Shown here: positions 1-39,628 of the stretch, piece by piece
How positions within the stretch are numbered: the stretch's first letter is position 1
How the letters are laid out: each line of letters starts with the position of its first letter
Assembly (NCBI GenBank): GCA_029260255.1
Contig: JAJDDR010000052.1
Coordinates: forward strand, 1-39,628
Source: Phycisphaerae bacterium
GTDB lineage: Bacteria > Planctomycetota > Phycisphaerae > UBA1845
Reading direction: 5' to 3'
Length of the DNA: 39,628 bases
Program-made: the position numbers and the translations under genes
Notes under the pieces: model-generated
Database searches by the model: none
What the model saw: the letters and a program-made list of their open reading frames with translations, nothing else
What the model was told of the DNA's origin: nothing

Positions 1-687
1 GTTGGTGTAGTCCTCGGGGTTGGCGCTGAACACCAGGCAGATGTCGAGATTCATGCGAACGGGAAACCCGCGGATCTGAACGTCTCGTTCCTCCAGGACG
101 TTGAAAAGCCCGACCTGGATGCGGGGCGGAAGGTCCGGCAATTCGTTGATGGCGAAGATGCCGCGGTTGGTTCTGGGGACCAGGCCGTAGTGCAGGACCG
201 ACTCGTCGGAGAGGTGTCGCCCTTCGGCGTGCTTGACGATGTCGATCTCGCCGATCAGGTCGGCGATGGTGACGTCCGGCGTGGCGAGTTTTTCATGAAA
301 GCGCTCGTCGCGGTGGATCCAGTGCAGTTCCGCGTCGTCGCCATGCTCGGCGAGGATCAGCTTCGATTGCTTGAACTGGGGGTTGAGCGGGTCGTCGGGC
401 AACTCGGCACCGGCCAGCGTGGGCGTGTACTCGTCGAGCAGGTTCGGCAGCGCGCGGATGAGGCGCGTCTTGGCCTGACCGCGGAGCCCCAGGAGCAGTA
501 TATCGTGCTTGCTGAGCAGCGCGTTGACCAGCTGTGGAATGACGGTGTCGTCGAATCCGACGACGCCGGGAAACAGGGGCTCGCGTCGGCGCAGCTTCTC
601 GATGACGTTCCGGCGCAGCTCGTCCTTAACGGTGCGCGGCATGTGCCCGCATTCCCTCAACTCTCCGACGGTACTCGGGCGATGCAT
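1..687 (-). CDS. MoxR/magnesium-chelatase-like AAA+ ATPase, N-terminal part (runs off left edge)
   Basis: The frame is open for 229 codons from ATG at 687 (or ATG at 642, preceded by an AGGGA-like site) to the window edge, so the C-terminus is missing. A Walker A-like loop reads GLRGQAKTR about 60-70 residues in, a little after a segment LFPGVVGFDDTVIPQLVNAL. Later segments GIFAINELPDLPPRIQVGLF and LVFSANPEDYTN match the Walker B/sensor region of the magnesium-chelatase subunit I and MoxR group, where ATP hydrolysis remodels a partner protein, often a VWA-domain protein. That partner would lie outside the window. The family call is firm from the motifs; the substrate is unknown. The strand-opposite reading frames here are shadows. 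Confidence 0.85.
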   Translation of the reverse strand, partial: MHRPSTVGELRECGHMPRTVKDELRRNVIEKLRRREPLFPGVVGFDDTVIPQLVNALLSKHDILLLGLRGQAKTRLIRALPNLLDEYTPTLAGAELPDDPLNPQFKQSKLILAEHGDDAELHWIHRDERFHEKLATPDVTIADLIGEIDIVKHAEGRHLSDESVLHYGLVPRTNRGIFAINELPDLPPRIQVGLFNVLEERDVQIRGFPVRMNLDICLVFSANPEDYTN

Positions 688-774
688 CAAAGACCCCCGC
701 CGAGGTGGTGTTCCTCCGGCGGCGGGATCGTAGTACGCGCACCTGGTGGCGTCAAACGACCGCGCGGCGCGAGC

Positions 775-921
775 CGCTCCTGGGGTGTGACCAGCGATTG
801 TGGCATGCCAAGGGTAGGGCGGGTTCGACCCGCCTTCTTGCACGATTGCGGCGGGTAAAACCCGCTCCACCGCATGTGCCCGGCCGACGATGCCACAAAG
901 AATGGCCACACCCCCGCTCCT
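775..921. mobile_element. MITE copy A (133 bp, 782-914) with 7-bp target-site duplication
   Basis: The core 782-914 starts GGGGTGTGACCA and ends with the inverted form of GGGGTGTGGCCA. A second matching block, TTGTGGCAT, lies further in on both ends, so the imperfect terminal inverted repeats span about 25 bp. Direct repeats CGCTCCT flank it at 775-781 and 915-921. Two internal palindromes, GGCGGGTTCGACCCGCC (818-834) and GCGGGTAAAACCCGC (851-865), would form hairpins. There is no coding capacity, so any transposase acts in trans. A copy in opposite orientation at 27055-27187 differs at one base (position 868). Confidence 0.9.
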
Positions 922-959
922 GTCATTCCGAGCGTAGCGAGGAATCTAGTCGGAATGAC
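922..959. repeat. Intergenic palindromic repeat (GTCATTCCGA type)
   Basis: The segment opens with GTCATTCCGA and closes with its reverse complement TCGGAATGAC, with GCGTAGCGAGGAATCT between. It abuts the right target duplication of the MITE. A related but longer inverted repeat lies at 11735-11801. Similar GTCATTCCGAGCG-type sequences are scattered between genes in many bacteria. From 960 to 1078 I see nothing further. Confidence 0.6.
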
Positions 960-1078
960 AACGTTGCGGGTCACCTCGTGGAGCGAGCCACGCATTCGCC
1001 CGCCGACACCGCCCAGACTGGGTGCACCCGTACGGGATTGTCTGTGCAAGAGTCACGCGCCCCGCTAGTATCCGGTCG

Positions 1079-2077
1079 ATGGATCTGCACAGCCTCCTGG
1101 TACGCGACGTCGAGGATCGCATCGGCTCGTTGACGCTGGCGCTGGAAGCGCTGTTGCGTTGGGCCGGCGGCAACGTGCGCTACCGCGACCTGAACGCTGC
1201 GTTGGCCCTGTCGCTTCGAACGACCGCGGTTCGGGGACGGGCGTGCCTGGGCTGGTGGAGCACACACGGAAGCGACACCTTTCTGAACGAAACGGCGCGG
1301 CTGTACGGGTTACGCCTTCGTGCCGTACACCCACCGCAAGCGGCGGTCGGCCTGTCGGAGCATCCGCCGTTCGCGCAGCACTTCGACGCGAGCTACGCCC
1401 CCCTCGTGCGCCGCGCGCTCGAGCACGGTCAACCGGTGATCGCATGGCGAGGTTGGCCTGATGCACGGGCGTGGCTCTGGGGTCTGATCACGCACACTTG
1501 CGACGAGGGTGTCGGCTTCGGCGGCACGACGATGTGGTCGCACGGCAAGCGGGTGGCACTCGTCTCGCCGCCGGTGCAGCTCTACGTTGTGGAGGAGATC
1601 GTCCCGCGCGAGCCGGCGGGCGACGAGTTGCTGTCCACGGCGCTGCGTGGATTTCAGCACATCATGGGCCACCCCGACGGAGCCGACGCGGACGTGGTGA
1701 CCGGAAGCGAGGCGTATGACCTGTGGCTGGAGCGTCTGGAACTGGGCGAGATCTGTCCTTCCTGCGGCGATCGCGGGGGTCGATGCCACGTCCAGCACGC
1801 GCGGTTTCTCTCCTCTCACCGAGCGTCGAGCGTGCGGTTCTTTCAGCATTTCAGGGACGGCGCGGACGCGGCGATGCAGCCACTGTTCGATGCGCTGGCG
1901 GCCAACTGCAAGGGTCCGATCGATGCACTCGCCACGTCGCGCGATCCCCAGGCGGTCGACACGCTGGTTCGAACGCCCGAGGGTCGGCGAGCCCTGTCGA
2001 TCGGCGTGCGCGCCGCTCAGACGTTTGACGCCGCGGTGTCCGACGCCATCGACCGTATTGCGCCGGCACTGCCATAG
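1079..2077 (+). CDS. Conserved-looking hypothetical protein with a CPxCG...CH motif
   Basis: The frame gives 332 residues from ATG 1079 (MDLHSLLVRDVEDRIG); 19 more upstream codons are open from 1022, but the MDLHSL start reads as the natural N-terminus. No signal peptide or membrane segment is evident. Residues 226-240 contain CPSCG, then C236, H237 and H240, which could bind a metal. The stretch 209-220 (GSEAYDLWLERL), followed by an alanine- and arginine-rich helical region, resembles the layout of some C39/BtrH-like cysteine-peptidase-fold proteins. This is a weak impression and no catalytic triad could be assigned. It precedes the pseudopilin pair on the same strand, with a pseudopilin fossil between them. 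Function unknown. Confidence 0.7.
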   Translation: MDLHSLLVRDVEDRIGSLTLALEALLRWAGGNVRYRDLNAALALSLRTTAVRGRACLGWWSTHGSDTFLNETARLYGLRLRAVHPPQAAVGLSEHPPFAQHFDASYAPLVRRALEHGQPVIAWRGWPDARAWLWGLITHTCDEGVGFGGTTMWSHGKRVALVSPPVQLYVVEEIVPREPAGDELLSTALRGFQHIMGHPDGADADVVTGSEAYDLWLERLELGEICPSCGDRGGRCHVQHARFLSSHRASSVRFFQHFRDGADAAMQPLFDALAANCKGPIDALATSRDPQAVDTLVRTPEGRRALSIGVRAAQTFDAAVSDAIDRIAPALP

Positions 2078-2111
2078 CGTTCCGCAGCGGTGCCGTGCAG
2101 GCACGCCCTTG

Positions 2112-2183
2112 ACTCTGCCTGCCCCGCCGGTGAACACGGGGATCGCCTGTGGCGCGGGCGGCGTGCCGGTCGACCCCGTCCAC
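2112..2183 (+). pseudogene. Fossil of a pseudopilin C-terminus (24 codons)
   Basis: Translation from 2112 reads [17 protein letters not shown] and then VPVDPVH. Aligned without gaps to the last 24 codons of the pseudopilin ending at 3435 it is 13/24 identical, and it is also 13/24 identical to the one ending at 4883, through partly different positions. Many of the nucleotide differences at identical residues fall in third codon positions, as expected between diverged coding sequences. No start, pilin N-terminus or H-x-DG region precedes it, because the previous gene stops only 34 bases upstream. I infer a third tandem copy that was mostly deleted. The short length leaves some chance of coincidence. 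Confidence 0.5.
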
Positions 2184-2248
2184 TGCCCCCGCCGCGGGTC
2201 CTCTACGGCCGACGGCACGGCGAAAGTGCCACCCCGGCGAGAATCCCA

Positions 2249-2277
2249 TTGACCTCCGCGGCGCGCTCGGCGATACT
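2249..2277 (+). promoter_or_regulatory. Candidate sigma-70-type promoter for the first pseudopilin
   Basis: TTGACC (2249-2254) and GATACT (2272-2277) are separated by 17 bases, matching the -35 and -10 consensus at 5/6 and 4/6 positions. A small palindrome CTACATACTGTAG follows immediately. The untranslated leader would be about 110 bases before the AAGGAG site at 2382-2387. Confidence 0.45.
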
Positions 2278-2394
2278 ACATACTGTAGGGAATTGTATCG
2301 AAGTCGTGCCGGGCGCCGCCGACCGACGCGACGATGCCGACACGGCGGAGATCGAGATATTGCATACCTTCATTCGCCAATAAGGAGTAAGCAC

Positions 2395-3435
2395 ATGGAA
2401 ACCAAAACGATGGCGCGCGCGCGGGCGAAGCCGCTGCACGCTTTCACTCTCATCGAGTTGCTGGTGGTCGTCGCGATCATCGCGCTGCTCATCAGCATTC
2501 TGCTCCCGTCGCTGAAGCGCGCCCGGGCGCAGGCGAAGATGGTCGCGTCCACGGCGAACGTGCGCGGCATCTCCACGGCGGGCAACACGTTCGCCAACGA
2601 GGCGAGGGACTCGCTCTCGATCCCGGTGCATCACTTGATGGGTATGGGCGTCGGCACGATCGGCGAGTATGAGTACGGTGGCAAGTCAGGCATCGGCGAA
2701 CCGCTGACGGGCAACGACCCGGCGTCGTCGAAGTGGGGCACGCAGGAAGGTCGCGGTCCGGCGACGCGTGGGCTGAATAGAGTTCTCTACAAGGGTGGGT
2801 TTCCCGACTACAGCAACGACCCCGGGCCTAACAACGAGAACTGGCTTAACGACACGAAGATCGATCTCGGAATCTTCAGAGCGCCGTCCGACACCGGGTA
2901 CGCCGGGCACCACTATCTGGCGTGGCAGGAGTCAGGCCTGAGTTCGTACGATCACTACGGGAATAGTTACTCGGCGAGTACTGCTTGGATCGGCTACTCG
3001 GGGGGCAACTGCGTGCTCTGGAGCAATTCGGCGTTCCTCAAGCCGATCTCACGCGTACCGAACCCCGCCGACACGATTTACTTCATCGAAAACGCGGGGC
3101 GGTTCGCGTGGCGGAAAAACTATGGTGCCGACGGTTGCTCGTCGCTCAGCGGTCCGCTGGGCAACGACGTCGAGACAATCATCAAGGGCTGGCACGGCAA
3201 GCCATGGGAGTTCGCGGCGTCGTTCGTTGACGGTCACGGCGCGATGACCCACATTGAGGGCCACAATCAGCCGCAGCCGCAGCTTTCGTCCTACCCCGAC
3301 GGGGATAGCTACGGCACTTGGCATTGCGTCATCATCCGCGGGCAAAACTGGCAGGAGGACACCCTTCCGGCGCCACCGGTGCTGACGGATATCGCATGCA
3401 CGACGGGCGCAACGGCGGTCAACACGATCAACTAA
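2395..3435 (+). CDS. Prepilin-type N-terminal cleavage/methylation domain protein (pseudopilin 1)
   Basis: The 346-residue product starts at ATG 2395, seven bases after AAGGAG (2382-2387). Residues 16-40 hold the type IV pilin/type II pseudopilin signature [18 protein letters not shown], with Glu at +5 after the predicted prepilin-peptidase site; the -1 residue is Ala rather than the commoner Gly. After the N-terminal helix ([18 protein letters not shown]) comes a large globular region ending with a conserved [17 protein letters not shown] block, an H-x(11)-DG variant of the C-terminal H-X9-DG motif seen in planctomycete members. Such proteins are inserted in the inner membrane and processed by PilD-type peptidase. 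It is a close tandem paralogue of the next gene. The exact role (secretion pseudopilus or other surface filament) is not known. Confidence 0.9.
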
Positions 3436-3487
3436 GGAGGATCCGCGAGCACCAGAAAACCCGTAAATCAGCGGGGGATAACATCGC

Positions 3488-3528
3488 GTCCCCCGCACGC
3501 CCCGGAAATCGCCGGGCGTGCGGGGGAC
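3488..3528 (+). terminator. Strong hairpin after pseudopilin 1
   Basis: GTCCCCCGCACGCCC (3488-3502) pairs perfectly with GGGCGTGCGGGGGAC (3514-3528) around an 11-base loop. No T-run follows, so it may act as an attenuator or 3'-end stabiliser. The rest of 3436-3815 has no gene. A -10-like TATACT (3708-3713) may belong to a promoter for pseudopilin 2, without a convincing -35 partner. Confidence 0.6.
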
Positions 3529-3815
3529 CATCCTATGGGAGCCGGGGGCCGCGACCCGTCAAGCCAATGCCGCTTCAATTGATAGATTGTGCCTGCCTGA
3601 AAACCACCTATCCTCATTCCAGTACAGCGGTTGCGCGGAATCGAGGGGTCCGAAAAATCGTTTGACTCGATCCGAAATCGAGGCGACACTACAGGTGGTG
3701 GAGCGTGTATACTAAGAGTCCGGTGTCCGGGCTCAGGCGCGGCGCCGGCCTGAACGGTGCGCGGTGATCGCGCGTTTATACTTTTCATACCGTTTGTTCA
3801 ATGGAGAAATGAGTC

Positions 3816-4883
3816 ATGGTACGCAAACAACTGAATCGGTTGGGAAGACTTCCCGATTGCAGGAGGCGCACACCCGCCTTCACGCTGATCGAGTTGCTGG
3901 TGGTCGTTGCGATCATCGCGCTGCTCATCAGCATTTTGCTCCCCTCGCTGAAGCGCGCTCGGGCGCAGGCGAAAATGGTCGCTTCCACGGCCAACGCGCG
4001 AGGCCTCGCGACGGCGGGCAACACGTTCGCCAACGAGGGCAAGAACGCGCTGTCCCTCCCGCGGCATCACTTGATGGGCGCGGGTCTCGGCGCGGTGGGT
4101 GAGTATGAGTTCGGTGGCAAGTCGGGGGCCGGCCAGCCGCAGTTGGGCAACGATCCGGCCTCGTCGCTGTGGGGCACGCAGGAGGGCCGCGGTCCGGCGA
4201 CGCGCGGGCTGAACAAGGTTCTTTACAAGGGCGGATTCCCGGACTACCGCAACGACCCCGGACCCAACAACGAGAACTGGCTGAACGACACCAAGATCGA
4301 TCTCGCGATCTTCAAAGCGCCGTCCGACACCGGGTACGCCGGACACCACTCTCTGGCGTGGCAGGAGTCGGGCCTGAGTTCGTACGACCACTACGGAACC
4401 AGTTATGCGGCCGTTACAATGTGGACGGGGGTGGCCGGTGGAGATTGCGAGTTGAGCAGCAACGCCGCGTTCCTCAAGCCGCTGTCGCGAATCCCGAACG
4501 CGGCCAACACGCTCTACATCATCGAGAACGCCGGTCGGTACGCCGCCCGCAAGAACTATGGCGCATCGGACGGGGGCGCGTGCTCGTATCTGTCAGGGCT
4601 CCCGACGGGCGACACCGTGGAAACGGTCATCAAGGGCTGGCACGGCAAGCCGTGGGAGTTTGCGGCGTCGTACGTCGATGGTCACGCGGCGATGGTGCAT
4701 ATGGCAGGGCACATCCAACCGCAGCCGCACCTGTCGCACTATCCGAACGGCCGGACTTGGGAGAACTACCGTTGCGTGATCATGCGAGGTCCGAACTGGC
4801 AGATCGACACCCTGCCCGCGACGCCGGTCCCGACCGGGATCGGCTGCAACGAAGCGGGCGTGATTGTCAATTCGATCGGCTAA
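3816..4883 (+). CDS. Prepilin-type N-terminal cleavage/methylation domain protein (pseudopilin 2)
   Basis: The 355-residue product starts at ATG 3816 with GGAGA ten bases upstream. The prepilin signature [18 protein letters not shown] begins near residue 26, again with Ala at -1 and Glu at +5. It parallels pseudopilin 1 along its whole length: the blocks [49 protein letters not shown] and GLSSYDHYG recur in the same order, and [12 protein letters not shown] followed by YVDGH near the C-terminus matches as well. The most variable part lies around residues 200-260. This is a recent-looking tandem duplication in which each copy kept its own ribosome site and the second has a clear terminator. 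Specialised functions for the two copies cannot be inferred from sequence alone. Confidence 0.9.
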
Positions 4884-4923
4884 TCGCACCCCGACCGCCG
4901 GTCGGGTAACGAGACCATCGAGA

Positions 4924-4967
4924 ATCCCTCGTGCTACCGTCAGACGGCGGCACGAGGGATCTTTCTT
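4924..4967 (+). terminator. Rho-independent terminator after pseudopilin 2
   Basis: The stem ATCCCTCGTGC (4924-4934) pairs with GCACGAGGGAT (4950-4960) and is followed by the T-rich tail CTTTCTTT. It lies 40 bases past the stop codon and faces the convergent EF-G gene. Confidence 0.8.
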
Positions 4968-5059
4968 TGGGGGGGGTCGGTGCGCGGTTGAACCCGATTC
5001 GAGCTCCCCGCCTCCGACGAGACGGTCCACCCGCACCGAAACCGCGGCGGGCGGGCGGA

Positions 5060-7153
5060 TCAGTCTTTGACCGCGGCGCGTTCCTTCTGGGCCTCGGCGA
5101 TGACGTCCGCCTGCACGGAAACGGGTGCCCGACGGTAGGTGAGGAACTCCATGGTGAAGGTCGCCTGCCCCTGCGTGAGGGAGCGTACCGCGGTCGCGTA
5201 GCCGAACATCTCGGCAAGCGGCACCTCGGCGGTGACGATGCATGCGTTGGCCTTCATTTCGACACCGCTGATCAGGCCCCTGCGTGAACTGAGGTCGCCG
5301 GTGACGCTTCCCTGGAAGTCCGTGGGCACCTCCACCTCGACACTCATGAGCGGCTCGAGAATAACGGGGTTGGCCCCCAGAAAGGCCTTGCGGAACGCGG
5401 TCCTGGCGCAGACCTGGAAGGCGAGATCGGACGAGTCCACGGCGTGGTTCGATCCGTCTTCGAGGACCATCTTGGTGCGTACAATCTCGTAGCCGGCGAG
5501 CGGTCCCTTGGTGCGGGCCATCTGGAAGCCCTTGTCCACGGAGGGAATGTACTCGGTCGGAATGCGCCCGCCGGTGACGGTGTTCTCGAACTCGTAGTCC
5601 TGTTCGCAGTCCTCGGGGAGCGGAATCAGCTTCCCGATGACGTGGGCGTACTGCCCGGAACCGCCGGTCTGCTTCTTGTGCTTGTAGTCGTACGCGCTCT
5701 CGGTGGTCGGTGCCTCACGGTACTGAACCTTCGGCCGGCCGACGGTGAGACCGCACTTGTACTCGCGGCGGAGCCGCTCGACGTATACTTCCAGGTGCAG
5801 CTCGCCCATTCCGCTGATGATCGTCTGTTCGGAACGCTCGTCCTGATGGACGTGGAAGGTCGGGTCCTCACGCACGAATCGCCCCAGACCGCGCGACATC
5901 CTGTCGCGGTCGGCGGACGTCTCGGGTGCGATCGACAGCGAGATCACCGGCTCGACGACCTCGATCGCTTCCAGCGCCAGGTTGTCCGCCGGATCGCAGA
6001 TGGTGTCGCCGGAGTTGCAGTCGATGCCCATGATTCCGACGATGTCGCCGGCACAGGCTTCGGGCACCTCCTCGCGGCGGTCGGCATGGATCTTGAGAAT
6101 CCGCATGACGCGCTGTTTCTTGCCGCGGCGGGTGTTGAGGTACTGCTGTCCCTTGACCATCCGGCCGCGGTAGAGGCGGGTGTAGGTGACCTGTCCGAAC
6201 GTCTCCTCGACGAGCTTGAAGGCCATCGCCACCAACGGTCCCTCCGGATCGGCCGTGATCGCGGTTTCGGCGCCGTCGTTGTGGTTGTCGGCGGCATAGG
6301 CGACGCGATCGAGGGGGCTGGGAAGGAACCGCCCCACCGCATCGAGCAGCAACTGCACGCCCTTGTTGCGGTAGGCTGATCCGAAGAGCACCGGCGTGAT
6401 CTCGCGGTTGAGCGTCGCGTTGCGTACTGCCTTGTGAATCATGGCGGCCTCGACGGGACGGTCCTCGAGCATGATTTCCATCAGTTCGTCGTCGTAGAGG
6501 CTCAAGGTGTCGAGCATTCCGCTTCGGGCCCGCTCGGCTTCGTCGGCGAGCTCCTGCGGGATGTCCGTGCGCTGCACGCGCTCGCCCACGGCGCCGACGA
6601 ATTCGATCCGTTTCATGTCGATCAGATCGATGACGCCCGCGAATCCGTCGCCGGCTCCGATCGGTATCTGCAAGGGCACGGCGACGTGTCCGAGCTTGAT
6701 TTCGAGCTCGCTGACGACACGGGCGGGGTCCGCTCCTGTTCGGTCCATTTTGTTGATGAAGGCGATGCGGGGCACGCGGTACCGCTTCATCTGGCGATCA
6801 ACGGTGATGGACTGCGACTGCACGCCCCCCACGGCGCAGAGGACCAGAACCGCGCCGTCCAGAACGCGGAGCGAGCGTTCGACCTCGATGGTGAAATCAA
6901 CGTGACCGGGCGTGTCGATGATGTTGACCTCGCAACCGTTCCAGGTCACGTTGGTCGCGGCCGAGGTGATGGTGATCCCGCGTTCCTTCTCGAGCTCCAT
7001 GAAATCCATGGTCGCTCCGCCGTCCTTGCCCTTGACCTCCTGGATTCGGTGAATCCGTCCGGCATAGAAGAGGATGCGCTCGGTCAAGGTGGTCTTTCCC
7101 GAGTCGATGTGGGCGCTGATTCCGATGTTGCGTACGTTGGCCAGTTTCTTCAT
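5060..7153 (-). CDS. fusA: Elongation factor G (spirochaete/planctomycete/mitochondrial-like type)
   Basis: Translation GTPase that moves tRNAs and mRNA through the ribosome. From ATG 7153 the product is 697 residues; an in-frame GTG at 7168 would add five. The GTPase domain shows G1 AHIDSGKTT (residues 14-22), the switch region [19 protein letters not shown] and NKMD, followed by domains II-V with the usual blocks [16 protein letters not shown] and [18 protein letters not shown]. The N-terminal wording ([18 protein letters not shown], then [21 protein letters not shown]) is closer to mitochondrial EFG1 and the related bacterial spd group than to canonical proteobacterial EF-G, which reads IDAGKTTTTERILYYTG. 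It is transcribed alone and converges on the pseudopilin terminator. Confidence 0.97.
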
Positions 7154-7548
7154 TGTTCCGACTACCACTCAGACTATTGGTCGAGCGGTCCTTTCGGTCC
7201 GCCGTTCCATGTACACTTTTCGCCGTCCGGATGCAGGATCCACGTTGGGAACGCTGCATCCCTGCCGAGCCACGATGCAGCACACGGGCACCCGGTTCTG
7301 CTGGTTCGGACGCCGCACGCGCGACCCATTCTGTATTTGGGGCGGATGACCTTAGTTTTTGAAGCGTTCTTCCGGCCGATCGAGCCGATCAGCCCCGAAG
7401 GTTTGCCAGACCCCGAAACGGGAAGCATAGCGATTCGGCTCCCCGTTTTCCAGCCCGAAACCGAAAAAGTTTCCGCGTCCGGCGGGTTGAAGCCGGGACG
7501 TCCGATTACTCGCTGCGCGGAGGGCGAGTCGTTGGGGGAGAGGCTGCG
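7154..7548. other. Gene-free interval between EF-G and the nucleotidyltransferase
   Basis: Both neighbours are on the minus strand, so the EF-G promoter should lie here. I see no convincing -35/-10 pair. A modest inverted repeat pairs GAAACGGGAAGC (7415-7426) with GGCTCCCCGTTTTC (7437-7450). Without a T-run on the minus strand it is not a clear terminator. Confidence 0.4.
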
Positions 7549-8298
7549 TCAGCCGATGGGTTCGAGTGTCGCGTCGGGCAGTGGGAGAAAATCGTCACGA
7601 CGCTCCGAGAAGGCCGCAGCGGCCCGTTCGAGATCCTCCGGACATCCGATATCGAACCACGGACCCTCATGAAGATGTGTCTGCACGCGCGACTCGTCGC
7701 CCAACATGGACAGCACCAGTTGGTCCATTCCGATCGGCCTGCCCTTGGGAATCCTCTCCAGGATCGACCGGCGCATCGCGTAGACACCCATGGAGACGAA
7801 ATAGTGGTGTGCAGGTTTCTCGTGGAAGCTCACCACTGCGCCGTCGTCGTCGATGTCGATGACACCGTCGCTGATCCGGTGGGTACGCCGGCACGTGGCG
7901 ATCGTCAGGTCGCAACCCGATGCGGCATGGGCGACCAGGAACTCGGCGTAGTCGAAGTCCGTGAGCAGATCACCGTTCATGACCAAGAAGTACTCCGGCA
8001 GGCGGTCAGCGACCAGGTGCAGCGGACCCACCGTGCCGAGGGGGGTCGTCTCACGGCTGTAGGTGATGTCCACATCGAACTTGCTGCCGTTTCCGAAGTA
8101 CGACTTCAGGAGGTTCTCATGGCGGTTCACGGCAAGGATGATTCTGCTGAACCCGGCGTGACGCAGTTGACGGATCACGATCTCACAAATGGGGACGTCG
8201 CAGACCGGGATCAGCGGTTTCGGCAGCACCGTCGTGAACGGCATGAGGCGGCTTCCCTGGCCACCGGCGAGGACGAAAGCGCACGCACGTTCGGACAT
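7549..8298 (-). CDS. Nucleotidyltransferase family protein (sugar-1-phosphate NTP transferase)
   Basis: The 249-residue protein starts at ATG 8298, five bases after GGGGAG; an upstream in-frame ATG at 8313 lacks this spacing. Residues 7-45 hold the nucleotide-binding signature FVLAGGQGSRLMPFTTVLPK followed by PLIPVCDVPICEIVIRQL, typical of glucose-1-phosphate and mannose-1-phosphate nucleotidyltransferases. VMNGDLLTDFDY carries the metal-binding Asp, and the C-terminus has WFDIGCPEDLERA. It lacks the extra hexapeptide-repeat domain of GlmU-like enzymes. The product would be an NDP-sugar made in the cytoplasm for surface polysaccharide. The divergent neighbour is a DegT-type aminotransferase, which fits a sugar-nucleotide theme. 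The sugar specificity cannot be read from sequence. Confidence 0.9.
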   Translation of the reverse strand: MSERACAFVLAGGQGSRLMPFTTVLPKPLIPVCDVPICEIVIRQLRHAGFSRIILAVNRHENLLKSYFGNGSKFDVDITYSRETTPLGTVGPLHLVADRLPEYFLVMNGDLLTDFDYAEFLVAHAASGCDLTIATCRRTHRISDGVIDIDDDGAVVSFHEKPAHHYFVSMGVYAMRRSILERIPKGRPIGMDQLVLSMLGDESRVQTHLHEGPWFDIGCPEDLERAAAAFSERRDDFLPLPDATLEPIG

Positions 8299-8690
8299 CT
8301 CTGCTCCCCGCATCCGACCCAGGAGTGAATCACACCACCGGCGTACGACAGCGCGGCGGGAGCTCCACCGTCTTTCTTCGGCAACCGAGAGCGGCGTCTT
8401 GAGGTATCGGACGTCGCCCGGATTCCTCCGTACGCGGATTCAGTTTGCGTTCTTGGATTGCGCTGGGCCGGCACGGCGGCGGATGGAGGTGACTGGATGA
8501 AGCAGCCACCGCTGCTTGGAGAGATGGCCTGGCGTCCGATATGACCCTCCGCCCTGGCCCTCGGCGCTCATTCGGTCAACCGCCGTTCGACGACGCCTTG
8601 TTGCCTTGATCGGCGAACGTCCACAATCAGCGGGCGTCGGCAGCACACCTTCGCACCTTCCTCCCGCGGTGCCTTCCAAAACCCCGGGCG

Positions 8691-8719
8691 TTGAAAGGAT
8701 CTCCGGAACGTGCTAGTTT
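8691..8719 (+). promoter_or_regulatory. Candidate promoter upstream of the DegT-type gene
   Basis: TTGAAA (8691-8696) is followed after 17 bases by TAGTTT (8714-8719), a good -35 and a poor -10. Next comes a hairpin-prone GCCGCAC...GTGCGGC (8727-8750), then the start codon at 8790. The rest of the 491-base divergent interval 8299-8789 shows no gene or repeat that I can support. Confidence 0.35.
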
Positions 8720-8789
8720 CGGTATCGGCCGCACGCGGTTTTGGGTGCGGCTTGGATCCGTTTGATCACGGCTGGACGATACCTCTGAT

Positions 8790-9899
8790 ATGGACATCCG
8801 CCTCGCACAACCGGACATCACCGAACGAGAGATCGAAGCAGTCGTAGCCGTCCTGCGGACGCCGACGCTGGCGCTGGGCCCTAAGATCACGGAGTTCGAG
8901 GAACGCTTCGCCGAGCACTGCGGCGTGCGCCACGGCGTAGCGATCTGCAACGGCACGGCCGGTCTGCACCTGATCGTACGCAGTATGGGCATCGGGGCGG
9001 GCGACGAGGTCATCACGACTCCGTTCTCGTTCGTCGCGTCGGCCAACTGCTTCTTGTACGAGGGCTCGACACCGGTGTTCGTGGATATCGACGCCCAGAC
9101 ATGGAACATCGACGCCGCCAAGATCGAGGCGGCGGTCACGGACCGGACCAAGGCGATCATCGCGGTGGACGTCTTCGGGCAGACCGCTGACTACGACCGG
9201 ATCGCGGATATCGCCCGGCGACGTTCGCTGCGTCTGATCGAGGATTCGTGCGAGGCGCTGGGTGGGCGGCACAAGGGACGACCGGCCGGCTCGCTCGGCG
9301 AGGCGGGGGTCTTTGGATTCTATCCGAACAAGCAGATCACGACGGGCGAGGGCGGAATGGTCGTCACGAACGACGACGAGATCGCTCGGTTGTGCCGTTC
9401 TCTCAGCAATCAGGGTCGCGACCACATGGGCGGCTGGCTGGATCACCCGCGGTTGGGCTACAACTACCGCATCAGCGACATCAACTGCGCGCTGGGCATC
9501 GTTCAACTCGATCGGCTCGCGGAGATCGTGGCGACCCGGACTCGTGTGGCGGGTTGGTACGCGGAGGAGTTGGAAGGTGAGGCCCGCGTGACGCTTCAGC
9601 GCATCGATCCCGACGTCGAGATGAGTTGGTTCTGCTTCGTCGTGCGACTATCGGACGAATACGAGGTGAAGGCTCGAGACCGCATTCTGACGGCTTTGCG
9701 GGCGGGGGGCATCGGCAGCAGCAACTACTTCTCGCCGATCCACCTTCAGAAGTACATGGTCGAGCGGTTTGGGTTCAAGCGCGGCGATTTTCCGGTTTGC
9801 GAGTGGCTGGCGGATCGGACGCTCAGCCTGCCGTTTCACAAGGGGCTCTCGCGGGAGGACGTGACCACCGTGTGCGATGCGCTTCGCCGGCTGCTGTAG
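8790..9899 (+). CDS. DegT/DnrJ/EryC1/StrS-family PLP-dependent aminotransferase
   Basis: The 369-residue length is typical of fold-type I sugar aminotransferases that use PLP to aminate a keto-sugar nucleotide. Seen in order: AICNGTAGLHLIVRSMGIG (substrate/PLP phosphate region), GDEVITTPFSFVASANC, VDVFGQTADYDRI, IEDSCEALGG, then FGFYPNKQITTGEGGM with the Schiff-base lysine at about K181, and LGYNYRISDINCALGIVQL. The C-terminal domain contains SSNYFSPIHLQKYM, as in the quinovosamine and perosamine type enzymes. It is divergent from the sugar nucleotidyltransferase, so amino-sugar synthesis for glycans is a reasonable inference. The exact sugar is unknown. Confidence 0.93.
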   Translation: MDIRLAQPDITEREIEAVVAVLRTPTLALGPKITEFEERFAEHCGVRHGVAICNGTAGLHLIVRSMGIGAGDEVITTPFSFVASANCFLYEGSTPVFVDIDAQTWNIDAAKIEAAVTDRTKAIIAVDVFGQTADYDRIADIARRRSLRLIEDSCEALGGRHKGRPAGSLGEAGVFGFYPNKQITTGEGGMVVTNDDEIARLCRSLSNQGRDHMGGWLDHPRLGYNYRISDINCALGIVQLDRLAEIVATRTRVAGWYAEELEGEARVTLQRIDPDVEMSWFCFVVRLSDEYEVKARDRILTALRAGGIGSSNYFSPIHLQKYMVERFGFKRGDFPVCEWLADRTLSLPFHKGLSREDVTTVCDALRRLL

Positions 9900-9949
9900 C
9901 CGACGATTTCCTGCTGACTCAAACACTTCGTCCATGTATAATCCACGTC

Positions 9950-10759
9950 ATGGTACCCCATTGGCATTGTGGACGGCTCTTGGCTGCGGTGTTTGTCTGT
10001 TCGACGACGCTTGTTTCGGTGGACGCGCACGCGGACGAGCCGGTCGATGCGGGGCGCGTGGATGCTCTTGTCGAACGGCTCGGCGATGCGCGCTACGACG
10101 TTCGTGAGGCGTCCGACGAAGAGCTTCGGGAGATCGGGATCGGGGCGGCGGACGCGCTGGCCCGCGCGTTCCGCAACGATGACGACTATGAGATGCGACT
10201 GCGCATTCAGCGCATTGCGGAGCACATCTACTTCTGGGATCGGGTGCTTGGCAAAAACGGGTTCCTCGGCATCAGTCATCAGAAGTACACGCGGAACAGC
10301 CCGTGCTTCCGAATGAAGGATTCCCGCATACCGCCGGACATCTCGGCGTTTTCGGTCGAGAACGTGATCGAAGGGACGTCGGCCGAACGCGCCGGCATCC
10401 AGAAATGCGACATCATCGTCGCCGTGAACGGGGTCACGCTCCCGAGCAATGCCGTGCTCACGGATTTCGCCGACCAAATCCGCGGCAAGAAGCCCGGAAC
10501 GGAGATGGTGTTTGAGTTCTTTCGCGAGCGGGAGCGCATCACACGCACCATCAAGATCGGGCATCGGCCGGCGCAGTACTACCTGCTGCGCAACACCCCC
10601 GAGGACCTCAAACGCCAGTACCAGGCCGCGGTCGATACGTTTCCTCAGTGGTGGGTTGAACGGTTCGGCGCGTGGAACGCACGGGTGGCGCCGTCCGGGG
10701 CCGGCGAACGCGACGCTTTCCTTCCACTGCCTCCCGCAACCGACCACGACGACGAGTGA
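9950..10759 (+). CDS. Secreted PDZ-domain protein with HEAT-like N-terminal helices
   Basis: ATG 9950 gives 269 residues beginning with a signal peptide (HCGRLLAAVFVCSTTLVSVDAHA, likely cleaved before DEPV). Residues about 35-90 form two amphipathic helices (LVERLGDARYDVREASDEEL; RAFRNDDDYEMRLRIQRIAE) in the style of HEAT repeats. Residues about 135-205 look like a PDZ domain: SVENVIEGTSAERAGIQKCD, IIVAVNGV, then GTEMVFEFFRERERITRTIKI. No protease domain is attached. Proteins of this kind in planctomycetes are usually periplasmic and of unknown role. It follows the aminotransferase by about 50 bases, which might allow cotranscription. Confidence 0.8.
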   Translation: MVPHWHCGRLLAAVFVCSTTLVSVDAHADEPVDAGRVDALVERLGDARYDVREASDEELREIGIGAADALARAFRNDDDYEMRLRIQRIAEHIYFWDRVLGKNGFLGISHQKYTRNSPCFRMKDSRIPPDISAFSVENVIEGTSAERAGIQKCDIIVAVNGVTLPSNAVLTDFADQIRGKKPGTEMVFEFFRERERITRTIKIGHRPAQYYLLRNTPEDLKRQYQAAVDTFPQWWVERFGAWNARVAPSGAGERDAFLPLPPATDHDDE

Positions 10760-10867
10760 AGCGTGTCCGATCCTGCTCGCCGCGCGCGAACGGGTGGTGG
10801 TGGCCGAACGGGATTCCGATAGGATACCTGCGGATATGATCCGGCGGCGCGGTGAATCTCCGGAACG

Positions 10868-11653
10868 ATGACCGAAAAGCTCGAACCTCAACTTACGCAG
10901 GGACGGCCCGAGGGATCCGGGTGGCTGCACGAACTGGTGTGCAAGCGGCCCGAGATGCCGTATCTGGCGCCGTTCATGGTCTACCTCGCGTTGATGAGTT
11001 GCCAGTCGTTCGTCGAGGACCCGAAGTACACGCTGCACTTCTATGCGCTACGCACGGTCGGTGGGTTGGCGGTGGCGTATCGCTTTCGGCGGTACTATCC
11101 GCCGTGGGGCAAGCTGCATCCGGTCAAGTGCTTGGTGTTCGGCGTCGTGGTGGCGTACGGCTGGGTCATGATTCACCGATTGGTGGCCGGTCAGTACGCA
11201 GGCGGGGAGTGGCTGTCCGAACGCCAATCGTGGTACTTTCAACCGCTGGGCGCGGACGCCGATCCCGAGGACTTCTTCGACCCGAAGACCGTGTACGGCA
11301 CGGGGTTTACGTATTGGCTCTTTCTGCTCGTGCGGATCGGCGGCGCGTCGACGACCGTGCCGATCGTCGAGGAGCTGTTCTGGCGAGCGTTCCTACTTCG
11401 GGCGTTGATCGATTGGGATGACTTCGAGGAGGTCCCGCTGGGCAAGTTCACGTGGGGTTCGTTCCTGATCTGCTCGCTGCTGTCGGCGGCGGAGCACCCG
11501 CAGTGGGAGGTCGGGATTCTGTGCTGGTTCGTGTACAACGCGCTGTTCTATTGGACACGGAGCATCCTGTGTTTGGTGGTGACGCACGGGATAACGAACT
11601 TCGTTCTCTATGTACACGTCGTGCTGCGGGAAGACTGGGTGTTCTGGTCGTAG
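10868..11653 (+). CDS. CPBP-family intramembrane protease, CAAX-prenyl-protease-related (exosortase-associated type)
   Basis: A polytopic membrane protein of 261 residues with several hydrophobic segments (for example 34-48, 86-102, 146-158, 196-208, 216-228 and 233-252). Catalytic features of the CPBP (Abi/CAAX Rce1-like) glutamic protease family are present: E168-E169 with R173 (VEELFWRAF), H210 (AAEHPQWEVG), and H240 with N244 (THGITN). The wording PYLAPFMVYLALMSC with FVEDPKYTLHFYALR resembles the CAAX prenyl protease-related family found beside exosortase/PEP-CTERM systems. No exosortase or PEP-CTERM protein is visible in this window, so that link is only by family. A second CPBP gene follows in the same direction. 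Confidence 0.85.
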   Translation: MTEKLEPQLTQGRPEGSGWLHELVCKRPEMPYLAPFMVYLALMSCQSFVEDPKYTLHFYALRTVGGLAVAYRFRRYYPPWGKLHPVKCLVFGVVVAYGWVMIHRLVAGQYAGGEWLSERQSWYFQPLGADADPEDFFDPKTVYGTGFTYWLFLLVRIGGASTTVPIVEELFWRAFLLRALIDWDDFEEVPLGKFTWGSFLICSLLSAAEHPQWEVGILCWFVYNALFYWTRSILCLVVTHGITNFVLYVHVVLREDWVFWS

Positions 11654-11734
11654 TGGGCGGACGTCCCCCTTTGCGCTGCTCAACGCGCGCATCGCGGAAC
11701 GCAGCGTTACCGCCGGGCGCATCAGATGTCGAAC

Positions 11735-11801
11735 GTCATGCTGAGCGAAGCGAAGCATCTCGCCCGGGTTCAGCAAGATTCCTCGCTTCGCTCGGAATGA
11801 C
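11735..11801. repeat. Intergenic inverted repeat (GTCATGCTGAGCGAAGCGAAGC type)
   Basis: The left arm GTCATGCTGAGCGAAGCG is mirrored at the right end, whose reverse complement reads GTCATTCCGAGCGAAGCGAG; the arms match except at a few positions. It is related to the element at 922-959 and lies between the two protease genes. Confidence 0.65.
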
Positions 11802-11911
11802 CACGTTCAGTGAGTGTCGCTCTGAGCCGTGACTTGCGGTGCATGGGGTGGGGCAGCCGCTCGCTTTGGATCACGGTTGCAATCCGCTGAGAAACGGGCA
11901 CCATACTGCCG

Positions 11912-12640
11912 ATGGCGAAGCAGCGTCCTCAGATCAACCCACAGCGCACAAGCGGACTGCTGGCGAGACCGCTCGACTCGCTCGTCTTCCTCCTTCCGTT
12001 GATCGTCTTCTACGAGGTGGGCTCTCTCGTGATGGACTCGACGGGATTGGCCGCCCGCCACGAACGCGTGGTGGCGTTCCAGCTGTTGCAGATCTTCTTC
12101 GACTTGTTCGGGGTTTCGGGCGTCCTGATGCCTGGGTTGGCGGTGATCGCGGTGCTTCTGGCGACGCACATCATCTCGCGGCAGCCGTGGCGATTCGACA
12201 AGCGGGCCGTCGCGATCATGTACGTCGAGTCGGCTTTGTGGGCGCTGCCGCTGCTGCTCTTGAACCGATTCACGCAGATGAGCGCAACGCAGTGGCCGCT
12301 GGAGACTTTCATGTCCAACGCCGCGTTGTGCGTCGGCGCGGGGATCTATGAGGAACTCGTCTTTCGACTCGTGCTGGTGTCGCTCATCGTGATGATCGGG
12401 GCGGACCTGTTGCGTTTCTCGTACGGTTCGACGCTGGTGGCCGGCGTTCTGATCTCCGCCGGGCTGTTCGCGCTACACCATCATCCGCCGTTCGGCAGCG
12501 AGCCGTTCGATGCGTTCCGGTTCAGCTTTCGCGCGTTGGCCGGCGTCTATCTGGGGACGATCTTCGTGTTTCGCGGCTATGGCCCGGCGGCGGGCGCGCA
12601 CATCGGGTATAACCTGTTAATCATCACGCTAAGTCTGTGA
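11912..12640 (+). CDS. CPBP-family intramembrane glutamic endopeptidase
   Basis: A 242-residue polytopic membrane protein with ATG at 11912. Hydrophobic segments include 22-41, 69-86, 103-117, 153-166 and 175-189. The family motifs are E147-E148 with R152 (YEELVFRLVL), histidines 189-191 (ALHHHPP), and H230 with N234 (GAHIGYNLL). The third motif sequence RFSFRALAGVYLGTIF is typical. This subgroup is distinct from the preceding CPBP protein. The substrate is unknown. Its last 12 bases overlap the 3' end of the convergent SDR gene. Confidence 0.85.
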   Translation: MAKQRPQINPQRTSGLLARPLDSLVFLLPLIVFYEVGSLVMDSTGLAARHERVVAFQLLQIFFDLFGVSGVLMPGLAVIAVLLATHIISRQPWRFDKRAVAIMYVESALWALPLLLLNRFTQMSATQWPLETFMSNAALCVGAGIYEELVFRLVLVSLIVMIGADLLRFSYGSTLVAGVLISAGLFALHHHPPFGSEPFDAFRFSFRALAGVYLGTIFVFRGYGPAAGAHIGYNLLIITLSL

Positions 12641-13408
12641 CGGGTGAAGCAGCCGCCCTTCCATCCCTCCGGTTACCGGGAGGACGGCGCCGGTAATGTG
12701 GCCCGCGCAGCGGTGGGACGAGAGGAACACGACGGCGGCGGCAACGTCTTCCGGGCTCGCGATCTTCCCGAGCGGCACGGTGGCGGTCGCACGTCGGACC
12801 ATGGCGGCGTCGCGCGTTTGTGATTGGACCATCGGCGTGTCCGTCCACCCGGGGCACACGCAGTTGACTCGCCCGCGCGGCGCGAGACGGACGATTTCGT
12901 TCTTGAGGCTGAGCGTGAGGCCGTGGACCATCCCCGCTTTGGAAGCGGCGTAGTCGGCGTGATCCGCTTCTCCGAACATGCCCGCCGTCGACCCGACCAG
13001 CACGATCGAGGCCTCGTCGCGCGGCGTGTCACGCAGGTGACGCAGGAAGCCGCGGCAGGTGAGGAACGCACTGGTGAGGTTGGCATCGATCGTCTCGCGC
13101 CACTGGGCGAGCGTCATGTCGCACAGCGGCACGTCATCGGCGCACCAGGCGCCGGCGTTTACCACGACGGCATCAATCCTGGGAACGGCGCGGAGGATCT
13201 CGTCGAACATCGCGTCGGTGGATCGTTCGTCGCGCAGGTCGGCCTGCACGGACAGTTCCGGCTGGAGCGATTCCGCGGGATCGCGATTGCGGTGGTAATG
13301 CAGCACCAGGCGCGCGCCTTCATCGGCGAATGCCCGCGCGACGGCTTGCCCGATGCCGCCCGAGGCACCGGTAATCAGCACGATCTTCCCCGAGAAGTCC
13401 AGGTTCAT
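12629..13408 (-). CDS. SDR-family oxidoreductase (FabG-like)
   Basis: The 259-residue classical short-chain dehydrogenase starts at ATG 13408. The NAD(P)-binding motif TGASGGIG occupies residues 13-20, NAG is at 84-86, catalytic Ser is near 140 (VGSTAG), and Tyr153/Lys157 lie in YAASK. The segment CVCPGWTDTPMV after the active site is typical of the family, as is the C-terminal HITGAVLPVTGGM. The substrate is unknown; 3-oxoacyl-ACP reductase is one possibility but the gene is not in a fatty-acid cluster. It is divergent from the ABC-F gene, with only 84 bases between the starts. Confidence 0.92.
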   Translation of the reverse strand: MNLDFSGKIVLITGASGGIGQAVARAFADEGARLVLHYHRNRDPAESLQPELSVQADLRDERSTDAMFDEILRAVPRIDAVVVNAGAWCADDVPLCDMTLAQWRETIDANLTSAFLTCRGFLRHLRDTPRDEASIVLVGSTAGMFGEADHADYAASKAGMVHGLTLSLKNEIVRLAPRGRVNCVCPGWTDTPMVQSQTRDAAMVRRATATVPLGKIASPEDVAAAVVFLSSHRCAGHITGAVLPVTGGMEGRLLHPSQT

Positions 13409-13492
13409 GCCGAGAGTCTAACCCGCGACGGTTTGTGATCAACGACCACTGCCGCTACATTACCGCCCTACCTACGCAGGGGAATCGATCCG

Positions 13493-15394
13493 ATGGGCGT
13501 CATTACCGCCAAGAACATCCACAAGCAGTTCGACACACAGATCGTGCTGCGCGGCATTTCGCTCGACCTGCACGGAAACGAAACGGTGGGCTTGGTGGGG
13601 GCCAACGGGTCCGGCAAGACGACGCTGTTGCGCCTCCTGGCCGGGCAACTGGAGCCGGATGAGGGCGAGATCACGCGAGCGAGGAGCCTCGAGATCGGAT
13701 ATCTGTCTCAAGAGCCGGAGGTGCAGCTCGGGCGTACGCTGCACGAGGAAGTCGGCAGCGCGTTCGAAGATCTGCTGGCGATGGAGACGAAGATTCACGA
13801 TCTGTCGGCGGAACTCGCCATCCGCCACACGGGCGCCGAGGCCGACGCGCTGATGGGCGGGATCGATCGCCTCACGGCGCGGTTTGAAGCCGCTGGCGGC
13901 TATACGTTCGTCCAGCGGATGAACGAGATCATCGGTGGACTTGGTTTTACGCAGCGGGATCACGCGCTTCCCATGTCCGCGCTGTCGGGCGGTCAGAAGT
14001 GTCGGGCGGCGCTGGCCAAACTGCTGCTCAGAGAGGCCACGTTTCTGCTGCTGGACGAACCGACGAATCATCTGGACATCAACGCGGTGCGCTGGCTGGA
14101 GAAGTTCTTGGCGGCACACGAGGGCGGCGCGGTGATCGTGTCGCACGACCGCTATCTGCTGGATCGGGTGGTGGATCGTATCGTCGAGATCGACCGCTCC
14201 GGCGCGGCGCACTATCCCGGCGGGTACACGAATTACGTCAAGGCCAAGGAGCTGCGCCGGCTCACGCAGGACCGGCAGTACGCCCAGGACAAGGAGTTCA
14301 TCGAAAAGGAACGCGCGTTCGTCGCGAAACACCTCGCGGGCCAGCGGACAAAAGAGGCCAAGGGACGCCGAACGCGCCTGGAGCGGCGCATCGGGGAGGG
14401 CGAGTTCGTTCTCGATAAGCCGAGCGATTCGAGAAAGGCGCGGTTCACGTTCACCGACGTTGAGACGGCCGACCCGACCGTTCTGCGCATCGACGAGCTC
14501 GGCAAGTCATACGGTGAGAACACGCTCTTTGCCGATCTGACGTTTCAGGTGTTCGCCAAGGAGTGTTTCGCTATCACCGGCCCCAACGGCACGGGGAAAT
14601 CGACGCTGCTGAAGATCGTCCTGGGTGAAGTCGATGCGGACGCGGGCACCATCGAGTTCGGCCGGAAGGCGACACCGGGTTACTACGCGCAGGAGGCCGT
14701 GGATCTGGACGTCACACGGACCGTTCTCGAAGAGATGCGCGACGCCTACCCGGAACTGAGCGAGCACGAGGCGCGGTCGTACGTTGCGCGGTTCAACTTC
14801 ACGGGTGACGACGTTTTCAAGCGGATCGATCGTCTTTCGGGCGGCGAGCAGTCGCGTCTCCGATTGCTCAAGTTGATTCTCAGTGCGCCCAACGTGCTGG
14901 TTCTCGATGAGCCGACGAACCACCTGGACATCCCATCGTGCGAGGCGCTGGAGGAGGCGCTGCTCGATTTCCCGGGGACCATTGTCGTCGTCAGCCACGA
15001 CCGCTACTTCCTCGATCGCGTGGCCGACCGTCTCTTGATTCTGGACTGTGACGAGCACGCGGTGTACTCGGGCAATTACTCATACTACCTGGAAAAGGCG
15101 GAGGCGGCACCGTCTGTCGCAGGGCCCTCCGCGCAGAAGTCGCCGGCGAAGCGGCGGCGGGGGACGAAAAAAGCCGCGTCCGTTGCGACCAAGTTCGACA
15201 AGATGCCGGTGGAGGAGATCGAGGCGTACATCATCGACCGCGAAGAACGCATGGCTGGTCTCAACGAGCGCTTCGGGGACCCGGCGGTCTGCCGCGATCC
15301 CGAGGCGTTGGCCGACTTGCGGCGAGAGGTCGCGGACATCGAAGCCGACCTGGCCGTAGCGGAACGATGCTGGAACGAGCGCGCCGAGCAATGA
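13493..15394 (+). CDS. ABC-F family ATPase (Uup-like ribosome-associated factor)
   Basis: A 633-residue soluble protein with two ABC nucleotide-binding domains and no membrane segments. ATG 13493 has AGGGGA nine bases upstream. NBD1: Walker A GANGSGKT (36-43), signature LSGGQ near 165, and LLLDEPTNHLD. NBD2: GPNGTGKST near 362, LSGGEQ, and VLVLDEPTNHLD. Between them is an Arg/Lys-rich linker (about 245-330) that in ABC-F proteins contacts tRNA on the ribosome. After about residue 540 comes a basic stretch (SPAKRRRGTKKA) and a probable coiled coil ending in ERCWNERAEQ, as in Uup. Such factors relieve ribosome stalling or affect antibiotic response. The Uup assignment rests on length and the C-terminal coil. 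Confidence 0.93.
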   Translation: MGVITAKNIHKQFDTQIVLRGISLDLHGNETVGLVGANGSGKTTLLRLLAGQLEPDEGEITRARSLEIGYLSQEPEVQLGRTLHEEVGSAFEDLLAMETKIHDLSAELAIRHTGAEADALMGGIDRLTARFEAAGGYTFVQRMNEIIGGLGFTQRDHALPMSALSGGQKCRAALAKLLLREATFLLLDEPTNHLDINAVRWLEKFLAAHEGGAVIVSHDRYLLDRVVDRIVEIDRSGAAHYPGGYTNYVKAKELRRLTQDRQYAQDKEFIEKERAFVAKHLAGQRTKEAKGRRTRLERRIGEGEFVLDKPSDSRKARFTFTDVETADPTVLRIDELGKSYGENTLFADLTFQVFAKECFAITGPNGTGKSTLLKIVLGEVDADAGTIEFGRKATPGYYAQEAVDLDVTRTVLEEMRDAYPELSEHEARSYVARFNFTGDDVFKRIDRLSGGEQSRLRLLKLILSAPNVLVLDEPTNHLDIPSCEALEEALLDFPGTIVVVSHDRYFLDRVADRLLILDCDEHAVYSGNYSYYLEKAEAAPSVAGPSAQKSPAKRRRGTKKAASVATKFDKMPVEEIEAYIIDREERMAGLNERFGDPAVCRDPEALADLRREVADIEADLAVAERCWNERAEQ

Positions 15395-15490
15395 CCCCGT
15401 GCGCACACTGTGCGGGCAAAAGGCGGGGAACCGCGAGTTGGGGATGCGACGTCAGCCCCGCTTTCGCCGAAGAAGGGGGCGCCCGTTCCG

Positions 15491-16297
15491 TCAGGGCATT
15501 TCGGCGGCTTGCGCCCATTTGATGATGCGGCGATAGTTCTCGTGGTCATCCGATGGGGTCGGCAGCGGTATTGCGTAACAGTCGATGTTGTTCGAGCCTG
15601 CCGTGGTCTCGCAGTAGTGGTCTTTCGTTTCCATGAGCTTGGTGTACGATGTGCCCTTCCGCTTGACGTTGACCTTTGAGTTTCTGCTGAGCAGATACAC
15701 GCGTTCTTTGGCAGAGGCAGCAGAGGCGCCCTCGGACAGAAGAATGAACTTTGTTCCGTCCGAAATGGGCGATACGAGCCGTGCCTCTGTGAGCGGCCAA
15801 TCGCCGCTCATGAAGACCCAGCCTTCCTGAAAGACGATCCGCGGAGGCGACGCCTCTACGTGCATCGCGAACGTCCTCGACGCGCCCGGCTCACCGCCGA
15901 AGAGTGCGGTGTAGTTGTAGAGTCTGCCGTCGTAAGCACCCCAGATCCGGACCCGGACGGCGTGGTCGCCGTCGACAAACACGTGCTCGCCCGGCGCCAG
16001 AGGAACTCCCAAGGGGTTGCCGCCGAGGATGACGTCCTTCGTGAGATCGATGAATACGAGGGGATCCGTCGATTCCGTCGGATTGGTGCCCGGCCGGATG
16101 ATGCCGGTGATGAACGCCGTGAAGCTCGCGTCAGGCACGACGCGCGGGGCGTAGCGGACACACTCGGCTTCGGTTGTCAGACTGGCGTTCCCATCATCGC
16201 CGCTGCCTGTGTCCTCGCTATTGGCGTTGGCCCACTGCGGAGCCAAGAGGAACAGCGATGCCGCGAGAAGCGTGGCGATCGTCGAAGTTCTTTTCAC
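15491..16297 (-). CDS. Secreted protein of unknown function, downstream of the kinase
   Basis: GTG 16297, with AAGGAG nine bases upstream, gives 268 residues with a clean signal peptide (MKRTSTIATLLAASLFLLAP, cleavage after ANA). An alternative ATG at 16330 overlaps the kinase stop as ATGA but would put eleven residues ahead of the signal. The mature part has no motif I recognise. Notable blocks are FITGIIRPGTNPTESTDPLV, LAPGEHVFVDGDHAVRVRIW and YNYTALFGGEPG, with three cysteines (one early, two near the C-terminus). The ATGA junction, or a gap of 29 bases to GTG, implies cotranscription with the CHASE2 kinase, so the two may work in the same envelope process. Confidence 0.75.
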   Translation of the reverse strand: MKRTSTIATLLAASLFLLAPQWANANSEDTGSGDDGNASLTTEAECVRYAPRVVPDASFTAFITGIIRPGTNPTESTDPLVFIDLTKDVILGGNPLGVPLAPGEHVFVDGDHAVRVRIWGAYDGRLYNYTALFGGEPGASRTFAMHVEASPPRIVFQEGWVFMSGDWPLTEARLVSPISDGTKFILLSEGASAASAKERVYLLSRNSKVNVKRKGTSYTKLMETKDHYCETTAGSNNIDCYAIPLPTPSDDHENYRRIIKWAQAAEMP

Positions 16298-16326
16298 GGT
16301 CGATTTCTCCTTGAAAGAGATCAGTG

Positions 16327-18765
16327 TCATGATGTGCTCCGCCGACTTGTATACAGCGAGCCCGCCAGAACCGCAAAGGCAAATGCGATGATCGGTACAC
16401 CGGGGTTGAACAGAAGACGCGTCACATGATAGGCCAGCACACTGCCGATGACCGCGCAAAGAAGGAACCCCGCCGAGACGCCGGCGCGGCGCATCGGCCG
16501 TCGCGTGGTGCGCACCGCCGTGATGACGCCCAGAATCGCCGCCGCCGACGTGACGGCGTAGGTTTGAACGGGACGCGGCATCTGGATGGAAGCCCCGCTC
16601 AGCAGCGTGTCGACGGCGACGGCATGTCCGTGGACCCCGGATAGCCTCCGCCCGTCCGGATGGGGCCACCGATCTCCGCCGGGTCGGAGATCGCCCACCA
16701 GAACGACCTTGCCCTCGAACCACTCACGAAGCTGGCTCGCATCGGCGGTCATGACCCGGCTGTACTCGATGGTCGAGGCGGACAGTACGGCGTCGGAGGG
16801 CATCTCGAACTCGTAGTTTGCGATGAAATCACCGTCTTGCAGACCCTTGTCCGGCACGTTTCCTTGGAACGTACGCACGGCCGTCACTTGAACATGATCT
16901 TCGGCGCTGATGGCCTGCCTGGCGCGCGGCACGAGGGCGTCGGGCGCCCGATAGAGCAGATGCAGCGCGCGCGCGTCGCGGCTCAGCCTGATGGTCGAAT
17001 CGTGCCCGGGGTGTCGGTACGCGGCAAACAGAGCGAGCGACAACGAGTGGCGCGGTTCGTCCAACCCCCGCTGCATCGCGAGTTGCAGGCGCCACGGTCC
17101 GTGCCAATCGAAGTTTGCGGGCACGGGGCCCCACCACACATGTGGGAGGATCTCGCTACTGATCGGCGGAAGGCCGCCCTTATCCAGTTGCCACGTGCGC
17201 ACGCCCATGACAACGTCGGTGCCGGCGTGAGAGATCGCGTCGACACCCCGCGCGAAGTCGGCGTCGAACGGGGTCTGTTTCTCCATCGCGATGTCCCAGC
17301 CGAGTGCGCCGACGCCGGACCCCGCAAGCTTCTCCATCAGCCGCCCGTGGAGTCGCCGCCAGCTCTTCTTGTTGTCGCGAACCACGCCGGTCAGCCCTTC
17401 GGAAGCAGCGAGTTCAGCGATGTTCCGATCGTCCATCAGCCCGACGACGCGAACCGACTCCAGCGCGCCGGCCGATCGGCGCGAGGCCGCAGTCGCCGTG
17501 AGGAAACGCTCGAACGCGGCGTTCATGGGCGTCCACCTGAAAAGCAGTTCGACGCCAACGCCCTGGGCAAAGAACGTCGCCGCAAGCGCCACGATGGCCG
17601 CGGTTGCGACGCGATGCTTCTCGACGAACGAGCGACAGCGAGTGCGCAAAACATAGACCGCGCTGTCACGTCGCGCGCTGATGGTCTCACCGCGAATCAC
17701 ACGTTCGGCATCGCGGGCGAACTCGCCGGCCGTCTGGTACCGGCGATCCGGGTCCTTGGCCAGCGCCCGCAGCACGACGGTGTCTATGGCCGACCCGAGC
17801 GTCGGGTTGACGCGCGAAGGCGGCTCCGGGTCCGCCTCGGCGATGTTCTTGAAGGTGGCGGCCAGATCGGCGGTCACCGGATAGGGGTACTCGCGCGTCA
17901 GGAGCTGGTAGAGAATCACGCCCAACGAATAGACGTCCGTACGCGTGTCGACGAGCAGCGGGTCGCCCTTGGTCTGCTCGGGTGACGCGTAGGCGAGCGT
18001 TCCCATGAATTCGCTCGTGGCGGTCAGCGGCGCATCGCCCAATACGGTTGCGCCGGCCGCCTTGGCCAACCCGAAATCGAGAACGCATGGCTCGCCTTTG
18101 GCGTCCACCAGAATGTTACCCGGCTTGAGGTCACGGTGCATGACGCCGTGCCGGTGGGCGAAGCTCACGGCGTCCGCGACCTTGGCGAAGAGACGCAGGA
18201 TATCGTCGCGCTCGAGGTCGTTTTCAAACACATAATCGTCGAGTGGTCGGCCGTGAACGTACTCCATGGCCAGATAGTCGCCGTCTGGCGTCAGACCGCT
18301 CTCGTAGATGGTCACGATGTTCGGGTGCTTGAGATTGGCGCTGAGTCGGACCTCGCGGTCGAAGCGCTTCCGTTGCTGCGGGGACGCGTCCCGTCCGCGC
18401 CGAAGGACCTTGATGGCCACGGTGCGTTGCGTCGACCGCTGAACGGCCTTGTAGATGATCCCCTGCCCGCCCTCGTGGACCTTGGAGAGAATCTCGTAGC
18501 CTTTGATGCGGTGCGGCTTGATGGACGGCAGTTTCAACCTGACGCGCCCGCCCGCTGCCGCGGAGCTTCCGGGCGATGACCGGGTCTTTTCGCCGTGGGC
18601 AATGGTCCGGCCGTCTTGTGGGTCGGCGGCTACGCGGCGTTCGGCGGCGACACGCCGGCAGGCGTCACACTCGGACAAGTGCGTCCTGACGCGCTCAGCG
18701 ACGGGCATCGGGAGCGCGCCACGCACGAAACCGTCAATCTCATCCGCCGTAAGGCAACGCGACAT
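16327..18765 (-). CDS. Membrane Ser/Thr protein kinase with N-terminal zinc-finger-like motif and CHASE2-like sensor
   Basis: From ATG 18765 (GAGG nine bases upstream; ATG 18780 possible) the product is 812 residues. The N-terminus has H29-x3-C33-x2-C36, like an anti-sigma-type zinc finger. The kinase domain (about 90-360) shows the glycine loop VHEGGQGIIYKA, K119 (VAIKVL), the catalytic loop HRDLKPGN (210-217), DFGLAK (230-235) and SPEQ. A transmembrane helix lies near 387-408, followed by an extracytoplasmic segment of about 300 residues whose layout (RVVGLMDDRNIAEL, GWDIAMEKQTPFDADFA, then VVLVGDLRPGGDRWPHPDGR, VHGHAVAVDTLLSG) fits a CHASE2 sensor. Two or three C-terminal helices end it. 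The architecture implies an envelope signal controlling cytoplasmic phosphorylation. The ligand and substrates are unknown. Confidence 0.93.
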   Translation of the reverse strand: MSRCLTADEIDGFVRGALPMPVAERVRTHLSECDACRRVAAERRVAADPQDGRTIAHGEKTRSSPGSSAAAGGRVRLKLPSIKPHRIKGYEILSKVHEGGQGIIYKAVQRSTQRTVAIKVLRRGRDASPQQRKRFDREVRLSANLKHPNIVTIYESGLTPDGDYLAMEYVHGRPLDDYVFENDLERDDILRLFAKVADAVSFAHRHGVMHRDLKPGNILVDAKGEPCVLDFGLAKAAGATVLGDAPLTATSEFMGTLAYASPEQTKGDPLLVDTRTDVYSLGVILYQLLTREYPYPVTADLAATFKNIAEADPEPPSRVNPTLGSAIDTVVLRALAKDPDRRYQTAGEFARDAERVIRGETISARRDSAVYVLRTRCRSFVEKHRVATAAIVALAATFFAQGVGVELLFRWTPMNAAFERFLTATAASRRSAGALESVRVVGLMDDRNIAELAASEGLTGVVRDNKKSWRRLHGRLMEKLAGSGVGALGWDIAMEKQTPFDADFARGVDAISHAGTDVVMGVRTWQLDKGGLPPISSEILPHVWWGPVPANFDWHGPWRLQLAMQRGLDEPRHSLSLALFAAYRHPGHDSTIRLSRDARALHLLYRAPDALVPRARQAISAEDHVQVTAVRTFQGNVPDKGLQDGDFIANYEFEMPSDAVLSASTIEYSRVMTADASQLREWFEGKVVLVGDLRPGGDRWPHPDGRRLSGVHGHAVAVDTLLSGASIQMPRPVQTYAVTSAAAILGVITAVRTTRRPMRRAGVSAGFLLCAVIGSVLAYHVTRLLFNPGVPIIAFAFAVLAGSLYTSRRSTS

Positions 18766-19105
18766 CTTGCCGTACCTCATGCCGTCCGCAAGCGATACCT
18801 GATTCGATTCAAACGAACCGACGTGAACTGTGCCCACCACGGTCAGGGTTCCCTGGCGGTCGCCGTTCCGAACGTGCCGCCCCACCCCCACCGTGTGGGC
18901 AGGAAGATAACTGTCGTCCGTCGATGCGTCCAGTGCGCAGCGGCGAAGGCGACGATTTGCCGGCGAGACGGGGTCGGTCTCAATCGCCATCTCCAAAGCC
19001 GCCACCCGTTGCGGCGTATCGTGAAACCCGCAGATGCTCTCGTGGAGAGGCGGCGCCTCGAGGTCGGCCAGCGATCGCTGGAATCCGCCGAACGCCCGAC
19101 CGGCC
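18766..19105. other. Interval upstream of the kinase, open on the minus strand but unassigned
   Basis: On the minus strand the kinase frame stays open upstream to about 19107 and reads FQRSLADLEAPPLHESICG, then FHDTPQRVAALEMAIETDP. It could be a decayed coding segment, but I do not recognise the family. I see no promoter for the kinase. The 5' relic of a methyltransferase lies just beyond. Confidence 0.35.
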
Positions 19106-19318
19106 TCATGCGCCTGACCCGACGATCAGCACTCCGTCCGGTGTGAGTAAGTCCACAATCCTCGTGAACAGGTCTCGCCGAGCCTCCGACGAGATTTAGA
19201 TCGCGACATTGCGGCGGGAGATGATATCGAACGATCCGAGGCTTGGAAACGGCTCCAGGAGATTCATCCGTCGAACGGTGACCATCGCCCTCAGTTCGTC
19301 TCCCGCAGCGCCATCGCG
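19106..19318 (-). pseudogene. CheR-type methyltransferase relic (5' truncated, internal stop)
   Basis: The minus-strand frame reads DELRAMVTVRRMNLLEPFPS, then LGSFDIISRRNVAI, stop, ISSEARRDLFTRIVDLLTPD, then GVLIVGSGA, stop. This matches the C-terminal half of CheR SAM-dependent methyltransferases, which read roughly FDVIFCRNVLIYFxxxxRxxLxxRLxxxLxPGGxLxLGHSE. The tyrosine codon of the IYF motif is TAA (19196-19198). The N-terminal half is absent; homology ends about 20 bases from the inverted-repeat element at 19341. The gene is therefore broken by at least a truncation and a nonsense change. Its origin may be linked to the upstream HDOD gene, which often belongs to signalling loci. Confidence 0.75.
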
Positions 19319-19340
19319 ACACTGTTATGCATGAGACACT

Positions 19341-19483
19341 GCACTAGCAGTACAGCGCAAGGTGATCAGAACCGCGCCCGTCAGGAAGCGGCCTCGCGCG
19401 CGTGGCGTTTGCGATGGTTCGAGGCCGCTCCTTAACAGTCGCGGTTCTGACAGTGCGTCAACCTTGCGCTGTACTGCTAGTGC
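19341..19483. mobile_element. Inverted-repeat element 1 (MITE-like, 143 bp)
   Basis: A perfect 23-bp terminal inverted repeat starts GCACTAGCAGTACAGCGCA at 19341 and is mirrored at 19461-19483. A further arm, TCAGAACCGC, pairs with GCGGTTCTGA (19441-19450) at a slightly shifted distance. There is no coding capacity. It separates the CheR relic from element 2. Confidence 0.8.
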
Positions 19484-19586
19484 TCTGTCACTCCTCGAAT
19501 GACGGGTAGCGGTTTCTTTTCCGAGCCGCGCCCGTAAGGAAGCGGACACTACCATACCCGTCATTTTATGCGTGACAGAGCACTAG
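19477..19586. mobile_element. Inverted-repeat element 2 (MITE-like, 110 bp)
   Basis: The left end CTAGTGCTCTGTCAC (19477-19491), then AATGACGGGTA, is matched by an inverted copy at 19555-19586; 26 of 32 arm positions pair, broken only by a six-base mismatch block. It shares CTAGTGC with the end of element 1, so the two are stacked or nested. Its right-hand CTAG provides the TAG stop codon of the HDOD gene. Confidence 0.8.
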
Positions 19587-20593
19587 TGCGCGTGCATGTA
19601 CATCTCGCCGAGCGAGAGGGCACGACGCGACCGTAGAGAAAACACACGACTCATAGTCACCCAATCAGCCCAAATCGTGTCAAAAACGTCAGTCAGAAGG
19701 TCGGGCATGATCCCGATCGCGTTCGCCGCGCACAAGAGGTCGGTCAGTGTCCCGCGCGAGACGTCCCGTTGCGACACTAGCGCCGCCACCGGATGCGAGA
19801 AACGCAGCAACCGAGCGAGATCGTTTGGCTCCGAATTCGCGTCCCCAGCTCGACCGGGCTCGTACTGAGAACGAACGGCCTCGCAGAACGCGCTCGGCAA
19901 GCCCCACTCGCCCATCATCTCGGCGGACAACTCCGCGTGGTCCAGATCGAACGCTTCTCGCTCCGAGTCCAATTGCGCGGCGGGGTCCTTCGAGTTCAGC
20001 GGAGCGAGCACCTCGGCGTACGTCGCCGGAAAGACCGTCGCCAAGGCAAGTCTGCCGATCTGGCTGAGCAGCCCACACGTGAAGAACTCATCCGGCGCCC
20101 GGAAACGTCGAGCGATCGCTGCTCCGCGTGATGCAACCGCGCGAGCCAAACTCTCCGGCCAAAACGACCCGTCGTCGAATCCGCAACACTTCCTGGTCTC
20201 TTGATGAACCAGTGAGAACCCCAGCGCGATGCTCTTGACCGTAGTCGTACCCAGCAGCGTGACGGCCGCGCGCACAGAGGAGACCTTGTGCGTCACGCCG
20301 GCTCGCGGTGAATTCGCGTACTTCAGCAATCGTCCCGCGGTCGCGGGGTCGATCTCAACCGCTGTGGAAATCGCATCGACCGTCGCATAAGGGTCATTCG
20401 CCACTCGCAGAATATCGAGCACTGCTTCGTCCGGTGACGGCAAGGTACAGGACGCCCTGATTCTCGAGTACGCCCGCCGCACCCGGGCACGGTCCGAGTC
20501 GCGCCCCTCGTTCCGCCCCCATTCGCTTTGGCCCGAGATCGCGTCCGTCGCCACGTCCGGTGATTGAGAACTGTCGGCCCCGTAGTGTGACAA
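19583..20593 (-). CDS. HDOD-domain signalling protein, 3' end formed by an inverted-repeat element
   Basis: TTG 20593, with AAGGAG six bases upstream (20600-20605), gives 336 residues; an earlier TTG at 20638 lacks this. Residues about 50-250 form an HDOD domain: LPSPDEAVLDILRVANDPYA, TAVEIDPATAGRLLKYANSP, VSSVRAAVTLLGTTTVKSIA, then FFTCGLLSQIGRLAL and FDLDHAELSAEMMGEWGLPS. It lacks the HD-GYP catalytic set, so it is probably a scaffold or sensor protein. The C-terminus stops within the CTAG of element 2 (final residues MYMHAH), which suggests that a longer ancestral protein was cut by the insertion. HDOD proteins often carry a further output domain. Confidence 0.85.
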   Translation of the reverse strand: MSHYGADSSQSPDVATDAISGQSEWGRNEGRDSDRARVRRAYSRIRASCTLPSPDEAVLDILRVANDPYATVDAISTAVEIDPATAGRLLKYANSPRAGVTHKVSSVRAAVTLLGTTTVKSIALGFSLVHQETRKCCGFDDGSFWPESLARAVASRGAAIARRFRAPDEFFTCGLLSQIGRLALATVFPATYAEVLAPLNSKDPAAQLDSEREAFDLDHAELSAEMMGEWGLPSAFCEAVRSQYEPGRAGDANSEPNDLARLLRFSHPVAALVSQRDVSRGTLTDLLCAANAIGIMPDLLTDVFDTIWADWVTMSRVFSLRSRRALSLGEMYMHAH

Positions 20594-20959
20594 GACAAGC
20601 TCCTTGAAATACTCGGCGACGATGACGCGTAGACGCAACGAAATGCAAGGTGCGTGTCACCGCTTGGTACTTCGGCAAACATCGCGAGGGTCTGGCCATC
20701 AAAGTACACGTTCCATTGACGCGCTGGGGTATTCAACTTCATTCTCGGCTGAATCACCAAGACCGACCCTCTCACCTCCCACCGCACCGCGCGGCGCCTC
20801 GGCGTATTCACACCCTGTCGCGCGTGTCCCGCGAGCACGACGCACGCTGTTCGGTGATCAATGTCCCGCCGGCAGCCCAGCGGACTTGCCCCTCACCGCC
20901 GTCCGATTACACTGGCGATGCTCGCCCTGATAGATTGAGGCGCCTGACAGGGTGACACT
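20594..20959. other. Divergent gene-free interval, candidate promoter at 20886-20913
   Basis: Between the HDOD gene (minus) and the binding-protein gene (plus) I see one weak plus-strand promoter, TTGCCC (20886-20891) and TACACT (20908-20913) with a 16-base spacer. No repeat or RNA structure stands out. Confidence 0.3.
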
Positions 20960-21946
20960 ATGCGCAACATCGCTGGACGAACGCCGCAAGGCAGAACGCC
21001 GCCAGCCGTGGCGCCGGCACGCCGATCCCCGGTGACCGTTCTCACCGCCGCGCTGGCGATCCTCCCCCTCCTCGCCTGCCCCTCATGCAAGAAGCAGGAG
21101 AAACGCGATACCGTCGCAACGATCGGCGTCACCCTGCTGACGCAACAGCACGATTTCTACAAAGACCTCGAAGCCGCGATGCGCAAAGCCGCGACCGATC
21201 GAAACCTCCATCTCATCGTTCATTCCGCAGAGTTCGACCCCGCGCGGCAAACTGCGCACGTCGAGGATTTCATCACACAGAAAGTCAGCGCCATCGTGAT
21301 TTGCCCATGCGACTCCGCCGGCGTTGGCCAGATCATACGAAGGGCGAACCGCGCGAACATCCCGGTTTTCACCCCCGACATCGCCGCCGAAGGCGCCGCC
21401 GTCGTTGCGCACATCGCGTCAGATAACGTGCAAGGTGGCCGCCTCGCCGCGCAAACCCTTGCGAAGTATCTCGATGGGCACGGCGATGTCGTGGTCATCG
21501 ATCACCCCGAGGTAACGTCCGTCCAGGATCGTGTACGCGGGTTTGTCGAGGAGATGAAGAACCACCCGAAGATCAACATCGTCGACCGGCCGAGCGCCGG
21601 CGGAGTACGCGACAAGGCCTACGCGATCACCGAGAACATGCTCCAAGCCAACCCCGATCTGCGCGGGATCTTCGCCATCAACGACGACTCGGCGTTGGGT
21701 GCGCTTCGCGCCGTTGGCGACAAGAACATAGTGATCATCGGCTACGACGCGACGCCGGAAGCGCGGGCGGCGATCGCCCTCGGAACGGCTCTCAGAGCCG
21801 ACGTCGTTCAGTTTCCCGACGCAATCGGCCGCCGAACGATCGAAGCCGTTGCCGCCCACCTGGCGGGCGAGAAGGTCGACGCCCTGATCCCCATCGAAGT
21901 CGACATCGTTGACCAAGCCTCGTTGACAACGGGCAAGAAGAACTGA
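20960..21946 (+). CDS. Sugar ABC transporter substrate-binding lipoprotein (RbsB-like)
   Basis: The 328-residue product has an N-terminal basic region and a hydrophobic stretch ending in a lipobox (LPLLAC, C40). The mature part is a type 1 periplasmic binding protein: [67 protein letters not shown], then [17 protein letters not shown] and [16 protein letters not shown], as in ribose and other pentose/hexose receptors. It would bind a monosaccharide outside the inner membrane and deliver it to a permease. Its partner ATPase and permease, immediately downstream, are wrecked (see 21958-22699), so the protein is probably orphaned here unless a second transporter serves it. Confidence 0.9.
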
Positions 21947-21957
21947 GACCCGACTCA

Positions 21958-22140
21958 ATGCTCGAAGTCACCGGGATCACCAAGAAGTATCCCGGCGTAC
22001 TGGCGCTCGACCGCGTCGATTTCGACGTGCGCGCCGGCGAGGTGCATGCCCTGGTCGGCGAAAACGGCGCCGGCAAGAGCACGCTGGTCAAGGTGCTCGG
22101 CGGTGCCCATCGTCCCGATTCCGGTACGGTTCGTCTCGAC
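21958..22140 (+). pseudogene. RbsA-like sugar ABC ATPase, first 61 codons only
   Basis: ATG 21958, 11 bases after the binding-protein stop, begins an ordinary sugar ATPase N-terminus: [36 protein letters not shown] (Walker A, residues 34-42) and [11 protein letters not shown]. After codon 61 the frame turns to unrelated sequence because the rest of the ATPase gene, normally about 500 codons, is gone and permease sequence follows in another frame. The fragment lacks the signature and Walker B motifs, so it cannot hydrolyse ATP. Confidence 0.85.
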
Positions 22141-22699
22141 GCTCGCCATGCTCACCATCGCGCGCGGCGTGGTGCTGCATTTCACCGGAAGTCGCTCCGT
22201 GTCAGGACTCCCCGAGACATTCGGAGACTTCGCGTACGGCGATGGGGCTATCTACCTCATGTTCGCACTGTTCATCGTCGCCTGGCTCGTGCTGACGCGG
22301 ACGCCTTTCGGACGCCACGTGTACGCGGTCGGCGGAAACCCCGAAGCCGCACGCCTCTGCGGAATCAAGGTCGATTGGGTTCTCCTGCGCGTCTACGTCA
22401 TCAGCGGCGCACTTGCGGGTCTCTCAGGCGTCTGGCTGACCGCAAGACTCAACGTCGGTGATCCCAAGAGCGGCGCGTTGATGGAGCTCGACGCCATCGC
22501 CGCGGTCGTCGTCGGCGGAACGAGCCTCATGGGCGGTCGAGGCTCCATCTGGGGGACGCTCATCGGAGCGCTCGTCATCGGCGAGTTGAACAACGGGCTC
22601 AACCTCCTGCAGGTCGAGTACTACAGCCAGAAGATCGTCATCGGCATCGTGTTGGTATTGGCCGCGTTCCTCGATCGGTTCCGGACGCAGGATCAGTAG
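22130..22699 (+). pseudogene. RbsC-like sugar permease, C-terminal 189 residues only
   Basis: In the +1-shifted frame the sequence from 22130 reads [20 protein letters not shown] and continues through [38 protein letters not shown] and AAVVVGGTSLMGGRGSIWGT to a normal permease end (LDRFRTQDQ). This is the C-terminal part of a ribose/xylose-type BPD_transp_2 permease that is normally about 320-330 residues; the first 120-140 are missing. Hydrophobic helices are preserved. An ATG at 22046 or 22150 could start translation, but the product would lack the N-terminal helices and its ATPase partner. Confidence 0.85.
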
Positions 22700-22739
22700 C
22701 CGGACGATTCACGCCATCGCAAGGTGTGAACGTGACTCT

Positions 22740-22824
22740 TGTAGCGTCACCCCTTGTGGGTGACGAGTATGGGAGCGACGTATGCGCTGTGGTAGACACG
22801 CCGCCCACAAGGGGCGACGCTACA
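22740..22824. repeat. Inverted repeat between convergent genes (MITE-like, 85 bp)
   Basis: TGTAGCGTCACCCCTTGTGG (22740-22759) is mirrored by the right arm ending CGACGCTACA (22824); the 23-bp arms differ at two bases. There is no coding sequence. As RNA it would form a long stem between the rbsC relic and the amidohydrolase gene and might also terminate transcription. Confidence 0.7.
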
Positions 22825-22892
22825 TCGGTTTACGCCGTTCCGTAAGCCACCGTGATTGGTCCGGAATAGCCCGCGAACGCCGAATCGGCGTC

Positions 22893-25800
22893 TCACCGTG
22901 TCATCATCGGCGGACCAAGCAGGTCCTTTTTCGCCGGCAGATGCGGTTTCGGCCGATTGCGGAACTTCTCGTAGCTCTCGGTGTGCATGCTCGACAGATC
23001 GATGGGCACGCCTTTGATGAACATGTGCGTCACCTTCGAAACCGTCTGAGTCGGCTGATGCGTCGTCACGATGACGTCGGCCTGCTTACCCGGTTCGAGA
23101 GAGCCAAGCCTATCCGCAACACCCAGTACGTCCGCCGCTCCGAGCGTCAAAGCGTGGATCGCGCGATCCGGGTCGAGCCCGTGCGCCACGGCCATCCCCG
23201 CTTCGATGCCAAGGTCATACGCGTTCGATGCACTGTCGGACGCGAAACACCATCGAACACCCGCGCGGTCCAACGCCCCCGCGCACGCATAGACCGAGTC
23301 CCAGGCCTCGAACCGTCCCCCGGGGTAACTCGTCACCTTGGCGAGAATCACGGCGATGTTCTTCTCCGCCAGAACGTCCGCCAGCTTCCACGCCTCCCTG
23401 CCGCCGGAGATGATCGCCGTGAGATCGTGCTTCTCCGCGAACGCGATCGTGTCGAGAATCTGTTTGTAACTCGATGCGTCGAACACAACCGCCTTCTCCC
23501 CGCGAACGTACGGGACCATCGACTCGAGCCGGAGATCCCGTGATTCGACGCGTCCGGGCTCCACCGCTCGTGCCGTATACTGCTTCGCCCGATCCATGAA
23601 GGCGTCGAGTTCGCGCAGCGCCTTCTCGTGCTCCTTCTTCCTGGTTTCCTTCGTCTCCACCGTCAGACGCACCGGCAGGCTCGGAACCGTCATGTGCAAT
23701 CCGACGCGGTCCGCGATGAGCATCTCGTCCATCGTCCAACCGCTTAGATTGACCAGACAAGATTGACCCGAAATCCTGCCGCCGGTCGGTGTCACCAACT
23801 GCGACGTCACGCCGCCGCTGTGGGCGATGCGAATGTGCGCACTGTGCGGATGGACCGCCGACGCCGTACGCAGTTCCGGAGCAAACTCCGCGATATCGAA
23901 GCCGTCACGAGTAGCGCGAAGGCTCCCGACCTCCGTAAGCCCCAAAGACCCTGACCCGTCGATCAATCCCGGGTAGACGTGCAGACCCGTCGCGTCCAGC
24001 ACGCCCGCCCCCGGCGGAACGGCCACATCGCCGCCAACCTCAGCGATGATCCCATTCCTAACGACCACCGTTCCATTGGGTATCGATTCAGACGATACCG
24101 GATGTACCGTTCCGCCCACCACGGCGAACAGTCGGTGCGGCGAGATCGGAAGCGACGGGTCGAACGGCTTGTTCCATTCGAGCGCGCCGGCATCGCGCGC
24201 CCCGGCCGCGCCTTTCCCTTCGAAATAGACCTCGCCTTCGATCAGGGTCATGACGTTCCGGCTGAACGTGTTCAGCGGGTGCCCGTCGAAGATCGCCAGA
24301 TCGCCGTCCTTGCCCACCTCGACGCTTCCCAGCCGGCGCTCGAGCCCCAGTTGAATCGCGGGATTCAGCGTCACAAGTCGCAACGCCGCGTTCGCGCTCA
24401 TGTCGCCCCAGCGGATGCTCTTCGCCGCTTCAACGTTCAGATACCGGATCGTGTTCGGAGAGTCCGAGTTTATCGAGGAGATGATCCCCTGCTCGGTCAT
24501 CAGTGCCGCGTTCTGCGGTATCGCGCCATAGGCCTCCACCTTGTATGCCCAGTAATCTGAAAAAGACGACGCGCCGGCTCCGTGCCGCGCGATCTCCGGT
24601 GCGACGCGATAGCCTTCCAGCACGTGTTGCAACACCCCGACGCGAATCCCGAAGTCCTCAGCCACGGACAGCACACGGACGATCTCGTCACTGCGGTAAC
24701 AATGCACATGCACCCAGATGTCACCGGTCAGAACGCGCGCGAGCGCTTCCAACCGAAGGTCGCGGCGCGGACTGAGAACGTCCCGCCCGGCCGCCGACTC
24801 CAAGCGGTAACGCTCCCACGCCGCCGCGTACTGCTGCCCCGCGAGCAGCGCGTCGCGGATGACCGCCTCGACACCCATGCGACCGTTCGGAAAACGCTTC
24901 CCGTGCGCGTTGGGCGAGTTCGACTGCTTGACGTTTTCGCCAAGCGCCCACTTCATCGTCGGCGGCGCATCGCGAACGATCATCTCCTTCACCGGACGCT
25001 TGTACTTCAGCTTGAAAACGACGTTCTGACCTCCGATCGGATTCGCCGACCCGTGCATCGCGTGCGTCGTCGTCGTCCCGCCGGCCAGTGCGCGGTAAAT
25101 GCCCAAATAGTCGTTGCGCACGGTGTCTGCGACCCGCACCTCCGCGGTCACCGACAGCGACCCTTCGTTGACACCGTCAACCGCCATGTGGGAGTGGCAG
25201 TCCACCATGCCGGGCATCACGAAGCGGCCGGCGGCATCGATCACGGTGACACCGGGCGGCACGGTCAGGTCCGGTCCGATCTCCACGATCTTGCCATCGC
25301 GGATCAATACGGAAGTCTCCGCGAGCACCGGTCCTGACACCGTGATGACCGTCCCGTTACGGATCAGCACGTCGCCGCCAGTGTGAATCTTCGGAATGCG
25401 GTCGGACTCAATCTCACACCGCCAGACAACGTCGTCGACATCCGTCGCACCCGGTTCCACCGCCGCGTCCGCAATCTCGTCGGACTCGTCCTCCTCCGGT
25501 GCATCGTCCGCGGCGTTCGATTCGGCGGGTTTCGCTTCGCCGTTGTATTCTGTCTTCTCGCCGTCCACGATGACGTAACGGGTCTTGGTTTTCTTGTCAC
25601 TCAGCGGCCGCGTCATCACGACGATATTCGCGGCGTACCCCGGCTCGATGAGTCCCAGCTGTTGCTCGAGGTGAAACAGCTCGGCCGGTGCCCGCGACAG
25701 CGCCGCAATCGCGGCATCGACCGGCAAACCGCGATCCAGGACCTTACGCAGATTCTCCAGGAATTCCTCCGGCTTCTCGAAGCCCCGCGTGCTCAGAGAA

Positions 25801-26921
25801 AACTCGACTTCCGACTCATGAAGCCGAATCACATTGGCCACCTGCTCTTCCCAAAGACGCCGCCGCTCTTGCCGCAGCTTCAGCGGCTCATAGACACGAT
25901 CCTCCTTCGCCGTGTCCTTCTTGCCCTTCTTCGAGCCCGCGTTCTCCTTCCCGTATTCCGGTTCCTCATCGAACTTCAAACTGACGATCAGCGGCACGCC
26001 GTCCGACTTGATCCGACCGATCACCTTGTACGCTTCCATGGCACCGCTGATGATGACCCGGAGATCGAACTCGCCGGCGAGGTCCAGCGCCCGGCGAATC
26101 TCATGCTCGCTGTTTGCCTCGAAGATCAACGGCATGTCGCCGGTCAAGAGCGGTCTCAGCGCGACGATCGCCGCGTCAACCGGTGGTCTCTCGGCTTGCC
26201 GCGGGTGGCGCTCGTAGTACCGTTCCACTTCCACCGAACGCTGCGAATCGAGCAGGACCTGCCGAAAACTCGCGAACGCCCCGAGCAGCGACCGCGGGTA
26301 TTCTCCCGGCTCCCACGGCTCGAACGACGCGTGCTGCGCCACTCCGGTAGACACCAGCGCCCGCCGCAACGGCGCGCCGGAGAGGTTGACCAGCGCGCTC
26401 GTCCCTCCGAGTATCCCGCCCCGCGGCGCAGCGAGCACGGTCGTGAACCCCGACTTCCGAAACGCGTCAATCGCATCGACGCTACCGTCAAAATGTTCGT
26501 GAGCCGCGAATTCCGGGTGGATCCCGCGACGGTTCGCCGCGCGCGTCTCAGGCAGCGCTCGCTGGCGATGGTCGGGGTTCGCGTCCTCCACCCGCTGCCG
26601 GTCTTCTTCGCTTCGCGGCTCATCGGCCATACCCAGTTGTGAATGCGCCGAGATGAACCCCGGGTACGCGATCATGCCGGACGCCTCGATCACCTCGGCA
26701 CCCGCCGGCGGCGACAGATCGCGCCCGACATCGACGATGCGCCCCCGCTCGATGAGGATGACGCCGTTCTCGATGATTGTCCCGTCGCCCGTGACCACCG
26801 TCGCGCCGGTGATCGCCAACGGAAACTCAACTTCTCCCGCCACGCGCCCCGCCATCACCAGTGAAAAGACGACGGCGACGGCACATCGACTGAACCCCTC
26901 CGAAAATCGAGAACCGCGCAT
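22893..26921 (-). CDS. Secreted triple amidohydrolase-like fusion protein (1342 residues)
   Basis: ATG 26921 starts a signal peptide (CAVAVVFSLVMAGRVAGEVEF). Three amidohydrolase/imidazolonepropionase-like modules follow. Module 1 (about 35-460): TVVTGDGTIIENGVILIERG, AYPGFISAHSQLGM; it has H93 but lacks the second His of HxH. Module 2 (about 515-905): GTVITVSGPVLAETSVLIRD, VMPGMVDCHSHMAVDG with H576/H578, later H738/H740 (WVHVHCY), H766 (QHVLEGY) and D820 (INSDSP), a complete metal-site pattern. Module 3 (about 930-1335): GTVVVRNGIIAEVGG, YPGLIDGSGSLGL without HxH, WCFASDSASNAYDLG near the end. Only module 2 appears catalytic, with modules 1 and 3 as degenerate relatives. An acidic linker (APEEDESDEIAD) separates modules 1 and 2. 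Substrate unknown. Confidence 0.9.
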   Translation of the reverse strand: MRGSRFSEGFSRCAVAVVFSLVMAGRVAGEVEFPLAITGATVVTGDGTIIENGVILIERGRIVDVGRDLSPPAGAEVIEASGMIAYPGFISAHSQLGMADEPRSEEDRQRVEDANPDHRQRALPETRAANRRGIHPEFAAHEHFDGSVDAIDAFRKSGFTTVLAAPRGGILGGTSALVNLSGAPLRRALVSTGVAQHASFEPWEPGEYPRSLLGAFASFRQVLLDSQRSVEVERYYERHPRQAERPPVDAAIVALRPLLTGDMPLIFEANSEHEIRRALDLAGEFDLRVIISGAMEAYKVIGRIKSDGVPLIVSLKFDEEPEYGKENAGSKKGKKDTAKEDRVYEPLKLRQERRRLWEEQVANVIRLHESEVEFSLSTRGFEKPEEFLENLRKVLDRGLPVDAAIAALSRAPAELFHLEQQLGLIEPGYAANIVVMTRPLSDKKTKTRYVIVDGEKTEYNGEAKPAESNAADDAPEEDESDEIADAAVEPGATDVDDVVWRCEIESDRIPKIHTGGDVLIRNGTVITVSGPVLAETSVLIRDGKIVEIGPDLTVPPGVTVIDAAGRFVMPGMVDCHSHMAVDGVNEGSLSVTAEVRVADTVRNDYLGIYRALAGGTTTTHAMHGSANPIGGQNVVFKLKYKRPVKEMIVRDAPPTMKWALGENVKQSNSPNAHGKRFPNGRMGVEAVIRDALLAGQQYAAAWERYRLESAAGRDVLSPRRDLRLEALARVLTGDIWVHVHCYRSDEIVRVLSVAEDFGIRVGVLQHVLEGYRVAPEIARHGAGASSFSDYWAYKVEAYGAIPQNAALMTEQGIISSINSDSPNTIRYLNVEAAKSIRWGDMSANAALRLVTLNPAIQLGLERRLGSVEVGKDGDLAIFDGHPLNTFSRNVMTLIEGEVYFEGKGAAGARDAGALEWNKPFDPSLPISPHRLFAVVGGTVHPVSSESIPNGTVVVRNGIIAEVGGDVAVPPGAGVLDATGLHVYPGLIDGSGSLGLTEVGSLRATRDGFDIAEFAPELRTASAVHPHSAHIRIAHSGGVTSQLVTPTGGRISGQSCLVNLSGWTMDEMLIADRVGLHMTVPSLPVRLTVETKETRKKEHEKALRELDAFMDRAKQYTARAVEPGRVESRDLRLESMVPYVRGEKAVVFDASSYKQILDTIAFAEKHDLTAIISGGREAWKLADVLAEKNIAVILAKVTSYPGGRFEAWDSVYACAGALDRAGVRWCFASDSASNAYDLGIEAGMAVAHGLDPDRAIHALTLGAADVLGVADRLGSLEPGKQADVIVTTHQPTQTVSKVTHMFIKGVPIDLSSMHTESYEKFRNRPKPHLPAKKDLLGPPMMTR

Positions 26922-27047
26922 TCAGCGCCTCCTGCGTAGTCGTTTCGGAATCCAATTGCCCGCCCACGCACCGCGCGGCGACACGAGGCTCGCATCGTGG
27001 GCAACCAATCTAGTGGCAGGCGCACCCCATGTCGACAGCGACGCCAC

Positions 27048-27194
27048 GAGCGCGGGGGTGTGGCCATTCTTTGTGGCATCGTCGGCCGGGCACATGCGGT
27101 AGAGCGGGTTTTACCCGCCGCAATCGTGCAAGAAGGCGGGTCGAACCCGCCCTACCCTTGGCATGCCACAATCGCTGGTCACACCCCGAGCGCG
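27048..27194. mobile_element. MITE copy B (133 bp, 27055-27187) with 7-bp target-site duplication
   Basis: The reverse complement of the core at 782-914 with a single substitution. Direct repeats GAGCGCG flank it at 27048-27054 and 27188-27194; these differ from the CGCTCCT duplication of copy A, showing independent insertions. It lies between the divergent starts of the amidohydrolase and FAD genes, 64 bases before the FAD start, and may affect their promoters. Confidence 0.92.
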
Positions 27195-27250
27195 GACGAT
27201 TCCGTACACACGGTTGCATCATCGCCCCCAACCGCGACAATGAACCGACC

Positions 27251-28882
27251 ATGGCACTGTTGGTCCGCAACATCAAACTCGCGCTGGACGAGCCCGAGGA
27301 CCGGCTCGCCGCCGCGGTCGCAAAGCGACTCAAGGTCTCCCGCAGCGCCATCCGCGCGTACGCCCCAGTGCGGCGATCTCTCGACGCGCGCGTCAGGACC
27401 GAGATTCACTTCGTCTACCACGTCGAGGTTGCGCTCGACGGGGGGCAGCGCGATGAACGCAGATGCGTGCAACGGCTCTCGTCCCGAGACGTTATCGAAC
27501 TACGCCCGGAAACGCCCGCCGAGCCCGCGCCCGGGCGCGAAACGCTCAGAGAAAGACCCATCATAGCGGGCTTCGGCCCGGCCGGGATGTTTGCCGCCCT
27601 GCGACTGACGCAATTCGGCTACCGGCCGATTGTGCTCGAGCGCGGAGTTGATGTGCGCCGCAGGCACCGTGACGTTCTCGAAAAATTCTACCGACAACGC
27701 GAGTTCAACCCCCAGTCCAACCTGCTGTTCGGAGAAGGCGGCGCGGGAACCTACAGCGACGGCAAGCTCTACACCCGCGTCAGCGACCCCCTCGCCGGAA
27801 CCGTGCTGAAGTGGTTCTACCGCCACGGCGCCGACCCCGACATCCTGACCGACGCCAGACCGCACATCGGTAGCGACAGGCTGCCGTCGATCTGCAAGGA
27901 CATGCGCGAGCACGTCGAACGTGAGGGCGGGCAGGTCTGCTTCGAATCGCAGGTCTCGGATCTCGTCATCGAGGACGGCGATGTCAGAAAGATCCTCGTC
28001 AACGGACAGCCCCGACAGGCAGGACCCGTCATACTCGCCATCGGGCACTCCGCCCGCGACACGACGCGCATGCTCCACAAGTGCGGCCTGACCGTCGAAC
28101 CGCGCCCGTTCCAGCTCGGCGTACGCATCGAACACCCGCAAGCGCTCGTCGACCGCTGGCAGTACGGTCAGATGGCCGGGCACGACAGGCTGCCCCCCGC
28201 CGAATACCACGTCGTCGCCAAAGGCGCCGCGGGCGACGGACGCGATTGCTACAGCTTCTGCATGTGCCCCGGCGGCATGATCCTGCCGACGATCGAAAGC
28301 CACGGTCTCATCGCCACCAACGGCGCCAGCAAAGCCAACCGCGGCAGCGGCTTCGCCAACAGCGGATTGGTCGTCACCGCTCCCCCAGTGAGCGGCACTG
28401 GCAACGGCGGAACGGCGAGCAACCCGCTCGCCGGCATCGACGTGCAGCACGGCCTGGAGAAGAAGGCGTTTCTCGCCACCGGTGAAACCTACGAACTCCC
28501 CGCCCAGAGAGCCACCGACTTCCTTGCCGGACGCCCATCGGACGGCGCACTCCATGTAAGCTATCCGCTCGGCGGCCGATGGACCGACATCCGCACGATC
28601 ATCCCGCCCGACATCAGCGCCGCCATCGCCAATGCGCTCGAGTTTCTGGATCGTAGAATGCCCGGATTCGCCGGCGCGGACGCCATCGTCACCGCTCCCG
28701 AAACCCGCGTCAGCTCCCCCGTTCGCTTCCCGCGAGACAAGGAACGCCGCACGCTCGAAGGCACCGACAACCTCTACGCCGCCGGAGAGGGAGCCGGCTA
28801 CGCGGGCGGCATCATCAGTGCCGCGATCGACGGCATCAAGACCGCCGACGCGATCATCGCGCGCTACGCACCGCCGGAGTAG
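27251..28882 (+). CDS. FAD-dependent dehydrogenase (COG2509-like NAD(P)/FAD oxidoreductase)
   Basis: ATG 27251 gives 543 residues. After an N-terminal domain of about 100 residues (LVRNIKLALDEPEDRLAAAV) there is a dinucleotide-binding motif IIAGFGPAGMFAALRL and the segments NLLFGEGGAGTYSDGKLYTR, PVILAIGHSARDTTRMLH and a CPGGMILPT block, ending with NLYAAGEGAGYAGGIISAA, which binds FAD. This is the pattern of the widespread uncharacterised COG2509 dehydrogenases. The reaction is unknown. It is divergent from the amidohydrolase gene with the MITE between them. Confidence 0.9.
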   Translation: MALLVRNIKLALDEPEDRLAAAVAKRLKVSRSAIRAYAPVRRSLDARVRTEIHFVYHVEVALDGGQRDERRCVQRLSSRDVIELRPETPAEPAPGRETLRERPIIAGFGPAGMFAALRLTQFGYRPIVLERGVDVRRRHRDVLEKFYRQREFNPQSNLLFGEGGAGTYSDGKLYTRVSDPLAGTVLKWFYRHGADPDILTDARPHIGSDRLPSICKDMREHVEREGGQVCFESQVSDLVIEDGDVRKILVNGQPRQAGPVILAIGHSARDTTRMLHKCGLTVEPRPFQLGVRIEHPQALVDRWQYGQMAGHDRLPPAEYHVVAKGAAGDGRDCYSFCMCPGGMILPTIESHGLIATNGASKANRGSGFANSGLVVTAPPVSGTGNGGTASNPLAGIDVQHGLEKKAFLATGETYELPAQRATDFLAGRPSDGALHVSYPLGGRWTDIRTIIPPDISAAIANALEFLDRRMPGFAGADAIVTAPETRVSSPVRFPRDKERRTLEGTDNLYAAGEGAGYAGGIISAAIDGIKTADAIIARYAPPE

Positions 28883-28913
28883 ACATGGGAGGCGCGCCGG
28901 ATTCGCCCTGAAA

Positions 28914-30794
28914 CTAGTGCGGTGTTCCCGTGAAGGCGCGTTGGAACGCGGCGAAGTCGAGAACGTCCACGTCGTCGTCGGCGTCGAAGTCCTTGGCGCT
29001 GCAGCCGGTCTCGACGGGTCCGCCACCGGGTCCGGTCGCGCACGAGATGAACGCCGCATAATCATCCAGATCGGCGTCGCCATCTCCATCGAAGTCGCCC
29101 GCCAGCAGCTCGATCGTATGCTCCGCGCTCTCCATCAACTGTCCGTAGTCAGGCGGCTGGAGGTCCGCCAACGGGTTGCCGTGACCGTCCTCCTCCCATT
29201 GCTTCATGTCAGTCAAGGGGCGGTACGCGCGACGATAAATGAGCCGGGCGCGAACTTGCACCGGTCCGCCGCCGCCGGGCACCGAAAATGTGTAGTTCGT
29301 CGTGTCGCTCTGCGTGGCCGGGATGCGGTTGTCGAACGCGATGCCCGTCGCCTCGGTGCAGAACGTGGGCGCCATGCCGTCGGCGTTGTGAAGGACCTTG
29401 GCGTACAATTTGCCGGCAAGCCCGGCGTAGTACCCCTGAGCCGGGTCGCCCATCCCTCCCAGCATGTGTACCATCTGCGCACCCGTGTGCGCAAGGGTCA
29501 GCCCGTCCTGCGGCCGCCACGCCTCCACCAGGAGAATCATGTTCCGCATGATCGCACCGGTCGGAACGTGGTGACCGGTCTGCGTGTTCGCGATTCGGAC
29601 CTCGACTTCGATGTCGTTCCCGGTACGCTGGGTCGTCATGTGCAGATCAACCGCCATTTCGAGGTACACCGGAGTGGTCCCGCGGATGTCGTGCGAGCGG
29701 ATCGTGTCGCTGTCGCGCGGGTAATCGATGAACCCGCACACCTGCGTCGAGCCGTATGGCGGCATGTGACACGTCACGCAACTCTTGTACTCGGGCGAGT
29801 CAACGACACCGTAAGGACTCGAAGCCCATTCGCTGTACGTCGACTGAACGAGAACACCCGTAAACGTCTGGTCCCCGGCAGGGTCGTTCCTGTACTGGTG
29901 GCATACGGCGCAGACTTCAGCCACTAGCTGCGGCTGATACGAGGGACGCATCAGGTCGTATTCCCAGAAGCTCACATCGCCGAGCACGCCGTACTGGACC
30001 TGGGGAAACCAGGGCCTCGTCGGCCGCGTGTGCTTCACCACGCCAGGGTAAATTCCGGGAAAATGAAGCTTGGACTCGTCCACGTCGGCGATCTTGTGAC
30101 ACACGTCGCACAGAACACCGTGCACCGACGCCGGCGTGGGCGGCGCCGTTGGATCGGCCAGCGCCGTGAACGGCTCCACGATCCAGCCTTCCGGTTGGTG
30201 GCACGCGGCGCACTGCGCGTTCGGGTTGCTCGCGGCATGCACCGAGTCGCGTTGGTAGACGAATCCGCCCATCCCGCCGGGCGTACCCAGACCGCTGTAC
30301 ATGTCGTGTACCCATGTGTTGATCCCGGCGTTTCCCATCGGCATCGAATACCACTGCTGGGCTTGATCCGGATGACACATCTCGCAGAACTCCGGGCTCG
30401 CCAGCGCGTACTTGGGGTCGTTCATCTCGGGAACACGATCAAGGCTGATCTCGATGGGCCCTGTCGGCGCGTCCACAATGACGGATCCGTGGAAGTACCC
30501 CTTCTTGGCGGCGACGATCACCAAGTCGAACGAACCGGTTGTCCGCAGCGTGAATGTACCATCCGCCGCCGTACGAGTCCGCAAACCGACCGCCTGTTGG
30601 GATACGAGCGCATCGCTCAGCGGCACGAGGCTCCCGGCTTCGAGCACCACGCCCGACACTTCGTCGCCGAAAGCGGTCAATCCGCCCGGCGCAAACAGAG
30701 CAACTGCCACTGCCAGCAACGCCCTTCCCGAACTAGAACTTCTGACCGCGACGCCGCCAACGGACATCTTCGCCACACGCTGATATGCACTCAC
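28914..30794 (-). CDS. Secreted five-haem cytochrome with carboxypeptidase-like domain and dockerin-like C-terminus
   Basis: GTG 30794, with AGGGGG-like sites upstream, gives 626 residues; ATG 30827 is an alternative. A signal peptide (ALLAVAVALFAPGGLTAFG) precedes a small carboxypeptidase-regulatory-like beta domain (VSGVVLEAGSLVPLSDALVS, about 46-120). Five CxxCH haem sites follow: CEMCH 137-141, CAACH 195-199, CDVCH 229-233, CAVCH 295-299 and CVTCH 339-343. A beta-rich region comes next, and the last 60 residues carry two dockerin-type calcium loops (DFDGDGDADLDDYAAF and DFDADDDVDVLDFAAF). It would act outside the cytoplasmic membrane in electron transfer. The donor and acceptor are unknown. 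Confidence 0.88.
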   Translation of the reverse strand: MSAYQRVAKMSVGGVAVRSSSSGRALLAVAVALFAPGGLTAFGDEVSGVVLEAGSLVPLSDALVSQQAVGLRTRTAADGTFTLRTTGSFDLVIVAAKKGYFHGSVIVDAPTGPIEISLDRVPEMNDPKYALASPEFCEMCHPDQAQQWYSMPMGNAGINTWVHDMYSGLGTPGGMGGFVYQRDSVHAASNPNAQCAACHQPEGWIVEPFTALADPTAPPTPASVHGVLCDVCHKIADVDESKLHFPGIYPGVVKHTRPTRPWFPQVQYGVLGDVSFWEYDLMRPSYQPQLVAEVCAVCHQYRNDPAGDQTFTGVLVQSTYSEWASSPYGVVDSPEYKSCVTCHMPPYGSTQVCGFIDYPRDSDTIRSHDIRGTTPVYLEMAVDLHMTTQRTGNDIEVEVRIANTQTGHHVPTGAIMRNMILLVEAWRPQDGLTLAHTGAQMVHMLGGMGDPAQGYYAGLAGKLYAKVLHNADGMAPTFCTEATGIAFDNRIPATQSDTTNYTFSVPGGGGPVQVRARLIYRRAYRPLTDMKQWEEDGHGNPLADLQPPDYGQLMESAEHTIELLAGDFDGDGDADLDDYAAFISCATGPGGGPVETGCSAKDFDADDDVDVLDFAAFQRAFTGTPH

Positions 30795-31077
30795 GCTTCC
30801 CCCTTCGTCGCATTGCGCCCGTGTCATTTTACCCCCACCCTTCCTGCGCTCGGACAACCCGGCGTGTTGAACGCCATTCGGGCTTGTCAGGCGACCTCCG
30901 GGACGTGCCGCGGAGCCGGGCGACGACACGCATCCAACAGAAACGCCCTCCGTGACCGGTCGATCGGATGATCCTCGACGGACCGAAACTCCGAAGTAGT
31001 TACCTTGCTTAAGAATAGCACCTGCCGGGGTCGGATGCAACTGCAAACGAGATCCGCGATCACCCGGAATGGCTTGA

Positions 31078-31635
31078 TTATCCGGCGTTTTTCAATGTTA
31101 TCGAGCCGTTGTGCGTCTCGACCTCCACCTTGCGGCCCGACGTCTCCGCATTGACTCGGCCGTTGTGTGTGATCAGATGGCAGTCGCCTTCCATGCCCGT
31201 CACGGTGATACGCCCGTTATGCGTCTTCACCGCGCTCGACAGACGCGCCGGCGCTTCGACGTCGAACGAGACGCTCGCGCTCCAATCCGACGCACGCGCC
31301 GTGTTCCACTTCCACGCCAGACGCTGCCTGCCACCCGTTGAGTCCGTTATCAGCTCGATGGCCTCCATGCACTCGGCCGCGCGCTCCATCGACCGCGCCC
31401 GAGCCTGTTTCTTGACCACTACAACGAACTCGTCGATCTCCCCGTTTGCCGCGATCTCGACATTCCCGTTGTGTGTCTGAACATCGAGCGATCGCGCACC
31501 CTCGGCCGGCAGCGTCAACGTCACCTGCTCTTCGATCTTGACTCTAGGAATCGAAATGTACGAGCAGCCCGTCGTCACACAGCAACACACGATCGCCGAC
31601 ACCAAGGCCACTTTGCAGGATGTGATGTACTTCAC
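31078..31635 (-). CDS. Lipoprotein with THNG repeats (DUF4097-like), possibly short
   Basis: GTG 31635 follows GAAGGAGA by eight bases. The 185-residue product has a lipoprotein signal with lipobox TTGC (C24). The mature part is a small beta-solenoid of the DUF4097 putative-adhesin type: four THNG turns appear in LDVQTHNGNVEI, AVKTHNGRITV, LITHNGRVNA and EVETHNGSITL. It ends abruptly as LKNAG, shorter than the usual 250-300 residues of the family, so the 3' part may have been lost. It lies upstream of the cytochrome gene on the same strand; 283 bases separate them. Confidence 0.8.
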   Translation of the reverse strand: MKYITSCKVALVSAIVCCCVTTGCSYISIPRVKIEEQVTLTLPAEGARSLDVQTHNGNVEIAANGEIDEFVVVVKKQARARSMERAAECMEAIELITDSTGGRQRLAWKWNTARASDWSASVSFDVEAPARLSSAVKTHNGRITVTGMEGDCHLITHNGRVNAETSGRKVEVETHNGSITLKNAG

Positions 31636-31753
31636 GACTCGATCTCCTTCACCAAGAAACGCCGGGCGGCCGGCGCCGCGTCCATCTCGAATGCGCCGGT
31701 TCGTCCCGGATACGCGTACCCCAGGCCGCGGCAGCTCACAACCCATCAGTCGT

Positions 31754-31780
31754 ATCTTATTTGTTGAAACATTTTTACAA
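31754..31780 (-). promoter_or_regulatory. AT-rich divergent promoter region (weak minus-strand candidate)
   Basis: On the minus strand TTGTAA (31775-31780) and TAAGAT (31754-31759) are 15 bases apart, a slightly short spacing. The surrounding 31750-31790 is the most AT-rich stretch nearby and lies between the lipoprotein gene (minus) and the ABC operon (plus), so it plausibly drives one or both. Confidence 0.3.
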
Positions 31781-31839
31781 GTATCCACACATCGTCGCAC
31801 CCGCGACGACCGCACAGTCGCTAAGATGGGTCGCCGTGG

Positions 31840-32796
31840 TTGTCCTCTGAAACAGACCATCCGGATACACAACGCGTGGCCGCAGCCGTCGAACTCACAA
31901 ACGTCACCAAGCGATTCGGAACGCACGTCGCCGTCGACAACCTGACGCTCTGCGTTCCCACCGGGTCGGTCTACGGCTTCATCGGTCCCAACGGGTCCGG
32001 CAAGACGACAACCCTCCGCATGATCATGCGCAACTTCTACCCCAACGCCGGCGCCGTCCGCGTCTTCGGCGAAGACGTCATCGGCAAGGGCGCCGCCGCC
32101 GAGCGCGTCGGTTATCTCCCGGAGGAGCGTGGTCTGTACAAGACCATGAAGGTGCGCGACACACTCCGTTTCTACGCCGAGTTGAAGGGCTATCGCAACC
32201 CCCGCCGTGAGATCGACCGCTGGCTCGAACGCGTCGATCTCGCCGAATGGGGCAACAAGAAGGTCGAAGCACTGTCCAAGGGCATGGCGCAAAAGGTCCA
32301 GTTCATCGCCGCGGTCATCGCCAAGCCCGATCTCATCATCCTCGATGAACCCTTCACCGGCCTCGACCCGGTCAACGCCAACCTGCTGCGCGACGTGATC
32401 CTCGAACTCCGCCGCGACGGCGCCACCGTCATCCTCTCGACGCACGACATGAGCGTCGCCGAGAAAATGTGCGACGCCATTTTCATGATCTGCAATGGCC
32501 GCAAGGTGCTCGACGGCTCACTCGCCGAAATCCAAGCCGCCTACGGCACCGACACCTTGCGCGTGCGTGTCGAACTCAACGGCAAGACGCTTGAAGGCCT
32601 GCCCGGCGTGGTCGGCGTGAGCGATTTCGGGCAATACCAGGAACTTCGCGTCGAGCAAGGGGCCGACACCCAGGACATCCTGCGAAAGCTCCTCGAACGT
32701 GGTCGCGTCGACCACTTCGAGAGGACCCACCCCTCGCTCCACGACGTCTTCGTGCGCATCGCCGGTCCCGAGTCGCAGGAGACGCAACATGCGTAA
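31840..32796 (+). CDS. ABC-2 type transporter ATP-binding protein
   Basis: The first visible start is TTG 31840 (318 residues); GTG 31876 would give 306 and also lacks a clear ribosome site, so the start is uncertain. The ATPase shows a Walker A (FIGPNGSGKTTTLR), VGYLPEERGLYKTMKV, signature LSKGM (VEALSKGMAQKVQF) and Walker B LIILDEPFTGLD, followed by a C-terminal DUF4162-like segment. The YLPEERGLY wording is common in NatA-like ATPases that pair with large ABC-2 permeases. The stop at 32796 overlaps the permease start by 8 bases, showing an operon. Confidence 0.93.
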   Translation: MSSETDHPDTQRVAAAVELTNVTKRFGTHVAVDNLTLCVPTGSVYGFIGPNGSGKTTTLRMIMRNFYPNAGAVRVFGEDVIGKGAAAERVGYLPEERGLYKTMKVRDTLRFYAELKGYRNPRREIDRWLERVDLAEWGNKKVEALSKGMAQKVQFIAAVIAKPDLIILDEPFTGLDPVNANLLRDVILELRRDGATVILSTHDMSVAEKMCDAIFMICNGRKVLDGSLAEIQAAYGTDTLRVRVELNGKTLEGLPGVVGVSDFGQYQELRVEQGADTQDILRKLLERGRVDHFERTHPSLHDVFVRIAGPESQETQHA

Positions 32797-34123
32797 GATA
32801 ATTGTCGTCGCGATTCGTGAATACCTTGCCGCGGTCCGCTCCAAGGCGTTCATCATCACCATCCTGCTCATGCCCGTTCTGATGAGCAGCGGCTTCATTG
32901 CCGAGGAGTTGTTCGGCGACACCAGCATGGACATCAGCGACAAGCGCGTCGCCATCGTCGACCACAGCGGAGCGATCTACGACGCCCTTGCCGCAGCGGC
33001 TGAATCACGCAACGCCGTCGACATCTTCACCGAGCCGGCGGAAGGCGGCGACCCCGAACAGATGCTCCCGCGCTTCCTGCTCCAGCGTGTCGCCCCGAAC
33101 CCGCAGGCGCCGGACGAAGTGCTCTTCGACCTGTCTGAGCGCGTTCGCGCGGGCACGCTCTTCGCGTTCGTCGAAATCGGCCGCGACGTCCTCGCGCCCG
33201 AATCCGAGAAACCCGATCACGCCACCGTGAAGTATTACACGAACTCCCCCACTTACCGCGAGACGCATGTCTGGCTCAAAACGACGATCAACGACGTGGT
33301 GCAGTCCATCCGGTTCCACGACTCAGGCCTCGACGCCGATCAGGTCAGTCGCGCCCTCGAACCAGCCGCCATCGACCAACTCGGGCTCCTGGACCGAAAC
33401 CAGACAACCGGCGAGATCACCCGCGCCGAGGAAATCAGCCAGACCATCAGCGTCGTCGTCCCGATCATCCTCGTGATCCTGCTGTTCATGGTCATCATGA
33501 CCGCCGCCGGACCGCTGATCCAAAGCGTTCTCGAGGAGAAACTCCAGCGCATCGCCGAGGTACTGCTCGGCTGCGTCGACCCCTTCCGCTGGATGATGGG
33601 CAAACTCATCGGCATGGTCGGCGTGTCCCTGACCATCGTGACGCTCTATCTCGCCGGCGGGTTGATAGTCGCCTACGAACGCGGCATCCTCAGCCTGCTC
33701 CCCATGCATCTGCTGGGCTGGTTCGCCGTCTACCAGATTCTCGCCGTGCTCATGTACGGCGCCGTCTTCGTTGGCGTCGGCGCAGCCTGCTCCGACCATC
33801 GAGAAGCCCAGACCGCCTTGACACCGCTCATGATTCTCATCATGGTGCCCATGTTGCTGCTCGAGAGCGTCATTCGCGAGCCCAACAGCACCATGGCCAC
33901 CCTGGTTTCGTTTTTCCCGCCGGTGACACCGGTGCTGATGCTCACGCGGCAGGCCATACCGCCTGGAATCCCCGGCTGGCAGCCGATCGTCGGTGTGACC
34001 CTGGTGCTCGCGACCACCGTCCTCTGTGTGTTCGCGGCGGGACGCGTGTTCCGCATCGGGATCCTCATGCAGGGTCGCGGCGCCGGGCTTCGTGACATGC
34101 TCAAGTGGATGCTGAAGGGTTGA
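32789..34123 (+). CDS. ABC-2 type transporter permease (NatB-like)
   Basis: ATG 32789 has AGGAG eight bases upstream and overlaps the end of the ATPase gene. The 444-residue product has one helix near the N-terminus (IREYLAAVRSKAFIITILLM), a large extracytoplasmic loop (about 50-210), then five or six helices near the C-terminus (VVVPIILVILLFMVIMTAAG; MVGVSLTIVTLYLAGGLIV; VYQILAVLMYGAVFVGVGAA; PLMILIMVPMLLLESV; VGVTLVLATTVLCVFA). LQSVLEEKLQ-like and MMGKLIGM wording resembles the sodium-efflux-type ABC-2 permeases. The exported substrate is unknown. The conserved SVLEEKLQRIAEVLL is typical of the family. Confidence 0.9.
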   Translation: MRKIIVVAIREYLAAVRSKAFIITILLMPVLMSSGFIAEELFGDTSMDISDKRVAIVDHSGAIYDALAAAAESRNAVDIFTEPAEGGDPEQMLPRFLLQRVAPNPQAPDEVLFDLSERVRAGTLFAFVEIGRDVLAPESEKPDHATVKYYTNSPTYRETHVWLKTTINDVVQSIRFHDSGLDADQVSRALEPAAIDQLGLLDRNQTTGEITRAEEISQTISVVVPIILVILLFMVIMTAAGPLIQSVLEEKLQRIAEVLLGCVDPFRWMMGKLIGMVGVSLTIVTLYLAGGLIVAYERGILSLLPMHLLGWFAVYQILAVLMYGAVFVGVGAACSDHREAQTALTPLMILIMVPMLLLESVIREPNSTMATLVSFFPPVTPVLMLTRQAIPPGIPGWQPIVGVTLVLATTVLCVFAAGRVFRIGILMQGRGAGLRDMLKWMLKG

Positions 34124-34251
34124 AATGGATCGTCGCCGGACAGGGTGAGTGTGTCGCCGAAGAAACCGGTGAGAGAAGTTAGCGTGAGCCCGGCATCGGC
34201 GCGGACGCATCGATCCGTGCGCCGTCGATGACGGGATCGGAGATTGATCAG

Positions 34252-35040
34252 ATGACTGCTACCAGACGCTTCACCGCCGCGCTCGCCGCTGCGATTATCG
34301 CTACGACCATCACCGGCGCTATCGCCGACGAGAAGCTCCCCACCGGCGAGCAGGTGATGGACAACTTCGTCAAGAGCATCGGAGGCAAATCCACGCTGTT
34401 GCGCATCAAGAACACCGTCACCAAAGGAAAGATCACCGTCGCCGCCATGGGACAGGCGATGCCCTTCATCCAATACGCCGCCGCGCCGAACAATCTGGTC
34501 GTCGAAATCGAGACCGGCATGGCGGGCACCATGGTGCAGGGCACGGACGGCGATCTCGCCTGGGGCGGCGGGCAGCTCCTGGACGGCGCCCAGCGAGACT
34601 CCCTCCGGACAGAAGCCGTCTTTAACGCGCAACTCAACTGGCGCAAGATCTACGAAGAGGTCAAGTGCGTCGAACTGACGGAGTTCAATAAAGTGCCCTG
34701 CTACAAGTTGCTCCAGAAGCCAAAGCACGGCACAGAGATTGCCGCCTACTTCGAGAAGGGCACCTGGCTCAAACGCGGCGTTGAGAAAGACATCGACAGC
34801 GGTGTCGGTCCCGCGACCGAGGTGCAGGTGATCCAAGGATACAGGGAGATCGGCGGGATTCTTTACGCCCACAAGGTCACGCGCAAAGTGACCATGGGCG
34901 GCATGACGCAGGAGATGATCATCACGCGCGAATCCATCGAACAAAACGTCGATCTGCCGAAGGACAGGTTTGCGCCCCCGGAGTCCGTCGTCAAACAGGC
35001 CGAAGACGCCGCGTCGAAAGAGAAACAGGAGAACAAATAG
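34252..35040 (+). CDS. Secreted LolA-like / outer-membrane lipoprotein-sorting-type protein
   Basis: ATG 34252, with GGAG nine bases upstream, gives 262 residues; an in-frame ATG at 34228 is poorer. The N-terminus is a signal peptide (FTAALAAAIIATTITGAIA, cleaved before DEKLP). The mature part reads VMDNFVKSIGGKSTLLRIKN, then VTKGKITVAAMGQAMPFIQY and MVQGTDGDLAWGGGQLLDG, a pattern of planctomycete and other proteins that share the LolA/LppX-like beta-fold. Such proteins bind lipid or lipoproteins in the periplasm. The tail (KQAEDAASKEKQENK) is charged and probably disordered. Placement behind the ABC-2 pair suggests a linked envelope function. Confidence 0.75.
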   Translation: MTATRRFTAALAAAIIATTITGAIADEKLPTGEQVMDNFVKSIGGKSTLLRIKNTVTKGKITVAAMGQAMPFIQYAAAPNNLVVEIETGMAGTMVQGTDGDLAWGGGQLLDGAQRDSLRTEAVFNAQLNWRKIYEEVKCVELTEFNKVPCYKLLQKPKHGTEIAAYFEKGTWLKRGVEKDIDSGVGPATEVQVIQGYREIGGILYAHKVTRKVTMGGMTQEMIITRESIEQNVDLPKDRFAPPESVVKQAEDAASKEKQENK

Positions 35041-35916
35041 CCAGGACCCGCAACCGCTGTCTCGCCGCTCCCAGTCGCCTGGGTGCGGGTGCCCCATTCT
35101 TCGCCGAGGGCAAAGGGTGAGGGACGGACATCATGTCCGAACCGCCCGGTTCTCCATCCTCGCGCCGAAACGTCGGTGCCCCACGCTCGCCGCGCAAGAA
35201 TGGGGCACCCGTGAATCGTATCCGCTCGCGGCGCACTACGGGCGGGCCGGCAGTGCTACCTGGATCCACACTTGGGTGGCCTGCAGTGACACGCCGTTGG
35301 TCAGTTGGCGAAACACGAGCAGGTCGAACGGACTGGCATCTCCGCCCTCGTGTAAATCACAGGGGAAACAGTCGAGAGAGTGCAGAGACCGATGAGGATC
35401 TTGCGAGAGCAGCCCATTCGCCACTCTCAGCGGTCTCCGCGTGCTCTGCGGTTCAATCTCCGGTCCTAACTGGGTGGCCCATGGCCTTAGCCGTGGGGGA
35501 CACACGAACAGAACGCGTATTCGAGCTCGTGCCTCCACAGATTACGCAGATTGCGCAGATTCAGAACTCCGCGTCTGCGTCTGACTCACTCTTCTTCGTG
35601 AGCGTACGACGAAGTACATCTAGAGGCGGTGGCACACCAACCGGGCCGCCTGGTCTGATCGCTCCACCAGAGTCGCCGCTGAACATGAAAGGCCGCCCCC
35701 TATCCAGCGGCGCGGATTATGGGAGCAGGGGCGCCCCGAGAGCGGGAGAGGTGTGTCAATCCGGTGACAAAACCTGTTACAATGATGAAGGCACTGTCTA
35801 TTTGTGGGTCGGCGGACTCGTGGACCACGGTCTGATGTGCGGATTCGCTCAGCGTGTATCACGAGCCACGGTGTTGGAGCACACGAACAGCGGACATCGT
35901 ACGCAGGAGAATGGAA
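35041..35916. other. Gene-free stretch before the beta-helix gene
   Basis: Apart from the repeat above, this 876-base interval contains only short frames without recognisable proteins. Around 35535-35575 lies a CGCAGATTACGCAGATTG-like simple motif, a common intergenic repeat wording. An extended -10 TGTTACAAT (35775-35783) without a good -35 may serve the next gene, leaving a leader of about 130 bases. Confidence 0.45.
35086..35211. repeat. Inverted-repeat element (126 bp) in the gene-free stretch
   Basis: The left arm CGGGTGCCCCATTCTTCG (35086-35103) is matched by an inverted arm ending at 35211 (reverse complement begins CGGGTGCCCCATTCTTGCG). A small palindrome CGGACATCATGTCCG lies inside. 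There is no coding sequence. No target duplication is evident. Confidence 0.6.
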
Positions 35917-38436
35917 ATGAAGACTCGTGTCGCTCTCGGTCTGGTTCTTGTCGCGGCGACGCTGGCGCCTGCTTCACTCATAACGGCTGCGCGAGCCGGA
36001 GGCGGGGGTCTGCCCGTCCACAACATCACCACGGGCACGGATTACGCGACGATCCAGGAGGCCATCAACGCGGCCGTCGGTGGTGACGAGATCGAGGTCG
36101 ATCCGGGGACGTACGTCGAACGCATCAACATGCTGGGCAAAGCCATTACACTGCGCAGTGTCGACGGTGCCGCCACGACAATCATCGATGGCAGCGACGG
36201 CGGCACTGTCGTGACGTGTGGCAGCGGGGAAGGATCGGACACGGTTCTGCGGGGCTTCACCATGACCGGCGGCCGGGCGGTCGACGGCGGCGGCATGAAC
36301 ATCTCCGGCAGCGGTCCGACGGTGGTGGACTGCATCTTCCAGGGAAATCGGGCGACGGACTCGCCGGATTCCCGCGGCGCCGGCATGTACATCCACCAGG
36401 GCAGCCCGCTTGTCATGGGATGCACGTTCATCGACAACACCGTCGGCGAGGGAACGGTTATCACGGCCTACGGTGGGGGTGCGTTCTTGAGCGACAGCAA
36501 CGCAACCGTTCTTGACTGCGTCTTTGCGGGCAACTCAGCGGTGGCGAACCTGTTGGGAACGGACGCCGTCGCCCGCGGAGGCGGGATCTACAGCGTCGGC
36601 GGCGACACCACCGTGATCAACACGACGTTCAGCGGCAACTCGGCATGGTCCGCCTCGGTGTTTCCGGGCAGCACCCACGCCTATGGCGGCGGGATCGCAA
36701 GCGAGGCCGGCACGCTGACTGTCACCAACTGCACCTTCGCCGGCAACTCCGCGAGCACCATCAACGAACTGAACGCCTGGGGTGGCGGCGTGCACGCTTC
36801 GGGCGGCGCCACCACCGTTACCAACTGCGTGTTCCACGCCAACACCGCCCACGTGGAGCCGCAGGATGTGTACGGCAGTGCGAGCGTGTCCTACAGTTGT
36901 CTTCAGGACTCCCACCCCGGGACCGGCAACATCGTCGCTGACCCGTTGCTCGTCGACGCCGACGGCCCGGACAACACCTACGGCACGGCCGATGATGACC
37001 TGCACCTGTTGATCGACTCGCCGTGCGTCGACACCGGCGACGATACCGCCCTACCGGCTGACACATTCGACCAGGACCATGACGGCGACCACTCCGAGTC
37101 GCTGCCCCAAGACTTCGAAGGCGACCCGCGAGTCGCCGACGCCGACGGCGACAGCACCCCCACAGTGGACATGGGCGCCGACGAACATTGGTTTGACTGC
37201 AACGACAACGGCCTGCACGATGCCCGGGACATAGCCGAAGGAACCAGCCCCGACTGCAACGGCAACGAAGTGCCCGATGAATGTGATATGACTGACGGAA
37301 CAAGCCCGGACTGCAACACCAACGATACGCCCGACGAGTGCGACATAACAGCTGGAACCAGCTTGGACTGCAACGCGAACGCCATACCGGACGAATGCGA
37401 GCCGGACCCCGACGGCGACGGCGTTCCGGAGGAGTGTGAGGCCATTCAAAACGTCACGCAGGACACGTGGCACGGCACCATCCAACTCGCGATCAACCAT
37501 GCAACCGCCGGTGACGAGATCGAAGTCAGCCCTGGTACTTACCATGAGCGCATCAACCTCCTCGGCAAGGTCATCACGCTCAGCAGCACCGACGGTCCTG
37601 ACGTGACCGTCATCGATGGGGACGGCGGTGGCACTGTCATCACGTGCGAGAGTGGTGAGGGACCGGACACCATAATAGATGGATTCACGGTCACAGGTGG
37701 AGATGCCCAGTCTGGCGGAGGGATGCGAAATTGGCAGAGCAGCCCGACGCTGATCAACTGTTTTTTTAGCGGGAACTCGGCCAGCAGCGCGGGTGGTGGG
37801 ATGCGGAACAGCTTCGGCAGCCCGACGCTGATCGACTGCACTTTTGCCGGCAACTCCGCCCTCCACGGTGGCGGGATGGAAAACGGCCACAGCAGCCCGA
37901 CGTTGATCAACTGCACGTTTGCCGGCAACTCTGCCTACAGCGGCGGCGGGTTGCACCACTCCTTCGACAACGGCAGTGTAGCGCTGACCAACTGCATCCT
38001 CTGGGGCAATTCGGCCCCCGTCGGGTCGCAAATCTACGAGTACGATAACGCTACGACTACGGCCACCTATACCTGTGCCCAAGGCGGCTGGGCGGGAGTA
38101 GGAAATCTCTCCGTCGCGCCGCTCTTCGTGGACGCCGACGGACCGGACGGCGTGCCGGGCACGCCCGATGATAACCTGCGTCTGCAAGCCGGCTCGCCGT
38201 GCATCGACGCGGGCCTGAGCGCGTCAACGCTTCGAGATCTGGATGGCAATCAGCGGATCGTGGATGACCCGGGCACCGCGGACACCGGTATCGGGTTCCC
38301 CGACGTGATCGACATGGGGCCGTACGAGTTCGGCTCCACGCCGCCGGAGCCGTGCTCGGCCGACCTCGACGGCGACGGCGACGTGGACCTGCTCGACTTC
38401 GGCTCGTTTCAGGCCCAATTCACCGGTCCGCAGTAG
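35917..38436 (+). CDS. Secreted two-module parallel beta-helix protein with DCN/PDECD repeats and dockerin-like C-terminus
   Basis: ATG 35917 with AGGAG seven bases upstream gives 839 residues (ATG 35911 lies too close to that site). A signal peptide ends at about residue 27 (ITAARA). Module 1 (about 34-345) and module 2 (about 525-780) are right-handed parallel beta-helices. Both begin with a DYATIQEAINAAVGGDEIEV-type opening, then PGTY and a TIIDG/TVIDG turn, and carry repeated NCTFAGNSA and SPTLINC coils. Between them lie three copies of a SPDCNxNxxPDECD repeat, common in planctomycete secreted proteins. The C-terminus (CSADLDGDGDVDLLDFGSF, then QAQFTG) is a dockerin-like half. It would be cell-surface or secreted, with no enzyme active site visible. 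Confidence 0.9.
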   Translation: MKTRVALGLVLVAATLAPASLITAARAGGGGLPVHNITTGTDYATIQEAINAAVGGDEIEVDPGTYVERINMLGKAITLRSVDGAATTIIDGSDGGTVVTCGSGEGSDTVLRGFTMTGGRAVDGGGMNISGSGPTVVDCIFQGNRATDSPDSRGAGMYIHQGSPLVMGCTFIDNTVGEGTVITAYGGGAFLSDSNATVLDCVFAGNSAVANLLGTDAVARGGGIYSVGGDTTVINTTFSGNSAWSASVFPGSTHAYGGGIASEAGTLTVTNCTFAGNSASTINELNAWGGGVHASGGATTVTNCVFHANTAHVEPQDVYGSASVSYSCLQDSHPGTGNIVADPLLVDADGPDNTYGTADDDLHLLIDSPCVDTGDDTALPADTFDQDHDGDHSESLPQDFEGDPRVADADGDSTPTVDMGADEHWFDCNDNGLHDARDIAEGTSPDCNGNEVPDECDMTDGTSPDCNTNDTPDECDITAGTSLDCNANAIPDECEPDPDGDGVPEECEAIQNVTQDTWHGTIQLAINHATAGDEIEVSPGTYHERINLLGKVITLSSTDGPDVTVIDGDGGGTVITCESGEGPDTIIDGFTVTGGDAQSGGGMRNWQSSPTLINCFFSGNSASSAGGGMRNSFGSPTLIDCTFAGNSALHGGGMENGHSSPTLINCTFAGNSAYSGGGLHHSFDNGSVALTNCILWGNSAPVGSQIYEYDNATTTATYTCAQGGWAGVGNLSVAPLFVDADGPDGVPGTPDDNLRLQAGSPCIDAGLSASTLRDLDGNQRIVDDPGTADTGIGFPDVIDMGPYEFGSTPPEPCSADLDGDGDVDLLDFGSFQAQFTGPQ

Positions 38437-38687
38437 GATCGTTGGACACGAGCGGCGCGGACGCGGCGGCGAGTTTTTGTACCGGGACGGCAGCGGCGGA
38501 ACGTCGGGCTGGGGATCCAGGATCGGCTGGCCCGTGGATGTGTCTTGGACGCCGATTCCAGCTTTCGCTTCCACCCACCGAGGTTCACGGCCTTGACCTC
38601 GCGACGCCGGAAGAACTCCGCTTGGCTCAGCCCGCTCTTCTCCCACGCAACCACCAACCGCTGCCAATACTTCGCCCGATCTGACAT
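38409..38687 (-). pseudogene. IS66 accessory protein TnpA remnant
   Basis: The ATG at 38687 follows GGAGG(T) closely. The first 44 residues (MSDRAKYWQRLVVAWEKSGL, then SQAEFFRRREVKAVNLGGW) match the N-terminal helix-turn-helix of the IS66 TnpA accessory protein, which usually reads W..LV.AW..SGLSQAEFCRRRGLS...F.RWKRRL. After KRKLES the frame turns into non-conserved sequence and its stop codon falls inside the beta-helix gene, so the 3' part is missing. TnpB and TnpC are absent on either side. The remnant is short and non-functional as an IS, though the fragment could still be expressed. Confidence 0.65.
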
Positions 38688-38927
38688 GTTGCACCTCCGG
38701 CCTCATCATCCCGTCAGAGGTGTCCGTTTCAAGATGTGCTTCGTCGAGCGCTCACTCTTCTTCTGCGTAATCTGCGAACATTGAAGAGATTCGTCTCGGG
38801 CGCCGAGTGGCCCATCCTTCCCCGTAGGAGGTGGGAGATTGACCCGCCGAGCGGCGTGCCCAGCACTGCGTGCGCACGATAGGCTCGCCGCACCACCGCC
38901 GCTGCCACGGTCACAACGCCGGGACGC

Positions 38928-39628
38928 TCAGCGCCGCGCCCGACGAATGGCGTGCGCGACGGTTGCGACTTCGACGCTTGCGCGCACGTCGTGTACACGA
39001 ATCACGTGTACGCCGGCCAACACAGCCGCCGCCACGCAGGCGAGCGAGCCAAACAGACGCTCTTGCGGATTCGGTCCATCCAAAGTCGCCCCAAGAAACC
39101 GCTTCCGCGACGCCCCGATCAGAACCGGACAACCAAGCCTGACCAATTCATCGAGACGCCCCAGAATCGAAAGATTGTGCTCCGCGGTCTTGCCGAATCC
39201 GATACCGGGGTCGATCGCGATGTGGTCACGCGGTATTCCGGCATCCAACGCCCAACCGATGCGCTCCGTCAGAAACGCCCCAACCTCCGCCACCACGTTG
39301 CCGTACGCCGTGTCCGTCAAGCCGGCCTGCATCACCTTCGGGTTGCCGCGCATGTGCATCAGAATCACGGGCGTCCCCGTCTCGCGTGACAGCGCCGCCA
39401 TCGACGCGTCATCACGCAACGCCGACACGTCGTTGATAATGTCCGCGCCCAGATCGATCGCCGCGCGCGCCACCCGCGCGCTGCGCGTGTCGATGGATAT
39501 CGGCATCCCCGGATGGGTGCGGCGAACGCCGCGAATGACGGGTTCAATGCGCTCGATCTGTTCGGCCGCCGAAACCGGATCCGACCCCGGCCTCGTCGAT
39601 TCCGGACCCACGTCGATGATACCGACCC
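38928..39628 (-). CDS. folP: Dihydropteroate synthase, C-terminal part (runs off right edge)
   Basis: The minus-strand frame is open to the window end, entering as VGIIDVGPESTRPGSDP, the pterin-binding first motif. It continues with MPISIDTRSARVARAAIDLG, ADIINDVSALRDD, VILMHMRGNPKVMQ, HIAIDPGIGFGKTAEHNLSI and PVLIGASRKRFLG, all characteristic DHPS motifs that bind the pterin diphosphate and para-aminobenzoate. The enzyme condenses them in folate synthesis. It ends at 38928 after RASVEVATVAHAIRRARR. The missing N-terminal part is only about 40 residues. The 240 bases before the IS66 remnant show no gene. Confidence 0.95.
   Translation of the reverse strand, partial: VGIIDVGPESTRPGSDPVSAAEQIERIEPVIRGVRRTHPGMPISIDTRSARVARAAIDLGADIINDVSALRDDASMAALSRETGTPVILMHMRGNPKVMQAGLTDTAYGNVVAEVGAFLTERIGWALDAGIPRDHIAIDPGIGFGKTAEHNLSILGRLDELVRLGCPVLIGASRKRFLGATLDGPNPQERLFGSLACVAAAVLAGVHVIRVHDVRASVEVATVAHAIRRARR

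Follow-up and report, generated by a model that had tools for sequence, protein, structure and literature searches.

REPINs are among the commonest repeats of bacterial genomes, and RAYTs are held responsible for spreading them. A different class of mobile DNA, the insertion sequences (ISs) of the prokaryotic Mutator superfamily, has ends of 18–39 bp and generates target duplications of 8 or 9 bp, and the ISKra4 branch of this superfamily occurs in Planctomycetes (Guerillot et al., PMC3942029). REP dimers located within long palindromes have been described in a few bacteria by Di Nocera et al. (PMC3733652), who regarded the palindromes as targets. Here, we describe a family of MITEs from a Phycisphaerae bacterium in which selfish DNA of one type seems to travel inside that of another, a REPIN within a MITE. 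Two copies lie in the window, that is, the whole stretch of DNA analysed (39,628 nucleotides); the draft genome to which it belongs is termed the host genome.

The two copies are 131 bp each and lie in opposite orientation, copy 1 at 783–913 on the forward strand and copy 2 at 27056–27186 on the reverse strand; they are 130/131 identical and thus one base apart. Copy 1 is bordered by an exact 9-bp target duplication (TSD), CCGCTCCTG (774–782 and 914–922, forward strand), and copy 2 by a private one of its own, CGAGCGCGG (27047–27055 and 27187–27195, forward strand). Copy 2 is situated between divergent genes that start at about 26921 (reverse strand) and about 27251 (forward strand). An earlier interpretation made from the letters of the window (the sequence-only reading) had correctly recognised a near-identical inverted pair with a private duplication at each copy, but had drawn the cores at 782–914 and 27055–27187, giving 133 bp, 132/133 identity and duplications of 7 bp. 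The 7-bp figure arose because a flanking G and a flanking C had been counted into the element; with the borders moved in by one base each, the duplications become 9 bp and the ends match those of an IS, and the 133-bp core was rejected.

The MITE is short, has imperfect terminal inverted repeats (TIRs) of about 24 bp and is without coding capacity; the TIRs and the two inner palindromes that had been proposed for the window copies are both present. In copy 1, the left TIR is GGGTGTGACCAGCGATTGTGGCAT (783–806, forward strand) and the right TIR is GGGTGTGGCCATTCTTTGTGGCAT (890–913, reverse strand). The element is unusually stable for its composition when folded (z-score −5.0), and no Rfam family was found in the window. 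Elsewhere in the window, 2149–3435 and 3816–4883 encode a tandem pair of similar proteins with prepilin-type N-termini, and at 21958–22699 the apparent start of a sugar ABC transporter ATPase runs into the end of a permease in a different frame, an arrangement that resembles a large deletion or a misassembly.

Far more than the two copies originally reported are present in the genome. The end motif GGGTGTGRCCANNNNTTGTGGCA, allowing three mismatches or fewer, has 159 matches in the 5.75-Mb host draft genome versus 4 in a reversed control, and the genome therefore holds about 75–80 elements; the counts given for this genome rest on the motif search and on approximately 90 stretches of it that were read. 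Among the 52 distinct TIR-bounded elements read in the host genome, 46 are 131 bp long and the others range from 92 to 260 bp. Exact 9-bp duplications flank 42 of the 52 and exact 8-bp duplications flank two, while four more have duplications with one or two mismatches; when left and right flanks were mismatched as a control, 4 out of 2652 pairs agreed. Both copies in the window fall into a young subfamily comprising seven copies at 130–131/131 and one at 127/131, and the remaining 131-bp copies have 82–89% identity to the window copy. No match to the element was found among 72,556 plasmids, nor to the full composite motif among named GTDB genomes, a collection that the host genome possibly lies outside. 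As a separate observation, a 119-bp and a 131-bp MITE adjoin at G000:C616:1064–1322 (L004) in the order CAGTCTCGC – MITE – CAGTTTCGC – MITE – CAGTTTCGC; the 9 bp between them equal the outer duplication, as though the insertion of one had taken place right at the border of the other. Contig C257 holds another adjacent pair.

Copy 1 is located at the edge of a dispersed palindromic repeat of the GTCATTCCGAGCG type (923–960, forward strand), which was its target. The host genome contains 29 uninterrupted near-matches of GCGAGCCGCTCCTGTCATTCCGAG, two of them exact, with a single CCGCTCCTG (control 0), and the uninterrupted form also occurs at L032. These empty sites, which are paralogous, read GCGAGCCGCTCCTG|TCATTCCGAG with one CCGCTCCTG; for the orthologous site of copy 2, the contig of the only genome of the same genus (G001) stops 49 bp before the start of the aligned gene. 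A separate element on contig C575 (L009), 112/131 identical, has inserted independently at the same position of the repeat as copy 1. The proposal of a recently transposed, non-autonomous MITE was thus right: other copies carry duplications, and the empty paralogous sites hold a single 9-mer. The palindromic repeat itself is widespread and starts (G)TCATTCCGAGCG.AGCGAGGAATC; besides the copy at 923–960, the window has one on the reverse strand from 11800.

The sequence-only reading had assigned the element to no known family. Judged by sequence comparison, the MITE family can be named after all as putatively belonging to an ISKra4-type IS, because the same ends and duplications of 8–9 bp bound ISKra4-like ISs of 1550 bp in relatives. 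In the host genome, contig C461 ends inside an open frame whose final 38 residues are RLKRTGMKWDPANAEALMNLAALRESGQWDRWWEAAAA, the C-terminus of an ISKra4-type transposase; the stop codon that follows overlaps the end GGGTGTGACCATCGATTGTGGCAT, which matches the left TIR of copy 1 at 23/24 positions and the right TIR at 20/24. Contig C372 carries a second C-terminal fragment beside the ends. A complete, intact ISKra4-type IS was not found in the host draft genome, where only fragments occur, one of them at a contig edge, as expected of an unassembled repeat although not proof of one; within the window, in agreement with the sequence-only reading, no relative of the transposase was found.

Full-length ISs with the same ends are present in two relatives: in G041 (L084), a 1550-bp IS reaches a contig edge with one of its ends, and in G047 (L097), a 1550-bp IS has the 8-bp duplication CGTCACTC. 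A third genome, G044 (L183, C377), has a 931-bp IS, ending at L183:3006, in which the middle of the transposase is deleted, the ends are intact and an exact 9-bp duplication, GGGATCGAT, is retained; it is an intermediate between IS and MITE and shows a deletion route to the non-autonomous form. IS-associated duplications are also seen at L100 (9 bp) and L104 (8 bp), and the named contigs with the IS-type end all derive from Phycisphaerae MAGs. In the ISs at L084, L097 and L183, the transposase is encoded in two overlapping frames, the second being +1 (or −2), with a run of T/C at the overlap. Nine aligned transposases from the relatives have an invariant D (GxD), D (DGxxWI) and E (IGSGxxE), which are probably the catalytic DDE residues.

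When compared with the NCBI model NF033572 (ISKra4), the transposase scores E=3.8e-57 and 194.3 bits, narrowly missing the curated cut-off of 205 bits. Duplications of 8–9 bp are common to the superfamily (PMC3942029) and the transposase also matches UPF0236/ISLre2, weakly and in second place, and it could be argued from these two points that the mobiliser is another Mutator-superfamily IS, of the IS256, ISLre2 or ISH6 group. We consider this very improbable, since ISKra4 is by far the best family for the transposase, exceeding ISLre2 by 136 bits, and the MITE-type ends adjoin ISKra4-type transposases in four genomes, the host genome among them in the form of fragments. Tn3, IS1, IS256 and IS1595 had been considered from the length of the duplications, and were dropped once ISKra4 was suggested by the IS end on C461.

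The two inner palindromes are not incidental and correspond to a REPIN that is free-standing elsewhere. They consist of GTAG-GGCGGGTnnnACCCGCC twice, in inverted orientation, and together span 57 bp, which is the anatomy of a REPIN. The first REP of copy 1 (814–834, forward strand) is GTAG followed by the hairpin GGCGGGT-tcg-ACCCGCC, and in the second, inverted REP (850–870, reverse strand) the tag has decayed to GTGG; the corresponding REPs of copy 2 are GTAGGGCGGGTTCGACCCGCC (27135–27155, reverse strand) and GTAGAGCGGGTTTTACCCGCC (27099–27119, forward strand). A search with GTAGGGCGGGTTNNACCCGCC gives 172 matches in the host genome, 1228 in G024 and 128 in G021, with 0 in the control in every case. 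With 1228 matches to a single GTAG REP in 4.7 Mb of draft sequence, G024 (JAGLWJ, Phycisphaerae bacterium RS_12_20) bears an extreme REPIN load. Across the MITE subfamilies, the REPs are conserved to the same degree as the ends, whereas the stretch from the REPIN to the right end is variable.

Palindromic interiors are common in MITEs, and the ends and duplications suffice to explain mobility; the element might therefore be an ordinary MITE, with inner hairpins that are incidental remnants of an IS or random sequence and have no link to REPs. This is improbable in view of three observations. Firstly, the core is found free of the ends, at 12 host-genome loci (13 free-standing cases among the 100 REP matches listed, the rest lying in intact or decayed MITEs) and more than 1000 times in G024, where the REP is mostly free-standing; matches whose sequence was not read were classed by the end-motif matches nearby. 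Secondly, the copies without ends have GTAG at their outer edges and the spacing seen inside the MITE, many pairs in G024 being exactly 36 bp apart. Thirdly, the core is missing from the full IS sequences. RAYT-type Y1_Tnp genes are present in 11 of the 11 genomes checked, and this REP lies near a Y1 gene at one of 12 loci examined (L129, G024).

Given free-standing REPs and Y1 transposase genes, a further alternative has to be weighed, namely that the REPIN is the moving unit and is placed by a RAYT into existing palindromic targets, the outer ends being targets and not transposon ends. The GTAG-15 dimers of A. variabilis, which are reported to lie within palindromes (PMC3733652), would agree with such a scheme. 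It has very little probability here: sequence beyond the outer ends varies by site, the 9-bp duplications lie exactly at those ends, the ends match real IS ends, and in relatives the same ends enclose other interiors. In G024, MITE-type ends with duplications enclose other palindromic interiors of 191 bp and 216 bp, the latter with a GTAGCGTC... pair, and they do so too in G041 (180 bp) and G016 (169–171 bp). The TIRs with another interior in G041 and G016 were taken at first for IS ends and proved to be those of other MITEs. With such varied palindromic interiors between the same ends in relatives, repeated uptake of palindromes by the MITE family is likely, though some interiors may be related by descent.

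The reading that we favour, and hold with considerable confidence, is that of a non-autonomous MITE whose ends are used by an ISKra4-type DDE transposase of the host genome, with TSDs of 9 bp (sometimes 8 bp), and which carries a 57-bp REPIN. An ISKra4-type enzyme is the most likely mover of the MITE, as far as can be judged from the shared ends. The transposase of the 1.55-kb IS would recognise the ends of about 24 bp, GGGTGTGRCCANNNNTTGTGGCAT, and cut there, the unit would be inserted with a 9-bp stagger, and the REPIN would move as cargo between the ends. An ancestral MITE would have captured the REPIN or received it by insertion, and in the host genome most REPs would have spread through MITE transposition and not through a RAYT. 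A bolder version, which we regard as speculative and rather unlikely, is that of an element with two engines: the double-stranded unit would be spread by the DDE enzyme with 9-bp TSDs, while the REPIN would still be a single-strand substrate for a RAYT, able to leave or to reseed, and ISKra4-type MITEs would be general carriers that repeatedly take up REPIN-like palindromes. This idea of a general carrier stems from the relatives, where the same ends surround different palindromic interiors.

MITEs, ISKra4-type ISs and REPINs are each already known; what is new is the fusion of MITE and REPIN and the spread of the REPIN with the MITE. A search of open-access literature brought up neither an ISKra4 MITE nor a REPIN inside a MITE that makes duplications. 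The MITE of a DDE transposon would here bring a REPIN to most of the sites that the REPIN occupies in its own genome, and the family is a natural setting in which to ask if RAYTs are needed for REPINs to spread, and if the number of REPs reflects RAYT activity at all. It also offers a way to explain why REP dimers had been reported to lie within long palindromes.

Compared with described systems, the element shares with the ISKra4 family (ISAzba1, ISMich2 and ISKra4 groups; p-MULT 4, PMC3942029) the homology of the partner transposase, duplications of 8 or 9 bp, occurrence in Planctomycetes and ends that fall within 18–39 bp and close in C (G at the 5′ end). It differs from that family in being a 131-bp unit without a transposase and in having a partner whose transposase is just under the NCBI cut-off. 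The overlapping two-ORF transposase of the partner IS is like that of the ISMich2 group, although a −1 frame is predicted for ISMich2 (PMC3942029) and the partner IS has +1 (or −2). As in REPINs and GTAG-tagged REP dimers with RAYTs (PMC3116915, PMC3733652, PMC2817692), there are two inverted REPs of GTAG plus hairpin, which also occur free-standing in genomes with Y1 genes; unlike REPINs, most genomic copies here lie inside a DDE-type MITE and have the target duplications of that MITE. The GTAG-15 dimers of A. variabilis and the CGTC-1 dimers of H. neapolitanus are similarly REP dimers in the middle of a palindrome (PMC3733652), but there the palindromes are treated as targets, with neither an IS partner nor duplications mentioned in the relevant passage, whereas here the outer palindrome consists of transposon ends. 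The BrickBuilt MITE of Porphyromonas gingivalis (PMC4596501) is likewise a MITE that encloses another class of repeat, in that case a different one, a minisatellite. Finally, plant Pack-MULEs (mentioned in PMC3942029) are, like this MITE, non-autonomous Mutator-type elements with foreign sequence; their cargo consists of gene fragments, whereas the cargo of the MITE described here is a selfish repeat.

Follow-up and report, generated by a model that had tools for sequence, protein, structure and literature searches.

Why should one bacterial protein carry three amidohydrolase-like modules when the metal ligands of a working site can be recognized in only one of them? This question is raised by a gene of a Phycisphaerae bacterium found in the window, that is, the whole stretch of 39,628 nucleotides that was analysed. 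A first-pass annotation had described its product as a secreted protein in which only the middle module is catalytic, and had proposed that the flanking modules act as scaffolds, inhibitors or binding domains.

Module architecture and metal sites

The open reading frame at 22893-26921 (minus strand) comprises 1342 codons, starts with an ATG at 26921, preceded by a ribosome site of the AGGAGG type, and is covered by alignments with 32 distinct relatives. The hydrophobic, signal-peptide-like N-terminus agrees with the earlier description of a secreted protein, and the product is probably exported, as judged by hydropathy of the sequence. PF01979/PF07969 were matched in three stretches of the protein (152.8 and 126.3 bits), the modules share 24-27% pairwise identity (E 4e-15 to 8e-28), and profiles, each made from 20 relatives of one module, found the same best solved structure for modules 1, 2 and 3 (E 1e-41, 3e-68 and 4e-62, respectively), namely PDB 3ooq, a Thermotoga maritima amidohydrolase (TM0814). 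The three amidohydrolase-like modules described earlier are thus confirmed. The features are as follows, all on the minus strand:

22893..26921, minus: gene for the 1342-aa three-module amidohydrolase-like protein (open frame, AGGAGG Shine-Dalgarno, relatives in 145 loci)
26835..26921, minus: residues 1-29, signal-peptide-like N-terminus with core CAVAVVFSLVMAG (hydropathy)
25512..26834, minus: module 1 (residues 30-470), inactive barrel and composite beta-sandwich, with an insert at about 318-345 (3ooq profile, model)
26637..26645, minus: beta-1 metal motif position of module 1, H93-S94-Q95, second His lost (alignment)
25389..25511, minus: acidic linker (residues 471-511) joining modules 1 and 2, of low model confidence (sequence, and pLDDT <50 at model residues 435-465)
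24207..25388, minus: module 2 (residues 512-905), catalytic barrel (3ooq E 3e-49, profile E 3e-68)
25188..25196, minus: H576-S-H578, beta-1 metal ligands (kept in 144/145)
24951..24953, minus: K657, beta-4 Lys, expected to be carboxylated and metal-bridging (kept in 145/145)
24702..24704, minus: H740, beta-5 ligand (kept in 145/145)
24624..24626, minus: H766, beta-6 ligand (kept in 145/145)
24462..24464, minus: D820, beta-8 ligand and putative general base (kept in 145/145)
22986..24140, minus: module 3 (residues 928-1312), inactive barrel and composite domain (whole-length 3ooq profile match, E 4e-62)
23946..23954, minus: beta-1 metal motif position of module 3, S990-G-S992, both His lost (alignment)

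The closest sequence relative, 3ooq, shares with module 2 the K-x-x-x-G-E-N and G-S-A-N-P-x-G-G-Q motifs and the ligand motifs of strands beta-1, 4, 5, 6 and 8, and in the tree module 2 is placed next to 3ooq and the pairA genes, which assigns it to the 3ooq (TM0814-like) subfamily. However, 3ooq consists of one module, whose site is live; the literature searched yielded no paper on it. The COG1228-type prolidases and arginine/lysine carboxypeptidases (3feq/3n2c, 3mkv, 3mtw) have the same fold and metal chemistry, but they are distant (15-19% in Foldseek alignments) and likewise single-module. None of the NCBIfam equivalogs, such as Xaa-Pro dipeptidase or imidazolonepropionase, scored above its curated cut-off, the best scores being 126 versus 391, 118.6 versus 500 and 108 versus 298 bits. 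A metal-dependent bile salt hydrolase (PMC13081902) was also considered and set aside, since it belongs to another subfamily and has one amidohydrolase domain.

Modules 1 and 2 of the window protein were modelled together by AlphaFold2 (896 residues, 67 sequences; pLDDT 90.5, pTM 0.90) as full barrels joined by a disordered linker, and a shorter orthologue carrying nearly all of the three modules was modelled as well (1200 residues, 30 sequences; pLDDT 87.2, pTM 0.88). Eight-strand barrels with sandwich strands are present in both, so that the (beta/alpha)8 barrel and composite beta-sandwich of the amidohydrolase superfamily appear in all models; module 1 of the window is predicted to be complete, as are all three modules of the orthologue. 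Foldseek aligned 3ooq to one module at a time, with a TM-score of 0.89 on its length, and these single-module alignments matched no known arrangement of two barrels. Circular permutation, or one barrel split between the flanking modules, was ruled out, because 3ooq is matched along the length of every module and each is modelled as a complete barrel. The high pTM across modules indirectly suggests a defined joint arrangement in the predicted structures, a value that the tandem homologous modules may inflate.

It is well established that the HxH pair is needed for metal binding in amidohydrolases. The six metal-site positions were set by aligning the modules to 3ooq and to one another. In module 2, the previously noticed H576, H578 and D820 were confirmed and are joined by K657, H740 and H766, which gives this module the whole binuclear set. 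The corresponding positions are H93, Q95, H197, E268, Gly and Arg in module 1, where the beta-5, beta-6 and beta-8 ligands are gone, and Ser, Ser, His, Asp, Gly and Asp in module 3. The earlier statement that both flanking modules lack HxH therefore holds for module 3, which reads S-G-S, and needs amendment for module 1, in which the pair is broken but H93 is kept, some relatives even having H-x-H there. Other HxH triplets, at 141 and 1024, lie off the beta-1 position and form no conserved pair.

Conservation, layout and ancestry of the trio

Among 294 sampled Planctomycetota genomes, 113 contain a relative (counted at E 1e-70 or better). All six ligands are present in 144 of the 145 middle modules compared, the exception being a frameshifted fragment, and the set is lost in all 259 flanking modules: 87 of the first modules (n=129) have none of the six and the others three at most, and 78 of the third modules (n=130) have none and the others at most two. 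Since this pattern is found in 144/145 middle modules and in no flanking module, chance is excluded, and the comparison supports the claim that, of the three modules, the middle one alone is equipped for catalysis.

One could suppose that module 1 or 3 is itself catalytic by means of an unusual, different metal site. In the window, module 1 offers H93, a His in place of the Lys (H197) and a Glu in place of the beta-5 His (E268), and His occupies the Lys column in 48/129 first and 50/130 third modules. However, the H-H-H-E pattern occurs in just 5/129 first modules, the beta-6 His is Gly in 95-97% of flanking modules (123/129 first and 126/130 third) and the beta-8 Asp is mostly absent. A search of modules 1 and 3 for conserved His, Asp, Glu or Cys columns found no replacement ligand set, so that ligands from other positions do not appear to stand in for the HxH, and such a site is very improbable. 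Modules 1 and 3 are therefore members of the superfamily by fold that do not carry its catalytic ligands (HxH, K, H, H, D). With the fold kept, the catalytic residues lost and the gene under constraint, they would be classed, on these alignments, as pseudoenzyme copies.

The constraint on the flanking modules also bears on whether they are leftovers of a former enzyme with three sites, now decaying and without a role. They do evolve faster than module 2, the mean identity in the same 20 relatives being 49% for module 1, 53% for module 3 and 68% for module 2. On the other hand, dN/dS in closely related pairs is well under 1 in modules 1 and 3 (0.02-0.16, with 0.02-0.10 in module 2), and the fixed order described below has been retained across phylum-wide divergence, even where the modules are separate signal-bearing genes. 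Decay is thus strongly disfavoured and is the least probable of the explanations weighed.

Purifying selection on modules 1 and 3 would equally be expected if they bound a substrate or surface, holding a polymer, peptide or cell-wall ligand and feeding it to module 2 through their old pockets or new surfaces. Each has near-invariant residues of its own (Y, P, A, R, Q and D at columns 677-694 in module 1; E at column 583 in 99% of third modules), which could serve such binding. However, conservation in module 2 peaks at the pocket columns (mean entropy 0.77 versus 1.66 elsewhere), whereas in module 1 (2.40 versus 2.28) and module 3 (2.21 versus 2.04) these columns are conserved no better than the remainder, which makes a shared ligand in the old pocket unlikely. 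Additionally, mere binding would not need so strict an order relative to module 2. Binding modules are accordingly an unlikely explanation, though one that retains some weight.

As an observation apart, the Y-P...A..R-Q...D motif of module 1 (columns 677-694 of the module 2 alignment) is partly common to module 2 (R689) and represents a candidate interface helix.

The survey of the triple order in planctomycetes verified that the same dead-live-dead order recurs, either fused or as adjoining genes, and is never reversed. Among the 145 loci, all modules are fused in 61; in 48, modules 1 and 2 are fused with module 3 adjoining; in 20, module 1 adjoins fused modules 2 and 3. The remaining 16 are for the most part truncated at sequence ends, without one flank or the Bacteroidota case. 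The real exceptions are L075, a locus in a complete genome where no module 3 lies within 500 bases, and four loci that have no module 1 and in which module 3 adjoins module 2. Signal-like N-termini are found on most of the separate genes (40/41 for module 3, 17/18 for fused modules 2 and 3, and 8/10 for module 1), and the separate parts would therefore reach the same compartment. The recurrence of the same trio and order across planctomycetes suggests that the enzyme needs its two dead barrels and that these are not products of decay.

Whatever the layout, modules 1, 2 and 3 each form one clade (SH-aLRT 100, 100 and 99), and these clades take in a module 2 and a module 3 from Bacteroidota; the Hymenobacter module 1 was too fragmentary and was omitted from the tree. 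The lineages with modules 1 and 2 fused and module 3 adjoining form matching subgroups within all three clades. Since each module is a single clade, the trio is ancient, and since the clades are independent of layout, it predates the fusions or fissions, and its parts have been kept together. One Bacteroidota record with the trio was found, a Hymenobacter volaticus plasmid (L065). It has the modules in the same order, with frameshifts in modules 1 and 2 and module 3 in two frames, and represents either a decaying copy or sequencing errors.

A proposed pseudo-trimer around one catalytic barrel

The explanation that we consider best, and somewhat favour overall, is that the protein is an exported metallo-amidohydrolase whose catalytic barrel works as part of a pseudo-trimer, shaped or stabilised by two pseudoenzyme barrels. 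Hydrolysis by bridged metals is the established chemistry of the amidohydrolase superfamily, and COG1228 enzymes act on peptides or N-acyl amino acids. As an exported binuclear-metal member of the 3ooq (TM0814-like) subfamily, the protein would bind two divalent metals in module 2 via H576, H578, carboxylated K657, H740, H766 and D820; carboxylated K657 and a hydroxide would bridge the metals, D820 would act as the base, and an amide-type bond would be hydrolysed. By analogy with the COG1228 enzymes, peptides or N-acyl amino acids would be the likeliest substrates. Modules 1 and 3 are predicted to pack with module 2 into the pseudo-trimer, standing where identical partner subunits sit in ordinary homo-oligomeric amidohydrolases, and would thereby keep the catalytic barrel stable and contribute to the form of its active-site entrance. 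The three modules, the metal set confined to module 2, the order, the co-inheritance, the purifying selection and the signal-like N-termini come from sequence comparison, the joint packing is a prediction of the models, and we infer that this packing is the purpose of the dead modules. Of the three roles proposed in the first-pass annotation, the evidence leans to the scaffold, or pseudo-subunit. Against the pseudo-trimer, module 1 is weakly conserved in some lineages, and a few loci lack module 3 (L075) or module 1 (four loci).

Dead enzyme copies are best known as eukaryotic regulators, and the trio would represent an ancient bacterial case of such copies. It could be supposed that modules 1 and 3 likewise regulate module 2, for instance by covering the active site until a ligand or a cleavage frees it. 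They flank the catalytic module on both sides with the same fold, and dead paralogues elsewhere activate or inhibit live ones; in the trypanosome AdoMetDC/prozyme pair, a live enzyme is paired with its own dead paralogue and is allosterically activated (PMC5201418). As this pair has another fold and is eukaryotic, it serves as a precedent only. However, the modules can also be encoded by separate genes, next to which no regulator was noticed, and regulation appears improbable. For the pseudo-trimer, the nearest likeness is the Pseudomonas aspartate transcarbamoylase (ATCase), whose activity depends on an inactive amidohydrolase-fold chain, a pseudo-dihydroorotase, within a fixed complex (PMC7053772). 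It differs in that the pseudo-chain supports an unrelated enzyme, the ATCase, not a live paralogue, and the two chains are distinct subunits of a dodecamer. A search that was thin on subscription journals found no paper describing tandem or inactive amidohydrolase modules of the trio kind; the fold and the metal site are known, and the fixed ancient dead-live-dead arrangement is new as far as the literature was searched. Since the trio occurs both as one protein and split at either border, the need for the dead copies and their fit are directly testable. In annotation, a large share of the planctomycete genes labelled 'amidohydrolase' in these loci cannot be the enzyme.

Live-dead gene groups and neighbouring genes

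Related arrangements were observed in the same planctomycete group. In six of six loci (L041, L042, L045, L047, L049 and L050), a live single-module amidohydrolase (HxH, K, H, H, D) shares a two-gene operon with a dead one. Three others, L043 (2067-14936), L044 (1771-15028) and L046 (459-13974), have eight consecutive amidohydrolase-like genes in the same direction, with nine modules, only one of which in each array has a complete metal site; their gene order looks alike. The Asp of the arrays and of 3ooq was read from D-A-P and D-H-P strings, offset by one alignment column. The live gene of the array type is present in 14/40 genomes of the family, the array layout itself having been read in three. 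As in the trio, one live module stands beside dead paralogues, but the proportions differ (one to one in pairs, one of nine in arrays) and the pair genes fall in clades distinct from the trio modules.

A broader reading, somewhat less than evenly probable in our estimate, is that planctomycetes, and at least one member of the Bacteroidota, build exported amidohydrolases as obligate assemblies of one catalytic and several dead paralogous barrels. The dead-live-dead trio, the live-dead pair and the nine-module operons with a single live module would, just as tentatively, be forms of one such design. If so, an ancestral homo-oligomer would have given way to a hetero-oligomer in which the dead barrels are structural subunits.

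The flanks of the trio loci that were read show no pathway, and hence no operon partner revealing the substrate, and contain a recurrent divergent gene for a FAD-dependent protein (window, L013 and L016). In the window this gene lies at 27029-28882 (plus strand; PF21688), divergent from the trio gene, and a similar-looking gene stands at the same place in L013 and L016, possibly as a conserved neighbour. At 28914-31046 (minus strand), the window encodes a multihaem cytochrome-like protein that looks exported, matches MtrC/MtrF domain II/IV and has a C-terminus resembling a dockerin, GDFDGDGDADLDDY. At 21958-22699 (plus strand), right behind a substrate-binding protein gene, a sugar-type ABC transporter ATPase is truncated at roughly residue 60 (positions 1-54 of the 137 in its Pfam profile) and continues, in a different frame, as the C-terminal portion of a permease (positions 84-268 of the 269 in that profile), which points to either an internal deletion or a misassembly of the draft genome.
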